Positions 1 to 59,582 of a stretch of DNA of 59,582 nt are shown one piece after another (positions within the stretch are counted from its first letter, which is position 1; each line of letters begins with the position of its first letter). Source of the DNA: an uncultured Bacteroidota bacterium (GTDB taxonomy: Bacteria; Bacteroidota; Bacteroidia; Flavobacteriales; Flavobacteriaceae); contig CACERG010000003.1 of assembly GCA_902561795.1 (NCBI GenBank), positions 77,693 to 137,274 on the forward strand, in the 5' to 3' direction. A program made the position numbers and the translations under genes. The notes beneath the pieces are model-generated. The model had not been told where the DNA came from and did no database searches. It saw nothing but the letters and a program-made list of their open reading frames with translations.

Positions 1-1829
1 CAACTGCTGGTGGAGAATCAGCACATATTGCAGTTGATCCATTAGACAATGATATTGTATATGGGGGGAGTTATGGAGGCTATTTAACTAGGCTAAACCA
101 TAAAAATAATTCTGAAAGAGGAATTAATGTTTGGCCCGATAACCCAATGGGTTATGGTGCTGAAGGTATGAAATATAGATTCCAATGGAACTATCCAATT
201 CATTTCAGTAAACACAATCCAAAAAAATTATATACATTTTCTAATCATGTTCATTTATCAGAAGACGAGGGACAAAGCTGGAAAGTTATTAGTCCAGATT
301 TAACAACCAATACTCCTGAAAAATTAAAATCTTCGGGTGGCCCAATAACTCAAGATAATACTGGTGTTGAATACTATTGTACAATTTTTGCTGCTAATGA
401 GTCTCCAATTAAAGAAGGATTAATATGGGTTGGGAGTGACGACGGATTAATACATTTAACTAGAAATGGAGGTGAGAATTGGGAAAATGTAACCCCAAAG
501 GATTTACCAGAATGGTTAATGGTTAACAGCATTGAGCCTTCTGCTTTTGATCCAGCCGTTTGTTATGTAGCAGGGACTTTGTATAAAACAGGTAACTTTA
601 AGCCTTATCTATACAAAACAGTTGATTATGGGAAAAATTGGAGTTTAATCACAAATGGAATTGATGCAGAACATTTCACACGTGTTTTAAGGGCAGATCC
701 TCTAAAAAAAGGTTTACTATTTGCAGGTACCGAAACGGGAATGTATATTTCACACGATGATGGAATTTCGTGGAATCCCTTTCAGTTAAATTTACCAATT
801 GTTCCAATTACTGATTTAACAATTAAAAATGGTAGCCTTATTGTTTCAACCCAAGGACGTGGCATTTGGATATTAGATGACTTAACAGTTATTCATCAAA
901 TTAATCCAAATACTATCAATCAAGAAATTAAACTATTTAAACCAAAAAAAAGTTATCGTATTCTTGGCTCAGGTGGTTTAGAGGAGGTTTTAGGAAAATC
1001 AGATAATTTATTTCTTACTCAAGGGACTAATCTAGCAAATGGCGTGATTATTCATTTTAGCATTAAAAGATATGATTCTGTTATGGATAAAGTAGCAATT
1101 AGCATAAAAGAAAAAGATGGAACTCTGATAAAAAAATTCAGCAACAGAGATAAAAATAATAAGCTTAAAGTAAAAAAAGGCGGGAATACTTTTGTTTGGA
1201 ACACACATTATAATGGCCCTGAGACCCTTAAAGATATGATTTTTTGGAGTGCTTCTTTTGATGGAGCAAAAGCGGTTCCAGGGGAATATAAAGTTGTATT
1301 AGAAAAAAATGAATTATCTGAAGAACAAGATTTTACGATCTTGCCTGACCCTCGTTCAGAAGTCTCAATTTCTCAGATGAAAAAACAATTTGATTTTATA
1401 AATAATGTAAATAAAACTGTAGATAGAGCACACAGGGCGATTAAAAATACTCGAATTATTTGCAAAAAGCTGAAAGATTTTGTTGATAATTACTCTGGCG
1501 TCCAGAAATATAGCGATTTAACGAATAAAGCGAAAAGTTTATCAAAGTCCCTAAATGATGTTGAAAAGGCACTTTACCAAACACAAAACAAAAGTGCCCA
1601 AGACCCATTAAATTTCCCTATTCGTTTAACAAATAAATTAGGGTATTTAAATAGTTTAGTAGCTAATAGTGATTTTCCACCAACTAATCAAGATGAGTTG
1701 GTCCGAATAGAGTTAACAAATAAGGTGAATTTTTGTTTATCAACTTATGATAAGTTAGTATCTGAAGATTTAGAAAATTTCAATAAAGCATTCGCAGAAT
1801 TAAACCTAGATTATTTAACGATAAAGTAA
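1..1829 (+). CDS. Sortilin/VPS10-like BNR repeat protein, 5' end missing
   Basis: The reading frame is open from base 3 with no stop upstream, so the gene enters from the left edge and the first in-window ATG at 147 is internal. About 608 residues are visible. The N-terminal half has repeated BNR/Asp-box motifs (SEDEGQSW, TRNGGENW, TVDYGKNWS, SHDDGISWN) typical of sortilin-like beta-propellers. After the propeller come GRGIWILDDL, a beta-sandwich-like segment and a helical C-terminus. Full-length bacterial relatives are about 1000 residues, so roughly the first 40 percent is missing. These proteins are usually exported and often annotated as glycosyl hydrolases, but no catalytic residues support an enzymatic role here. 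hemJ starts 6 bp after the stop, so co-transcription is possible. Confidence 0.8.
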   Translation, partial: TAGGESAHIAVDPLDNDIVYGGSYGGYLTRLNHKNNSERGINVWPDNPMGYGAEGMKYRFQWNYPIHFSKHNPKKLYTFSNHVHLSEDEGQSWKVISPDLTTNTPEKLKSSGGPITQDNTGVEYYCTIFAANESPIKEGLIWVGSDDGLIHLTRNGGENWENVTPKDLPEWLMVNSIEPSAFDPAVCYVAGTLYKTGNFKPYLYKTVDYGKNWSLITNGIDAEHFTRVLRADPLKKGLLFAGTETGMYISHDDGISWNPFQLNLPIVPITDLTIKNGSLIVSTQGRGIWILDDLTVIHQINPNTINQEIKLFKPKKSYRILGSGGLEEVLGKSDNLFLTQGTNLANGVIIHFSIKRYDSVMDKVAISIKEKDGTLIKKFSNRDKNNKLKVKKGGNTFVWNTHYNGPETLKDMIFWSASFDGAKAVPGEYKVVLEKNELSEEQDFTILPDPRSEVSISQMKKQFDFINNVNKTVDRAHRAIKNTRIICKKLKDFVDNYSGVQKYSDLTNKAKSLSKSLNDVEKALYQTQNKSAQDPLNFPIRLTNKLGYLNSLVANSDFPPTNQDELVRIELTNKVNFCLSTYDKLVSEDLENFNKAFAELNLDYLTIK

Positions 1830-1835
1830 ACGATA

Positions 1836-2369
1836 TTGTATTATAATTATATAAAAGCGTTACACTTAATTTTTGTAATTACCTGGTTTGCTGGTTTGTT
1901 TTACATTCCTAGATTATTTATTTATCATATTGAAGCATTAACGAAGTCAAAACGAGATTCAGAAATCCTAATACCTCAATTTAAAATTATGACAAAAAGA
2001 CTTTGGTATATTATAACATGGCCATCAGCTATATTAGCAATGATATTTGGAATTTGGCTCATATTATTAGTTCCTTCATTTATTTTACAAAGTTGGATGC
2101 ATTTAAAAATTACTTTTGTTTCTTTTCTAATTGCTTATCATATAAAAACTCATCAGATGTTTTTAAAACAACAAAATGATAAATTGAATTACAGCAGTAT
2201 ATTTATGCGAATATGGAATGAGGGAGCAACTATTTTACTTTTCGCAATTGTTTTTTTAGTAATTCTTAAGGATGGTTTGCATTGGCTCAGTGGGCTTATT
2301 GGTTTTTTAGGGTTAATAGTTGTCTTGATTTTGGGTATTCGTCTCTACAAAAAAACTAGAGAAAAATAA
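1836..2369 (+). CDS. hemJ: Protoporphyrinogen IX oxidase, HemJ family
   Basis: This 177-residue membrane protein has four to five hydrophobic segments and matches the HemJ (UPF0093) family, which oxidises protoporphyrinogen IX to protoporphyrin IX in haem synthesis. The N-terminal KALHLIFVITWFAGL block with His10 and the later HLK block (residues 89-91) fit the conserved His and Lys of the family. The start must be TTG at 1836. The in-frame stop of the preceding gene lies 6 bp upstream and only ACG and ATA separate them, while translation from TTG gives the normal family N-terminus. The stop overlaps the kinase start (TAATG). Haem supply fits the many c-type cytochromes at the far end of the window, although the genes are not adjacent. 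Confidence 0.78.
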   Translation: MYYNYIKALHLIFVITWFAGLFYIPRLFIYHIEALTKSKRDSEILIPQFKIMTKRLWYIITWPSAILAMIFGIWLILLVPSFILQSWMHLKITFVSFLIAYHIKTHQMFLKQQNDKLNYSSIFMRIWNEGATILLFAIVFLVILKDGLHWLSGLIGFLGLIVVLILGIRLYKKTREK

Positions 2370-3841
2370 TGATTAATAAATTTAAATTCCCAAAACGGAT
2401 TTCGTTTAGAACGCGACTTTTCATTGTGATGATTGGAATGTTGATTATAGCTGGATTAATGATACTAGGAACTACTACAATTCAATATGAATCGCAGAGA
2501 GAGAATTACCATTTGGGGAGGCTAACAAGAAAAGAAATCCAGATAAAAAGGCATATTGATTATTTATCTGGCAAACATAATTTGAGTGAAAAACCAATTG
2601 ATTTATGGAAAGAATACAGCTCAGATTTTGAAAAAATTAATACTATCCATAATGTACAATATTCACTTTTCACTGTTGATGGGGATCCTATTTTTATTTA
2701 TCATACTCCACTTGAAGTTGTAGCTAATAATTATAGGTTAGGAGACGTTTTACTGGATAAAATAAAAAATTCTGGAAATGGCAGTTATATTGAACATTAT
2801 AAATCGGAGATCGACAATTTTCATGCTTCATACAATGTATTAAAAGATGAATTAAATAATCCTTATGCTATATTATTCTTTCCTTACTTTGAGGATGTTT
2901 CATTTTCTGAAAATGAACTCAATACATTTATAGAAAACTTATATCAGATATATATCCTACTGCTAATTGGTGTAATTTTAATAGCATACTTTTTATCAAG
3001 ATTTGTTACCCGTTCACTGGAGACAATAAGAATAAGAATGGGACAAATGCGATTGGAAAAAAAGAATGAGAAAATTTACTTAAAAAATGCAACTAGAGAA
3101 ATCAATAGTCTAATTATATCCTATAATAAGATGGTTGACGACCTCGCTGATAGCGCAGAAAAACTCGCTAAGACAGAACGCCAACAAGCATGGCAGGAGA
3201 TGGCTCGTCAAGTAGCTCATGAAATAAAAAATCCATTGACTCCGATGCGACTAACAATTCAAAGTTTTCAGAAACAATATGATCCAAACGATCCTGAAAA
3301 CAATCAAAAATTAAAAGACTTTTCAAGTTTATTAATTCAACAAATTGATACAATGAGCGAGGTTGCAGAAGCATTTTCTGATTTTGCCTCGTTACCCAAA
3401 CCTAAGATGAAAAAAGCAGATCTGGTAGAAGTAACAAAAATGGCAGTAAGTATTTTTGACAAAAAGCATATTATTTTTTCTTCTAATAAATCTCAAATTT
3501 TTCATAAACTAGATAAAACGCAGTGGATTAGAATAATAACTAATATTGTTCAAAATGCACTTCAATCGGTTCCTAAAGAAAGAAATCCAATTATTGGAGT
3601 TCAATTATCCTCTGAAACGGATAAAACAATTTTATCTATTACAGATAACGGAGATGGAATACCCCATGAAATTAAAGACAAAATTTTTGAACCTAAGTTC
3701 ACTACAAAAACTTCTGGGATGGGTTTAGGCTTAGGTATTGTAAAAAAAATTATTGAGTCACATAAAGGATCAATAGAATATATATCCAAAAACAGAAAAG
3801 GAACAACTTTTACAATTACTCTTCCAAATTTTGGAGATTAG
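2369..3841 (+). CDS. NtrY-like sensor histidine kinase
   Basis: This 490-residue membrane kinase has a transmembrane helix at about 16-36, an extracytoplasmic sensor region of about 150 residues, a second helix at about 190-212 and a HAMP-like linker. A HisKA domain carries the phospho-acceptor His284 in AHEIKNPLTPMR. The HATPase_c domain has an N box near Asn392/Asn396, a G1 box (DNGDGIP), an F box (FEPKFTT) and a G2 box (GLGLGI). The AHEIKNPLTPM form is typical of NtrY/AtoS-type kinases. Its start overlaps the hemJ stop by one base. No response regulator is in the window, so it is an orphan here. The stop overlaps the convergent plsC stop by 4 bp. The signal sensed cannot be read from the sequence. 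Confidence 0.85.
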   Translation: MINKFKFPKRISFRTRLFIVMIGMLIIAGLMILGTTTIQYESQRENYHLGRLTRKEIQIKRHIDYLSGKHNLSEKPIDLWKEYSSDFEKINTIHNVQYSLFTVDGDPIFIYHTPLEVVANNYRLGDVLLDKIKNSGNGSYIEHYKSEIDNFHASYNVLKDELNNPYAILFFPYFEDVSFSENELNTFIENLYQIYILLLIGVILIAYFLSRFVTRSLETIRIRMGQMRLEKKNEKIYLKNATREINSLIISYNKMVDDLADSAEKLAKTERQQAWQEMARQVAHEIKNPLTPMRLTIQSFQKQYDPNDPENNQKLKDFSSLLIQQIDTMSEVAEAFSDFASLPKPKMKKADLVEVTKMAVSIFDKKHIIFSSNKSQIFHKLDKTQWIRIITNIVQNALQSVPKERNPIIGVQLSSETDKTILSITDNGDGIPHEIKDKIFEPKFTTKTSGMGLGLGIVKKIIESHKGSIEYISKNRKGTTFTITLPNFGD

Positions 3842-4575
3842 CTCATAACTTGTTTATGAATTGTAGATTCTACTTTATCAATTAAAGATTCAAAATTCTT
3901 CAGATTATTTGATAAAGAATTATGAAATCTTATTATAATTTTAACTCCTAAAGGCATTGGAAAATAATTTTGGCTTGAAAATTTCCATGAATTTTTAATA
4001 CTTATGGGAACAATTTTAGCATCAGGTATATTTTTAATTAAAGCTTTTAGACCTGATCTATGAAATTTTTTAACTTTTCCATTTTTCGATCTTGTTCCTT
4101 CTGGAAAAATTAGTACTGAAAAGTTTTTTTTAGAAAGAAATTCCCCAAATTTTTTTAATGAATTAATAGCGTCCCTTGGCTTCTCCCTATCAATTAATAT
4201 TGAGCCCCCATTTCTTAAGTTATATGAAATACTTGGAATTCCCCTGCCTAGTTCTTTTTTACTCACAAATTTCATGTGGTAATTACGTAATTTCCAAATC
4301 AAAGGTGGTATATCATACGTGCTTTGATGGTTGGCTATAAAAATTACATTTTTACCTGGTGGCGGTAGATTTGATTCAGCCTCAAAAAAAATCTGGGTTT
4401 TTAAAATGGAAAGAGAATATAGAATTAGGTAATTTAAAATGTCGACACTTTTTTTATGAGCATAATACCCAAACACATTTAAACAAAACCATTGTATTAT
4501 TTGAAATAAGAAAAGCAATATCCCAAAACACAGATAATAAAGTATACTAAGCGGATAGCTTAAAATAGTTTTCAT
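3838..4575 (-). CDS. plsC: 1-acyl-sn-glycerol-3-phosphate acyltransferase (PlsC)
   Basis: This 245-residue protein transfers an acyl chain to lysophosphatidate to make phosphatidate at the inner membrane. The N-terminus is hydrophobic (about 6-35) and probably membrane-anchored. The HX4D catalytic motif is NHQSTYD (His83, Asp88), and the glycerol-phosphate-binding motif FPEGTRS lies at about 157-163. Length and motif spacing are normal for PlsC. The start is ATG. The gene is convergent with the histidine kinase and the two stop codons share the four bases TTAG. It may be transcribed with the bacilliredoxin gene, which lies 27 bp upstream on the same strand. Confidence 0.88.
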   Translation of the reverse strand: MKTILSYPLSILYYLCFGILLFLFQIIQWFCLNVFGYYAHKKSVDILNYLILYSLSILKTQIFFEAESNLPPPGKNVIFIANHQSTYDIPPLIWKLRNYHMKFVSKKELGRGIPSISYNLRNGGSILIDREKPRDAINSLKKFGEFLSKKNFSVLIFPEGTRSKNGKVKKFHRSGLKALIKNIPDAKIVPISIKNSWKFSSQNYFPMPLGVKIIIRFHNSLSNNLKNFESLIDKVESTIHKQVMS

Positions 4576-4602
4576 CCATAGTTACTTTAATTTATTTTAA
4601 AA

Positions 4603-5013
4603 TTAACAGTGATTATTATAAGCCTCTTTAAGATTTTCCGCAATGAGTTCTGCTGGTCTACCTTCAATATGGTGTCTTTCAATCATGTGAACTAAAGTAC
4701 CATTTTTAAACAATGCAATGCTTGGGGAGGAAGGTGGAAAAGGAATCATCATTTCTCTTGCACTATTTGTAGCTTCAGTATCAACACCAGCAAAAACTGT
4801 TACCAAATTTTCTGGCTTTTTATCATTTTTAAGAGATAAATGAACTCCAGGCCTTGCATTAGCTGCTGCACATCCACAAATAGAATTTACTACAACAAGA
4901 GTGGTCCCAGCTTTTTCTAAAGCAATCTTTACATCATCTGTTGTTAAGAGTTCATTGAAACCAATGCTGGTCAATTCCTCTTTCATCGGTTTTACTATTT
5001 CTTCTGGATACAT
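4603..5013 (-). CDS. Bacilliredoxin, BrxA/BrxB (YphP/YqiW) family
   Basis: This 136-residue thioredoxin-fold protein has the CGC active site of bacilliredoxins (Cys46-Gly47-Cys48, in SICGCAAANARPG). In Firmicutes these proteins remove bacillithiol from mixed disulfides on other proteins; whether this organism makes bacillithiol cannot be judged here. The length is normal and the MYPEE N-terminus is a family hallmark that fixes the ATG start. The penultimate histidine is followed by a C-terminal Cys136, a third cysteine that could help resolve disulfides. It is divergent from the DjlA-like gene. Confidence 0.88.
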   Translation of the reverse strand: MYPEEIVKPMKEELTSIGFNELLTTDDVKIALEKAGTTLVVVNSICGCAAANARPGVHLSLKNDKKPENLVTVFAGVDTEATNSAREMMIPFPPSSPSIALFKNGTLVHMIERHHIEGRPAELIAENLKEAYNNHC

Positions 5014-5052
5014 ATTTTTTTTTCAAATATATGAATTAATGAAATTGTACTG

Positions 5053-5084
5053 TTTTGCAAGCACAATTTAATTTATCAAATTTG
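5053..5084 (+). promoter_or_regulatory. Candidate flavobacterial promoter for the DjlA-like gene
   Basis: A TTTTG element at 5053-5057 is followed after 19 bp by CAAATTTG at 5077-5084, which matches the TAnnTTTG -7 consensus at seven of eight positions. The predicted transcription start lies about 16 bp before the ATG at 5107. The assignment rests on pattern and spacing only. Confidence 0.42.
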
Positions 5085-5106
5085 CAAAATAAATGATTAC
5101 ATATTT

Positions 5107-5832
5107 ATGGTTAAATGGTTTGTTGCTTTTTTAGGATATTACTTTTTTAGATTTCCTGGAGCACTTTTTGGCTTTTTTATTGGGAGTCTAATTGATCAGT
5201 TCAATAAAAACTCAAGTTCTCCCTTTCAGTCATGGGTTTCAACTAGTTCGAAATCTAAAACATTTCAACTTAATTTACTAGCCCTTTCGGCAACTGTTAT
5301 TAAAGCTGATGGCAAAATAAAAACTGAAGAGCTTCAATTTGTGAGAAACTTTTTTATTTCAAATTATGGAACTCAACAGGCTTCGATAATATTTGAAACC
5401 TTCAATGAGCAAATCAAAAATGAAGTTCAAAATATTCAAAAATTAGCAAAAATATTTGTTGAAAATTCTCCTTATGAGACACGTTTACAAGTATTATATT
5501 TTCTCTTTGGAGTTGCTAAAGCTGATGGTAGTGTTTCTCAGAGTGAATTAAGTAAAATAGATCAGATTGCTTCTGCGCTTGGTATCCGGATTTCAGATTT
5601 TGAAAGTATAAAGGCAATGTTTTTTGAAGACTCTGATAGTGCATATAAGATTTTAGAAATTTCACCCAATGTTTCAGATTCTGAAGTAAAAAAAGCTTAT
5701 AGAGAAATGGCAAAAAAATATCACCCTGATAAATTACAATCAAAGGACCCTGCCCTTATCAAGGGAGCTCAAGAAAAATTTCAAGAGGTACAAAAAGCAT
5801 ATGAAACAATTCAAAATGAGAGAGGTTTATGA
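5107..5832 (+). CDS. DjlA-like co-chaperone: TerB domain plus J domain
   Basis: This 241-residue protein has an N-terminal hydrophobic stretch (about 5-29), a TerB-like helical domain (about 53-170) with two KADG acidic-loop motifs, and a C-terminal J domain (about 176-238) with the HPD tripeptide at 206-208. That is the DjlA architecture: a membrane-anchored co-chaperone that stimulates DnaK ATPase activity through HPD. The ATG at 5107 follows a plausible promoter. Its stop overlaps the HupE/UreJ start by four bases (ATGA), so the two are translationally coupled. Client proteins cannot be inferred. Confidence 0.85.
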   Translation: MVKWFVAFLGYYFFRFPGALFGFFIGSLIDQFNKNSSSPFQSWVSTSSKSKTFQLNLLALSATVIKADGKIKTEELQFVRNFFISNYGTQQASIIFETFNEQIKNEVQNIQKLAKIFVENSPYETRLQVLYFLFGVAKADGSVSQSELSKIDQIASALGIRISDFESIKAMFFEDSDSAYKILEISPNVSDSEVKKAYREMAKKYHPDKLQSKDPALIKGAQEKFQEVQKAYETIQNERGL

Positions 5833-6404
5833 TTGAATTTTTTTGGTTTTATACCAAGCTTGGTTTTTGGCATGTCGTTGATTGGGAAGGTCTCGACCAT
5901 TTTTATTTTATAATTACAATGGCAATTCCTTTCACATTTCTGCAGTGGAGAAAGTTATTCTGGTGGGTGACTATTTTTACCATTGGACATACCCTATCAC
6001 TAATAGGTAACTTTTATTTAAAAATTTCCTTTTCATCGTATTGGATAGAATTACTAATACCAATCACGATAGCAATAAATTCCATCTTCCTTTTTTATCC
6101 AAGCCAAAACAATTTTTCAAAAAGGAAATTTCTTTACCCACTTTTAACAGGTGTTTTTGGTATAATTCATGGGTTGGGATTTGGAAGGTATTTTAAAATG
6201 TTAATTCCAGAAAAAGATGTAAGCATATCACTTTTTTCTTTTGCTTTAGGAGTTGAACTTGCTCAGGTTTTAATTGTTATTTTAGTTTTACTAATCTCTT
6301 TTATTGTTTTAAAAATATTCAAGCAATCAAAAAATAAATGGGAATTTTTGGTAGGTGCTATGATATTATCTCAAGCTTTATTTATGATTTTAAACCGAAT
6401 TTAA
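5829..6404 (+). CDS. HupE/UreJ-family integral membrane protein
   Basis: This 191-residue protein has about six hydrophobic helices. An early HVVDWEGLDH block, TIGHTLSL in the second or third helix, GIIHGLGFG, and GVELAQ near the C-terminus are the conserved His/Asp/Glu positions of the HupE/UreJ family. Characterised relatives are linked to nickel or cobalt uptake for hydrogenase and urease. No such enzyme lies nearby, and this short form is common in Bacteroidota with no known substrate. The start overlaps the DjlA-like stop (ATGA). Metal transport is plausible but unproven. Confidence 0.75.
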   Translation: MIEFFWFYTKLGFWHVVDWEGLDHFYFIITMAIPFTFLQWRKLFWWVTIFTIGHTLSLIGNFYLKISFSSYWIELLIPITIAINSIFLFYPSQNNFSKRKFLYPLLTGVFGIIHGLGFGRYFKMLIPEKDVSISLFSFALGVELAQVLIVILVLLISFIVLKIFKQSKNKWEFLVGAMILSQALFMILNRI

Positions 6405-6438
6405 ATCAGATTTCAGACTAAGTACTATATTAGTAGCG

Positions 6439-6858
6439 ATGGTACAAAAGAAACAAGAAAAGTACGACAGAGCTTATTTAGAGATGGCTAAAATTTGGGG
6501 GCAACTCTCATATTGCAAAAGGAAAAAGGTTGGCGCATTAATTGTAAAAGATAAAATGATCATCTCTGACGGATATAATGGTACTCCATCTGGATTTGAA
6601 AACATTTGTGAAGATGAAGAAAATTATACAAAATGGTATGTTCTTCATGCAGAAGCAAATGCAATTTTGAAAGTTGCAGCTTCTACACAATCTTGTAAAG
6701 GCGCTACGCTTTATATTACACTTTCTCCTTGTAAAGAGTGTAGTAAATTAATACATCAAGCCGGAATCGTTAGGGTGGTTTATTCTATCGCTTATAAAGA
6801 TTCTTCAGGACTAGAGTTTTTAAAAAAAGCAGGTGTTGTCTTAGACCATATCCCTTAA
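6439..6858 (+). CDS. dCMP/CMP deaminase family protein
   Basis: This 139-residue zinc-dependent deaminase has the HAE motif at 70-72 (Zn ligand His70 and proton shuttle Glu72) and the PCKEC motif with Zn ligands Cys98 and Cys101. The YNGTPSG segment is typical of deoxycytidylate deaminases (ComEB type), which convert dCMP to dUMP for thymidylate synthesis. The length is normal for the short bacterial form. The S41 protease starts 9 bp downstream, so the two are probably co-transcribed. Other cytidine deaminases of the superfamily cannot be fully excluded. Confidence 0.85.
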   Translation: MVQKKQEKYDRAYLEMAKIWGQLSYCKRKKVGALIVKDKMIISDGYNGTPSGFENICEDEENYTKWYVLHAEANAILKVAASTQSCKGATLYITLSPCKECSKLIHQAGIVRVVYSIAYKDSSGLEFLKKAGVVLDHIP

Positions 6859-6867
6859 ATATAATTT

Positions 6868-8448
6868 ATGAAAAACAATAATCTTTATTTAGGGCTAATA
6901 ATTATTCTCTCAGTTTCCATAGGATATCTTTTGGGATCAAACAATATCATAAGTTCTTATTCAACAATTTCAGATAGCTCAAGCGTTAAAAAACTCAATA
7001 GGTTAATTAAATATTTAACTCAAGATTATGTGGATGAGATTAATTCAGATAGCTTAGTAAATATTGTGATTAAAGAAATAGTTAATAAACTAGATCCTCA
7101 TTCAGTATTCATACCCGCAGTTCAAAGAGAATCACTCTCTGAAAGTATGAAAGGTAATTTTCATGGAATAGGTGTACAGTTTAGAATGTTACAAGACACT
7201 GTTGCAGTAAGTAGAGTATTAAAAGGTGGTCCCAGTGAAAAAGCAGGTTTATTGTCAGGAGACCGAATATTAATGGCTGATGAAGATACTCTTTTTCAAA
7301 AAGAATTGAATAGCGATCAAATTATTTCAAGATTAAAGGGGAACTCGAAAACACCCGTGCGGTTGTCAGTTTATAGAAAAAAAGAAGATTCTATTTACAG
7401 TTTTGATATTGTTAGAGGTCCAGTACCACTTCCAAGTGTTAATGCATTGTATATGGTGGATGAAATCACAGGCTACATTAAAATTACCCGTTTTTCACAA
7501 ACTACTTATCCCGAGTTTAAAAATGCAGTTACTTTTTTGAAGGCTAAAAAAATGAAAAGACTGATAATAGATTTAAGAGGAAACCCAGGGGGATATCTAC
7601 AACCTGCTAAAAAAATTGCAGATGACTTGTTAGAAGCAGAAAAGGGTATAGTAATTGTTGAGGCTAATAATGGAAAAAGAGTGCAAACATTTTCTACATC
7701 AGGAGGCCTTTTTGAAAAAGGAGAACTTTTAATTTTAGTAGATGAAGATTCTGCTTCTGCAAGCGAAGTTGTCGCTGGTGCTGTCCAAGATAACGATAGG
7801 GGCTTAATCATAGGAAGAAGAACTTTTGGGAAAGGTCTTGTTCAGCGACAAATGCCTCTTGGTCAAGGAGACCAAGTTCGACTTACTACAGCGAGATACT
7901 ACACCCCGACTGGGAGATCTATACAAAGACCTTACGACACTTCAAGTCGAACAGATTATTATGCTGAAGTTCGTAAACGACATCAAACAGGAGAAATGAA
8001 TGATCCCTCAAAAATACCGATTAATGATAGTTTGATTTTTACCACACCCAAAGGGAAAAAGGTTTACGGGGGGGGTGGCATTACTCCTGACATTTATGTT
8101 TCCACTCAGGAAACAAAAGATGAGTTGTGGAACGATTATATAATAGGTTCTAACCTAATTGATCTTTTTGTTTTTTTAGAGTTAGATAAAAATGTAAAAA
8201 ATTTCAGCTTTGATAACAAACAAAAATTTTTGAATGAAGAGTTGCCAAATCCAAATGAGTTTATTGACTCTTTTGCAGAATTTTGCAAGAAAAATAATCT
8301 CCCTATCAAAGTGACAAAAAAGAATAAAGAAAATATTTTAAATTCAATAAAAGCCTTTATCGCTCTTCAAGTGTATGACGAGAATACATACTTTAAGATT
8401 GCTAACCAAAATGATAAATTTGTGATCAGAGCAATGGAGACAGATTGA
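6868..8448 (+). CDS. C-terminal processing protease, S41 family (CtpA/Prc-like)
   Basis: This 526-residue exported protease has an N-terminal membrane anchor or signal (about 6-24), a PDZ domain (about 95-170) with the GIGVQF-type carboxylate-binding loop, and an S41 catalytic core. The SASASE segment gives catalytic Ser297, and Lys322 in FGKGLVQ lies 25 residues later, the same spacing as in E. coli Tsp. It cuts proteins near their C-termini in the periplasm. A C-terminal extension of about 110 residues follows the core, as is common in Bacteroidota. It is probably expressed with the upstream deaminase gene. Confidence 0.9.
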   Translation: MKNNNLYLGLIIILSVSIGYLLGSNNIISSYSTISDSSSVKKLNRLIKYLTQDYVDEINSDSLVNIVIKEIVNKLDPHSVFIPAVQRESLSESMKGNFHGIGVQFRMLQDTVAVSRVLKGGPSEKAGLLSGDRILMADEDTLFQKELNSDQIISRLKGNSKTPVRLSVYRKKEDSIYSFDIVRGPVPLPSVNALYMVDEITGYIKITRFSQTTYPEFKNAVTFLKAKKMKRLIIDLRGNPGGYLQPAKKIADDLLEAEKGIVIVEANNGKRVQTFSTSGGLFEKGELLILVDEDSASASEVVAGAVQDNDRGLIIGRRTFGKGLVQRQMPLGQGDQVRLTTARYYTPTGRSIQRPYDTSSRTDYYAEVRKRHQTGEMNDPSKIPINDSLIFTTPKGKKVYGGGGITPDIYVSTQETKDELWNDYIIGSNLIDLFVFLELDKNVKNFSFDNKQKFLNEELPNPNEFIDSFAEFCKKNNLPIKVTKKNKENILNSIKAFIALQVYDENTYFKIANQNDKFVIRAMETD

Positions 8449-8459
8449 TAAATGATATA

Positions 8460-8660
8460 CTATTTTTTATTCAGTCTTTCAGCGATCTTTTTCGACAGAA
8501 TGAGAATTATCAATAATAAAACTGCACTCGCAGATGCTATAGCACATATTACAGCAACTGCACTTTTTCCACTTATTGGATTTGACCAATCCACCTGAAA
8601 TAAATTAAATATGAAGATGCTTAAAGCAATTAGAATGAGTGAATAATATAATACTTTCAT
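8460..8660 (-). CDS. Small two-helix membrane protein, unknown function
   Basis: This 66-residue protein starts at ATG and has two hydrophobic segments (about 4-22 and 34-56) around a short polar loop. It ends in a basic tail, KKIAERLNKK, that probably faces the cytoplasm. No family is recognised. It lies 3 bp downstream of marC on the same strand, so it is almost certainly co-transcribed and could be a partner of MarC. It is convergent with the S41 protease gene. Confidence 0.65.
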   Translation of the reverse strand: MKVLYYSLILIALSIFIFNLFQVDWSNPISGKSAVAVICAIASASAVLLLIILILSKKIAERLNKK

Positions 8661-8663
8661 AAT

Positions 8664-9233
8664 TTAAAATAGCTGACTAATGTTTGAAGTGAACAACTTT
8701 ACGGCAATCGCCAGTAGAATAATTCCAAAAACCTTTCGGATTATATTAATGCCTGGTTTACCTAAAAAACTCTGAATATATTTTGATGATTTTAAAATTA
8801 TATAAACAAAAATAATATTTATTATAATTGCAAAAATGATATTTGAAACTTGATATTCCGCCCGTAATGAAAGTAAAGATGTCATCGTTCCCGCCCCAGC
8901 AATCATTGGAAATGCAAGAGGCACAATTGAAGCTGTTTCTGGAGCATCATTACTAAAAATAGATATTCCGAGTATCATCTCTAGGGCTAGAAAAAAAATA
9001 ACAAAGGAACCTGCAACTGCAAATGAATTAATATCAATTCCAATAAGCTTTAGTATCTCTTCTCCTACAAATAAAAATCCAATCATAATAATTGCTGCTA
9101 TTATTGAGGCTTTTTCTGATTGAATGTGCCCTACTTTTTCTCTTAATGATATAACCAAAGGAATATTCCCAATTATATCAATTACAGCGAACAAAACTAA
9201 ACTAGCAGTTAAAATTTCTTTTGGGTCAATCAC
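8664..9233 (-). CDS. MarC family (UPF0056) integral membrane protein
   Basis: This 189-residue protein has six predicted helices and the family signatures FAVIDIIGNIPL near the N-terminus and PLAFPMIAGAGT in the middle. MarC proteins sit in the inner membrane and their function is unsettled; an early link to multiple antibiotic resistance was not upheld. The start is GTG at 9233, because the next in-frame codons upstream contain no start before a stop at 9258-9260. A -7-like element lies 15 bp upstream. A 66-residue membrane protein follows 3 bp after its stop. Confidence 0.85.
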   Translation of the reverse strand: MIDPKEILTASLVLFAVIDIIGNIPLVISLREKVGHIQSEKASIIAAIIMIGFLFVGEEILKLIGIDINSFAVAGSFVIFFLALEMILGISIFSNDAPETASIVPLAFPMIAGAGTMTSLLSLRAEYQVSNIIFAIIINIIFVYIILKSSKYIQSFLGKPGINIIRKVFGIILLAIAVKLFTSNISQLF

Positions 9234-9247
9234 TTTAATTTTTTTTG

Positions 9248-9255
9248 CAAATCTA
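9248..9255 (-). promoter_or_regulatory. Possible -7 element for marC
   Basis: Read on the minus strand this is TAGATTTG, a full match to TAnnTTTG. No TTG lies at the expected 19-21 bp spacing, and the leader would be only about 8 bases, so the assignment is weak. Confidence 0.25.
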
Positions 9256-9310
9256 AATCAGATATTCTAATCAAAAAATCAATTATTATATATTTTTACA
9301 AAAAAATATA

Positions 9311-9877
9311 ATGATTTTAGTTAAGGATACTCTGATTTCAGACGACGTATTATCTGAAGAATTTGCATGTAACATTTCAAAGTGCAAAGGAGAGTGTTGT
9401 GTTGCAGGTGAAGCAGGAGCACCACTGGAAAAAAAAGAGGTTAAATATCTCCAGAAGAATTATTCAAAAATAAAACCCTATTTAAGTAAAAAGGGGATAG
9501 AGACTATTGAAAAACAAGGAGTTTATGTAGATGGATTAGATGGTGATTTTGAAACTCCACTTGTAAAGGGAAAAGAGTGTGCCTACGTAGTTTTTTCATC
9601 TACCGGTGTTGCCTCTTGCGGTATAGAAAATGCTTACAGAAATAAATCAATAGATTTTCAAAAGCCAATATCCTGTCACTTGTATCCATTAAGAATAAAT
9701 CGATATAATAAGACATTGGCTGTTAATTATCATAAGTGGAGTATTTGTTCAGATGCCTGTTCTTTAGGTGAGGCTATTAAAATTCCAGTCTATCAATTTG
9801 TAAAAACAGCTTTGATTAGAAAATTTGGAAAAGATTGGTTTAATGCATTGCATGCAAGTGCAAAAAAGACATCTTAA
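9311..9877 (+). CDS. DUF3109 family cysteine-rich protein
   Basis: This 188-residue cytoplasmic protein has an N-terminal cluster Cys20, Cys25, Cys29, Cys30 (CNISKCKGECC) and further cysteines in KECAY, ASCGI, PISCHLYPLR and SICSDAC. The pattern matches DUF3109, a Bacteroidota family distantly similar to YkgJ-type zinc/iron cysteine-cluster proteins. Metal or Fe-S binding is likely from the cysteine spacing, but no reaction is known. It stands alone between marC (divergent) and nrdB. No convincing promoter was identified. Confidence 0.82.
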   Translation: MILVKDTLISDDVLSEEFACNISKCKGECCVAGEAGAPLEKKEVKYLQKNYSKIKPYLSKKGIETIEKQGVYVDGLDGDFETPLVKGKECAYVVFSSTGVASCGIENAYRNKSIDFQKPISCHLYPLRINRYNKTLAVNYHKWSICSDACSLGEAIKIPVYQFVKTALIRKFGKDWFNALHASAKKTS

Positions 9878-10100
9878 GAGTTTGCCAGTGTTTTTGCGGG
9901 TTGACAGAGATCTCTTTTTTTAATTAGCTGATATACAATTATTTATAAAAAGATTTTTTTTAGACAAAAACCAAAAAATACAGTTTTTTGTTAAAAACTA
10001 AGCTTCATTGTGGAAAAGTTGCTCTTTCAATTTTGAATACAATTTAGAATCTTTGTTATTCATAATTCAACTTTCTTTAACCTAATTAATAAAACGACAA

Positions 10101-11078
10101 ATGGCAGCAGTAGAACCTATTCTCCAAGAAAACGAAAATCGCTTTGTAATCTTCCCAATTCAACACCATGATATTTGGGAATGGTATAAAAAAATGGAGG
10201 CAAGTTTTTGGACTGCTGAAGAAATCGATTTACACCAAGACCTTTCCGATTGGAATTCTAAACTCAATGATGATGAAAAGTATTTTATCAAGCATATTCT
10301 CGCTTTTTTTGCTGCTTCTGACGGAATTGTAAATGAGAATCTAGCAGAAAATTTTGTTAACGAAGTTCAATACTCTGAAGCTAAGTTTTTTTATGGTTTC
10401 CAAATTATGATGGAAAATATCCATTCAGAAACCTATTCACTACTAATTGATACATATGTAAAGGATGATGTAGAAAAGGATAAACTGTTTAAAGCAATTG
10501 AAGTATTTCCAGCTATAAAAAAGAAAGCAGATTGGGCACTTAGATGGATAGAATCAGATTCTTTTGCTGAAAGACTTATTGCATTTGCTGCGGTAGAGGG
10601 TATATTTTTCTCAGGAGCTTTTTGCTCAATATTTTGGTTAAAGAAACGTGGATTAATGCCTGGACTAACTTTCTCAAATGAATTAATATCTAGAGATGAG
10701 GGTGTTCACTGCGACTTTGCTGTCCATCTACATAACAAACATCTTGTAAATAAAGTTCCACCCAAACGAATTAAGGAAATATTGTTAGATGCCCTAAATA
10801 TTGAAAGAGAGTTCATTACTGAATCCTTGCCAATAAGTCTAATTGGAATGAATGCAAAACTGATGACTCAGTATCTTGAATTTGTTACAGACCGTCTTTT
10901 GGTTGAGCTTGGTATCGAGAAAGAATTTAATGTAAGTAATCCATTCGATTTTATGGATATGATTTCTCTACAAGGGAAGACTAATTTCTTCGAAAAACGT
11001 GTAGGAGAATACCAAAAAGCAGGAGTATTAAATAATGAAAAGAAAGACGAGAAAATAAGTTTTGATGCTGATTTCTAG
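10101..11078 (+). CDS. nrdB: Ribonucleotide reductase class Ia, beta subunit
   Basis: This 325-residue radical-generating subunit supplies the tyrosyl radical that NrdA needs to reduce ribonucleoside diphosphates. The diiron ligands are visible: Asp43 in EEIDLHQD, Glu105 and His108 in MENIHSE, Glu166 in AVEG, and Glu200 and His203 in RDEGVH. Tyr112 (SETYSLL) is the radical tyrosine. The sequence resembles the eukaryote-like class Ia branch common in Bacteroidota. nrdA follows after 74 bp. The 222 bp before the start contain no recognisable NrdR box pair and only an imperfect -7 element (AATCTTTG at 10048-10055) without a well-spaced TTG. Confidence 0.95.
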
Positions 11079-11152
11079 TAATTCATTTTTAAATTTTAAA
11101 TCAATCTTCTTAGTTCTAACCATAAATTAAAGCAAAACTTAAAATGTAAAAT

Positions 11153-13594
11153 ATGTTTGTAGTAAAAAGGGATGGTCGAAAGGAGCCCATCATGTTTGAC
11201 AAAATCACAGCGAGGATTCGAAAACTAAATTATGGTTTAAACCCATTAGTAGATCCAGTCAGAGTTGCCATGCGAGTGATTGAGGGACTTTATGATGGTG
11301 TAACTACTTCAGAGCTCGACAATCTTGCAGCTGAAATTGCTGCAACCATGACTACAACCCATCCTGATTACGCAAAACTGGCTGCGCGTATATCAGTATC
11401 GAACTTACATAAAAACACAAAAAAATCTTTTTCCGAGACAATGGACGATTTATACAATTATGTCAATCCTAGAACAGGAAAAAAAGCTCCTTTACTTTCA
11501 GATGAGGTTTATAAAGTAATCAAAAAAAATTCAGACAAACTTGACTCTAGTATTATTTATAACCGTGACTTCGGTTATGATTTCTTTGGTTTTAAAACCT
11601 TAGAACGTTCTTACTTATTAAAGCTTAATGGGAAAATTATTGAACGCCCTCAGCATATGTTGATGAGAGTTTCAATAGGAATTCACCTTGACGATATTGA
11701 ATCAGCGCTAGAAACATACGAATTAATGTCTAAGCGTTATTTCACACATGCCACACCTACATTGTTTAATTCGGGAACACCCAAACCACAAATGTCATCT
11801 TGTTTTCTTTTGACCATGAAAGATGACAGCATTGATGGTATTTATGACACTTTAAAACAGACTGCAAAAATATCTCAGTCTGCTGGAGGTATAGGGTTAT
11901 CTATACACAACATAAGAGCTACAGGGTCATATATAGCTGGAACTAATGGTACATCAAATGGAATCGTTCCAATGCTTAGAGTATTTAATGATACTGCAAG
12001 ATATGTAGACCAAGGCGGTGGTAAAAGAAAGGGTTCCTTCGCTATATATGTTGAACCTTGGCATGCTGATATTTTTGATTTTCTTGAGTTAAAAAAGAAC
12101 CATGGAAAAGAAGAAATGCGTGCTAGAGATCTTTTTTATGCCATGTGGACACCAGACTTATTTATGAAAAGGGTCGAAGAGGATGGTGAATGGACCCTTA
12201 TGTGTCCTAATGAGTGTCCAGAACTGTATGATGTTCATGGAGAGGAATTTGAAAAATTGTATGAAAAATATGAAGTAGAAGGTAAAGGTAGAAAAACAAT
12301 TAAAGCCCGTGAGCTTTGGGAAAAAATTCTTGAATCTCAAATAGAGACCGGAACCCCTTACATGCTTTATAAGGATTCCGCTAATCGTAAGTCAAATCAA
12401 AAAAATCTCGGCACGATACGTTCTTCAAATCTTTGTACTGAAATACTAGAATATACCTCGGCAGATGAGATAGCAGTATGTAATCTTGCATCTATTGCCC
12501 TTCCGATGTTTGTTAAGGATGGCGAGTTTGATCATAAATCACTTTTTGATGTTACAGTAAGAGTTACTAAAAATCTTAATAGGGTAATTGACCGGAATTA
12601 TTATCCAGTAAAAGAGGCAGAAAATTCTAACTTCAGACATCGTCCAATTGGATTAGGTGTTCAAGGCCTAGCAGATACTTTTATAATGTTGCGTCTACCA
12701 TTTACTTCTGAGAAGGCCAAAGAATTAAATCAAGAAATTTTTGAAACTCTTTATTTTGCAGCCGTTACCGCATCTGCTGAAGAGGCAAAAAAAGACGGTC
12801 CCTATCAAACCTATAAAGACTCACCAATTTCTAAAGGTGAGTTCCAACACAACCTTTGGGGAATAAAGGATGAAGAATTAAGCGGCCGTTGGGATTGGGC
12901 TGCACTCAGAAAAACAGTAAAAAAACAAGGTGTAAGAAATTCACTTTTAGTTGCACCTATGCCTACGGCTAGTACCTCACAAATTCTTGGTAACAATGAA
13001 TGCTTTGAGCCTTACACATCAAATATATATACTCGTAGAGTACTTTCAGGCGAATTCATTGTAGTGAACAAACACTTACTAGAGGATTTAGTTGAAAGAG
13101 GACTTTGGAATGAGGAAATGAAACAGGAGTTAATGAGAAACAACGGATCAATTCAAACCATTGAGGCTATTCCAACTGACATAAAAGAACTTTACAGAAC
13201 CGTTTGGGAAATGAGTATGAAAGATATCATTGATATGTCTAGACATAGAGGATATTTTATTGATCAATCCCAGTCTCTAAATTTATTTATGGAAGGAGCA
13301 ACTATGGCTAAACTTACTTCGATGCATTTCTATGGATGGAAATCGGGTCTTAAGACCGGTATGTATTATTTAAGGACAAAATCTGCCGTAGATGCAATTA
13401 AGTTTACCCTTGAAAATAAGTCTAAAGAAGAAAAGCCTGCTGCTCAAATACCTGCTACCGCAATAACAGCAAATCAAGCTAATTCAGAATCAACCCCTCA
13501 GCCTGTTGAACCTTTGTCTCCTGAAGAATTAAAGGAGATGCTTTCAAAGGCTAAGGAAAGCGAAGATGATGATTGTTTGATGTGTGGATCCTAG
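11153..13594 (+). CDS. nrdA: Ribonucleotide reductase class Ia, alpha subunit
   Basis: This 813-residue catalytic subunit has an N-terminal ATP-cone (about 1-90) for allosteric activity control. The redox pair is Cys217 (SSCFL) and Cys443 (AVCNLAS). The active-site triad Asn426, Cys428, Glu430 sits in NLCTE. A flexible C-terminal tail ends in CLMCGS, the shuttle cysteine pair that thioredoxin or glutaredoxin re-reduces. All catalytic residues are present. A strong intrinsic terminator lies 26 bp after the stop, closing the nrdBA unit. Confidence 0.96.
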
Positions 13595-13620
13595 AAGATT
13601 ATAGCATAAATTCTGATAAA

Positions 13621-13646
13621 GCCCACTGAGGTGGGCTCTTTATTTT
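13621..13646 (+). terminator. Intrinsic terminator after nrdA
   Basis: A 6-bp GC-rich perfect stem, GCCCAC (13621-13626) and GTGGGC (13631-13636), closes a TGAG loop and is followed by the T-rich tract TCTTTATTTT. Confidence 0.85.
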
Positions 13647-13681
13647 CCTGCAAATCAATGTATTGCGAACTAATGTTAAGA

Positions 13682-13734
13682 TAATGTTACCAAAACATTA
13701 CTTAAATATTTATTTTTTATTAACTTTGTGTTAA
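13682..13734 (+). promoter_or_regulatory. Promoter region with two dyads upstream of the MORN gene
   Basis: TAACTTTG at 13721-13728 is a full TAnnTTTG -7 match, 28 bp before the ATG. The -33 TTG is missing. Instead an inverted repeat TAATGTT (13682-13688) / AACATTA (13694-13700) lies near the expected -33 site, and a second small dyad TTAAC/GTTAA (13720-13724, 13730-13734) overlaps the -7 box. This could mark a regulated promoter, but the evidence is pattern only. Confidence 0.4.
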
Positions 13735-13756
13735 CAAGGAAGTAACTAGTTCCAAA

Positions 13757-14113
13757 ATGAAACATCTGATTTGTCTTTTTTTATTTACAACCTTAGCCTT
13801 GAACGCTCAGGAAAACGAGTCTAGACGTGAATTTGTTCAAGAAGGTGAATCAGTGAAGTTTACAGAATATCATGTAAATGGGAATATTTCACAAACAGGC
13901 TATTTTTTAGATGGCAAAAACCATGGAGATTGGGTAAGTTATGATCTTCATGGGAATAAAATTTCGGAAGGAAGTTTTGAGGCGGGGAAAAAAGTTAACC
14001 GTTGGCTTTTTTGGAATGGCGATTCTTTGATCGAGGTCGACTACAAAGACAACAAAATTTTAAGAGCAAAGAAATGGATCAAGCCAGAACTTTTGGCTTC
14101 TAGTTCTGATTAG
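13757..14113 (+). CDS. Exported MORN-repeat protein (YwqK-like)
   Basis: This 118-residue protein has a signal peptide (about 1-17, cleavage after LNA/Q) and then three short MORN_2/YwqK-type repeats of the form hxxNGxhxxxGxhxxGKxxGxW (HVNGNISQTGYF, DLHGNKISEGSF, WNGDSLIEVDY). Such proteins are often labelled antitoxin-like after YwqK, but no toxin gene is adjacent, so that role is not supported. It is convergent with the PiT gene, with 2 bp between the stops. Function is unknown and it is probably periplasmic or outer-membrane-associated. Confidence 0.75.
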   Translation: MKHLICLFLFTTLALNAQENESRREFVQEGESVKFTEYHVNGNISQTGYFLDGKNHGDWVSYDLHGNKISEGSFEAGKKVNRWLFWNGDSLIEVDYKDNKILRAKKWIKPELLASSSD

Positions 14114-14115
14114 CT

Positions 14116-16380
14116 TTAAAGTTTTTTCACAACACCGTAGTATTTTTCAACCAATTCATATTTGTGGGTAATAAGATCTTTTGTTCTTATTAAAAAGTTA
14201 AAGTAGAGAGTAGTATTTTTCGGACTCGTCTCCTCACTTCTTGTTCTTTCAATTTGAGTATTTATTTTAGATTCTATAAGTCCAAATGAATTGTTTTTCT
14301 CAAACAATACCTCTTCAAATTCCTTTTGATTTTGGATAGAATTAAATGCTTCTTTTCCCTCTTTAAAAATTTTATTTACTGATTCTTCAATCAATAAGAG
14401 GTCTTTAATTTGACTAAACGTTAATTTACGGTGGTTGTTATTAAGGTGATCATAACTGATTTTCGCTAAATAAGTCAGATCTTCAGATAGATCATGTAAG
14501 TAACCCAAAAGTTCAATATAAAATGTACTAGCGGGCAATGAACTTTCTTCAAGATTTCTAATAAAGTAGAAAAGATTTCCTTTTAAGTCTTCAATACTGT
14601 TCTGTAATTTTTTTGAATTCTTTTTTGCCTTTTCAAGTGGTTCCAAGTCATTGGTTGAGAGCCCTAATATTATTAGTTTATATACTTTATAACTTTTTTT
14701 CAGTACAAGTTCTATCGTTGAACCACTTTGATCAATTACACCTTGAAAAGAGTTACTTTCAACAATAAGAGCAATTTCTTCTTCTCTTACGGACTTATTT
14801 TCTTTTCTATGACTAACATAATTTTTTCCTATTATCAATAAAATGATAAACATGATTACTGCGATTACCTGAACGCCTCCAATATTAAGAAGATACACTA
14901 TAATACCACCAACAGTAAATGCACTAAAAGCAGTTAAAAACCAACCTCCAATCACATTAAGTACTCCTGAGACTCTATAAACTGCACTATCTGAACTCCA
15001 TGCACGGTCAGCAAGTGAAGTACCCATGGCTACCATAAATGTCACATAGGTTGTTGATAATGGTAATTTAAGTGAGGTTGCAAAAGAAATTAAAACAGAG
15101 GCTACTACAAGATTTATACTCGCTCTAAGCTTATCAAATTCAGGAATATTACTAGCATTAATATTTCCTTTTGGGTTGATTTGTTTAAAAGAGTTATTTA
15201 ATAAAAGCTGGGTTTTTTCAGGAATAGCATTTTTAATAATTTCATTTAGATTAATAAAAATTCTAACTAAAATTCTTGATAAAAAATTAGGTTTAAATCG
15301 TTCTCGAGTTCCATATTGATTGGAAAGATCCAAAGATGTTTTAACAACCTTTTTTGCTTTTGATGAAAACCAGAGAGTAATTATCATTATTGTTCCAGAG
15401 ACAAATAAAAAAATAGTAGGTGTTTGAACTTTTTGAGTTAATTGTATCATACTAAAACTCTCTGCTGAAACCCCGGAACCTAACCACGCTTTGTATGATT
15501 GAAAAGCAGCAATAGGAACACCTATAAAATTTACTAAATCATTACCAGCAAATGCTAGTGCTAAAGCAAAAGTCCCGACCCCAATAATAATTTTGTAAAT
15601 ATCCCATTTGATAAAATTGATTAATACTGAGAAAAAAAACCAAAGAATAAAACTTATGATTTGAACTGAAATAAGATTGCCTTCTATAAAAGAGTTTATT
15701 GTTTGGGAATTTAAAAGCTCTAGTTCCATATTTGAATATGGTGTACCTTTTATTCCTTTAATTAATATAAAATTAAAAATAGCAGCTAATGCAACTCCTC
15801 CAAAAAGACTATTTAACCAAGATGGTTTTTTTTCAAAATTAAATGTGTAAATAATTCGGGATATCCATTGCACTAATGCTCCGATAGAGAAAGCTATAAA
15901 AACTGAAAGTAAGATGCCCAAAATAATCTGAGTTGCCTTTTCTGTATTTATATAGGTTGATAAATCAGACAGCAGTTGATCAGACTTAGCTATTTTAATT
16001 ATAGCCATTACAACAGCAGCACCTAGTAACTCAAAAACAATAGAGACGGTTGTTGACGTTGGTAGACCGATAGTATTAAAAAAGTCTAATAATAAAATAT
16101 CTGTCATCATTACAGCCATGAAGATGAAGATGATTTCATCAAAAAAGAATGCCCCAGGGTTAAATATTCCCTTTCTTGCAACCTCCATCATACCGCTAGA
16201 GGATAGTGCTCCAAAAAGAATGCCTATACTAGCAAAAATCATGATTTTTCTAAACGAAAAAACCTTAGATCCAATAGCAGAGTTTAGAAAATTCACAGCA
16301 TCGTTACTTACCCCGACTATTAAATCACCAATAGCTAATAGACTCAACAGGATAACTATAAATAAATATATGCTGTCCAT
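14116..16380 (-). CDS. PiT-family inorganic phosphate transporter with C-terminal PhoU-like domain
   Basis: This 754-residue protein has two PHO4/PiT half-repeats with about ten to twelve helices. The signatures are GVSNDAVNFLNSAIGSK in the first half and AGNDLVNFIGVPIAA in the second, the conserved ND motifs of phosphate permeases. A charged, helical C-terminal region of about 200 residues (from about 540) resembles a fused PhoU-like regulatory domain, an architecture seen in Bacteroidota. It imports phosphate driven by a cation gradient. It lies 15 bp after the TonB-dependent receptor and is probably the last gene of the lipoprotein-receptor-permease unit, which suggests that the receptor also serves phosphorus acquisition (inference). 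Confidence 0.85.
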   Translation of the reverse strand: MDSIYLFIVILLSLLAIGDLIVGVSNDAVNFLNSAIGSKVFSFRKIMIFASIGILFGALSSSGMMEVARKGIFNPGAFFFDEIIFIFMAVMMTDILLLDFFNTIGLPTSTTVSIVFELLGAAVVMAIIKIAKSDQLLSDLSTYINTEKATQIILGILLSVFIAFSIGALVQWISRIIYTFNFEKKPSWLNSLFGGVALAAIFNFILIKGIKGTPYSNMELELLNSQTINSFIEGNLISVQIISFILWFFFSVLINFIKWDIYKIIIGVGTFALALAFAGNDLVNFIGVPIAAFQSYKAWLGSGVSAESFSMIQLTQKVQTPTIFLFVSGTIMIITLWFSSKAKKVVKTSLDLSNQYGTRERFKPNFLSRILVRIFINLNEIIKNAIPEKTQLLLNNSFKQINPKGNINASNIPEFDKLRASINLVVASVLISFATSLKLPLSTTYVTFMVAMGTSLADRAWSSDSAVYRVSGVLNVIGGWFLTAFSAFTVGGIIVYLLNIGGVQVIAVIMFIILLIIGKNYVSHRKENKSVREEEIALIVESNSFQGVIDQSGSTIELVLKKSYKVYKLIILGLSTNDLEPLEKAKKNSKKLQNSIEDLKGNLFYFIRNLEESSLPASTFYIELLGYLHDLSEDLTYLAKISYDHLNNNHRKLTFSQIKDLLLIEESVNKIFKEGKEAFNSIQNQKEFEEVLFEKNNSFGLIESKINTQIERTRSEETSPKNTTLYFNFLIRTKDLITHKYELVEKYYGVVKKL

Positions 16381-16395
16381 AAGTTTATCAAGGTA

Positions 16396-19236
16396 TTAAA
16401 ATTTAACAGAGTAGCCTAGAGAATAAGTCCTTCCAATATTTCTAAATCTAAAATACTCTGTTGTCCCGCCATATCCCTCAAATAAACTTTCTCTTTCGTC
16501 ATTTAGTAAATTTCTTATTCTAAATGTTAGACTTGTGTTATTTTTAAATTGTTTGCTTAAATTAAAATTTAAACTGTTAAATGGCATGGTATAAACGTCA
16601 GGATAAAATCCATCTCCAACAACTTCTAAAGTTTTTCCTTGTACGTTAAAATATAAGTTTCCTCGAATTCCTTTTTGTTGATTATTGTAGTCAAGTCCAG
16701 CATTTATTAGATATGGGGATTGACCTTGTAATGGTCTTGAGTCGCCTAAAGTTTCACCTTCTCTAAGCCCTAAACTCCTAAGCTTTAGCTCATCCTCACT
16801 AAATTTTTCATCAGAAATGATGTAAGAACCATTAAAATTTAAATTTAAATTTTTAATCCCCGTAAACCAATCGCTTAATTTTTTTCTTAATTCAACCTCG
16901 AAACCAATGACATTAGCATTTTCAAGATTGAGAGGTTTATAATTCGAAGTAGAAGCTGCTACAAATCCAATTTCAATGGGATCGGTTAAATTTTTGTAAA
17001 ACAGACTCATTGCAAAAAGCTGAGCATCCTCACCAAAAGATTCATATCTAAGGTCAAAGTTATCTATATAAGTAGGTCTAATATTAATATTCCCAATAAA
17101 AAATAAATTTGAAAGGGGATCATAAATTTCAGCAATTGATGCTTCTTTAAAACTGGGTCTAGCGGTTGTTAATGAATAAGCCAGTCGCAAATTCTTGTTA
17201 TCTGTTAAACTATAAATAAAATTTGTTGAAGGGAATAAGTTGTTTTCACTTATAATTTTATTATTGTCAAATACTTGTCCAAGTTGACTATTTTCACCAG
17301 TATAAAATACCTGGTAATTTTCAAATCGCAATCCAATAATAGACTTCAATTTTGAACTCAAATTAAATTCATTAGAAATATAACCAGCTAAATTTTGTTG
17401 TCTTGCATTAAAAATGTTTGCATCTTGTTTTATTGTTGTTTGCGGATTTATATAGGTTCCATCAAGGTTTGTCGATGAGATTAAATTAGTGGGATTAAAA
17501 AGTTGATTTGGATCTCCACCATAATTTGCCCAATCACTTTCGGATGTAAAATTACTGCTAACTGAATATTGAGCAATCGCGAAGTCGCGTTCTTTGAATG
17601 AACTATATCCACCAAACTTTAACACAGCATTTTCTCCAAGAAAGACAAAACGTTTTGTTAAATCAACTTTCCCAACAAGATTATATTCATCAAGTGTTCT
17701 CCAAATTCTTTTAGGTTCAGTATTTTCCTGAAAGCTAAAAATCCCCTCCTCATCTTGAAATGTTGTGTTTCTTACATCTTTGTCATGCACTTTGGCAAGG
17801 GTACCAGAGAGTTTCCATTCCAATTTTAATTTTGATTCATCAAAGTTGTGCAAGCCTGAAAGTATTCCATTTGAAATAGCTCTTTCGTTATATTCCAAAT
17901 TAAATTTGTTAAAATCAACGAAATCGGAAAATCGAGTTAGCTGGCGAAAACTACCAGAGGTACTTTCTCCGTTTTGAATATGAATCGCATTAAATCTGAA
18001 CTTTGAATTATTTGTTTTATAGGTTGCTCCGAATAGACCGCTTAATATTATGTTTTCTCCTCCAATAGTACCATATTGAAGTCTATTTTCTTCGAAGTTT
18101 AGTTCGGACCTGTCAGGACTAAAATTGAAAATATTATCCTGTGAGTTTTCATAGACGGTTTGTTCTCTTCTGTATGATAGTGAGCCTAAATATCCAAAAG
18201 AGTGGCCGTTATCAAAATTAAATTGGTTTCCATAATTGACGGCTAAATTATAATTCATACCACTTATGTCATTTTTGGGAGCCATTTCAGGATTAAATTG
18301 ATTTGAAACTCTATTGATAGTATTTAATCCACTAACTGAATTATTTAGTCTAGGATCAAATACATTTCCCAAAAAAGAATTAAAAATTTTATTTTTTCTT
18401 GTCCCGTCATCAAACCCTAAAAAATCAGTTCTACCCCCTTCATAGGAGAGATAACTGTTATTAAAATGCATATCAGGATTAAATGATGTGCTAATTGAAA
18501 TTGAAATTTCTTCTTTAGATGGAAAGTCCTTAGTTATAATATCAATTACACCACCTGTAAAATCTGCTGGAAGGTCAGCTCTTGCTGACTTAATAACTAG
18601 AACATTTGATAATAAATTGGTTGGGAATAAATCCATCTGGATTGTATTTCTATCTGGGTCTAAACCAGGAATGTCTACTCCGTTAAGAATTGATTTCGAA
18701 TAACGATCACCAAGACCTCTAACATAGACATATTTACCTCCTTGAACAGATACTCCAGGAACATTTTTTACAGCACTTGCAATATCATTTGCTCCTATTT
18801 TTCTAAATGCTTGAGCTGAAATACCATCTAATAAACTCGCTGATTTTCTTTGAATTTCCAATACGGAAGATTCAGTATTCCTTCTTGCATCTACTGTAAC
18901 AACAACTTCCTCTAGTCCCTGAGCTACTGAGTTTAAAACTACGTCTATATAAGTATAGTCGTTATCACCAACATTTATATTATTTAGCTCTTTGGTTTCA
19001 TATCCAACAAAAGAAAAAATTAGACTATAATTTCCTGGAGGTAATTCAATATTGTATTTACCATCAAAATCTGTAGTTACACCATTAGCAGTTTCTTTGA
19101 CAAGTACATTTGCAAAAGGTAAGGGTTCATTGAAGTCTCCATCGATTACGTTTCCAATAATTCCATACTGACCAAATAATTTAAATGATATAGTAGTAAA
19201 AAAAAGTATTAAATATTTTGGCCTGTATTGCATCAT
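16396..19236 (-). CDS. TonB-dependent outer membrane receptor with N-terminal carboxypeptidase-regulatory-like domain
   Basis: This 946-residue receptor has a signal peptide (about 1-23), a CarboxypepD_reg-like beta-sandwich (about 25-110) and a TonB-box-like EEVVVT. The plug domain (about 130-240) contains YVRGLGDRYS and GLDPDRNTIQMD, and a 22-strand-type barrel ends in phenylalanine (YSVKF). It takes up an energy-dependent ligand across the outer membrane. No SusD partner is adjacent, which argues against a polysaccharide-utilisation locus. The preceding gene encodes a surface lipoprotein and the following one a phosphate permease. It begins 29 bp after the lipoprotein gene, so one operon is likely. 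The ligand is inferred to be phosphorus-related. Confidence 0.88.
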   Translation of the reverse strand: MMQYRPKYLILFFTTISFKLFGQYGIIGNVIDGDFNEPLPFANVLVKETANGVTTDFDGKYNIELPPGNYSLIFSFVGYETKELNNINVGDNDYTYIDVVLNSVAQGLEEVVVTVDARRNTESSVLEIQRKSASLLDGISAQAFRKIGANDIASAVKNVPGVSVQGGKYVYVRGLGDRYSKSILNGVDIPGLDPDRNTIQMDLFPTNLLSNVLVIKSARADLPADFTGGVIDIITKDFPSKEEISISISTSFNPDMHFNNSYLSYEGGRTDFLGFDDGTRKNKIFNSFLGNVFDPRLNNSVSGLNTINRVSNQFNPEMAPKNDISGMNYNLAVNYGNQFNFDNGHSFGYLGSLSYRREQTVYENSQDNIFNFSPDRSELNFEENRLQYGTIGGENIILSGLFGATYKTNNSKFRFNAIHIQNGESTSGSFRQLTRFSDFVDFNKFNLEYNERAISNGILSGLHNFDESKLKLEWKLSGTLAKVHDKDVRNTTFQDEEGIFSFQENTEPKRIWRTLDEYNLVGKVDLTKRFVFLGENAVLKFGGYSSFKERDFAIAQYSVSSNFTSESDWANYGGDPNQLFNPTNLISSTNLDGTYINPQTTIKQDANIFNARQQNLAGYISNEFNLSSKLKSIIGLRFENYQVFYTGENSQLGQVFDNNKIISENNLFPSTNFIYSLTDNKNLRLAYSLTTARPSFKEASIAEIYDPLSNLFFIGNINIRPTYIDNFDLRYESFGEDAQLFAMSLFYKNLTDPIEIGFVAASTSNYKPLNLENANVIGFEVELRKKLSDWFTGIKNLNLNFNGSYIISDEKFSEDELKLRSLGLREGETLGDSRPLQGQSPYLINAGLDYNNQQKGIRGNLYFNVQGKTLEVVGDGFYPDVYTMPFNSLNFNLSKQFKNNTSLTFRIRNLLNDERESLFEGYGGTTEYFRFRNIGRTYSLGYSVKF

Positions 19237-19265
19237 TTAACTCACTCTTTAAAAATTATTAATAA

Positions 19266-20573
19266 CTATCTCATATAAAAAGTCCATGAAAAGGTAGAAT
19301 CATCGGATAACCCATTACCCTCTTTTTGAACTGTAACAATTTCAGCAAAAGTAGAGGCGTCTGTTTCAAATGTGCTCTCATCGGATTTGTCATCAAAAAT
19401 TTTATCGACTGATTCTACATCTGAACAAACATTTCCATTACCATCTAGTGGATGTAATATATCTATGTTTACAAAAGTTAGAGTTCCAGCTGTATATGTT
19501 GAAGCATCAGCAGAAGCATCTAACTCCACATCTTTACCACCAGCAAAATCTTTGAATAAAATGTTTAATATATCACCAGTTGCACCTTTTCTAAAATCAG
19601 CCATCTCACCATCAACACCTTCAGCATCACAGTCATCAGTTGCACCAATTACTGTTGCATTTTTAAGGGTAAATCTTCCAGGTGCTGATCCTTCAGGGCC
19701 ATCAATTTCAAAGCCATGATCTGAAGCAGCAGTTAAAACAACTAGAGCGCCGTCTATTGTTCCAGCATACCCTTGGTCTACATCTATTGCATCATCGCCT
19801 TGCCCCCAGACAAGAAGATTTGTTGCTTTAACAGTACCACCAAAAAATTCAATTCCATCATCGACATTTCCTAAAACTTCAATTTGATTGACAGTAGTAC
19901 CAGATCCAACCCCACCTAAAGTCAGACCATTAATTTCGTTACCCTCACCAATTTCAGCTCCTCCATGACGGATAGAAATATATTGAAAAGAACCAGAGTT
20001 ATCATCTGCTACTGAGCCGCCGTAAAGTCCATTAGTATCTGAGGTTGGTATACCCTCAATTTGAAGTTCAGTTACATCACTTTTAAATGAACAGGGCGCT
20101 CTTCCTAATATTAAAAGTCCTCCCCAAAGACCTCGAGTATCAACTTTTAAAGCCGGACCACTTTCAGGATAAGTACCCCCAACTTGAATGTTGTCAGCTG
20201 CGGCAGTCATTATGATTGGATTATCAGCTGTTCCGTTTGCGATTATTTTTCCGCCTCTAGCAACTATTAAAGTTGAGGCGTCAGCACCGGTTCCTGATGC
20301 TGCTTTTATAATTGTTCCTGCAGGTATGGTCAATGTTGTACCATCAATTACAGAAACTCTCCCTTTAATTAGCCATATTTTTGAAGCATCAAGGGTTTTA
20401 TTTTCTGTAATGTTACCTTCAAGAGTTGAATCTGCGAATGGATCTACTTCATCTGTATTTGTTTCAGTTACAGTTTCAGTAACAATAACATATTCAATAA
20501 CTGGATCTTCTTCAGAACATGCTATAATTAATAAAGTAAATAGATAGAAAAAAGATAGTTTATAGTTTTTCAT
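19266..20573 (-). CDS. Surface lipoprotein with predicted beta-helix fold, partner of the TonB receptor
   Basis: This 435-residue protein has a lipoprotein signal (LLIIAC, Cys19), an acidic Thr/Asp-rich linker, and then a long Gly/Asp/Ala-rich region whose repeating short strands (GRVSVIDGTTLTIPAGT, GGVGSGTT, DDGIEFFGGTV, GDDAIDVDQGYAG) look like a right-handed parallel beta-helix. No catalytic motif was recognised. It precedes the receptor gene in the same direction by 29 bp. A role as an outer-membrane ligand-binding or phosphorus-scavenging partner is inference from context. Two cysteine-containing loops may form disulfides. Confidence 0.7.
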   Translation of the reverse strand: MKNYKLSFFYLFTLLIIACSEEDPVIEYVIVTETVTETNTDEVDPFADSTLEGNITENKTLDASKIWLIKGRVSVIDGTTLTIPAGTIIKAASGTGADASTLIVARGGKIIANGTADNPIIMTAAADNIQVGGTYPESGPALKVDTRGLWGGLLILGRAPCSFKSDVTELQIEGIPTSDTNGLYGGSVADDNSGSFQYISIRHGGAEIGEGNEINGLTLGGVGSGTTVNQIEVLGNVDDGIEFFGGTVKATNLLVWGQGDDAIDVDQGYAGTIDGALVVLTAASDHGFEIDGPEGSAPGRFTLKNATVIGATDDCDAEGVDGEMADFRKGATGDILNILFKDFAGGKDVELDASADASTYTAGTLTFVNIDILHPLDGNGNVCSDVESVDKIFDDKSDESTFETDASTFAEIVTVQKEGNGLSDDSTFSWTFYMR

Positions 20574-20596
20574 TAATATTGGAATTAATTATATAA

Positions 20597-20604
20597 CAAA
20601 TTTA
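20597..20604 (-). promoter_or_regulatory. Possible -7 element for the lipoprotein-receptor-PiT unit
   Basis: On the minus strand this reads TAAATTTG, a full TAnnTTTG match 24 bp before the lipoprotein ATG. No TTG lies at 19-21 bp, so either the -33 element is degenerate or an activator is needed. Confidence 0.33.
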
Positions 20605-20733
20605 TTTTACCACCCTAATTATTTTTTTATCAGAATATTAAATTTTAGCATCATAGAATTAAATAAATATTAATTAAAATTAATTTTGATAATCTTAGAT
20701 TAACATAAGAATGATGTTTGGTAACTTTACTTT

Positions 20734-22053
20734 ATGATTTGGGAATCACTTCTTTCATTAAAACGTTTTGGAGATACCAATAAGCGCCTTAGAATTGAGC
20801 AGGACAATTTACGTTTGGGATTTGAAGTAGATTACGACAGAATAGTTTTTTCAAATGCATTTCGAAGTCTTCAGGATAAAACACAAGTAATACCTTTTTC
20901 CAAAACAGATTTTGTTCATACTCGGCTAACACATAGCCTTGAAGTTTCAGTTGTTGGAAGAAGTTTAGGGCGAATGGCTGGCCATGCCATCTTGCAAAAA
21001 CATCCACATCTCAAACAATCATTAGGATATCAATCTAATGATTTTGGTGCTATAACTGCTGCAGCTTCTTTAGCTCACGATATAGGAAATCCTCCATTTG
21101 GTCACAGTGGTGAAAAAGCTATTGGCCACTTTTTTAGTTCAGGAGAGGGTGTAAAGTACAAGAATAAGTTAACCGATAAGGAATATCAAGATTTGTGTGA
21201 TTTTGAGGGTAATGCTAATGGGTTTAAAATTTTAACTGAATCTCATCCAGGAACACAAGGTGGACTTAGACTTAGTTATGCCACTTTAGGGGCATTTGTT
21301 AAGTATCCAAAACCCAGTTTACCTGTAAAACCAACATCACATGTAGCGGATAAAAAATATGGCTACTTTCAATCGCAAAAAACATTTTTCAAAGAAGTAG
21401 CAGATGAATTATCATTAATTGATGGAGAAAAAACTTTTCGTCATCCATTGACCTATTTGGTTGAAGCTGCAGATGATATTTGCTATACGATTATTGACTT
21501 TGAAGATGGAATCAACTTAGGATGGATATCAGAAGAGTTTGCGTTAGAATATTTAATCAATCTAGTAAAAGACCAAATTGATTCTAAAAAATATGCACAA
21601 CTTGCTTATAAACCTCAAAGATTAAGTTATTTAAGAGCACTCGCCATAAACAGCATGATCAAAGATGCTGTCGATACATTTATTGACAATGAACAAAGTA
21701 TACTATTAGGAACTTTTAGTCAAAGCCTTTTGGAAAAAAGTAGATTCAAACCCCAGATTGAGGATATTATTAAAATAAGTGTTGAGAATGTTTATCAATC
21801 AAAAGAAGTAATTCAAAAAGAGGTCGTGGGGCATAGGGCTATAACCACACTACTAGAATACTATTGTGAGGCAGCAGTAAGAAGCTTCAACAATAAGGCT
21901 AATGTTCATGATAAATTAATCCTTTCATTAGTCCCAGAGGGAATTTCAATGGCTGGGGAAACGCTCTATGAAACTTTATTGAATTCAAGCTGTTTTGTTG
22001 CAAGCTTATCTGATGGTAAAGCATTGAGAATGGCAAAAGATATTGGAGGCTAA
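20734..22053 (+). CDS. dgt: dGTP triphosphohydrolase
   Basis: This 439-residue HD-domain enzyme hydrolyses dGTP to deoxyguanosine and triphosphate. The metal-binding HD pair is His115-Asp116 in SLAHDIGNPPFGHSGE, with another ligand His67 in VHTRLTHSLEV near the N-terminus. The EAADDICYTIIDFEDG block supplies the last Asp ligand. The length matches the Dgt subfamily, and the Arg-rich N-terminal segment is typical. The start is ATG at 20734. It helps set dNTP pools, in the same general pathway as nrdBA earlier in the window, although the genes are not linked. Confidence 0.9.
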   Translation: MIWESLLSLKRFGDTNKRLRIEQDNLRLGFEVDYDRIVFSNAFRSLQDKTQVIPFSKTDFVHTRLTHSLEVSVVGRSLGRMAGHAILQKHPHLKQSLGYQSNDFGAITAAASLAHDIGNPPFGHSGEKAIGHFFSSGEGVKYKNKLTDKEYQDLCDFEGNANGFKILTESHPGTQGGLRLSYATLGAFVKYPKPSLPVKPTSHVADKKYGYFQSQKTFFKEVADELSLIDGEKTFRHPLTYLVEAADDICYTIIDFEDGINLGWISEEFALEYLINLVKDQIDSKKYAQLAYKPQRLSYLRALAINSMIKDAVDTFIDNEQSILLGTFSQSLLEKSRFKPQIEDIIKISVENVYQSKEVIQKEVVGHRAITTLLEYYCEAAVRSFNNKANVHDKLILSLVPEGISMAGETLYETLLNSSCFVASLSDGKALRMAKDIGG

Positions 22054-22103
22054 ATAGATTCGTTAATTATCTTTTTACTGTTTACCTTTGACGAAAATTG
22101 TAT

Positions 22104-23330
22104 ATGCGCTGGCTAATAACCCTGCTACTTTTAGTTTTTTTTCAGTGGTATAGCTACCAAGCTCTAAAAACTGCTATATCAAATCGTTGGATACTTTATG
22201 GTTATGTATTTTTTACTCTAATCATTGTAGGTAACCTTTTATTCTATACTTTGATTTTAGAAAGAAATACAACTAACGAACCCTGCCTTATGTATGCAAT
22301 TGGTTTTTTTCTTTCTCTTTTAATTTTTCAACTGCTTGTAAGTGTGATACTTCTAGCTGAGGATGTTTTTAGGATTCCCCAAGCTTTATATAGTTTTTTA
22401 AAAAGGGTACCAGAGCAAACACAATTTATTCCTTCTCGCAGAAAAATTATTTCACAAATTGCACTTGGTCTAGCTTCAATCCCATTCGCATCGCTTTTAT
22501 ACGGCATGTACCGTGGAAAATATAATTATAAAGTTTTGTCATATAACTTAGAATTTGAGGACCTCCCTGATGCATTTGATGGATTCAAGATTACACAAAT
22601 TTCAGATATACATAGTGGGAGTTTTGATAATCAAACTAAAGTACAGTATGGTGTAGATTTAGTTAATCAACAAAAATCAGATTTAGTCCTATTCACAGGT
22701 GATCTTGTCAACAATCGTGCAGATGAAATTAAGCCATGGATTAAAATATTTAATAAAATTAAAGCAGAATTTGGTGTTTTTTCGATTTTGGGTAACCATG
22801 ACTATGGCGATTATATGCGTTGGGAAAGTCCAGCTGCAAAAAGAAAAAATATGGAAGATTTATATGATGCTCACAATGAAATGGGGTGGGATTTACTACT
22901 TAATGAATCTCGTTTTATAGAAAAAGATGGAGATCGATTAGCTATAATTGGTGTTGAAAATTGGGGATCTGGATTTAAAAAAGCGGGAGATCTTAACAAA
23001 GCTCTCAATAACGTTTCCGAAAAAGATTTTAAAATTCTGTTGACCCATGACCCTTCCCATTGGGAGGCACAAGTTATTCCACATCCATTTAAAATTCATC
23101 TTACTTTAAGCGGGCATACTCACGGCATGCAATTTGGAATTGAAATACCTGGAATTATCAAATGGAGTCCAGCAAAATGGCGCTATAAACAATGGGCAGG
23201 AGTATATGGTGAAAACAAACAGTATTTAAATGTCAACAGGGGGTTTGGTTACTTAGCCTACCCTGGGAGAGTTGGAATGTGGCCAGAAGTTTCAGTCATA
23301 ACTTTATCAAAGTCAAAATCAAGCATTTAA
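22104..23330 (+). CDS. Membrane-anchored calcineurin-like metallophosphoesterase (YkuE-like)
   Basis: About 408 residues. The N-terminal 140 residues hold about four hydrophobic helices and the catalytic domain follows. All metal-site blocks are visible: SDIHSG, TGDLVNN, GNHDYGD, THDPSHW and SGHTHGMQFG. The family hydrolyses phosphomonoesters or diesters; YkuE-type enzymes act at the membrane, possibly on lipid-linked substrates. I chose ATG at 22104 over the TTG two codons upstream. An AT-rich hairpin overlaps the stop codon. Confidence 0.85.
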   Translation: MRWLITLLLLVFFQWYSYQALKTAISNRWILYGYVFFTLIIVGNLLFYTLILERNTTNEPCLMYAIGFFLSLLIFQLLVSVILLAEDVFRIPQALYSFLKRVPEQTQFIPSRRKIISQIALGLASIPFASLLYGMYRGKYNYKVLSYNLEFEDLPDAFDGFKITQISDIHSGSFDNQTKVQYGVDLVNQQKSDLVLFTGDLVNNRADEIKPWIKIFNKIKAEFGVFSILGNHDYGDYMRWESPAAKRKNMEDLYDAHNEMGWDLLLNESRFIEKDGDRLAIIGVENWGSGFKKAGDLNKALNNVSEKDFKILLTHDPSHWEAQVIPHPFKIHLTLSGHTHGMQFGIEIPGIIKWSPAKWRYKQWAGVYGENKQYLNVNRGFGYLAYPGRVGMWPEVSVITLSKSKSSI

Positions 23331-23341
23331 TTGATTTTTTT
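23315..23341 (+). terminator. Candidate AT-rich terminator overlapping the metallophosphoesterase stop
   Basis: An 8-bp perfect inverted repeat, AAAATCAA (23315-23322) and TTGATTTT (23331-23338), closes an 8-base loop and runs into a T tract. The low GC content makes it weak. Confidence 0.35.
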
Positions 23342-23366
23342 ACATTTGTTTTAAATTTTTAAGTGA

Positions 23367-23666
23367 ATGTCAAAATTCGGTGAGCTTTTAGATGAAAAAA
23401 TTCCAGTTCTTCTTGCTTTTTTTAGAAGCCAAGAAGAAGCCTCGCAGGACATGAATCCTGTTTTAAAAGACGTGGCTGCTGCCATGGGTGATAAAGGCAA
23501 GGTAATTAAAATTGATGTTGATAAAAATCAACAACTATCAGAGGCACTAAGAGTTAAAGTGCTACCAACACTTATGATATACAAATTTAGTGAAATGGTC
23601 TGGCGTCAAAGTGGTGAACAAGATGCTAATACATTAATAAGTCTTCTGAAAGATCATATAGATTAA
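23367..23666 (+). CDS. Thioredoxin-fold protein lacking both active-site cysteines
   Basis: This 99-residue single-domain protein follows thioredoxin closely in length and order: PVLLAFF strand, MNPVL helix start, KIDVDKN, the cis-proline loop VLPTLMIY (Pro67), and a WRQSG strand. Where thioredoxins have WCGPC it has QEEAS (residues 22-26), so both cysteines are replaced (Glu23, Ser26), and the protein contains no cysteine at all. It cannot be a disulfide reductase and may act as a binding or chaperone-like protein. It starts 36 bp after the metallophosphoesterase gene and is convergent with the DUF2723 gene. Confidence 0.82.
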   Translation: MSKFGELLDEKIPVLLAFFRSQEEASQDMNPVLKDVAAAMGDKGKVIKIDVDKNQQLSEALRVKVLPTLMIYKFSEMVWRQSGEQDANTLISLLKDHID

Positions 23667-23669
23667 AAA

Positions 23670-26600
23670 TCATTCTTTTTTATTTTTTTCATTCAATCTA
23701 ACTACGTTTTGATTGTATTGAGTTTCTAATTTTTTAAAAAATTCAGAATTATCATACTTGTTTACAATTTGAAGAAAATAATTATAGGCAACCCACTCTT
23801 TTTCAATTCTATCTTTTAGTTGCGCTCGATTTGAAATGGGGAATTGGGCATACAATTCCATTCTTTCACTATACTCATTAGCAATTTGGATACTTAAATT
23901 TTGTGCTGATTGTATATCACCAATAATGAAAAACCCTTCTGCTACATCTACAAGATTCGTATAAAACTCGTAATCTCCATACAGATATTTAAAAGGACGA
24001 ATAGCAGTTGTAAAATTATTTAAAGAGGGCTTTAAGTCTGATTTGTCAGCGTGTTTTAATTCGGCTTCAATAAGAGATCTGTAACGTTCAATTTCAGTTA
24101 CAATTTCCTCACCTAACTCATATTGTCTTTCTGCGGATAGAGAATTAAAATATTCAAGCCGGTCAAAATATTTATAACCAATTTTTTTCGATAAACCTTG
24201 TGCAACTTTAACATCATTTATCCTGTAATAACCATCAACAAAAGGAACAAGTAAACTGTAATAACCAAAATAGTCTAAAGGCATTTTTTCGATAGCAAGA
24301 TCCATTACTTTTTTTGCCTTTTCAGTTTTATTCTCATTTATCAATTGTTCTGCTAAACGAGCCATATTACTTCTAAATGAAATACTATTTTTCCTTGTTT
24401 CAGGATCATGATAGATATCTGTCCGCTCGGAATTACCCCAATTCCAATTAAGTACAATGTCATACATTAAATCACTATCTATTCTTCCCATTAGATACGG
24501 ATTTTCTTTACCTAGGTTAGTTTCAATAGGAACCAACTTATAAACTAGTCCTTCTAGTTGAAGATATTTTTTCATCCATATGTATTCAGAATCTGAATAA
24601 CTTCCACCTGTAAAATAAATAGGTCTTTCCCAGTCATTATTAGCTAGAATATCTAGCATCATCATTTGGTTTTTCAAAAGAGCGGTTTCTGGAAGATCTA
24701 TATCTATGTGTGACAAAATTTTGTCAGCATCCTCAGGTTTGACAATACCACTTTTCAAAACATTTTCCTTATTCACCGGAACACGAATTTTTCTTGTCGG
24801 ATAAAAAACGCCTTCTTGCTGGCTTTTAGGGAGCTGGTTGGGATCACGACCTGTTTTGGTTAAAAAATCTTTAATCTTAGTGCGTGGGTGGTCACTTGAA
24901 ATCCAATTCATAAAGTCTTTAATATCCCATCTCACTGAATCCAAAACTGGCTGATATCTTATGACATCTCTTACTCCATACGCATACAAGTTATGTGTCA
25001 TTTGTGAAGGTATAGGTTCACTTTCATAAGTTTTTCTCTTCATTTGATCTATATACCAATCCGTACCTAATAAACTTGAATTTATAGTACGCACATCGGT
25101 TCTGTACCCCTCAATGTCTTGAGCGTACCATAACGCAAAAGTATCGTTATCACCAATTGTAAAAATTATTGCTCCTTTATCTTTCTGAATTGATTGTAAG
25201 TATGAGCGCGAGAGCGACTGTGCAGTGTAACGGTTAGAACGATCATGATCGTCCCAATTTTGAAAAGCCATTAGAAAAGGAACAACTAATAAACATGTCA
25301 TAACCACAAGTGGTGAAGCGACACGATTTGAAATATATTCACTTATTTTTTTGATTACCCCCATGCATCCCAAACCAATCCAGATGCTGAAAACATAAAA
25401 GGAACCTACTAGGGCATAATCTCGCTCTCTTGGTTCAAATGGCCGCTCATTAAGGTACACTTTTAATGCAACACCAGTAAATAGGAAAAAAAGCATTAGA
25501 ACCCAAAACCTTTTTGGATCTTGGTTATATAAAAAATATAAACCAAGAAGTCCTAGAAGAAAGGGTAGAAAGAAATATGTATTTCGGGCCTTATTATTTA
25601 AAGCATCATCATTTAAATTTTCTTGATCTCCAAGGCGGATTTTATCAATAAATGGAATTCCACTTATCCAGTTACCGTCAAGAATATTATATTCCCCTTG
25701 GTTGTCGTTCTGTCTACCTGTGAAATTCCACATAAAATATCTCCAATACATATAACCTAGTTGATATTCTATGAAAAATCTCAGGTTAGAAAAAAAAGAG
25801 GGTTTTTCAATATCTAAATATGGACTGAAAGTTTTTAAAAATTCATGAAATTGATCTCCATCAATTGATCCATCTGAAATATCTTCACGGAATTGATCAA
25901 TTCTATTTTTCAATTGTGCATTAGAGCGATATTCTGGTTTAATACTAAATTCTAAGGGTTCTGTAAAATTCATGTAATTACCGGCATGCTCACTACTCCA
26001 GAGGCGTGGCAGTATACCGTTATGAGCACTATTAGAATTAAATCTAGCATCTCTCCAAAAATTAACAATCTTATACTTCCCTGTTTTATAATCTCTTTCA
26101 TATTTAGGCTTATCATCTATATATGGTCTGCCAGGATCTTGCCCAGCATATACATCAGAAAACATTGGTCCATAAAAAAGTTTAGTTTCTGGATATTGTT
26201 CTAAGTTATAATAAGCTAAAAGTAGACGTGCATCTGATGGAGAATTTTCATTAATTACAGTATTTGCATTGGCACGGATAGGAATCATAATCCATGACGA
26301 AAAGCCCAAAAAAACAAATAGTATTGCTAAAATTCCAGTATTTAAGTTTACAAGATTACGTTTTTGAGAAAATTTCAAACCAAAATAGAACAATCCAATA
26401 ATAATCAAAGCAGCTATTATTGTACCACTATTAAATGGAAGCCCCATTGTATTTACAAAAAATACTTCAGCTTTTCCAAAAAATGCTAAAGTTGAAGGGA
26501 GTAACAATTTGAAGATGATAAGTAAAATTGCTGTTGAAATCAGGTTAGCATAAATGAAACCTTTGAGTGTTATCTTTTTGTAATTTTTAAAGTAATAAAT

Positions 26601-27218
26601 CATCCCTAGTGCAGGAATAGTTAAAAGGCCCATAAAGTGAACACCAAATGAAAGTCCTATAACAAAAGCGATCATTAGTAGCCATCGATCACCCCTTGAA
26701 GTATTCATTTCTTCTTCCCATTTTAAACCCAACCAAAATAATATTGAAAGAATCAGCGTAGCCATTGCATATACTTCAGTCTCAACAGCGTTAAACCAAA
26801 AACTGTCAGAAAAGCAAAACGATAATGATCCTACTGCAGCACTACCAAAAAAACCTATGTGATCTGGAATTGAATCTAAAGTTTTAAAAAAGGGAAGTTT
26901 TTTTAATAAAAGTGTTAGCGTCCAAAAAAGAAATAGAATAGTAAATGCTGATGAAAAAACAGACATATAATTTAACATCAAAGCAATTTTTTCTGGTCCT
27001 GAAGCAAATAAAGCAAAAAAGGCACCCATCATTTGAAAAAAAGGTGCCCCAGGGGGGTGTCCGACTTGAAGTTTGGCTGAGGTTGAGATATACTCTCCTG
27101 CATCCCAAAAACTTGCAGTTGGTTCAACTGTACTTCCAAATGTAAATAGTGCTATTGCAAAAACTGACCATCCAAAAACCAGATTCCAAATTCGATATGA
27201 TGCATATGAGTTTTGCAT
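23670..27218 (-). CDS. DUF2723 (GT117/TMEM260-like) membrane protein, putative protein O-glycosyltransferase
   Basis: This 1182-residue protein has about ten to twelve helices in its first 700 residues and a long soluble C-terminal part that includes helical, TPR-like segments (about 960-1150). The first extracytoplasmic loop has WDAGEYI and GHPPGAPFF, the acidic GT-C-type motif of the DUF2723 family related to eukaryotic TMEM260 O-mannosyltransferase. Such enzymes use lipid-linked sugars at the outer face of the inner membrane. In Bacteroidota this fits general O-glycosylation of exported proteins, but the substrate here is inferred. The start is ATG. No obvious partner gene is adjacent. Confidence 0.85.
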   Translation of the reverse strand: MQNSYASYRIWNLVFGWSVFAIALFTFGSTVEPTASFWDAGEYISTSAKLQVGHPPGAPFFQMMGAFFALFASGPEKIALMLNYMSVFSSAFTILFLFWTLTLLLKKLPFFKTLDSIPDHIGFFGSAAVGSLSFCFSDSFWFNAVETEVYAMATLILSILFWLGLKWEEEMNTSRGDRWLLMIAFVIGLSFGVHFMGLLTIPALGMIYYFKNYKKITLKGFIYANLISTAILLIIFKLLLPSTLAFFGKAEVFFVNTMGLPFNSGTIIAALIIIGLFYFGLKFSQKRNLVNLNTGILAILFVFLGFSSWIMIPIRANANTVINENSPSDARLLLAYYNLEQYPETKLFYGPMFSDVYAGQDPGRPYIDDKPKYERDYKTGKYKIVNFWRDARFNSNSAHNGILPRLWSSEHAGNYMNFTEPLEFSIKPEYRSNAQLKNRIDQFREDISDGSIDGDQFHEFLKTFSPYLDIEKPSFFSNLRFFIEYQLGYMYWRYFMWNFTGRQNDNQGEYNILDGNWISGIPFIDKIRLGDQENLNDDALNNKARNTYFFLPFLLGLLGLYFLYNQDPKRFWVLMLFFLFTGVALKVYLNERPFEPRERDYALVGSFYVFSIWIGLGCMGVIKKISEYISNRVASPLVVMTCLLVVPFLMAFQNWDDHDRSNRYTAQSLSRSYLQSIQKDKGAIIFTIGDNDTFALWYAQDIEGYRTDVRTINSSLLGTDWYIDQMKRKTYESEPIPSQMTHNLYAYGVRDVIRYQPVLDSVRWDIKDFMNWISSDHPRTKIKDFLTKTGRDPNQLPKSQQEGVFYPTRKIRVPVNKENVLKSGIVKPEDADKILSHIDIDLPETALLKNQMMMLDILANNDWERPIYFTGGSYSDSEYIWMKKYLQLEGLVYKLVPIETNLGKENPYLMGRIDSDLMYDIVLNWNWGNSERTDIYHDPETRKNSISFRSNMARLAEQLINENKTEKAKKVMDLAIEKMPLDYFGYYSLLVPFVDGYYRINDVKVAQGLSKKIGYKYFDRLEYFNSLSAERQYELGEEIVTEIERYRSLIEAELKHADKSDLKPSLNNFTTAIRPFKYLYGDYEFYTNLVDVAEGFFIIGDIQSAQNLSIQIANEYSERMELYAQFPISNRAQLKDRIEKEWVAYNYFLQIVNKYDNSEFFKKLETQYNQNVVRLNEKNKKE

Positions 27219-27296
27219 TAATTTTTTTTTACGAATTTAATGATTAATAGAGGAAGAGAAAATGAATTTTGAATTGTATGGTTTTTTTAATAAAAC

Positions 27297-27327
27297 TTGG
27301 TGTAAAAAAAACTTTCATATAAATTTG
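27297..27327 (+). promoter_or_regulatory. Promoter of tRNA-Gln
   Basis: TTG (27297-27299), a 20-bp spacer and TAAATTTG (27320-27327) fully match the Bacteroidota TTG / TAnnTTTG promoter. The predicted start lies a few bases before the mature tRNA 5' end at 27337. Confidence 0.75.
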
Positions 27328-27336
27328 CAGCTCAAT

Positions 27337-27409
27337 TGGCCTATGGTGTAACTGGCAACACGTCTGATTTTGGTTCAGAAGAGTCTAGGTTCGATCCCTA
27401 GTAGGCCAA
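27337..27409 (+). tRNA. tRNA-Gln (anticodon TTG)
   Basis: A 73-base cloverleaf can be folded by eye. The acceptor arms are TGGCCTA and TAGGCCA with discriminator A. The anticodon stem TCTGA/TCAGA encloses the loop TTTTGGT, giving anticodon TTG. The T arm is CTAGG-TTCGATC-CCTAG. The terminal CCA is not encoded. It sits at the boundary between the DUF2723 gene and the PTS region. Confidence 0.95.
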
Positions 27410-27429
27410 CTATTTTGTGCCCACCTACA

Positions 27430-27447
27430 TTATTTTATTTAAAATAA
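27430..27447 (+). terminator. AT-only inverted repeat after tRNA-Gln, possible weak terminator
   Basis: TTATTTTA and TAAAATAA form a perfect 8-bp stem with a TT loop, 20 bp after the tRNA. There is no GC pair and no long T tract, so a terminator role is uncertain. Confidence 0.25.
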
Positions 27448-27491
27448 AAGAAGGCCTTAAAAACCAACCGTTATTTTCCTATTTAATTTTT

Positions 27492-28919
27492 TTAGTTTTT
27501 TATTGAATCTAAATATTTTCTATTCATAAAAAAACCATCTTTTATAACCGCACTTATTTTCCTTGTGTTCTTAATATCAATCAAAGGATTCTGATTTAAA
27601 ATTATCAGGTCAGCAATATAATTTGGTTTTATCCTTCCCAAGGAATCCTGAAGATTGAAATATTTTGATGGATTTATTGTAGCCGCCTTCAAAGCCTCCA
27701 AGTTAGTTAGACCCGAATTGGTTAATTCTTCAATTTCTTGATGTAAACTTAAACCAGGCACTAAAAATCCAATTGGAGTATCTGTTCCTGCCATAAATGT
27801 AATTCCCTTTTTGTGCATATATTTCACCATACTGGATTGCCATTTAGTGAAATCCATTCTTTCCTTATCTTCATTATCTTCCAATTGACTGATAGTTTTT
27901 CTCCAATTTTCTCCAATATTTTTTGGAAGAAGATTTAAATAAGAATCATATTGCTTTGATTTATAACTTTTCGAGGCAAAGTTTTTATAAAGTTTCAGAG
28001 TGGGAATTTGCCATGTGTCATTTTTTGCCAGGATATCTACCACATTTTTAATTTTGGAAGAATCAAGATTATAAATAGACCTCATACGTTGTTTATTGTG
28101 CAACAAGGACCTTAGACTGGCGCCCCTTAAAGCAGATTTATTCTTTAAAATTGCTTTTCTTTCTTTTAAAAGATCATTGGTCATTTTGGTCATTGAAAGC
28201 TCAATATTCCTAAAATGTTCTATACTGTTTAAACCAGAGCTAGATGCAATTTCTACATTTATGCTAAGAGGTACATGACCCGTAAGTTTTAAATTATTTT
28301 TTTTAGCTAACTCTGTTAGAAGTTTGAATTGTGATGGACTTAACATTTCATATGCTTTGAGAAAATCAACTTTATTTTCAATTAGCATTTCCACATTTTT
28401 TCTTAATTCATTATCATCAACATTTTTTATTGAGAGAACGGGATGAGTATGATCACTGCCATCATAAACATTAAATTTCCCGTCCAATAAAGGTCCTGCA
28501 ATTTTTAAACGAGCTTTTGTTTTGGGATTTTCCAATGAATTTTGTTTATAGCTATTTACAAAATCAAAAGGCCCCCCAGTGTCCCTTAGACTTGTTATAC
28601 CGTGAAGTAAAAAAAGATCCATCATCGAATCGGCTAATTCTGTTTGATAAGCAAAATGCACATGTGCATCCCAAAGGCCTGGGATTAAAAATTTAGCCTC
28701 ACCATTAAATATTTTATTTTTCTTAGAAACTTTAATTTCATTTGAATTAAAAATTTCGGTTATTTTATTTTTAGTAATGACGAGGGTCTTGTTACTACTA
28801 AGACCATCAATGGGGTCAATTATGTTAATATTTTCAATAACATAGGAGTTTTCAAAAAAAATAGTTTCTTCTGAGCAAGAAAAAATAAATAATGAAAAAA
28901 AAAGGATAAATTTTTTCAT
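27492..28919 (-). CDS. Amidohydrolase-family lipoprotein
   Basis: This 475-residue protein has a lipoprotein signal (LFIFSC, Cys15) and an amidohydrolase (imidazolonepropionase/prolidase-like) core. The first metal motif is His86-x-His88 in WDAHVHF. A candidate bridging lysine is in FLKAYEM, metal histidines lie in TGHVPL and IEHF, and the last ligand Asp in AGTDTPIG. The C-terminal PNYIADLIIL segment returns to the small beta-sandwich. It is expected to hydrolyse a C-N bond in the periplasm or at the outer membrane. It lies 31 bp after the GMC oxidoreductase gene and is the last gene on the minus strand before tRNA-Gln, so it may belong to the PTS transcription unit. The substrate is unknown. 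Confidence 0.82.
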   Translation of the reverse strand: MKKFILFFSLFIFSCSEETIFFENSYVIENINIIDPIDGLSSNKTLVITKNKITEIFNSNEIKVSKKNKIFNGEAKFLIPGLWDAHVHFAYQTELADSMMDLFLLHGITSLRDTGGPFDFVNSYKQNSLENPKTKARLKIAGPLLDGKFNVYDGSDHTHPVLSIKNVDDNELRKNVEMLIENKVDFLKAYEMLSPSQFKLLTELAKKNNLKLTGHVPLSINVEIASSSGLNSIEHFRNIELSMTKMTNDLLKERKAILKNKSALRGASLRSLLHNKQRMRSIYNLDSSKIKNVVDILAKNDTWQIPTLKLYKNFASKSYKSKQYDSYLNLLPKNIGENWRKTISQLEDNEDKERMDFTKWQSSMVKYMHKKGITFMAGTDTPIGFLVPGLSLHQEIEELTNSGLTNLEALKAATINPSKYFNLQDSLGRIKPNYIADLIILNQNPLIDIKNTRKISAVIKDGFFMNRKYLDSIKN

Positions 28920-28950
28920 GAAAAAGACATCTTGTTTAATTTGTTATTAG

Positions 28951-30636
28951 TTAAATATTAAGTTTTTTAAGCTCTGAAACAGCATGATCTACTGCTCTTG
29001 CAGTAAAAGCCATGTATGTCAAAGACGGATTTTGGGTTCCTGAAGAAGTCATAAAAGCACCATCTGTGACAAACACATTTTTGACAGAATGTATCTGATT
29101 GTATTTATTCAATACAGATGTTTTAGGATCACGACCCATTCGTGCTGTTCCCATTTCATGGATTCCTTTTCCAATCGGCGCGTTTGAATCATTAATAGTC
29201 ACATCTTTGCAACCTGCGTTTTCAAGCATTTCAGCTGCCTGAATTTTCCAATCTTCCTTCATCTTTTTTTCATTCTCTTTGAATTCAGCATCAAAAACTA
29301 TTTTGGGTAAACCATAAGAATCAATTTTATTATAATCTAAAAACATACGATTTTCGTGATAAGGTAATACTTCTCCAAAGCCTCCCATCCCGATACTCCA
29401 GCCTCCAGGTTCTAAAATAGCATTTTTAAAATCAGAACCATAACTGAGTTCTTTAATTGCTTTTGACCAATCTCCTCTACTTGCACCTCCTTGATATCCA
29501 TAGCCCCTTATAAAATCTAAATTTTTTGATTTTCCACCAATATTTCTAAATCTTGGTATGTAGAATCCATTCGGTCTTCTGCCATAATAATAACGATCTT
29601 TATAACCTTCATAATTTCCTGATGCACCACTTCCTAATTGGTGGTCCATAATATTATGTCCTAATTCTCCAGAATCATCTCCAAGACCATTGGGGAATCT
29701 ATCTGATTTAGAATTCATTAAAATAGCAGTGGAAGCCATTGATGAGGCACATAAAAAAATAATTTTTGCCTTAAATTCAGAAATTTCTTTTGTAACTGTA
29801 TTAACTACTCTTACTCCTGTAGCTCTCTTTTTGTCTTTATTATAAATTACCTCTGACACAACTGAATTTGGGCGTAATGTTAGTTTCCCAGTTTTTTCTG
29901 CTACTGGAATGGTAGACGAGTTAGAGCTAAAATAAGCGCCGTAGGGACAACCTCTGTCACACCTATTTCTATATTGACAAGCTTTTCTTCCTGATCCATT
30001 TTTAGTTCCTTCAGTTATATGAGCAACTCTACCAATGGTCAAAACTCTATCGGTGTAATTTTTTGCTATAGATGATTGTAATTCTTTCTCTACACAATTC
30101 AGTTCCATAGGTGGCAAAAACTCACTGTCAGGGAGTTGAGGAAGGTTTAGAGCCTCACCACTTACTCCAATAAATTTTTCAACATAAGAGTACCATGGTG
30201 CAATCTCTTTATATCTTACTGGCCAATCAACGGCTATACCATCTCTCAAATTTGCTTCAAAATCATCATCACTCCATCGATATGTTTGTCGTCCCCAGAT
30301 TAGAGAACGACCACCTACCTGAGTGCCTCTGATCCAGTCAAAGGGTTTAATCTCATCGTAGTCATATTCGGAATCCTTATTGTAAAAATGTCTATTGCCC
30401 TCGTGAATCCCCCACCTTTTTTGTTTATTGTAGTTTTTTAATTCCTCTTGAGTAGTTCTTCCGCCGTGTTTTACATCCCATGGGTCAAGATTCATTGTAG
30501 GGTAATCTTCGATATGCTTAACCATTCGTCCTCTTTCTAGAACCAATGTTTTTAATCCCTTTTCACAAAGTTCTTTAGCCGCCCAACCACCACTTATTCC
30601 AGATCCAACAACTATGGCATCAAAGTTTTTATTCAT
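28951..30636 (-). CDS. GMC-family FAD oxidoreductase
   Basis: This 561-residue enzyme has the N-terminal FAD-binding signature VGSGISGGWAA (about 11-21) and ends with an NPSLTYMAFTARA segment typical of GMC enzymes related to gluconate 2-dehydrogenase large subunits. A cysteine-rich stretch, CQYRNRCDRGCPYG, also occurs in that branch. It oxidises an alcohol group, usually on a sugar or polyol. There is no signal peptide and no small subunit (gluconate 2-dehydrogenase subunit 3) or cytochrome beside it, so the electron acceptor is unclear. It starts 86 bp after the enzyme I stop, in the same direction. A link to the PTS substrate is possible but unproven. Confidence 0.85.
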   Translation of the reverse strand: MNKNFDAIVVGSGISGGWAAKELCEKGLKTLVLERGRMVKHIEDYPTMNLDPWDVKHGGRTTQEELKNYNKQKRWGIHEGNRHFYNKDSEYDYDEIKPFDWIRGTQVGGRSLIWGRQTYRWSDDDFEANLRDGIAVDWPVRYKEIAPWYSYVEKFIGVSGEALNLPQLPDSEFLPPMELNCVEKELQSSIAKNYTDRVLTIGRVAHITEGTKNGSGRKACQYRNRCDRGCPYGAYFSSNSSTIPVAEKTGKLTLRPNSVVSEVIYNKDKKRATGVRVVNTVTKEISEFKAKIIFLCASSMASTAILMNSKSDRFPNGLGDDSGELGHNIMDHQLGSGASGNYEGYKDRYYYGRRPNGFYIPRFRNIGGKSKNLDFIRGYGYQGGASRGDWSKAIKELSYGSDFKNAILEPGGWSIGMGGFGEVLPYHENRMFLDYNKIDSYGLPKIVFDAEFKENEKKMKEDWKIQAAEMLENAGCKDVTINDSNAPIGKGIHEMGTARMGRDPKTSVLNKYNQIHSVKNVFVTDGAFMTSSGTQNPSLTYMAFTARAVDHAVSELKKLNI

Positions 30637-30722
30637 TTTAGTTTCACTAAATCAGATATTAAATTAGTTGTTTTCACTCTAAAATAGGGAATATTTAGAA
30701 TTTTGCTCAACTAGACTTAAGA

Positions 30723-32351
30723 TTATTTCAGTGATCTTATTTCTTCTTTTATTTTGGGGATTAACATTGGAGGCATACTCAAACTACTAATGCCTATATC
30801 AATAAATTCATTTAAGTAATTTATATTAGAAGCTAGTTCCCCACAAATGCTAATTTCTTTTTTCTTGGAAATTACCTCTAAAGCAAAATTCCGAATTAGT
30901 TTTAGGACACTTTGATTACCAGATTCAATATAATGTGAAACATTTTTGTTTGTGCGATCTGCAGCCATCAAAAATTGAGCAAGATCATTAGTTCCAAAAG
31001 AAAAGAAATCTGCTTTTGAAATAAAATCATTAGGGTTTAAGGCTACATTTGGAACTTCAACCATAATTCCAATAGGAGGTAATTTTTCAATAACCTCACC
31101 CTGTTGATTTAACTCTTTTTGTTCCTTATGAATTGCAGTTATAATTTTATCCAAGTCATTGGAATTTGTAATCATTGGGCAAAGAATTTTTATATTAAAA
31201 TCTTTAGAAAGTTTTAAAAAAGCTCTTATTTGTGGTTTTAAAAGAGTGTCATAATAAGAAAAACCTAAACGAAGGGCTCTTTGACCCAAAGCTGGATTTT
31301 CCTCATTTTGTAAAGGCAGGTAAGAAACCTTTTTATCACTTCCAAAATCAATAAGTCTTAAAGTGTGAGTTTTTTCAGGTAAGTTGTTTAGAATTTTAGA
31401 ATAAAGTTCAAGTTGTGATTTTTCGTCTGGCATTTTATAACTTTCAAGAAAGCAAAGTTCAGTTCTCAATAATCCGATCCCATCAGCGCCAAATCTTTTT
31501 GCTTGTACAGCATCATCTAGTGATCCAACATTTGCCATAATGTCAACTTTTTTACCAGAATTTGTAATTGCTTCATATTTTGACTTGATGAGTTGATTTT
31601 TATTTATAGATTTTTCCTTTAAAATCTCTTTCTCAAATTTTTGACTAATCTCCTTTTCAGGATTTATATGAATGCATTTATTTTTGCTATCTAGTATTAT
31701 TTTATCTCCGTTTCTGACAATATTAACTACATTTTTTACTCCCAACATATAGGGAATACCTAATGCTTTGGCAATAATTGATGAATGATCTGTAACTCCA
31801 CCTTCCGTTGTAATAATGCCTAATAAGTTTGTTTGATTTATTTCTGCAATTTGACTAGGGTCTATCTTTTCAGCAATAACTATTGAGGGATTGTTAACTT
31901 TAGAAGTAACTTTTTCATCACCTAGTAACGATTTTAAAACCATATCCGAAAGCATTTTTAGATCTTCGGCTCTTCTATTGAGATACTCATCATCAAGGCT
32001 TTCTAACTCAGAAATAAAATTTCGAGTTACTTGATAATACGAATATGCAGCGTTAAAATTTTGTTTTTTTATTAAGTCTCTAGTCTGATCCAAAACTTCT
32101 GGATCGTTAACAATGCTGCTAAATGCTGTGTAAATTTCAAGTTCTTTTTCCGAAAGGTTTACAGAAAGATTTACTTTTTGAGAATCTATTTTTTTTATTG
32201 TCTTATCTATAGCTTTTTTTAAGTTACTTATTTCATTCTCTGAATTAATGCCTGTTTGTTTTTTAATCTCAATAGGATCATCGGAGTATAATATCTGTGC
32301 CTCACCAATAGCTAATCCCCAACTTGCTACTATTCCTTGAAGTGTTTTGAT
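30723..32351 (-). CDS. ptsI: PTS enzyme I (PEP-protein phosphotransferase), probable ATC start
   Basis: Enzyme I takes phosphate from PEP and passes it to HPr. The C-terminal PEP-binding barrel is complete (GADGIGLLRTEL, LRLIDFGSDK, GTNDLAQFLMAADR, CGELASN). The standard-start reading frame begins at an internal TTG (32093), but homology extends upstream without a break to GIVASWGLAIGEA, the usual enzyme I N-terminus, right after the HPr stop. No ATG, GTG or TTG occurs there. ATC at 32349-32351 stands exactly where the initiator should be and makes a 542-residue protein with its phospho-histidine (TDHSS) at position 189, as in E. coli enzyme I. Alternatives are readthrough of the HPr TAG stop, giving an HPr-enzyme I fusion, or a base error in the assembly. 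It is the last PTS gene of the unit. Confidence 0.88.
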   Translation of the reverse strand: MKTLQGIVASWGLAIGEAQILYSDDPIEIKKQTGINSENEISNLKKAIDKTIKKIDSQKVNLSVNLSEKELEIYTAFSSIVNDPEVLDQTRDLIKKQNFNAAYSYYQVTRNFISELESLDDEYLNRRAEDLKMLSDMVLKSLLGDEKVTSKVNNPSIVIAEKIDPSQIAEINQTNLLGIITTEGGVTDHSSIIAKALGIPYMLGVKNVVNIVRNGDKIILDSKNKCIHINPEKEISQKFEKEILKEKSINKNQLIKSKYEAITNSGKKVDIMANVGSLDDAVQAKRFGADGIGLLRTELCFLESYKMPDEKSQLELYSKILNNLPEKTHTLRLIDFGSDKKVSYLPLQNEENPALGQRALRLGFSYYDTLLKPQIRAFLKLSKDFNIKILCPMITNSNDLDKIITAIHKEQKELNQQGEVIEKLPPIGIMVEVPNVALNPNDFISKADFFSFGTNDLAQFLMAADRTNKNVSHYIESGNQSVLKLIRNFALEVISKKKEISICGELASNINYLNEFIDIGISSLSMPPMLIPKIKEEIRSLK

Positions 32352-32354
32352 AGT

Positions 32355-32618
32355 CTACTCTTTGAAATTATTTTTAATGTATGATACTAAAGCTTCGTGT
32401 GCTTCTTTTTCGTCACTTCCTTCAGCTATAAGCATAATTTGGTCCCTAGATTTAACCCCAAGAGTCATTAATGATAATGTGCTCTTCGCACTTACTTTTT
32501 TACCATTAAATTCCACAAAAATATCAGAATTAAATGTAGAGGCTTTTTTCGCAAATAAAGAGGCTGTTCTTGCATGAAAACCAATTTCGTCCTCAATATT
32601 TATTGAAAAACTAATCAT
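32355..32618 (-). CDS. ptsH: PTS phosphocarrier HPr
   Basis: This 87-residue HPr relays phosphate from enzyme I to EIIA. The start is ATG at 32618, not the TTG one codon upstream: ATG puts the active-site histidine (GFHARTA) at residue 15 and the serine of AKSTLS at residue 46, the canonical HPr numbering. A Ser46-like residue is where HPr kinase acts in Firmicutes, but no hprK is in the window. The gene lies 4 bp after the EIIB gene. Enzyme I follows in the same frame after the TAG stop and one codon. Confidence 0.92.
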   Translation of the reverse strand: MISFSINIEDEIGFHARTASLFAKKASTFNSDIFVEFNGKKVSAKSTLSLMTLGVKSRDQIMLIAEGSDEKEAHEALVSYIKNNFKE

Positions 32619-32622
32619 CAAA

Positions 32623-32934
32623 CTATTTTTTAATTAACAATTCTGCTTTGTCCATAATAAGACTAGGTTTTCGCAAAGCCTCATTCACACTTACATCCAA
32701 AATGTTTTTCCCTTTAAAACGATCCTTACCTGAGATAGAAACCATTTTTGCAATTATAATAACATCCGCTTGTTCAATTTGTTCTTTTGAGATCTTCACT
32801 GGAATTTTATGCCCTCCTTGTTCTTCTACACATATTTCGTGACCTCTGATTTTGGCTTCTTTTTTTAAAGCTAAAGCTGCCATTTTACTGTGTGCTACTC
32901 CAGCTAGGCAAGCTGTAATTAACGCAATTTTCAT
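32623..32934 (-). CDS. PTS fructose-type EIIB
   Basis: This 103-residue single-domain EIIB of the fructose family has the phospho-cysteine Cys9 in TACLAGVAHSKMA, followed by the family's VEEQGG and ADVIIIAKMV strands and the RFKGK segment. It hands phosphate from EIIA to the incoming substrate in EIIC. In most fructose systems IIB is fused to IIC; here IIA, IIB and IIC are separate genes. It lies 10 bp after EIIC and 4 bp before HPr. Confidence 0.9.
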   Translation of the reverse strand: MKIALITACLAGVAHSKMAALALKKEAKIRGHEICVEEQGGHKIPVKISKEQIEQADVIIIAKMVSISGKDRFKGKNILDVSVNEALRKPSLIMDKAELLIKK

Positions 32935-32944
32935 AATTATTTAT

Positions 32945-34006
32945 TTAGGTTTCATTTAATTCATTTTCTGCCGCATCGAGCGCATCAATATCTCTATTAC
33001 TAATGCTTTTTAGAAAATTTGCTGTCAGTGCAGTAACTAGAGAACCAATTACTACACAAATAACAAAGATTAATGGCTTATCATAAAAAAACCATTGTGC
33101 AATTCCCAAGACAGGAGTACTTAACTCTAATAAAAAAATACCAGCGATAGTACCTCCAATCGTGCACCCCAAAACAGTAGCTATTGTTACACGTACAATG
33201 TCACCCACTGCTAGTGGGATTACAATTTCAGTAAACCCCCCAATTATTGAATATATCCAGGAACTCTTCGCATAATTACGCTCTACTTTTGTATAAAGTT
33301 TTGGTTTTAAAAATGTTGCTAAACACATTCCAAGAGGAGGTATGATAACAATACTTCCACAAATTCCTAATGGTACATATAAATCTAAATCCATAACTGC
33401 TGTTGCAAAGGTACTTTGAGTCTTACTAAATGGACCTCCGTAATCAATACCTCCCAAAAATCCCATAACTGCCCCCATAATTGCTGAGCCCTCTTCGCCT
33501 AAATTAGAAAGGAAAGAGGAAATAACTTCCATAAGCCAGGCAATTGGCGGACCAAGGAGATATACCATAAAGACTACTACTATAAGTGTACTAAAAACTG
33601 GAGCTATAAATCCCCAGGTGCTCTGAAGTATTTCTGGAAGTTCTAGTTTCATAAGCATGTAGGTAGCATAACCTACTAAAATCCCACCGAGTAGTGCTCC
33701 TAGATAACCTGTATCAATTTGTTGGGCTAAAACACCTACTATGAATCCAGGAGCAATACCTGGAGTATCACTAATACTGTATGCTGTGTAGGCAGCCATA
33801 ATAGGAACAAAATAAGTTAAGCCTATCGTGCCAACATCTTTAAATATTTTCCAAATAGAACCATCTTCGTAACTTCCGCCTCCCAATACAGCTAGACTTC
33901 CTACCATACCCCCTATAAGAAGAATTGGCAGCATATAGGAAACTCCAGTTCTAAAGTGAGTTCCAGTTTCTCTAAAAATATTTCCTGTTTCTTTCCAAAA
34001 ATCCAT
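32945..34006 (-). CDS. PTS fructose-type EIIC permease
   Basis: This 353-residue membrane permease has about nine to ten helices. Fructose-family EIIC blocks are easily seen: RTGVSYMLPILLIGG near the N-terminus, DTPGIAPGFIVG, GALLGGILVGY, LLGPPIAWLM and the GGIDYGGPFSKT loop that replaces the usual AFDMGGPVNK of fructose permeases. It moves the substrate inward while EIIB phosphorylates it. The altered loop and the unusual neighbours (dehydrogenase, epimerase, lyase, no 1-phosphofructokinase) suggest a substrate other than fructose. It is spaced 10 bp from each neighbouring gene. Confidence 0.9.
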   Translation of the reverse strand: MDFWKETGNIFRETGTHFRTGVSYMLPILLIGGMVGSLAVLGGGSYEDGSIWKIFKDVGTIGLTYFVPIMAAYTAYSISDTPGIAPGFIVGVLAQQIDTGYLGALLGGILVGYATYMLMKLELPEILQSTWGFIAPVFSTLIVVVFMVYLLGPPIAWLMEVISSFLSNLGEEGSAIMGAVMGFLGGIDYGGPFSKTQSTFATAVMDLDLYVPLGICGSIVIIPPLGMCLATFLKPKLYTKVERNYAKSSWIYSIIGGFTEIVIPLAVGDIVRVTIATVLGCTIGGTIAGIFLLELSTPVLGIAQWFFYDKPLIFVICVVIGSLVTALTANFLKSISNRDIDALDAAENELNET

Positions 34007-34016
34007 AGTATATAAT

Positions 34017-34454
34017 TTATTGAAATGTTTTTGAAATTTCTTCGACAGATTTTGCTTCTTCCCAAGACTTTCTCACTTTTTCCTCTAATGCTAAGCTAGC
34101 TATCTGAGACATCAAATCTATATGAAGATTATCTTCCTTTTTATTTGAATCTGGTATTGCAAGAATTAATATAAATTTAACTTCATCATCATTTTTATCC
34201 CATTCCAAACTAACGGTTCGGCAAAAACCGAAGCTTACTTTTTTAACCGCTTTTGAAATCGCATGAGGTATTGCAATATTATAACCACAATAAGTCGACA
34301 ATAATTCTTCACGTTTTAAAACAGCATCAAAATATTCTCTTTTGTCAGATAAACATCCTTTATCGTCTAATTTGTTTACAAGAAAATTTAAAGCGTGAGA
34401 TTTATTTTTTAATTCTGAGTTAAGCTCAATAAAAGCTGGAGAAAGCAGATTCAT
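34017..34454 (-). CDS. PTS fructose/mannitol-type EIIA
   Basis: This 145-residue EIIA has the active-site histidine His64 in IAIPHAISKAV, the normal motif of the fructose-mannitol EIIA family. Phosphate moves HPr-His15 to EIIA-His64 to EIIB-Cys9. It stands alone without the regulatory PRD domains or fused HPr seen in some relatives. It is spaced 10 bp from both neighbours. The residues FILILAIP and the C-terminal helix agree with the fold. PtsN-type nitrogen regulators share this fold, but the location between the epimerase and EIIC argues for transport. Confidence 0.9.
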   Translation of the reverse strand: MNLLSPAFIELNSELKNKSHALNFLVNKLDDKGCLSDKREYFDAVLKREELLSTYCGYNIAIPHAISKAVKKVSFGFCRTVSLEWDKNDDEVKFILILAIPDSNKKEDNLHIDLMSQIASLALEEKVRKSWEEAKSVEEISKTFQ

Positions 34455-34464
34455 TTTTTAAAAT

Positions 34465-35166
34465 TTAATGTTGGGCTTTTTCAATAGCATTTCTACATTT
34501 TATCATCGCCTTTTGAATTCCATCAGGATCTTTAAAAATGGCGGATGATAGAACTACTACATCTGGATTGCATGAAATAAGAGGATTTAAATTATCTGCC
34601 CTTATTCCACCATCGATAGCAATTTCACAATTTGGATTTTTTTCGTCAACTAGCTTTCTTGCTCTTTGTAAAAGATCCAAGCATGATTTTCTCCAACCCC
34701 AATTATCTTTACCATCGGTTTCATCTACCCCATGAACTACAATGTGTAATCTATCAATATCATAAATTGACTCTTCAACAAATGAGAGTGGGGTATAAAG
34801 ACCTACTGTTAGTCCGATCTTCATATTTCTTTCTCTGCACCAATTTATTATGTAAGCAAGGGGAGCCCCAATGAAATGTTCAGCAGGTATGATTAGCATA
34901 TTAGTTCCCACTTCAGCCAACTTGTCAATAAATAAAAGATCACAAGTTTTGGTATAAATATGACATTCTATGGGTAGTTTAGTTTGCTTTCGAATTCCAC
35001 TAATTATTTGATGCCCACCCATAAGTTGCATATTTTTTAAATCATGCATGTCGGCTGCATCTGAGTGAATGTAATCTGCTCCAGCCGCTGTGACTTGCTT
35101 TACTAAATCTGCAATATTTCCATAGTCGACATGTGCTAATCCAGCAGCTATTTTGATTTTTCTCAT
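34465..35166 (-). CDS. Divergent ribulose-phosphate 3-epimerase-family protein
   Basis: This 233-residue TIM barrel is related to pentulose-phosphate epimerases. The metal positions are kept: His34 and Asp36 (DYIHSDAADM), His69 (ECHIYTK) and Asp185 (AIDGGI). The first strand, however, is IAAGLAHVDYGN instead of the IAPSILSADF of true Rpe, and VDETDGKDNWGWRK replaces the usual VxPGFGGQxF phosphate-side loop. It is therefore likely to epimerise or isomerise a related ketose phosphate rather than ribulose 5-phosphate itself. Overlap of only 7-10 bp spacing with EIIA and the dehydrogenase ties it to the imported, phosphorylated substrate. Confidence 0.78.
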   Translation of the reverse strand: MRKIKIAAGLAHVDYGNIADLVKQVTAAGADYIHSDAADMHDLKNMQLMGGHQIISGIRKQTKLPIECHIYTKTCDLLFIDKLAEVGTNMLIIPAEHFIGAPLAYIINWCRERNMKIGLTVGLYTPLSFVEESIYDIDRLHIVVHGVDETDGKDNWGWRKSCLDLLQRARKLVDEKNPNCEIAIDGGIRADNLNPLISCNPDVVVLSSAIFKDPDGIQKAMIKCRNAIEKAQH

Positions 35167-35173
35167 TGATATT

Positions 35174-36331
35174 TTATTCTTCGATACTTTGACTCATTAT
35201 ACTTAATATTTTCTCACTATTTTTTGGATCTAACTTTTTCAATAAAGGATGAGAAAGAATTTCTACTTTTTCATTTGAAGTAATTGCAGCACGAGATTTT
35301 GATCTAATTAAATCAGTAGTTTTTAATAACCCAATTACTTCACTAGTTAGTGCCTTTGGAGTTTTTTCTATTCCTAAATACGAAGCAATATTTCTGAATT
35401 TTTCTGCAGCAATTTTTTCCTTGTATCCTAGGAATGCAGGGTAAACAATAGCTAGAGTTTCACCATGAGCTATTCTCTGACATATTCCACCTATTATTTC
35501 ACCTAGTGGATGAGGTAAATCTGCACCACCATTTGATAAGCATATACCAGCAGCTGTGTCCGCCCAAGCTAATTTTGTTCTAAATTCAATAGAGTTAGGT
35601 TTTTGAATTACTTTTGGTAAATATTCAAAAACTAGTCTAATTGTTTCAAGAGAAAGATATTCTGTTAAAGGAGATGTTCTTTGTCCTAGGTAGCTTTCAA
35701 AGGCGTGAGTAAAAGCATCAAAACCTGTTGCAGCTGTTACCCTTGAAGGAACAGAAAGCATCAATTTGGGATCTATTATTGCAACTTTAGGAAAGAGATC
35801 TCTATGAAAAAGTGTAATTTTTTCTCTGTTTTTAGTATCACTTACAACGGCTGCTTGAGTACACTGTGAGCCGGTGCCTGAGGTTGTCGAAACTGCAATA
35901 AATGGTAGACTTGAATTTTTTGAGGCAATATATTCAAATGGATGATTATAGTTTGAAAAAGCATTATTCCAATTGACTATCCCATTTGATTCATATAATA
36001 ATGCAATTAATTTTGCAGAATCCATCACTGATCCACCACCTACGCCTAAAACAAAGTCTACTTTATTTTCACTTGCAATTTTAACCCCCCTATTGATACC
36101 TTCTAAAGTTGGATTAGGGACAATCTCATCAAAAAAACTTACAGAAACACCTGTGGAATCAAGTAGAGTTTCAATTTGTTTGTAAATAGCCTTTAAACTT
36201 CCATCTTTTGGTCGAGATACTAATAAACATTTTTTACCATAAAGAGGTGCAATTTCCTTTAAATTTTTAATACTTCCACTACCAAAAATAAGTTTAGTGG
36301 GGGTGAAAAAATTAAATGATGAAGTATCCAT
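35174..36331 (-). CDS. Iron-type (group III) alcohol dehydrogenase
   Basis: This 385-residue enzyme has the N-terminal NAD(P)-binding GVGGGSVMDSAK motif (about 96-107) and TTSGTGSQ. The metal ligands lie in ATGFDAFTHAFE (Asp/His), DLPHPLGEIIGG and IAHGETLAIVYP (two His). Length and order match group III Fe-ADHs. In this operon it would oxidise or reduce an alcohol/ketone, most simply the phosphorylated product of the PTS, as polyol-phosphate dehydrogenases do; that is inference. It lies 7 bp before the epimerase and 10 bp after the lyase gene. Confidence 0.88.
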   Translation of the reverse strand: MDTSSFNFFTPTKLIFGSGSIKNLKEIAPLYGKKCLLVSRPKDGSLKAIYKQIETLLDSTGVSVSFFDEIVPNPTLEGINRGVKIASENKVDFVLGVGGGSVMDSAKLIALLYESNGIVNWNNAFSNYNHPFEYIASKNSSLPFIAVSTTSGTGSQCTQAAVVSDTKNREKITLFHRDLFPKVAIIDPKLMLSVPSRVTAATGFDAFTHAFESYLGQRTSPLTEYLSLETIRLVFEYLPKVIQKPNSIEFRTKLAWADTAAGICLSNGGADLPHPLGEIIGGICQRIAHGETLAIVYPAFLGYKEKIAAEKFRNIASYLGIEKTPKALTSEVIGLLKTTDLIRSKSRAAITSNEKVEILSHPLLKKLDPKNSEKILSIMSQSIEE

Positions 36332-36341
36332 GTTTCTTATT

Positions 36342-37733
36342 TTATGCTATCATCTCAAACTTTGCAGTAAAATGACGTAAACTAATAATAGGACCTTCAT
36401 AGGTAAGTTTTAATCCCTTCATTTTATCTCTCCTTTTAAAAACATCTTCAAGAGCATTAATTACAACATCCATATGTCTATTTGTGTAAACTCTTCTTGA
36501 AACTGTGAGACGTACTAGTTCTAAATCAGGGAAAATTATCTTTCCAGTTTCTTTATCTTTTTTTGAAAAAGCACAGGAACCTAGCTCAACACCCCTAACA
36601 CCAGCTGTCTTATACAATTCTATTACTAGAGCTTGACCAGGAAATTCTTTTTGAGGAATATGGGGATAAAATTTTTGTGCATCAATATATACCCCATGTC
36701 CACCCGTAGGAAGAATAATAGGGATTCCTCGTTTAAATAATTCTTCCCCAAGATATTGAACTTGTTCTATTCTATATTTAAGATATTCTTCATCAATTCC
36801 TTCTTGCAGTCCAATTGCTAGTGCTTCTAGATCTCTTCCACTCATACCTCCATAAGTAACAAAACCTTCGTTGATAATTGCCAATTGATTAATCATTGGA
36901 AATAATTCTTCGTGTCTTGTACAAATGAATCCACCTATGTTTACTAATCCATCTTTTTTAGAACTCATTACGCATCCATCTGCATAAGAGAATAATTCTT
37001 TGGCAATTTCTTTAACCGATTTATTTTCATACCCTTTTTCTCTTTTTTTTATGAAGTAACAATTTTCTGCAAATCTTGCAGCATCTATCATTAAAGGAAT
37101 GTTATTTGCTTTAGCTATTGATGAAACGCTCCTGATATTTTCCATCGAAACGGGTTGTCCTCCATTTCCATTTGATGTAACTGTAATTATAATGAGTGGA
37201 ATATTTTGACTTCCCTTTTCTGAAATAAATTTTTCAAGTTTTTCCAAATCCATATTTCCCTTAAATGGATAAGGATTTGAATTAGCCGTTCTGCCTTCTT
37301 CAATTATGAGATCTACAGGTATTGAACCTGCAATTTCTGAGTGACCTTTAAAACTGTCAAAATGTAAATTACCCAGTATATACCCTCCTTTGGAAGCGTA
37401 AAGTTGGGACATTATGAAGTCTGCAGCTCTACCTTGATGTGTAGGTTGAACGTATGGGAAACCCATTATGTCTTGGACTGAATCTCTGAGATGATAAAAA
37501 CTTGAACTTCCTGCATATGACTCGTCACCTGTCATTATCCCCCCCCATTGCTTACTACTCATCGCCGAAGTACCACTGTCTGTCAACATGTCTATAAATA
37601 CATTCTCTGCAGGTATTTTAAAAATATTGAAATCTGCTGCTTTAACTAGTTTCTCTCTTTCTTCTCTTGTGGTTTTTCTTATGGGCTCCACCATTTTTAT
37701 TCGAAAAGGTTCTGCGTCATCAAGAAAGTTCAT
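36342..37733 (-). CDS. Tryptophanase/tyrosine phenol-lyase family PLP lyase, tryptophanase-like at two diagnostic positions
   Basis: This 463-residue PLP enzyme has the schiff-base lysine in SSKKDGLVNIGGF (Lys260) and the cofactor-binding IDAARFAEN segment. Tyrosine phenol-lyase has MERG with Arg381, which holds the phenol; this protein has VELG (Leu384), like VEIG of tryptophanase. Near the C-terminus it has LRHFTAK (His454), as in tryptophanase, where phenol-lyase has Phe. The lysine region, on the other hand, is closer to phenol-lyase. The family breaks tryptophan or tyrosine to pyruvate, ammonia and indole or phenol. It is the first gene of the PTS unit, 10 bp before the dehydrogenase gene. 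Its role there is unexplained and another beta-substituted amino acid may be the substrate. Confidence 0.85.
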   Translation of the reverse strand: MNFLDDAEPFRIKMVEPIRKTTREEREKLVKAADFNIFKIPAENVFIDMLTDSGTSAMSSKQWGGIMTGDESYAGSSSFYHLRDSVQDIMGFPYVQPTHQGRAADFIMSQLYASKGGYILGNLHFDSFKGHSEIAGSIPVDLIIEEGRTANSNPYPFKGNMDLEKLEKFISEKGSQNIPLIIITVTSNGNGGQPVSMENIRSVSSIAKANNIPLMIDAARFAENCYFIKKREKGYENKSVKEIAKELFSYADGCVMSSKKDGLVNIGGFICTRHEELFPMINQLAIINEGFVTYGGMSGRDLEALAIGLQEGIDEEYLKYRIEQVQYLGEELFKRGIPIILPTGGHGVYIDAQKFYPHIPQKEFPGQALVIELYKTAGVRGVELGSCAFSKKDKETGKIIFPDLELVRLTVSRRVYTNRHMDVVINALEDVFKRRDKMKGLKLTYEGPIISLRHFTAKFEMIA

Positions 37734-37738
37734 ATGAT

Positions 37739-37750
37739 ATTAATATTAAT
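37739..37750. promoter_or_regulatory. 12-bp perfect palindrome between the lyase operon and the divergent TIM-barrel gene
   Basis: ATTAATATTAAT is a perfect palindrome 6 bp before the lyase ATG, inside the 96-bp divergent intergenic region. It could be an operator, but such AT-only palindromes arise easily by chance. No full promoter was recognised for either direction. Confidence 0.2.
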
Positions 37751-37829
37751 TACACATTTATTGGTAACTAAAATTACATTTTTCTCGCTTTTTGATAGCT
37801 TTTTTTAATTAATTTTAGATTTTTCGCAG

Positions 37830-38720
37830 ATGAAAAGACGTAATTTTTTAAATCAAATTGGACTTTTAGGTGGGATATCACTTGCAGGGCTTTCAATCGA
37901 AGCATGCAATTCATTTTCAAAATATAAAATGGGTCTTCAGCTTTTTAGTGTTCGTGATGCTATGGAAAAAGATCCAATTGAAACCCTTAAAAAATTAAAG
38001 TTAATGGGATATGAAGATTTTGAAACTTATGGTTTCGATCCAAATACTAATAAAATTTACGGTTTAAATGTTTCTGATTTCAGTCAAATTTTAAAGGATT
38101 TAGGTCTTTCAACCACTAGTGGTCATTTCGGATTTACTGATTATTTTAATTCTAATGAAGATAAACTTAAGTGGTTTGTTGATAGTTGCATAGAGGCATC
38201 TAAAAAACTTAAAGCATCCTATATAACCTGGCCATGGGTACATCCCGATCAGCGTAATTCAGAAAGTTTCAAAATTTTAGCAAACAAGCTCAATCAGATT
38301 GGAGAACAAGTAAATTCTGCCGGTTTAAAATTTGCGTATCATAATCATGGGTATGAATTCGAAGATTGGAACGGTACAACAGGTCATGAAATTTTAATTA
38401 GAGTAACAGATCCTGATTTTGTCAAACTCCAGATGGATATGTATTGGGTTGTACATTCAGGGAAAACTCCAAAAGAGCTGGTTGACCAACACCCAGGACG
38501 TTATACGATGTGGCATATAAAAGATATGGATAAAATTACAAGGGATTATAGTGAATTGGGTAATGGATCAATTGACTATGCTAAAATTCTTCCTGATTCT
38601 GAAAAAAGCGGATTAGAATATTATTACATAGAGCAAGGGGGCAATTTTAAATATAATTCAATGAAAAGTGCAGCAACATCAGCAAAATTCTTTAAGAAAA
38701 ATCTTCAAAACCTAATCTAA
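37830..38720 (+). CDS. Xylose-isomerase-like TIM barrel protein (sugar phosphate isomerase/epimerase family), exported
   Basis: This 296-residue protein has an N-terminal MKRRNFLNQIG twin-arginine-like signal and a lipobox-like SIEAC (Cys26), so it is probably a periplasmic or lipid-anchored protein. The rest is an AP_endonuc_2/xylose-isomerase-like barrel with metal-site residues in FAYHNHGYEF, KLQMDMYW, WHIKDMD and YYIEQGG. Bacteroidota have many such proteins acting on sugars, often beside GMC oxidoreductases. It is divergent from the PTS unit and separated by 96 bp, so shared regulation is possible. The substrate is unknown. Confidence 0.82.
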   Translation: MKRRNFLNQIGLLGGISLAGLSIEACNSFSKYKMGLQLFSVRDAMEKDPIETLKKLKLMGYEDFETYGFDPNTNKIYGLNVSDFSQILKDLGLSTTSGHFGFTDYFNSNEDKLKWFVDSCIEASKKLKASYITWPWVHPDQRNSESFKILANKLNQIGEQVNSAGLKFAYHNHGYEFEDWNGTTGHEILIRVTDPDFVKLQMDMYWVVHSGKTPKELVDQHPGRYTMWHIKDMDKITRDYSELGNGSIDYAKILPDSEKSGLEYYYIEQGGNFKYNSMKSAATSAKFFKKNLQNLI

Positions 38721-38727
38721 TTTTTTT

Positions 38728-39516
38728 TCATTTTATTTCAAAAGCTCCTTTTAAATAAGTTCTTGCTTTTCCACCGATCAATACTCGATCTCCCCTGTTA
38801 TGACATAATAATTCCCCACCTCGCTGAGATAGTTGTTTAGCTTGCATTTCCTCTTTGTTTAATTTTTTTGCCCAGTAAGGTATCAAAGAGCAATGTGCAG
38901 AACCAGTAACAGGATCTTCAAGTAAAGTAGCTCTTGGAGTGAAAAAACGAGAAACAAAATCAACATTTTCTCCTGGTGCTGTTATTATAACTCCACCAGT
39001 ACCTAGGTTTAAAGTATCAAAAATATTTCTTTCAATTTGAATATTTTTTACATCTTCCAAGTTCTTATAAACTAAAACAAAATCCCTTGATTTAAAAACC
39101 TCCTGTGGTTTTTTACTTAAAGATTTTTCTAAATTCGATGGAAGTTCAGCTTTTACTGGCATTCGAGAAGGAAAATTCAAAAAATAATAATCTTTTTCAA
39201 TATTAACACTAACTTTTCCACTAAGAGTCATAAAAATTAGGTTTGACTTAGGATTTTGTAAATGTTTTTTTATAACATGAGCAGTTGCAAGAGTAGCATG
39301 TCCACAAAGGTCCATCTCTAGGTCAGGAGTAAACCATCTTAAATGAATTGTGTCTTTATCTTGGACGAAGAAAGCAGTCTCAGGCACTGCATTTTCTTTT
39401 GCTATATTTAAAAGTATTTCGTCTTCTAACCATTTATCTAAAGGAACCACACAAGCCGGATTTCCTTTAAAAATTGAAGTCGTGAATGCATCAACTTGAT
39501 AAACAGAATAGGTCAT
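38728..39516 (-). CDS. PhzF-family isomerase-like protein
   Basis: This 262-residue protein has the PhzF/YddE family features: VDAFTTSIFKGNPACVV at the N-terminus, the catalytic-type Glu in AVPETAFF (about residue 46), DLCGHATLA, and EDPVTGSAHC near the C-terminus. The family catalyses isomerisation by proton transfer, but most members, including this one, have unknown substrates. No phenazine genes are present. It is convergent with the TIM-barrel gene (7 bp) and 40 bp after the start of the oxidoreductase gene upstream. Confidence 0.87.
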   Translation of the reverse strand: MTYSVYQVDAFTTSIFKGNPACVVPLDKWLEDEILLNIAKENAVPETAFFVQDKDTIHLRWFTPDLEMDLCGHATLATAHVIKKHLQNPKSNLIFMTLSGKVSVNIEKDYYFLNFPSRMPVKAELPSNLEKSLSKKPQEVFKSRDFVLVYKNLEDVKNIQIERNIFDTLNLGTGGVIITAPGENVDFVSRFFTPRATLLEDPVTGSAHCSLIPYWAKKLNKEEMQAKQLSQRGGELLCHNRGDRVLIGGKARTYLKGAFEIK

Positions 39517-39556
39517 TGTTAAATATAATTACTTTTTGAATCTTATTGGAAAGAAC

Positions 39557-40570
39557 TCAATCAAATCCTTGTATACCTTGAACCGTCGTGTATTTTAAAG
39601 TAAACTTCTTTTCTGGATTAATAATTTTATAAGCAGCTTGAACAGCAAGTGTTGCCTCATGAAAACCACACAATATCAGCTTCAATTTTCCCGGGTAAGT
39701 GTTGATATCTCCAATAGCAAATATTCCTGGGATATTGGTCTGGTAGTCAATCGTATTATCAACTTTAATTGCATTTTTCTCAATTTCTAAATCCCAATCA
39801 ACAATAGGTCCTAATTTTGGAGACAAACCAAATAGTGGTAACCAGAAATCAACTTTAACAATCTTATTATTTCCATTTTTTTGTTCTATTTCAATTTCTG
39901 ACAAAACTTTTTTTCCTTTAAGGCCTACCACCTCTGCATTAGTATACAATTCTAATTTACCTTCATTTTTAAATTTATATATTTTCTCCACGGAATCCTT
40001 ATGAGCTCTAAATGATTCACTTCTATGAACTAATCCGACTGATGTATTACTTTGATTTGCAAAAAATATGGCCCAATCTAATGCTGAATCTCCTCCACCC
40101 GAAATAAATACTTTTTTCCCCATAAATAAATCAGGTTCTTTGACAATAAATTCAACCCCTTTTCTCTCAAATTGAGTTAAATTTTGAATTATTGGTTTTC
40201 TTGGTTCAAAGCTCCCTAAACCACCTGCTATCATTACAACAGGAGCTATATGTTCTGTCCCTTCTCTAGTTGTGACTATAAAACATCCATCTTTTTGCTT
40301 TTTTATTTTTTCAGCCCTTTCACCAAGAGTAAAACCTGGTTTAAAGGGTTTGGCTTGCTCCATTAAATTGTCAACAAGCTCACCGGCCAAAACAGTCGGG
40401 TAGCCAGGGATATCATAGATTGGTTTTTTTGGATAGATCTCTGAAAGTTGTCCTCCAGGATTTGCGATTACATCAATTAAATGGCACCTGAGCTTCATTA
40501 GGCCAGCTTCAAAAACCGCAAAAAGGCCAACTGGACCGGCACCAATAATAATAATGTCTGTTCTAATCAT
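39557..40570 (-). CDS. Ferredoxin-NADP reductase, thioredoxin-reductase-like type
   Basis: About 337 residues starting at ATG 40570; a TTG four codons upstream was not chosen. It has an FAD site (IIIGAGPVGLF) and PGGQLSEIYPKKPIYDIPGYP. A second nucleotide site, ISGGGDSALDWA, binds NADPH, and FAIGDINTYPGKLKL lies near the C-terminus. The CxxC pair of thioredoxin reductase is missing, as expected for YumC-type ferredoxin-NADP reductases. It is cytosolic and passes electrons between NADPH and ferredoxin. Confidence 0.87.
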   Translation of the reverse strand: MIRTDIIIIGAGPVGLFAVFEAGLMKLRCHLIDVIANPGGQLSEIYPKKPIYDIPGYPTVLAGELVDNLMEQAKPFKPGFTLGERAEKIKKQKDGCFIVTTREGTEHIAPVVMIAGGLGSFEPRKPIIQNLTQFERKGVEFIVKEPDLFMGKKVFISGGGDSALDWAIFFANQSNTSVGLVHRSESFRAHKDSVEKIYKFKNEGKLELYTNAEVVGLKGKKVLSEIEIEQKNGNNKIVKVDFWLPLFGLSPKLGPIVDWDLEIEKNAIKVDNTIDYQTNIPGIFAIGDINTYPGKLKLILCGFHEATLAVQAAYKIINPEKKFTLKYTTVQGIQGFD

Positions 40571-40627
40571 AGCTTTTACCAAATTTCAAATTTCGTTACT
40601 ATTTATTGAAATAACTAATCTTAAATT

Positions 40628-42091
40628 CTATAGACCGCTTATGTAACTCCCTAGCGTGTCTTTGAACTGAAAACCTTCAAGAGTTCTGTATTTATTTAAA
40701 CGCTTGTTGGCTTCAAGTCCCCAAAGAAGAAATTCCATCATAAAATAGATATCATCTTTTTCGCATTTAGGGTGATGTTTTTTTATAATATTTTGGATAT
40801 CTGGAATCATTTCTAAGGTGTCTCTATATGCACTCTCACTGAGAGTGTCCTCTAGAAAGATTTCATTATCACTTAAAAACCATCCTAAAAGTTTATCATA
40901 TGGACTTTTTTGATCTTCCTTTTCAAGTTTTTTAATTTCGGGGAAATAAGAAGGGAAAAGAGTTTTGCAAGCCTCAGAAATTAAATGATAGGAAATTTGT
41001 TCCGCGCCTTCCTGCTCACCTTCATATACTAATTCGACTTTTCCATTAATGGATGGAATAATTCCTAAAAAATCTGCCATACGAATACATGCATTTTTTT
41101 CTCCATTAATTAAAATTCTTCGCTCCGCAGTACTTATTAGATTTTCAAATGCTGTAATACTCATCCTTGTACTAACTCCACTTTTAGAATCAACATAATC
41201 ACTTTTACGTGCTTCAAAACTTATCTGTTCAAGAATGTCTCTTGCCAACTCGGGAACATGAATTTTTGTTTTGTTGGTGTTTTTAATGTTTGCTTCTTGT
41301 TTTGTAATTGCTTTAGCAATTTCGATCGAGTGTGGATAATGCGTTAAAATTTGTGAACCAATTCTATCCTTAAGTGGTGTTACAATGCTACCCCTGTTAG
41401 TGTAGTCTTCTGGATTGGCAGTAAATATGATTTGTGTTTCAATGGGAAGCCTCAATTTAAATCCACGAATTTGAATCTCTTTTTCTTGTAAAATTGAAAA
41501 AAGAGCTACTTGAATTCTTGCTTGTAAATCGGGTAATTCATTTAAAACAAATATACATCTATGGGCTCGAGGTATCATACCAAAATGTATAACACGCTCG
41601 TCAGCATAAGAGAGTCTTAAGTTAGCTGCCTTAATTGGGTCTACATCTCCAATTAAATCAGCAACAGTAACATCTGGTGTAGCAAGTTTTTCAAAAAAGC
41701 GATCATGACGATGTAGCCATTTAATTGGAGTTTGCTCCCCTTTTTTAGAGATTAATTCTTTAGCCTCCTGACTAATTGGTGAAAGTGGACAATCATTTAT
41801 TTCAGAACCATCTACTATAGGGATCCACTCGTTTAATAATTCGGTCATTTGACGAGCTATTCGAGTTTTAGCTTGTCCCCTTAATCCAAGGAGATTTATA
41901 TTGTGTCCAGATAATAAAGCTCTCTCGATATCAGGAATTACTGTATTTTCGTACCCAATTAATCCGTCAAATGTACTTACACCGTTACTTAGGCGTTGTC
42001 TCAAATTACCAGCTAATTCTTGCTGTATGCTTTCTGATTTATAATTAGTTTTTCTTAATTCTCCTAGTGTTGCAATTTTTGGTGAATCCAT
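40628..42091 (-). CDS. MoxR-like/magnesium-chelatase-type AAA+ ATPase
   Basis: This 487-residue ATPase has Walker A GLRGQAKTRIA (about 68-78), a Walker B-like CIFVLNELPDL with Asn in place of the usual Asp, sensor 1 in IIFTANPEDYTN, and the PLKDRIGSQI arginine-finger region. A helical C-terminal region of about 200 residues follows. MoxR ATPases work with VWA proteins in metal insertion or complex maturation; the following gene encodes a VWA protein (11 bp away), so the two probably form one machine. No chlorophyll or cobalamin genes are nearby, so the client is unknown. Confidence 0.85.
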   Translation of the reverse strand: MDSPKIATLGELRKTNYKSESIQQELAGNLRQRLSNGVSTFDGLIGYENTVIPDIERALLSGHNINLLGLRGQAKTRIARQMTELLNEWIPIVDGSEINDCPLSPISQEAKELISKKGEQTPIKWLHRHDRFFEKLATPDVTVADLIGDVDPIKAANLRLSYADERVIHFGMIPRAHRCIFVLNELPDLQARIQVALFSILQEKEIQIRGFKLRLPIETQIIFTANPEDYTNRGSIVTPLKDRIGSQILTHYPHSIEIAKAITKQEANIKNTNKTKIHVPELARDILEQISFEARKSDYVDSKSGVSTRMSITAFENLISTAERRILINGEKNACIRMADFLGIIPSINGKVELVYEGEQEGAEQISYHLISEACKTLFPSYFPEIKKLEKEDQKSPYDKLLGWFLSDNEIFLEDTLSESAYRDTLEMIPDIQNIIKKHHPKCEKDDIYFMMEFLLWGLEANKRLNKYRTLEGFQFKDTLGSYISGL

Positions 42092-42102
42092 ATTTGTAGT
42101 TC

Positions 42103-43227
42103 TTATTCTAGTTTTTTTCTTCTGTTTTTATTGTAATCTTCGAAAATCATTTGTCCTAAACCTTTCAAACCAGTAAAGAAAGCTTTTCCTTTATTAATTT
42201 CTGTGAATGTGCGAACGAATTGTTGAAGGTAAGGGTCTTGTGCTATCATGAAAGTTGTTATAGGAATTTGTAATTTTTTTGCTTGCCTTGCCATGTTGTA
42301 GCATTTTTCTACAATACTTTCATCTAGTCCAACACTATTTTTATAGTAATTTCCATCAGGCATTTTTAAACAACTCGGTTTGCCATCAGTTATCATAAAA
42401 ATTTGCTTATTAGTATTTTTCTTTCTTCTAAGTAAGTCCAGAGCCAGCTCTAGTCCAGCAACAGTATTAGTATGATACGGACCGACTTTCAAATATGGTA
42501 ATTCTTTTAAAGAAATTGGCCATGCATCATTACCGAATACGAGTATATCAAGTGTATCTTTAGGATATTGGGTTGTTATCATTTCAGCTAGAGCCATAGC
42601 TACTTTCTTAGCGGGTGTAATACGATCCTCTCCATAGAGTATCATACTATGACTTATATCTATCATCAATATTGTACTCATCTGAGTTTTAAAGAAATTA
42701 TCTTCAACTACAAGATCGTCATGTTGAATCGAAAAGTCATTACTTATTGACCTAATCTGAGCATTTTTTATACTTTGGGTTATATCGATTTTTTCTAGTG
42801 GGTCTCCGAATTGGTAAGCCTTGTATTCGCCTGTATTGTCTTCTCCTTGACCTATTTTTTGTGTTTTGTGATTTCCTTTTTTAGATTTTTTTAATTTTCC
42901 AAAAATCTGTTTAAGGGCGTGTTCTCTTAGAAGCTTTTCGGTTTTTGGGGTCAACGACAATCCCTCTCCATTACCACCTTTTTGATTATTTTGTTTTATA
43001 TATGATTTTTTGAGCAAGTCCTCTATGAAATCATCAATTGTATAGTCTTCATCTGTAAGCTTATATTCCTTATCAAGTTCTCTGAGCCATTCTATAGCTT
43101 CGTCAAAGTCACCAGAAGTGTGAGTAATGAGTTCCTTAAAGATTTCGAATAAATGCTCAAAGGGGGTCTGAACTTTTTTTTGATGTTTAGTAAAACTTAA
43201 CCCAGTACCTATAGATTGTAATTTCAT
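42103..43227 (-). CDS. VWA-domain protein, partner of the MoxR ATPase
   Basis: About 374 residues from ATG 43227; a TTG three codons earlier was rejected. The N-terminal half is charged and Lys-rich. The C-terminal half is a von Willebrand A domain with an intact MIDAS (MIDISHSM, then TPAKK for the Thr ligand, and MITDGKPS for the Asp). It is transcribed before the MoxR gene on the minus strand. In MoxR-VWA systems the VWA protein binds the client and the ATPase drives a conformational change. A TAnnTTTG-like element at 43234-43241 is too close to the start to be a confident promoter. Confidence 0.85.
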   Translation of the reverse strand: MKLQSIGTGLSFTKHQKKVQTPFEHLFEIFKELITHTSGDFDEAIEWLRELDKEYKLTDEDYTIDDFIEDLLKKSYIKQNNQKGGNGEGLSLTPKTEKLLREHALKQIFGKLKKSKKGNHKTQKIGQGEDNTGEYKAYQFGDPLEKIDITQSIKNAQIRSISNDFSIQHDDLVVEDNFFKTQMSTILMIDISHSMILYGEDRITPAKKVAMALAEMITTQYPKDTLDILVFGNDAWPISLKELPYLKVGPYHTNTVAGLELALDLLRRKKNTNKQIFMITDGKPSCLKMPDGNYYKNSVGLDESIVEKCYNMARQAKKLQIPITTFMIAQDPYLQQFVRTFTEINKGKAFFTGLKGLGQMIFEDYNKNRRKKLE

Positions 43228-43389
43228 AGCCGCCAAAAATACAATTTTTTTGATCTAGAAATTTAAATTCCAATCTAATTTCCAAAACTGTTATCAAACA
43301 ATTAAGTAATTAATAAATTAAACCAATAAAATTTTTGAAATGTGAAAATTAGACAAGCATAATTTCAAATTTCTAATAGAAAACTAAAA

Positions 43390-43420
43390 TTGGTCATTTT
43401 AACAAATTCCCTTATATTTG
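43390..43420 (+). promoter_or_regulatory. Promoter of rimP-nusA-infB
   Basis: TTG (43390-43392), a 20-bp spacer and TATATTTG (43413-43420) form a full flavobacterial promoter. The predicted start is near 43427, giving a leader of about 45 bases that contains a hairpin. Confidence 0.72.
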
Positions 43421-43442
43421 GAACAAATTAATGATGCAAACC

Positions 43443-43470
43443 AAGGAGACTTAAAGTCCCCTTTTTTTTT
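43443..43470 (+). promoter_or_regulatory. Terminator-like hairpin in the rimP leader (possible attenuator)
   Basis: AAGGAGAC (43443-43450) pairs with GTCCCCTT (43456-43463), with one A-C mismatch and a TTAAA loop, and is followed by an unbroken T tract to 43470. It lies between the promoter and the rimP ATG at 43473, so a terminator here would act as an attenuator. NusA, encoded in this operon, is a known termination factor, which makes autoregulation plausible (inference). Confidence 0.6.
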
Positions 43471-43472
43471 AT

Positions 43473-43934
43473 ATGAGTTTACGTTTAAAAGTAGAGAACT
43501 TGTTGTCAGAAATATTAGACGAAAACCCGTCACTTTTCTTAATTGAACTTAAAGTAGGGATTGACAATACTATAAGCATTATCCTTGATGGTGATAAAGG
43601 AGTTACTTTAAATGATTGTATCAAAATAAGTAGGTTTATTGAGCATCATTTAGATAGAGATGATGAAGATTTCTCTCTCGAAGTTACATCCTCAGGGGTT
43701 GGTAATCCTTTAAAAAATAGCAGGCAATTTTTGAAGAACATTGGAAGAAAACTTAAAGTCGAATTATTAAACGGTTCTTCATTACAGGGTTTATTAGATG
43801 CAGCTGATGATTTAGGATTTACTTTAAAATGGAAACAAAGAGAACCCAAACCTGTTGGTAAGGGTAAGATAACAGTAGAAAAAATAGAGAAACTATCATA
43901 TGATGAAGTTATTAAAACAATTGTATTAGTATAA
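43473..43934 (+). CDS. rimP: Ribosome maturation factor RimP
   Basis: This 153-residue protein is needed for 30S subunit maturation. It has the family's two-domain layout, with ISIILDGDKGVTLNDC, SRFIEHHLD, FSLEVTSSGVGNPLK in the N-terminal domain and a C-terminal Sm-like domain. It is the first gene of the conserved rimP-nusA-infB operon, 13 bp before nusA. The ATG follows the T tract of the leader hairpin by two bases, so folding of that hairpin would also affect ribosome access. Confidence 0.93.
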   Translation: MSLRLKVENLLSEILDENPSLFLIELKVGIDNTISIILDGDKGVTLNDCIKISRFIEHHLDRDDEDFSLEVTSSGVGNPLKNSRQFLKNIGRKLKVELLNGSSLQGLLDAADDLGFTLKWKQREPKPVGKGKITVEKIEKLSYDEVIKTIVLV

Positions 43935-43947
43935 AGTAATATTTAAA

Positions 43948-45180
43948 ATGGAAAATTTTGCCTTAATTGATTCTTTTTCAGAATTTAAAGATGACAAACT
44001 AATTGACAGAGTAACATTAATGGTTATTTTGGAAGATGTATTTAAGAATACTCTAAAACGTAAATTTGGATCTGATGAAAATTTCGATATTATCATTAAC
44101 CCAGATAAAGGAGATTTGGAAATCTGGAGAAACAGGGTTGTAGTAGAAAACGGCAAAGTTGAAGATCCAAATCAAGAAATTGAACTCAGTGAAGCACAGA
44201 AAATTGAACCTGACTTCGAAGTTGGAGAAGATGTGTCTGAAGAGGTAAAGCTAATTGACTTAGGAAGAAGATCAATTCAATATTTGAGACAAAATCTTGT
44301 CGCCAAAATTTTTGAACATGATAGCACAAACATTTTTAAACAATTTAAGGATAGGGAAGGTGATTTATTTACTGCAGAAGTTCATCATATTAGAAATAGA
44401 GAAATTATCCTTTTAGACGACGACGGAAATGAAATAATACTTCCAAAAGATCGTCAGATTCCAAGTGATTTTTTTCGAAAAGGAGATAATGTAAGAGGTA
44501 TCATTGAGAGTGTTGAACTTAGGGGTAACAAACCTAGAATTATACTTTCAAGAACTTCACCAGTTTTTTTAGAAAAACTTTTTGAACAAGAAATCCCTGA
44601 AGTTTTTGATGGACTTATCACAATAAAAAAAGCTGTTAGAATTCCTGGAGAGAAAGCAAAAGTTGCTGTAGATTCATATGATGATAGAATAGATCCAGTC
44701 GGTGCTTGTGTCGGAATGAAAGGGTCACGTATACATGGTATTGTAAGAGAGTTAGGAAATGAAAATATTGATGTCGTTAATTATACAAATAATCTTCAGC
44801 TCTTTATTTCTAGGGCTCTAAGTCCTGCTAAAATTAGTTCACTTAAAATTGATGAAGAAAATAAACAAGTTGAAGTTTTTTTAAATCCAGAGGAAGTATC
44901 AAAAGCAATTGGTAAAGGTGGTTCTAACATTCGTCTTGCTGGTAAATTAACAGGTTATGAAATCGATGTTTTCCGTGAAGGTGTTGAAGAAGATATTGAG
45001 CTTAAGGAATTTAGTGATGAGATAGAAGAATGGGTTATCGAAGAATTTAAAAAAGTAGGATTAGACACAGCGAAAAGTATTTTAGAACTAGAAAAAATAG
45101 ATTTAATAAAAAGAACTGATTTAGAAGATGAAACAGTCGAAGAGGTTTTGCGTATACTTAGAGAAGAATTTGAAGAGTAG
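43948..45180 (+). CDS. nusA: Transcription termination/antitermination factor NusA
   Basis: This 410-residue NusA has the RNA polymerase-binding N-terminal domain, an S1 domain (about 135-200) and two KH domains (DPVGACVGMKGSRIHGIV and KAIGKGGSNIRLAGKLTG). The tail after about 345 is short and acidic and lacks the two C-terminal acidic repeats of E. coli NusA, as is normal in Bacteroidota. It affects pausing, termination and antitermination and may regulate its own operon through the leader hairpin. infB follows after 42 bp. Confidence 0.95.
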   Translation: MENFALIDSFSEFKDDKLIDRVTLMVILEDVFKNTLKRKFGSDENFDIIINPDKGDLEIWRNRVVVENGKVEDPNQEIELSEAQKIEPDFEVGEDVSEEVKLIDLGRRSIQYLRQNLVAKIFEHDSTNIFKQFKDREGDLFTAEVHHIRNREIILLDDDGNEIILPKDRQIPSDFFRKGDNVRGIIESVELRGNKPRIILSRTSPVFLEKLFEQEIPEVFDGLITIKKAVRIPGEKAKVAVDSYDDRIDPVGACVGMKGSRIHGIVRELGNENIDVVNYTNNLQLFISRALSPAKISSLKIDEENKQVEVFLNPEEVSKAIGKGGSNIRLAGKLTGYEIDVFREGVEEDIELKEFSDEIEEWVIEEFKKVGLDTAKSILELEKIDLIKRTDLEDETVEEVLRILREEFEE

Positions 45181-45222
45181 ACAGCATAAATTTTTATTAT
45201 TTTTATAGATTTTAATTGACAA

Positions 45223-47853
45223 ATGGAAGATAATCCAAGTATTAGATTAAATAAAGTTTTAAGAGAGTTAAACATATCTCTTGACCGCGCTGTGGAGTTT
45301 TTGAACTATAAGGGAATAGAAATTGATGCTCGCCCAACTACAAAAATCAATACAAAAGTCTACAAACTTTTATCTAATGAGTTTGAAACAGATAAATCTA
45401 AAAAAGTTGAATCCCATGAGGTTAGTGAGGAGAAAAGAAAAGAAAAGGAATCACTAAGGATAATTCAAGAGAAAAAAGAACAAGATCGTTTAGACAGAAT
45501 TGCGAAACGCGAGGAACTTAAAACTAATAGAGTTGCTCTTGAAAAGCCAAAAACGTTAGGCAAAATTAATTTGGATGAATTAAGCAAAACAGACTTAAAA
45601 GGAACCAACGATCGTTCCTCTGATTTTTCTAATGAAAAGACTGAAAAAACAAAAACAGTTTCTCAAATTAATAAAGATGTTTATGTCAAATCCGAAGAAA
45701 ATAAACCTATTGAAGATAAAACTGAGGATGAAGAAAAAGAAACCTTACAAACAAATTATCAAAAAATTTCTGGGCCAAAGGCAACTGGACAAAAAATAAA
45801 TTTAGAAGAAGTTACAGAAAAGGAAAAAACTGTTGAAGACGCAAGAAAAAGAAAGCGAAAAAGAATAAATAAAGACGTAAAGAATTTAAAAGTTAGTGAA
45901 ACATCTACAAGGAAGACTAATCGCCCCACCCCTCCAAAAAAGGAGGAGCCATCAGAAGAGGAAGTCCAAAAACAAATTCGTGAGACTCTAGAAAAACTAC
46001 AGGGAAAATCATCTAAGTCTAAGGGAGCTAAGTATCGAAGAGATAAGAGGACTCAGCATAAACAAAAATCGGAAGAGGAGTTGGCTCAAATGGAAGCTGA
46101 GAGTAACGTTTTAAAAGTAACTGAGTTCATTACTGTAGGCGAAATAGCAACTATGATGAATGTTTCTTCCACTGATATCATTTCCACATGTATGACATTA
46201 GGTATAATGGTAACGATGAATCAGAGACTTGATGCCGAGACCCTAAGTATAGTGGCTGAGGAATTTGGTTATGAAGTAAGTTTTGAAAAAACCGAACTTG
46301 AAGAAAATATAGATGTAGAAGAGGACATAAACGAAAACATGGTCTCACGCGCTCCTATTGTTACTGTTATGGGCCATGTAGACCACGGGAAAACTTCCCT
46401 TTTAGATTTTATTCGGAAAGAAAATGTAATTGCTGGAGAGTCAGGTGGTATAACTCAGCACATAGGAGCATATAGCGTAACCCTAGAAAATGATGAAAAA
46501 ATCACTTTCCTTGATACACCAGGACATGAGGCGTTTACGGCTATGCGTGCAAGAGGTGCACAAGTAACTGACATTGCAATTATAGTTGTAGCTGCAGATG
46601 ATAATATTATGCCTCAAACTAAAGAAGCAATTAGCCATGCACAAGCAGCAAATGTGCCTATTGTTTTTGCCATCAATAAAATTGACAAACAAGATGCTAA
46701 TCCAGATAAAATTAAGGAAGCTCTAGCAGGAATGAATCTGATGGTTGAGGATTGGGGAGGAAAAATACAATCCCAAGACATATCAGCCATTAATGGAACT
46801 GGGATCAATGAGCTTTTGGAAAAAGTTCTTTTGGAAGCAGAGTTATTGGAATTAAAGGCAAATCCTAGTAGAAAAGCTAAGGGAACGGTTGTCGAAGCCT
46901 TTTTGGATAAAGGTAGAGGCTATGTTTCCACCATTTTGGTTCAAAATGGGACTTTATGCATGGGGGATTACATTCTAGCAGGAAAACAAAGTGGAAAAGT
47001 TAAAGCTATTTTTAACGAAAGAGGAGTTAATTTAGATAAAGTTCCACCAGCTACCCCAGTTTCAATATTAGGATTAGATGGGGCACCCCAAGCTGGTGAC
47101 ACGTTCTTAGTTTTAAATGATGAGAGAGAGGCTAAGCAAATTGCAGCTAAAAGAACCCAATTGCTTCGTGAACAAAATGTTCGGACCCAAAAACATATCA
47201 CTCTTGATGAAATCGGTAGACGAATTGCCCTAGGTGAATTTAAAGAACTCAACATTATACTTAAAGGAGATGTTGATGGATCTGTTGAGGCACTGACTGA
47301 CTCACTACAAAAACTTTCTACAGGTGAAATAGAGGTAAACATTATTCATAAAGGAGTTGGTGCTATAACTGAATCCGATGTACTTTTAGCGTCAGCATCT
47401 GATGCAATTGTAATTGGTTTTAATGTTCGTCCAATGGGTAATGCTAGATCTGTCGCAGAAAAAGAAGAAATTGACATCCGCTCTTACTCAATTATATATG
47501 ACGCTATTAATGATGTTAAAGATGCAATGGAAGGAATGCTATCTCCAGAAATAAAAGAAGAAGTTACAGGGACAGTTGAAATTAGGGAAACTTATAAAAT
47601 ATCAAAAGTAGGAACAATTGCTGGCTGCATGGTTACTAGTGGAAAGATTTTTAAGAATTCAGGCATCAGAATTATACGGGAAGGTGTAGTAATTTACTCA
47701 GGGGATTTGATTTCTCTTAAAAGATTCAAAGATGATGTTAAAGAAGTTGCAAAAGGTTATGATTGTGGTTTACAGATAAAGAATTATAATGATGTCAAAA
47801 TAGGAGACGTTTTGGAATGTTACCAACAGATTGCAATAAAAAAATCTCTTTAG
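45223..47853 (+). CDS. infB: Translation initiation factor IF-2
   Basis: This 876-residue GTPase brings initiator tRNA to the 30S subunit. It has a short IF2_N module near residues 1-55, a long charged Lys/Glu-rich linker (about 60-295), a second IF2_N-like module (about 300-355) and the G domain with GHVDHGKT (about 384-391), DTPGHEAF and NKID. Domains II, III and IV follow to the C-terminus. The highly charged N-terminal region varies widely between species. Its stop overlaps the convergent SPOR gene stop by four bases (TTAG). Confidence 0.96.
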
Positions 47854-48236
47854 TTGTTAGTTTTTTTCAGCAAAAAGGCTGCAGGGAAAACCTTTTTTAG
47901 GGTATCTAAAGTTTTTAAACTTACTAACTTATCCTTGAAATAACCTGCCTGTACTTTATAATTTGGAGTTTCAAAACTTAAATCAACGGGTAAGTGAGGA
48001 AATTCAGACTTACATTTTTCTAAAATTTCATTCCCAGATTTTAGGTTTCCGTAATATAATTGAAGAGTAAAATAGGTTTTTTCGTAGCGCTCTTTGTCCA
48101 ATTCAATTTTTATTTTCACTAGGCTATCAATTTTATCATTTTGTTTAATGTTAATTTTTTCATCTTGAGAAAAAACAGAATAATTAAAACCAAAAAAAAC
48201 CAGTAAAAACAATGTATTTGAAAGATTATTTTTCAT
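47850..48236 (-). CDS. Small SPOR-domain protein, exported
   Basis: About 128 residues from ATG 48236; a TTG five codons upstream was rejected because it only lengthens the signal region. It has a signal peptide (about 1-24, cleavage near VFSQ), a charged helical linker and a C-terminal SPOR domain ([32 protein letters not shown]-type fold, roughly 90-126). SPOR domains bind denuded peptidoglycan at division sites. It has no operon partner. Its stop overlaps the infB stop. Confidence 0.8.
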
Positions 48237-48360
48237 GGAACAAAAAAACAAAATTTTCTAATTACTCTTTGTAAATTTAACAAACTATATTCTTTATTTA
48301 GAATCAATATAAATTACGAAATTCTACAATCCTAAGCTATATAAAAAGAGGTCTATGACT

Positions 48361-48368
48361 TATTTTTG
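48361..48368 (+). promoter_or_regulatory. Possible -7 element for the act-cox operon
   Basis: TATTTTTG matches TAnnTTTG fully and lies 22 bp before the actA start codon, but no TTG is found 19-21 bp upstream. Confidence 0.33.
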
Positions 48369-48390
48369 TTATGGATTTTAGATATATGTT

Positions 48391-49719
48391 TTGGGGAATA
48401 ATTTATACTCGAATTATAGAGAAGTTTTTTTAGGATTTATTAAACCTCTATTTTTCTTTTTCGTTTTTCTTGCTACCTCCTATAATTTTATTATTTCAGC
48501 TCAGGAACTAACCTCTGTAGACAATACTGCAGCAGTTCAAGCTGGAAAGAAATTATTTAATGCGAATTGTGCTGCCTGTCATAAGTTGAATAAACGTGCG
48601 GTGGGTCCAGCACTCAAAGGTGTTTCAGAAAAATATGATAGAGAATGGCTATATAGCTGGATAAAAAATAGTACCGCAATGGTAAAATCTGGTGATCCAC
48701 AAGCTGTTGCAATCTATGAAGAATATAATGGGTCTGTAATGACTTCATTCCCCCAGCTATCAAACTCCGATATTGATAACATTTTAGCTTACACCGATTA
48801 TATTCCTCCGGCACCAGTTGCTATTACAAGTAACTCAGCGGCATCAGTACCTGTCAGCTCATCATCAAATATAAATAATACTGTAATTCTTATTGCTCTA
48901 GCATTGGTATTCACCATTCTTGTAGTAATGCTGTTTTTAGTCCAAAGAACACTGATGCGAATTGCAAAACTTAGTGGTGTAGATATAAAGCCAGAGGTAA
49001 AACCCAAAAGGACTCCAATTTGGATGGCATTTGTTCAAAATCAATTTGTCGTTTTAACCGGGGTTATATTTTTACTCTTAAGCAGTGCATATTTTGTGTA
49101 CGGATACTTCATGCAAGTTGGGGTTGATCAAGGATATATGCCGATCCAACCAATACATTACTCGCACAAAATTCACGCCGGTGCAAATCAAATCGAATGC
49201 AAATATTGTCATTCTTCTGCAAGAGTTTCAAAACATTCGGGAATACCCTCATTAAATGTATGCATGAACTGTCACCAAAATATTGCCGAGTATAATGGAG
49301 AAGAAGACTTAGAAAATGGATATACTAAAGATTTTTATACAAAAGAGATAAAAAAGCTCTATGCTGCTGTGGGATGGGATGAAGAAAATCAAAAGTATAC
49401 AGGTGAATCCCAACCAGTTAAGTGGGTCCGTATTCACAACCTTCCTGACTTTGTATATTTTAATCACGCCCAACACGTTCAGGTTGGAGAAATAGAATGT
49501 CAGAAATGTCATGGGCCGGTAGAAGAAATGGAAATCATGTATCAACATTCACCACTAACTATGGGTTGGTGTATAAATTGTCACAGAGAAACAAATCTAA
49601 AAGTTGAAAGCAATGAATACTATGCTAAAATCCATGAGGCGCTTTCTAAAAAATATGGAGTAGAAAAATTAACTGTAGCTCAAATGGGAGGGCTTGAATG
49701 TGGAAAATGTCACTACTAA
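48391..49719 (+). CDS. actA: Alternative complex III subunit ActA, multihaem cytochrome c
   Basis: This 442-residue subunit has six CXXCH haem-binding motifs: CAACH in an N-terminal monohaem domain (about 44-130), then CKYCH, CMNCH, CQKCH, CINCH and CGKCH in the pentahaem domain after a membrane helix (about 168-186). The N-terminus looks like a signal peptide ending in SAQE. The start is TTG at 48391: the frame is closed at 48379-48381 and no ATG or GTG occurs before the signal peptide. It carries electrons from the Fe-S/quinol part of the complex toward cytochrome c oxidase and is the first gene of the operon. Confidence 0.9.
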   Translation: MGNNLYSNYREVFLGFIKPLFFFFVFLATSYNFIISAQELTSVDNTAAVQAGKKLFNANCAACHKLNKRAVGPALKGVSEKYDREWLYSWIKNSTAMVKSGDPQAVAIYEEYNGSVMTSFPQLSNSDIDNILAYTDYIPPAPVAITSNSAASVPVSSSSNINNTVILIALALVFTILVVMLFLVQRTLMRIAKLSGVDIKPEVKPKRTPIWMAFVQNQFVVLTGVIFLLLSSAYFVYGYFMQVGVDQGYMPIQPIHYSHKIHAGANQIECKYCHSSARVSKHSGIPSLNVCMNCHQNIAEYNGEEDLENGYTKDFYTKEIKKLYAAVGWDEENQKYTGESQPVKWVRIHNLPDFVYFNHAQHVQVGEIECQKCHGPVEEMEIMYQHSPLTMGWCINCHRETNLKVESNEYYAKIHEALSKKYGVEKLTVAQMGGLECGKCHY

Positions 49720-49738
49720 ATGTAAGTAATGAAAGTCT

Positions 49739-52700
49739 ATGGCATCAAATAAAACATATTGGAAAAGCATGGATCAACTAAATCCTTCAGATAAGGATTT
49801 AGATAAACTTGGGCAAAATGAATTTGTTTCAAAACTTCCTGAAGATTTTTCAGTTGATGAAAAAACGCTTGATAAAAGTACTACATCTCGAAGAGATTTT
49901 TTAAAATATGCTGGATTCAGCACAGCTGCAGCAACTATTGCTGCTTGTGAAGGGCCTATAATAAAATCAGTACCATATGTTTTTCAGCCCGAACAAATAC
50001 GTCCAGGAATAGCTAATTATTATGCAACAACAATAGCTGATGGTTATGATTTTGCAAGTATATTAATTAAAACAAGGGAGGGGAGGCCAATTAAAGTTGA
50101 GAGCAATATAGATTCACCGGTTCTTGGCTCTGCCAATGCAAGAGTTCATGCATCAGTTCTATCACTTTACGATTCTTTAAGACTTAAAGGTCCCTTACTT
50201 GAAGGTAGGGACATCACATGGGACAACTTTTATCGAGAAATAACAGCTGCACTTAATGACTTATCATCATTGAATAAGAAAGTCATCATGATGACCCCTA
50301 CATTAGCTAGCCCAACTACGAAGAAAATTATTGATGATTTTGTAAAAGTTTTTCCCAATATTACTCATGTTATTTACGATTCAATATCTTCTGACTCTGC
50401 ATTAAATGCTTTCGAAAAATATTATGGGATTCGTGCTTTAGCTGATTACGACTTTTCAAAGGCAGATACTATTGTTGGAATTGATTCAGATTTTTTAGGA
50501 GATTGGCAAGGTGGTGGATATGAAAAGGACTATGCTGAAGCTAAAAGACCCAAAAAGCGAAATAATAAGGCAGAAATGTCGTGGCACATGCAGTTTGAAT
50601 CTAATATGTCGCTTACTGGAGTTAATGCTGATCATCGTGTTCCTTCTACCCCAGCAGAACAAAAAAAAGTATTAGCATATTTGCATGATATAGTTAGAGG
50701 GGCTTCTCCTTCTATAAGCTTACCTGCTCAGCTTGAAAAGCAAGTAAAGAAAGCTGCAAATCGACTGCTTAATTCCGGTACTAATGCAGTTGTTGTTTCT
50801 GGTATTGATGATGAAGTTGCACAAAGTGCTGTTTTGGAAATAAACAGCTTATTAAAAAGTAAAGCATTCCAGCCTGAGCAGCCAAAACTTATTCGTCAAG
50901 GTAACTCCTCGAAGGTTAATTCAGCAATAGATGATATTTTAAATGGGAATACCAGTGGCTTAATTACATTTGGTTTGAATCCTGTATTTACAACTTTTAA
51001 GGGAGCTGAATTAAATGAAGCAATTAAAAATCTTGAATTTTCGCTAGCGTTTACATCAAAAACTAATGAGACATCAAATGTCTCAAAATTTGTTGCTGCT
51101 ACTTCACATTATCTTGAATCCTGGGGTGATTTTGAACTAAAGGCAGGGTATTTTACTTTGTCTCAACCTACAATAAGGCCTCTATTCAATACTCAGCAAT
51201 TTCAAGATATATTATTAAAATTATCAGGTAAAACTTTTAAATATTACGATGCCATAAAAGAACATTGGAATTCAGATATTTTAAATGGCAGCTCCTGGAG
51301 TAAAGCTTTGCATGATGGCTATGCCATATCCAAAAAATCTATTCAAACAAGAAGGCCAAATTTTGCTAAAATCGATTTAACTTCTTTAAGAAATTCATCA
51401 GAAGAAAAGATGAGTTTAATCTTCTACAGTAAAATAGGTATGGGTGACGGACAACAAGCAAACAATCCCTGGTTGCAAGAATTTCCTGATCCCATTACAA
51501 GAGTCAGCTGGGATAATTATCTTACCATTTCTAAATATGATGCTGATTTAATTGGCCTCAAAAATATAAATACCTCTAACGGAGCATTGAACGGTAGTTA
51601 TGCGAATGTAAAATTAGATGATAAAAGCCTGAAAGTGCCTGTAATTATCCAACCAGGTCAAGCGAAAGGCACTGTTGGTTTGTCGTTTGGATATGGAAAG
51701 CGAATAGGTCTAAAAGACGAAATGCAGACTGGAGTAAATGCCTATAATTTGTATAAAAATTTTAATAATGTCCAGAGTGTAGAAATAACCAAAGCTGACG
51801 GAGAGCATGAGTTCGCGTGTGTCCAATTACATAATACTTTAATGGGTCGAGGTGACATTGTTAAAGAGACAACGCTTGAAGTATTTAACACAAAAGATAA
51901 AAAATATTGGAACCCAATGCCCCAAGTTTCGAAAAATCATATAGAATTTGATGTTACTTCTAAAGAAGTAGATATGTGGCAAGAATTTGACCGTTCTATA
52001 GGACATCATTTTAATCTTTCCATAGACTTAAATTCTTGTACTGGGTGTGGTGCGTGTGTTATTGCATGTCATTCAGAAAATAACGTTCCTGTAGTAGGAA
52101 AGCGTGAAGTTAGAAGATCCCGAGATATGCATTGGTTAAGAATAGACCGCTATTATTCTTCAGTGTCAACATTTAAAGAGGATAATGAAATTAAAGAATC
52201 AATTTCTGGGGTTGGAGATTCTTTAACAACGTTTGGTAAAATGGAGCAAGCTGCTGAAAATCCTCAAGTGGTATTCCAACCTGTCATGTGCCAGCATTGT
52301 AACCACGCACCATGTGAAACTGTGTGCCCTGTAGCTGCTTCATCTCACGGAAGGCAAGGACAAAACCACATGGCTTATAATAGATGTGTAGGAACAAGAT
52401 ACTGTGCAAACAATTGTCCCTACAAAGTCCGTAGATTCAATTGGTTTCTCTACAATAAAAATGATGAGTTTGATTATCATATGAACGATGACCTTGGCCG
52501 AATGGTTCTCAATCCTGATGTAGTTGTTCGCTCAAGAGGAGTTATGGAAAAATGCTCCTTGTGTATTCAAATGACACAAAAGACAATTCTAGATGCAAAA
52601 CTTAAGGGTGAACAAATCGAAGACGGTGCTTTCCAAACTGCTTGTTCCAATGCATGCACCACAGGTGCTATGGTATTTGGAGATGTCAATGATAAAAACA

Positions 52701-52813
52701 GTAAAGTTTCAGCACTTCGGGAAGATGACCGCATGTATCATTTATTGGAACATGTTGGAACGAAACCAAATGTTATGTACCAAGTTAAAGTCAGAAATTC
52801 GGATGAAGTTTAA
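49739..52813 (+). CDS. actB: Alternative complex III subunit ActB, iron-sulfur protein with molybdopterin-oxidoreductase-like domain
   Basis: This 1024-residue subunit has a twin-arginine signal (SRRDFLK, Arg51-Arg52) with a lipobox-like AAC (Cys70). A molybdopterin-oxidoreductase-like region with no visible cofactor-binding Cys follows, and then a ferredoxin-like domain from about residue 765 with four cysteine clusters (CTGCGACVIAC, CQHCNHAPCETVC, CVGTRYCANNC, CSLCIQ...CSNAC). This matches ActB, which relays electrons from quinol oxidation. It is about 20 bp after actA and 18 bp before actC. Confidence 0.93.
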   Translation: MASNKTYWKSMDQLNPSDKDLDKLGQNEFVSKLPEDFSVDEKTLDKSTTSRRDFLKYAGFSTAAATIAACEGPIIKSVPYVFQPEQIRPGIANYYATTIADGYDFASILIKTREGRPIKVESNIDSPVLGSANARVHASVLSLYDSLRLKGPLLEGRDITWDNFYREITAALNDLSSLNKKVIMMTPTLASPTTKKIIDDFVKVFPNITHVIYDSISSDSALNAFEKYYGIRALADYDFSKADTIVGIDSDFLGDWQGGGYEKDYAEAKRPKKRNNKAEMSWHMQFESNMSLTGVNADHRVPSTPAEQKKVLAYLHDIVRGASPSISLPAQLEKQVKKAANRLLNSGTNAVVVSGIDDEVAQSAVLEINSLLKSKAFQPEQPKLIRQGNSSKVNSAIDDILNGNTSGLITFGLNPVFTTFKGAELNEAIKNLEFSLAFTSKTNETSNVSKFVAATSHYLESWGDFELKAGYFTLSQPTIRPLFNTQQFQDILLKLSGKTFKYYDAIKEHWNSDILNGSSWSKALHDGYAISKKSIQTRRPNFAKIDLTSLRNSSEEKMSLIFYSKIGMGDGQQANNPWLQEFPDPITRVSWDNYLTISKYDADLIGLKNINTSNGALNGSYANVKLDDKSLKVPVIIQPGQAKGTVGLSFGYGKRIGLKDEMQTGVNAYNLYKNFNNVQSVEITKADGEHEFACVQLHNTLMGRGDIVKETTLEVFNTKDKKYWNPMPQVSKNHIEFDVTSKEVDMWQEFDRSIGHHFNLSIDLNSCTGCGACVIACHSENNVPVVGKREVRRSRDMHWLRIDRYYSSVSTFKEDNEIKESISGVGDSLTTFGKMEQAAENPQVVFQPVMCQHCNHAPCETVCPVAASSHGRQGQNHMAYNRCVGTRYCANNCPYKVRRFNWFLYNKNDEFDYHMNDDLGRMVLNPDVVVRSRGVMEKCSLCIQMTQKTILDAKLKGEQIEDGAFQTACSNACTTGAMVFGDVNDKNSKVSALREDDRMYHLLEHVGTKPNVMYQVKVRNSDEV

Positions 52814-52831
52814 ATTAATATTCAGTTAAAA

Positions 52832-54217
52832 ATGGCACTGCATTACGAAGCACCTATCAGAAAGCCACTAGTCACAGGAGATAAGTCTTATCACGATGTA
52901 ACTGTCGATATTGCCGCACCTGTTGAAGGAGCAGCCAATATCCAATGGTGGACTGTTTTTGGTATAGCTTTAAGTGCATTTCTTTGGGGTTTAGGTTGTA
53001 TAATTTACACTATATCTACAGGGATTGGTACTTGGGGGCTCAATAAAACAGTAGGCTGGGCTTGGGATATCACTAACTTCGTTTGGTGGGTAGGAATTGG
53101 TCATGCTGGGACTTTAATTTCTGCTGTTCTTCTGCTTTTTAGACAAAAATGGAGAATGGCAATAAATAGATCTGCTGAGGCAATGACAATTTTTTCAGTT
53201 ATACAGGCTGGACTTTTTCCTATAATTCATATGGGTAGGCCTTGGCTAGCCTATTGGGTTTTACCTATTCCTAACGGTTTTGGTTCTTTATGGGTTAATT
53301 TTAACTCACCACTGCTTTGGGATGTATTCGCTATCTCAACTTACCTTACCGTTTCGTTAGTTTTCTGGTGGACAGGACTGTTACCAGATTTTGCTATGAT
53401 AAGAGATCGTGCTGTACTTCCTTTCCAAAAGAAAATCTATAGTCTTTTGAGCTTTGGGTGGACAGGAAGAGCTAAAGACTGGCAAAGATTCGAAGAAGTA
53501 TCTCTTGTACTAGCAGGTTTAGCTACACCTTTAGTTCTTTCAGTTCATACTATTGTATCTTTTGACTTTGCTACTTCTGTTATTCCAGGTTGGCACACAA
53601 CGATTTTTCCACCTTATTTCGTTGCAGGAGCAATTTTTTCTGGATTTGCTATGGTGAACACTTTGCTAATAATTATGAGAAAAGTGTCACATTTGGAAAA
53701 TTATATTACCGTTCAGCATATAGAATTGATGAATATTGTGATTATGATCACTGGATCAATAGTAGGAGTTGCATATATTACTGAACTTTTTATTGCTTGG
53801 TATTCAGGTGTAGAATATGAACAATACGCATTTTTGAATCGTGCAACAGGGCCCTATTGGTGGGCATATTGGTCAATGATGACTTGTAACGTATTTTCTC
53901 CTCAATTTATGTGGTTTAAGAAGTTGAGAACAAGTATTATGTTTTCATTTATCATATCTATTGTGGTTAACATTGGAATGTGGTTTGAGCGCTTTGTGAT
54001 TATAGTAACCTCCCTACATAGAGATTATCTACCTTCGTCATGGACAATGTTTTCTCCGACATTTGTAGATATAGGGATATTTATAGGCACAATAGGATTT
54101 TTCTTTGTTTTATTTTTATTATATGCAAGAACTTTCCCCGTAATCGCCCAGGCCGAAGTCAAGACAATACTTAAGTCATCGGGTGAGAAATACAAAAAAA
54201 TTAGAGATGCAAGATAA
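52832..54217 (+). CDS. actC: Alternative complex III subunit ActC, NrfD/PsrC-like
   Basis: This 461-residue membrane protein has about ten helices and belongs to the NrfD/PsrC family. It forms a menaquinol-binding site next to ActB and may also move protons. Characteristic blocks are WWVGIGHAGTLIS, WTGLLPDFAMIRDRA and PGWHTTIFPPYFVAGAI. Its TAA stop shares one base with the actD ATG (TAATG), indicating translational coupling. Confidence 0.94.
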   Translation: MALHYEAPIRKPLVTGDKSYHDVTVDIAAPVEGAANIQWWTVFGIALSAFLWGLGCIIYTISTGIGTWGLNKTVGWAWDITNFVWWVGIGHAGTLISAVLLLFRQKWRMAINRSAEAMTIFSVIQAGLFPIIHMGRPWLAYWVLPIPNGFGSLWVNFNSPLLWDVFAISTYLTVSLVFWWTGLLPDFAMIRDRAVLPFQKKIYSLLSFGWTGRAKDWQRFEEVSLVLAGLATPLVLSVHTIVSFDFATSVIPGWHTTIFPPYFVAGAIFSGFAMVNTLLIIMRKVSHLENYITVQHIELMNIVIMITGSIVGVAYITELFIAWYSGVEYEQYAFLNRATGPYWWAYWSMMTCNVFSPQFMWFKKLRTSIMFSFIISIVVNIGMWFERFVIIVTSLHRDYLPSSWTMFSPTFVDIGIFIGTIGFFFVLFLLYARTFPVIAQAEVKTILKSSGEKYKKIRDAR

Positions 54218-54747
54218 TGAGTAGTAACAGATTTATACACGCACTTTATGACGATGATGATGCGCTTTTAAAAGCGGTAAAGAACATTCGTTCTGAAAAT
54301 TATCACATCGACGAGGTATATACGCCTTTCCCTGTTCATGGACTAGATAAGGCATTAGGTCTTGAGGAAACTCGCATTTCAATTATGGCTTTTATATACG
54401 GCTGTTTAGGACTTATTATTGCGGTAGTAATGATGAATTTTATTATGATTCAAGATTGGCCACAAAATATTGGTGGTAAACCAAGTTTTTCTTACCTAGA
54501 AAATATGCCTGCTTTTGTCCCTATCATGTTTGAAATGACAGTATTTTTTGCTGCTCATCTTATGGTTATAACGTTTTATTTAAGGAGTAAACTTTGGCCT
54601 TTTAAAAAGGCAGAAAACCCCAATCCCTTAACCACTGACGACAAATTCTTAGTTGAAATTGAACTTAGTGATAATGAAAAAGGGCTTACCAGTCTTTTAA
54701 AAAAATCAGGGGCTATTGAAGTCTCAGTAATTGAAAAATCAGAATAG
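54217..54747 (+). CDS. actD: Alternative complex III subunit ActD, DUF3341
   Basis: This 176-residue protein has a soluble N-terminal part with DDDDALLKAVKNIR and VYTPFPVHGLD, and two membrane helices (about 55-77 and 100-120). It matches DUF3341, the ActD subunit. It overlaps actC by one base and is followed by actE with no gap. Its role in the complex is structural. Confidence 0.92.
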   Translation: MSSNRFIHALYDDDDALLKAVKNIRSENYHIDEVYTPFPVHGLDKALGLEETRISIMAFIYGCLGLIIAVVMMNFIMIQDWPQNIGGKPSFSYLENMPAFVPIMFEMTVFFAAHLMVITFYLRSKLWPFKKAENPNPLTTDDKFLVEIELSDNEKGLTSLLKKSGAIEVSVIEKSE

Positions 54748-55296
54748 ATGAGATACAAAATTATTTTTGCCATTATTTTTCTAGGAACATTACTAAAATC
54801 TTGTGCAGATTCCTCTCGTCCTAACTATCAATATTTTCCAAATATGTATGAATCTATTGGTTATGAGACCTACTCTGAGTCAGATGCATTTAATAACAAT
54901 ATTGAAGCTCAGATACCTGTCAAAGGTACAATTGCTAGAGGATGGGAACCTTATGATTATCCAGATTCAAACGAAGGATATGAAGCTGCAAAATTAAATT
55001 TAATCTCACCGTTAGAGGTGAATGATACTAATTTAAAAAACGGAAAGGAACTTTACGAGATTTATTGTGCAGTCTGTCATGGAAATAAAGGTGATGGCCA
55101 AGGAATTTTGATGAAAAGAGAAAAATTTTTAGGAATACCTAGTTATGCAGATAGAGAAATTACTCCAGGTAGCATTTATCATGTTTTAATGTATGGGAAA
55201 AATGCTATGGGGTCTCATGCAGGCCAAGTCAATTCAGAAGAGCGTTGGCAGATTGCTCAACATGTTATGGAACTAAGGAGTAAACTTGTTAAATAA
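54748..55296 (+). CDS. actE: Alternative complex III subunit ActE, monohaem cytochrome c lipoprotein
   Basis: This 182-residue protein has a lipoprotein-like signal (LLKSC, Cys19) and a C-terminal cytochrome c domain with CAVCHGNKGDGQG; the distal methionine is probably in one of the MYGKNAMGSHAG methionines. It starts immediately after the actD stop. It takes electrons from the ActA/ActB haems. Its stop lies one base before the actF ATG. Confidence 0.92.
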   Translation: MRYKIIFAIIFLGTLLKSCADSSRPNYQYFPNMYESIGYETYSESDAFNNNIEAQIPVKGTIARGWEPYDYPDSNEGYEAAKLNLISPLEVNDTNLKNGKELYEIYCAVCHGNKGDGQGILMKREKFLGIPSYADREITPGSIYHVLMYGKNAMGSHAGQVNSEERWQIAQHVMELRSKLVK

Positions 55297-55297
55297 T

Positions 55298-56710
55298 ATG
55301 GAAAAACAAATGATGTACATATTTCCAAATAAAATAAAAAAAATAGCAATCGCTTTTATGATTGTAGGTTTTTTTGGTTTGGCTTATGGATTTCTGAGTG
55401 CACCAAAAACCATAGAGGAATCTAAAGCTATGATTGAAGCGAACCATGGTGACCATCATGGTGCAGAACATGATGAAGACAATTTAAAATCACATGGAAC
55501 TTCAACAATTAGTGAAGGTTCAGAAAATCATCACAACGATGAATTACATTCAAATTTAGACACAAACCTAAATAATACAGAAGCCCAAAGTGAAGGCCAT
55601 GAAGATGCACATGACAAACATGTTTTTCATCAACTTGCAAATAAGCCTTGGGCGGCTTTTTATGTTTCTGCATTTTTCTTTTTTATGGTATCGTTAGGGG
55701 TGTTGGCATTTTATGCCATTCAACGCGCTTCTCAAGCAGGTTGGTCACCAGTACTTTTTAGAGTTATGGAAGGAATTACAGCCTACATGTTACCTGGTGG
55801 CATTATTGTTTTAGTTATTTTATTTTTATCATCACTTCATTTAAATCATCTTTTTATTTGGATGGACCCCGAGGTTGTTGCTCACGATAAATTAATAGCA
55901 GGCAAGACCGGGTATTTGAATACACCCTTCTTTTTAGCAAGAGCAATATTCTTTCTTGGGGGTTGGTCATTATATAGATTTTTTTCAAGAAAGTTTTCCT
56001 TAGCGCAAGACAAGGCTTCTGACATTTCAAATCATAAAAAAAACTTTAGAATTTCTGCAGCCTTTTTAGTATTCTATATAGTAACTGAATCAATTATGTC
56101 TTGGGACTGGATCATGTCAGTGGACCCCCATTGGTTCAGTACTCTTTTTGGTTGGTATGTCTTTGCAAGCATGTTCGTATCTGGAATCACAGCCATTGCA
56201 CTGATAACTATTTACCTAAAATCTAATGGCTATTTGGAATTTGTTAATGATAGTCATATCCATGACTTAGGGAAATTTATGTTTGGAATAAGTATCTTCT
56301 GGACTTATCTATGGTTTTCACAGTTTATGTTAATTTGGTATTCAAATATACCTGAAGAGGTTACTTACTTTATTTCAAGAATTGAAGATTACAATTTACC
56401 CTTCTTTGGAATGCTAGTGATGAACTTTATTTTTCCTTTGTTAATACTAATGAACAGTGATTACAAGCGTATAAATTATTTTATTGTAATGGCAGGTATA
56501 GTAATAATACTTGGGCATTATATGGATGTTTTTAATATGATTATGCCATCTGCTGTCGGTGACAAGTGGTTTATTGGGGTTCCCGAGATAGGAGGTTTTT
56601 GCTTCTTTTTAGGACTATTTGTCTTTATAGTTTTTAAAGAATTAACAAAAGCTCCTCTTCTAACAACAGGAGATCCTTATGTTCAGGAAAGTAAAAATTT
56701 TCATTACTAA
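55298..56710 (+). CDS. actF: Alternative complex III subunit ActF, NrfD-like, with a His-rich loop
   Basis: About 470 residues from ATG 55298; the TTG at 55286 inside actE was not used. It has a first helix (about 14-33), then an unusually long hydrophilic loop (about 45-112) rich in His, Asp and Glu, and about nine more helices. Blocks such as WDWIMSVDPHWFSTLFGWY are typical of the quinol:cytochrome c oxidoreductase ActF subunit. It is the second NrfD-like membrane subunit of the complex. coxB follows after 13 bp. Confidence 0.9.
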   Translation: MEKQMMYIFPNKIKKIAIAFMIVGFFGLAYGFLSAPKTIEESKAMIEANHGDHHGAEHDEDNLKSHGTSTISEGSENHHNDELHSNLDTNLNNTEAQSEGHEDAHDKHVFHQLANKPWAAFYVSAFFFFMVSLGVLAFYAIQRASQAGWSPVLFRVMEGITAYMLPGGIIVLVILFLSSLHLNHLFIWMDPEVVAHDKLIAGKTGYLNTPFFLARAIFFLGGWSLYRFFSRKFSLAQDKASDISNHKKNFRISAAFLVFYIVTESIMSWDWIMSVDPHWFSTLFGWYVFASMFVSGITAIALITIYLKSNGYLEFVNDSHIHDLGKFMFGISIFWTYLWFSQFMLIWYSNIPEEVTYFISRIEDYNLPFFGMLVMNFIFPLLILMNSDYKRINYFIVMAGIVIILGHYMDVFNMIMPSAVGDKWFIGVPEIGGFCFFLGLFVFIVFKELTKAPLLTTGDPYVQESKNFHY

Positions 56711-56723
56711 TAATTTAAAATAG

Positions 56724-57788
56724 ATGAATATAGTATTAGCATTTTCAATTCTTATCTTGATTGCAATAGCAATCTGGCAGGTGACTAAAATATTTGAACT
56801 TTCTCAAGGAAAGAAAATATACACTCAAATCGCTGATGACAATGATAATAATTGGAATGGTAAATTGATGTTTGCATTTTTAATTTTTATCTACGGGATT
56901 ACTATTTTTTCTTTTGTTTCATATGGAGATGTCCTGCTACCTCAGGCAGCATCAGAACACGGTTCAGATTACGACAACCTAATGTGGGTTTCATTTGCGA
57001 TTATCTTTTTTGTTCAAACAATTACACAAGCACTTTTGCATTACTTCTCTTACAAATACCGGGGTGAAAAAGGAAAAAAAGCATTATTTTATGCTGACAA
57101 TGATAAGTTAGAGGCAATTTGGACAATAATCCCAGTAATTGTTTTAGCAGGATTGATTTTAGTTGGTCTCTATACTTGGACAGATATCATGACTGTCGAA
57201 GAAAATGAAGATGCCTTGACAGTAGAGCTTTACGCCCAACAATTCAATTGGAAAGCCCGGTATGCTGGAGACGATGGTGTTTTAGGAGATGCTAACGTAA
57301 GGTTTTTACAAGATTTTGACGGGAAAAATTTGGTTGGAATTGATGCAACTGATCCAAACGGATTTGACGACGTTGTGGTGCAAGAACTCCACCTACCTGT
57401 CGGAAGAGAGGTAATCTTTAAAATGAGATCACAAGATGTTTTACACTCGGCTTATATGCCATTTTTCAGGGCACAAATGAATTGTGTTCCAGGAATGATA
57501 ACAGAATTTGCGTTTACACCAAATAAGACGACAGAAGAAATGCGTCAAGATCCTGATATTATTTCCAAAGTAAAAAAAATTAATAAATTAAGAGCAGAAA
57601 AAAGTAAAGAACTAATTTTAAATGGCGATGTCGCTTTAGACCCATATGAATTTGATTTTCTTTTACTTTGTAATAAAATTTGTGGTGCATCGCACTACAA
57701 CATGCAGATGAAAATAATTGTAGAATCAGAAGAAGAATATACCAAATGGATGTCTGAACAGCAGACCTTCGCAGAAGTAATTCAATAA
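56724..57788 (+). CDS. coxB: Cytochrome c oxidase subunit II
   Basis: This 354-residue subunit has two or three N-terminal helices and a periplasmic cupredoxin domain. The CuA ligands are a His in VLHSAYMPFF (about 238) and CNKICGASHYNM (about 314-325), which holds the two Cys, a His and a Met. Acidic residues typical of the cytochrome c docking side are present. There is no fused cytochrome c domain. It lies between actF and coxA, in line with a complex III-oxidase supercomplex. Confidence 0.94.
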   Translation: MNIVLAFSILILIAIAIWQVTKIFELSQGKKIYTQIADDNDNNWNGKLMFAFLIFIYGITIFSFVSYGDVLLPQAASEHGSDYDNLMWVSFAIIFFVQTITQALLHYFSYKYRGEKGKKALFYADNDKLEAIWTIIPVIVLAGLILVGLYTWTDIMTVEENEDALTVELYAQQFNWKARYAGDDGVLGDANVRFLQDFDGKNLVGIDATDPNGFDDVVVQELHLPVGREVIFKMRSQDVLHSAYMPFFRAQMNCVPGMITEFAFTPNKTTEEMRQDPDIISKVKKINKLRAEKSKELILNGDVALDPYEFDFLLLCNKICGASHYNMQMKIIVESEEEYTKWMSEQQTFAEVIQ

Positions 57789-57811
57789 TTAAACTAAAAA
57801 AAAGTAAAGAT

Positions 57812-59582
57812 ATGTCAATAGCAGTAGCACACACAGAAGAGGATCACGGACATCATCATAAGGAAACATTTGTAACAAAATATATTTTTAGTCAAGATCA
57901 TAAGATGATCTCTAAACAGTATTTAATAACAGGTTTGTTCATGGGTATTATTGGGATAGCAATGTCTCTATTATTTCGTTTACAATTAGCGTGGCCTGAA
58001 CAACCATTTGGTATTTTTGAAGTTCTACTTGGAAAGTGGGCACCAGACGGGGTAATGGATCCAAATGTTTACCTTGCTCTAGTTACTATTCACGGAACAA
58101 TAATGGTATTTTTTGTTTTAACTGCAGGTTTGAGCGGAACATTTAGTAACCTTTTAATTCCCTTGCAGATTGGAGCTCGTGATATGGCATCAGGATTGTT
58201 AAATATGATTTCTTTTTGGCTTTTCTTTCTTTCGAGTGTAATAATGGTTATGTCACTTTTTGTAGAAGCTGGACCAGCTGCTGCGGGATGGACTGTCTAT
58301 CCACCACTTTCTGCTTTACCACAAGCCCAACCTGGTTCAGGTACTGGAATGACTTTATGGTTAGTATCGATGGCAATTTTTATTGCATCTTCTCTGTTAG
58401 GGTCACTGAACTACATAGTTACTGTGATTAATCTTAGAACTAAAGGAATGACTATGACTCGTTTGCCTTTGACCATTTGGGCATTTTTTGTCACTGCAAT
58501 AATTGGTGTTGTTTCCTTTCCAGTTCTTCTTTCAGCTGCGTTGCTTTTAATTATGGATAGAAGTTTTGGCACCTCATTTTTCCTTTCGGATATATTTATT
58601 CAAGGTGAAGTACTCCATTACCAGGGTGGGTCACCGGTACTTTATGAACATCTATTCTGGTTTTTGGGTCACCCAGAGGTTTACATTGTATTACTACCAG
58701 CCCTAGGTATAACATCTGAAATTATAGCTACAAACGCAAGAAAGCCAATTTTTGGTTATCGTGCGATGGTTGCTTCAATTTTAGCAATTGCATTTTTATC
58801 TACCATTGTTTGGGGACATCATATGTTTATTTCGGGAATGAATCCATTTCTTGGATCTGTTTTCACCTTCACTACCTTACTTATAGCCATTCCTTCCGCA
58901 GTAAAAGCTTTTAATTATATTACTACTCTATGGAAAGGAAATCTTCAGTTAAACCCTGCAATGCTTTTTTCCATAGGATTAGTTTCAACTTTTATAACAG
59001 GAGGCTTAACAGGAATTATTCTAGGTGATAGCACCCTTGACATTAATGTACACGATACTTACTTTGTTGTGGCTCACTTTCATTTAGTTATGGGAATTTC
59101 TGCACTATATGGATTATTTGCTGGGGTTTACCATTGGTTTCCTAAGATGTTTGGACGAATGATGAATAAAAATATGGGTTACTTTCATTTTTGGGTAACA
59201 GCTATTTGTGCTTATGGCGTATTTTTCCCAATGCACTTTATTGGAATGGCAGGTTTGCCAAGACGTTATTATACTAACACTGCCTTTCCATACTTTGATG
59301 ATCTAGCAGATATAAATGTTTTAATCACAGTCTTCGCCTTAGTTGCTGGTTTTGCTCAACTTGTATTCTTGTATAACTTTATACACAGTATGTTTTATGG
59401 TAAGGAGACAGTTCAAAATCCATGGAGATCAAATACTTTGGAGTGGACTGCACCCATAGAGCATTTTCACGGAAACTGGAAAGGTGAGATTCCTCATGTA
59501 CATCGATGGGCATACGATTACTCAAAACCGGGACATAAAGAAGATTTCATGCCTCAACACATACCACTTCAAAAGGGAGAAG
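57812..59582 (+). CDS. coxA: Cytochrome c oxidase subunit I, 3' end cut by the window
   Basis: The frame opens at ATG 57812 and stays open to the right edge (590 codons seen). Haem and copper ligands are present: HGTIM (low-spin haem), HPEVY with the cross-linked-type Tyr, the WGHHMF pair (CuB) and HDTYFVVAHFHLV (haem a3 and a). The N-terminus has a His-rich EEDHGHHHKE segment. About 12 helices are expected. Flavobacterial relatives are near 590-600 residues, so only the last few residues are missing. It is the final visible gene of the act-cox operon. Confidence 0.95.
   Translation, partial: MSIAVAHTEEDHGHHHKETFVTKYIFSQDHKMISKQYLITGLFMGIIGIAMSLLFRLQLAWPEQPFGIFEVLLGKWAPDGVMDPNVYLALVTIHGTIMVFFVLTAGLSGTFSNLLIPLQIGARDMASGLLNMISFWLFFLSSVIMVMSLFVEAGPAAAGWTVYPPLSALPQAQPGSGTGMTLWLVSMAIFIASSLLGSLNYIVTVINLRTKGMTMTRLPLTIWAFFVTAIIGVVSFPVLLSAALLLIMDRSFGTSFFLSDIFIQGEVLHYQGGSPVLYEHLFWFLGHPEVYIVLLPALGITSEIIATNARKPIFGYRAMVASILAIAFLSTIVWGHHMFISGMNPFLGSVFTFTTLLIAIPSAVKAFNYITTLWKGNLQLNPAMLFSIGLVSTFITGGLTGIILGDSTLDINVHDTYFVVAHFHLVMGISALYGLFAGVYHWFPKMFGRMMNKNMGYFHFWVTAICAYGVFFPMHFIGMAGLPRRYYTNTAFPYFDDLADINVLITVFALVAGFAQLVFLYNFIHSMFYGKETVQNPWRSNTLEWTAPIEHFHGNWKGEIPHVHRWAYDYSKPGHKEDFMPQHIPLQKGE

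Follow-up and report, generated by a model that had tools for sequence, protein, structure and literature searches.

What does a fructose-type phosphotransferase system (PTS) transport when it is encoded next to a tryptophanase-like lyase, an iron-type alcohol dehydrogenase (Fe-ADH) and a TIM-barrel protein resembling ribulose-phosphate 3-epimerase (Rpe-like)? We located this combination in the window, the whole stretch of marine flavobacterial DNA analyzed here (59,582 nt, whose numbering is used throughout). Eight genes, all on the minus strand between positions 30723 and 37733, follow one another in the order lyase, Fe-ADH, Rpe-like, EIIA, EIIC, EIIB, HPr and EI (Table 1), with intergenic gaps of 10, 7, 10, 10, 10, 4 and 3 bp. 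Recomputing order and gaps gave the values of an earlier note on this DNA, and the phosphate relay residues it had named in EI, HPr, EIIA and EIIB are all present. A terminator scan returned 5 sites (3.6 expected), and an Rfam scan of 27-40 kb found nothing besides one tRNA. An adjoining GMC oxidoreductase and a TIM-barrel lipoprotein were dropped as unproven operon members; they cluster only with the window's closest relatives.

Table 1. Genes of the operon, with positions in the window
Feature	Position	Strand	Basis
LYA, tryptophanase-family PLP lyase, distinct clade	36342..37733	-	NCBIfam tryptophanase subfamily 670 bits; alignment and tree
Fe-ADH, iron-type alcohol dehydrogenase	35174..36331	-	Pfam Fe-ADH 161 bits and C-terminal domain
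Rpe-like TIM-barrel protein	34465..35166	-	Pfam Ribul_P_3_epim 89 bits; alignment; predicted fold
PTS EIIA, fructose family, His64	34017..34454	-	Pfam PTS_EIIA_2 109 bits
PTS EIIC, fructose family	32945..34006	-	NCBIfam PTS_IIC_fructo 190 bits, above cut-off
PTS EIIB, Cys9	32623..32934	-	Profile matches and residue check
HPr, His15, start ATG at 32618	32355..32618	-	Profile matches and residue check
Enzyme I, His189, apparent start ATC at 32351	30723..32351	-	Translation; NCBIfam PTS_I_fam above cut-off on 30723-32093

The EI frame contains no ATG, GTG or TTG ahead of the conserved N-terminal motif, so we assign its start to an ATC codon, which the 3-bp gap to HPr and the numbering of His189 also require. 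The earlier note did not mention this start. Of 25 loci whose start codons we compared, 16 likewise appear to begin EI with ATC or ATT. An HPr-EI fusion produced by read-through is ruled out as a general reading because the relative frames of the two genes vary among relatives.

The permease belongs to the fructose family and carries the active-site His and Cys. EIIC scores above the cut-off for the fructose subfamily; EIIA and EIIB narrowly miss theirs (93.2 versus 103.5 and 72 versus 76.85 bits, respectively), and the Pfam domains of both lie above cut-off. We could not detect a match above cut-off to the 1-phosphofructokinase family (TIGR03168) in the window's genome, which is 80.8% complete, or in three relatives (best match 96.9 versus 216.4 bits). 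A canonical fructose PTS is thus disfavored, as previously suggested from the missing kinase. HPr is found in 4 of 299 sampled Flavobacteriaceae, exactly those four that have the operon's Rpe-like gene, which agrees with the view that sugar-transporting PTSs are uncommon in this family. The operon's copy is the sole HPr found in the 80.8% complete genome and, with HPr and EI both encoded in the operon, the PTS is indeed self-contained. The lyase is present at ≥70% identity in three of the 299 genomes, all within the same four; in the fourth, the contig begins 148 bp ahead of the Rpe-like gene.

Using the window's Rpe-like protein as query, a single pattern scan, which misses distant forms, yielded 72 loci: 24 from Bacteroidota with a fructose-type PTS and 48 further loci. 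All eight genes are present in 22 of the 24 Bacteroidota loci, 21 of which share the identical order (in L045 a contig end cuts EI); in L063 the Rpe-like gene is shifted to the front. The contig of L049 begins just ahead of the Rpe-like gene, and L039 retains PTS and Rpe-like genes without lyase and ADH. This conserved order, obtained by the search of other genomes that the earlier note had called for, argues that the operon is no chance string of open reading frames.

The best clue to the function of the system is the lyase (LYA), which had seemed not to fit. LYA qualifies for the tryptophanase subfamily PRK13238 but stays below the TnaA equivalog cut-offs (593 versus 750 and 535 versus 825.8 bits), and in our tree, from which Flavobacteriaceae tryptophanases at ∼50% identity were left out, it forms a separate, supported clade (100/99) that is sister to tryptophanase. 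It contains the PLP lysine (Lys260), tryptophan-type residues Asp126, Val382, Leu384 and His454, and the clade-specific Phe128, Cys387, Ala388 and Phe389. In E. coli TnaA numbering, Asp137, Val394, Leu/Ile396 and His463, which we take to be the tryptophan-type active-site set, are kept throughout the clade (all 34 rows, from 30 different genes), and tyrosine phenol-lyase has Thr, Met, Arg and Phe at these positions. Phe139, Cys399, Ala400 and Phe401 occur in all clade rows versus none of 24 other family members examined. The tryptophan-type residues may have been inherited, and are no proof of an indole substrate. We rejected a housekeeping tryptophanase, as canonical copies fall into another clade and some genomes encode them separately.

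LYA-clade genes accompany the Rpe-like gene in both Bacteroidota and Firmicutes, within separate gene orders. Among 43 genomes with the Rpe-like gene, at least 7 have the clade, and none of 390 others, all from one Firmicutes class, has it (Fisher p 6e-8, comparing selected genomes with a single class). The underlying tryptophanase-family search covered 47 of the 48 further loci (L067 was left out) and gave 33 matches, two of which, from Vibrio, were left unclassified. A family match at E 1e-60 is missing in 25 of the 43 genomes, which tells against a tryptophan conjugate as the general substrate: most carriers would either spare the amino acid or process a conjugate of a different one. The LYA-clade gene of L136 adjoins a permease with AroP as its best NCBIfam match, below cut-off.

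Comparison of 77 Rpe-like with 26 canonical Rpe sequences revealed that His34, Asp36, His69 and Asp185, presumably the metal and acid-base residues, are kept and that the substrate loops are replaced; in place of the NPGFGGQ loop there is one with invariant Trp156 and Trp158. The protein falls under the rpe equivalog cut-off (92.9 versus 212.6 bits), its predicted fold matches Rpe (TM ∼0.8), and homologues outside Flavobacteriaceae are 58-77% identical. It is not the housekeeping Rpe, for which the window's genome has a second match at ordinary-Rpe level. A RuMP-type hexulose-phosphate synthase was also rejected: in Maribacter halichondriae the Rpe-like gene matches the HxlA family weakly and the best HxlA match, below cut-off, lies 2.3 Mb away from the operon, so the hxlA reported for that strain is probably a different gene. 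Fe-ADH matches 17 NCBIfam families, scoring far under the cut-off of each. It is ∼40% identical across phyla, and may thus not be strictly orthologous.

The Rpe-like gene of Firmicutes and Vibrio, usually accompanied by Fe-ADH (35 of the 48 further loci), has one of two kinds of neighbors: a PepV-type dipeptidase together with a glucose-family PTS, or peptidases together with an oligopeptide ABC transporter. Cluster functions were read from one scanned member each, the second regulator cluster was assigned by visual inspection, and an overlapping frame masks the Rpe-like one in the cluster table for L080 and L086. On this basis, a gene from the cluster represented by a scanned glucose-family EIICB is present in 39 of the 48 loci, a PepV/Sapep-type M20 dipeptidase in 36, and some peptidase, amidohydrolase or oligopeptide-transporter gene in 42. 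In the smaller group, the oligopeptide ABC transporter is accompanied by peptidases of families M29 and M3 and by amidohydrolases, among them one that is Xaa-Pro-dipeptidase-like. L053 encodes an APH-like kinase (Pfam APH), with a 43%-identical homologue in L138 that itself has no Pfam match. All 7 Vibrio loci have transketolase, transaldolase and RpiA genes on the flanks of the cluster, and small transaldolase/FSA genes are found in 17 of the 48. The peptidases point to a peptide-borne substrate, and the PTS or kinase to a sugar that is phosphorylated first. The 72 loci yielded neither a recurrent glycosidase of the three families tested (GH38, GH4, GH1) nor a recurrent Amadori deglycase: E. 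coli MngB (GH38, part), ChbF (GH4), FrlB and NagB have no match, BglB (GH1) matches two genes, each adjoining its own bgl-type PTS, and NagA has two matches. Such scarcity is expected where the bond is not an ordinary glycoside.

Gene content, linkage, catalytic-residue conservation and recurrence are established by sequence, and from them we infer substrate, step order and cleaved bond. The association of Rpe-like and usually Fe-ADH with dipeptidases, oligopeptide transporters and, in part, the LYA clade suggests a sugar-amino-acid or glycopeptide substrate. We give an even chance to the operon being a catabolic system for a conjugate of a phosphorylated sugar and a tryptophan-like amino acid. 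The PTS (EI, HPr, EIIA, EIIB and EIIC) would import the conjugate and phosphorylate its sugar part, probably at C6, and a ketone would arise when Fe-ADH oxidizes one hydroxyl of the sugar phosphate. By enediolate chemistry on this ketone, the Rpe-like protein would split the sugar from the amino-acid part, or alternatively rearrange it into a ketose phosphate (pentulose or hexulose) destined for the pentose phosphate pathway. LYA would release pyruvate and ammonia from the tryptophan-like part, either before or after sugar cleavage. The absence of lyase and ADH from L039 speaks against this reading, as do the Bacteroidota operons themselves, which contain no peptidase and have a nearby amidohydrolase only in the window's closest relatives.

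The likeliest single substrate, proposed tentatively and more apt to be wrong than right, is C-mannosyl-tryptophan (C-Man-Trp). Doubtful to a slightly greater degree is the complete scheme, in which the operon would be the missing bacterial route for this compound, with the PTS delivering the 6-phosphate, Fe-ADH oxidizing it at position 3, an Rpe-like lyase cleaving a C-C bond and a tryptophanase with a reshaped pocket removing pyruvate and ammonia. The uptake modules of such a route would be interchangeable, and its spread across phyla would have given Flavobacteriaceae a PTS. C-C cleavage could be retro-aldol-like, giving ribulose 5-phosphate, or an elimination giving free sugar phosphate. 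Protonation of indole C2 to cut the C-mannosyl bond is chemically hard, and we know of no Rpe-family enzyme that does so. The one published C-Man-Trp-degrading enrichment (that of Hossain, 2018) is reportedly attributed to Sphingomonadaceae, which are named in no record title among the 72 loci, and this counts against C-Man-Trp. Bacterial growth on C-Man-Trp is reported, and its degradation is described as unclarified in a 2021 review; among the matches listed, no gene set for its catabolism was found. C-Man-Trp is present in ascidians and marine sponges (PMC8433626), and the operon is carried by the sponge isolate M. halichondriae (L043), for which PTS genes and tnaA are listed as unique to the strain (PMC10942906). 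LYA is the only tryptophanase-family match of this isolate in a search covering 20 of the 24 Bacteroidota loci (L037, L045, L048 and L049 were left out).

Another O-, N- or S-glycosyl amino acid, such as N-mannosyl-tryptophan or a serine or cysteine with the sugar on its beta carbon, from which LYA itself would eliminate the sugar, is an unlikely substrate. Tryptophanase-family enzymes do eliminate O- and S-linked groups, and a recurrent glycosidase is missing among the three families tested, but LYA should then be essential, and more than half of the genomes (25 of 43) have no family match; the fully conserved tryptophan-type residues argue in the same direction. N-Man-Trp itself is reported in fruits, food and an insect protein (PMC8433626). 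We regard it as similarly improbable that the PTS imports an Amadori product, a fructosyl- or ribulosyl-amino acid, whose ketose phosphate the Rpe-like protein would enolize at C2-C3 to expel the amine, with Fe-ADH reducing the dicarbonyl. Glycated peptides are widespread, and this route would account for peptidases and peptide transporters and suit the modeled ketose-phosphate-type fold; yet E. coli FrlC, like FrlB, has no match in the 72 loci (FrlB at E 1e-6, which divergent deglycases may escape), FrlD matches one gene only, and the tryptophan-type lyase clade is left without a reason. Little probability also goes to the plain route of the earlier note, in which a polyol or rare sugar is phosphorylated, oxidized by Fe-ADH and epimerized with the lyase as a passenger: the fructose-family EII genes, an Fe-ADH adjoining an epimerase-family gene and the pentose-phosphate genes near Vibrio clusters suit it, but the peptidase and peptide-transporter neighbors, the recurrence of LYA beside the Rpe-like gene across gene orders and phyla, and the replaced Rpe substrate motifs do not. 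Its companion claim, that the lyase points to a system not yet described, stands insofar as no description of the eight genes as one unit was found among the best-ranked literature matches.

C-Man-Trp is excreted by animals; in humans it occurs in urine and serves as a marker of kidney function. Its source modification is found on thrombospondin repeats and mucins. If our preferred assignment to C-Man-Trp is true, the gene set makes a breakdown route testable, names candidate carriers in several phyla, adds a new activity to the Rpe fold and gives a reason why few Flavobacteriaceae possess a PTS.

Several known systems share parts of this arrangement. MngA/MngB of E. coli, for 2-O-alpha-mannosyl-D-glycerate, likewise use a fructose-family PTS; MngA imports a mannoside and is matched by the operon's EIIA, EIIB and EIIC (33-36% identity to EIIC among the matches listed). 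MngB is an alpha-mannosidase without homologue in the 72 loci, and the operon in turn adds its own HPr and EI, lyase, Fe-ADH and Rpe-like protein. The fructoselysine (frl) pathway resembles our proposal in its sugar-amino-acid substrate, phosphorylation and epimerase-like step, but has an FrlB-type deglycase, of which the 72 loci yielded no homologue. LYA has family, PLP lysine and Asp137/His463-type residues in common with TnaA and tyrosine phenol-lyase, and is set apart from TnaA by Phe139, Cys399, Ala400 and Phe401, its sub-equivalog score and its linkage to sugar uptake. The Rpe-like protein shares fold and four conserved residues with ribulose-phosphate 3-epimerase and D-allulose-6-phosphate 3-epimerase, but is ∼20-30% identical to them, scores below both equivalog cut-offs and has the replaced loop. 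Finally, in 3-keto C-glycoside deglycosylation (DgpABC, CarABC), a dehydrogenase acts with a TIM-barrel enzyme and no hydrolase, as proposed for the operon. The two enzymes there are assigned to other families, whereas the operon would use Fe-ADH and an Rpe-like protein on a sugar that is phosphorylated first.

The eight minus-strand genes that the earlier note read as one operon are borne out by family searches, which assign their products to a tryptophanase-family lyase (LYA), an Fe-ADH, a ribulose-phosphate 3-epimerase (Rpe)-like protein, fructose-family EIIA, EIIC and EIIB, HPr and enzyme I (EI). Every phosphorylation residue previously listed is present in the PTS proteins of the window, whose assembly comprises 1.73 Mb at 80.8% completeness. 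The lyase, the ADH and the Rpe-like protein each fall short of the cut-off for every equivalog family matched, the lyase clearing the broad tryptophanase subfamily model only, and thus a known function by name can be assigned to none of the three. A GMC oxidoreductase, a Xaa-Pro-dipeptidase-like amidohydrolase and a xylose-isomerase-like TIM-barrel family protein adjoin the operon; these flanks are limited to its closest relatives.

Coordinates of the operon, its flanks and the enzyme I start
Feature	Location	Strand	Remarks
Eight-gene operon	window 30723-37733	-	gaps 10, 7, 10, 10, 10, 4 and 3 bp
Operon flanks	window 27492-30636	-	
Operon flanks	window 37830-38720	+	
Apparent enzyme I start	window 32349-32357	-	directly behind HPr
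ATC/ATT enzyme I start in relatives	L032-L038, L040, L042-L044, L046, L050, L092, L102		
DUF336-like/M20 dipeptidase ORF	L064:9806-11587		

A single pattern search of the genome collection, with the Rpe-like protein as query, yielded 72 loci. The order lyase-ADH-Rpe-EIIA-EIIC-EIIB-HPr-EI is kept in 21 of the 24 Bacteroidota loci with a PTS, including L045, where EI is truncated by the contig end. L063 has all eight genes in a different order, the operon in L049 is cut by the contig end, and L039 carries PTS and Rpe-like genes without lyase or ADH (9 kb upstream covered). HPr occurs in 4 of 299 Flavobacteriaceae genomes, the same four that encode the Rpe-like protein at ≥77% identity (Fisher p = 3e-9); in this sample the PTS carrier is therefore found only with the operon. 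HPr is common in a wider phylum sample (283/395 genomes), with EI, just 28–33% identical, inside a 3-kb stretch at 27 of the best 30 HPr loci. The passage of a 2008 paper that describes Bacteroidetes as lacking a PTS (PMC2405797) is thus too broad for the phylum as grouped here.

The Rpe-like protein retains the four His/Asp residues of the Rpe site (77 sequences aligned with 26 canonical Rpe), whereas its substrate-facing motifs differ: AAGLAH replaces PSxL(A/S)A, HxDAADM replaces HxDVMDG and ExHxY replaces DVHLM. The canonical NPGFGGQ gives way to a longer loop containing Trp156 and Trp158, both invariant among 25 sequences compared. Its predicted fold is nearest to Rpe (mean pLDDT 88; below 50 for residues 43–48 and ∼70 in the Trp loop). 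We infer that it performs enediolate chemistry, with a larger substrate that probably bears an aromatic group.

LYA belongs to a supported clade (100/99) adjoining canonical tryptophanase; tyrosine phenol-lyase-like sequences branch outside. All 34 rows of this clade (30 different genes, four fetched twice) keep the tryptophan-type residues and share four changes seen in 0 of 24 other family members examined. At 22 loci from Bacteroidota and 5 from Firmicutes a clade gene is linked with the Rpe-like gene. Three more Firmicutes genomes carry one elsewhere: ∼12 kb away on the same contig (L090), or on a separate contig, next to peptide ABC genes (L089) or next to a PAS_6 regulator and a permease resembling AroP (L083). 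Tryptophanase-family matches were found in 19 of 20 Bacteroidota genomes searched, which cover 20 of the 24 loci (a single copy in 17, a second in two, none in that of L039). Such matches are absent from 25 of 43 Rpe-like genomes searched, and the lyase step is thus optional.

Judged by record titles, the other 48 loci are mostly from Firmicutes, with seven from Vibrio, a spirochaete (L086), an unassigned bacterium (L080) and a cut Bacteroidetes contig (L054). They encode linked Fe-ADH (35/48), glucose-family EIICB (39), PepV/Sapep-type M20 dipeptidase (36), two regulator clusters (23 and 5), YitT (22), EIIA-glc (21), small transaldolase/FSA (17), Cof-type phosphatase (15) and DUF336 (10); Vibrio loci additionally carry transaldolase, transketolase and RpiA. 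In a third arrangement the Rpe-like gene is accompanied by oligopeptide ABC transporters, peptidases of families M29 and M3, and two amidohydrolases, of which one is Xaa-Pro-dipeptidase-like; L053 adds an APH-like kinase, and L138 a homologue 43% identical to it. All arrangements counted, a peptidase, an amidohydrolase or a peptide transporter is encoded at 42 of the 48 loci. What stays constant is the Rpe-like protein and, in most cases, Fe-ADH; uptake and phosphorylation are exchangeable, as expected if the pathway serves a phosphorylated sugar delivered as an amino-acid or peptide conjugate. Acidaminobacter sp. JC074 has three Rpe-like clusters, one with a peptide ABC transporter and APH-like kinase (L053) and two with glucose-family PTS (L078 and L094), one of which includes transketolase halves. 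In L064, a single ORF apparently fuses the M20 dipeptidase with a DUF336-like stretch, on a by-eye reading of its N-terminus.

The presumed enzyme I start is ATC or ATT in the window and in 15 of 24 relatives, giving 16 of 25 loci; in these 16, the stretch ahead of the conserved N-terminal LxGI motif contains no ATG, GTG or TTG. The remaining nine have ATG or TTG. As the window and L032–L035 are near-identical, the 16 represent, by inspection, about seven groups. The pattern recurs in two records whose titles name isolates (L043 and L050) and is thus more than a mere assembly slip. Enzyme I appears to have a conserved, rare start codon.

The sequences show operon gene content, linkage, residues and recurrence. 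The route proposed earlier (import of a polyol or unusual sugar, Fe-ADH oxidation and ketose-phosphate epimerisation, the lyase unexplained) gives way in part to likely catabolism of a sugar-amino-acid conjugate. The PTS would phosphorylate a hexoside at C6, Fe-ADH would oxidise the phosphorylated conjugate and the Rpe-like enzyme would perform the cleavage; the sugar product would enter the pentose phosphate pathway, and LYA would yield pyruvate and ammonia. None of three tested glycosidase families (GH38, GH4 and GH1; E. coli MngB, ChbF and BglB as queries) recurs across the loci. C-mannosyl-tryptophan fits circumstantially, being a tryptophan conjugate and a mannoside, freed by peptidases, without a hydrolysable bond, present in sponges and ascidians (per passages of PMC8433626) and reportedly used for carbon by a mixture of bacteria (Hossain 2018, via passages of PMC13066745 and PMC8433626). 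The pathway may instead serve another glyco-amino acid, or glycation products.

The sponge isolate Maribacter halichondriae carries the operon, and LYA is its sole tryptophanase-family match. Its description, in the passages available, presents PTS genes and tnaA as exclusive to the strain and draws no link between them (PMC10942906). None of the best-listed open-licence PMC papers, a set mostly outside subscription journals, describes the gene set as one system. The operon likely represents a catabolic pathway that is new and transferable and acts on a glycoconjugate of the tryptophan type.
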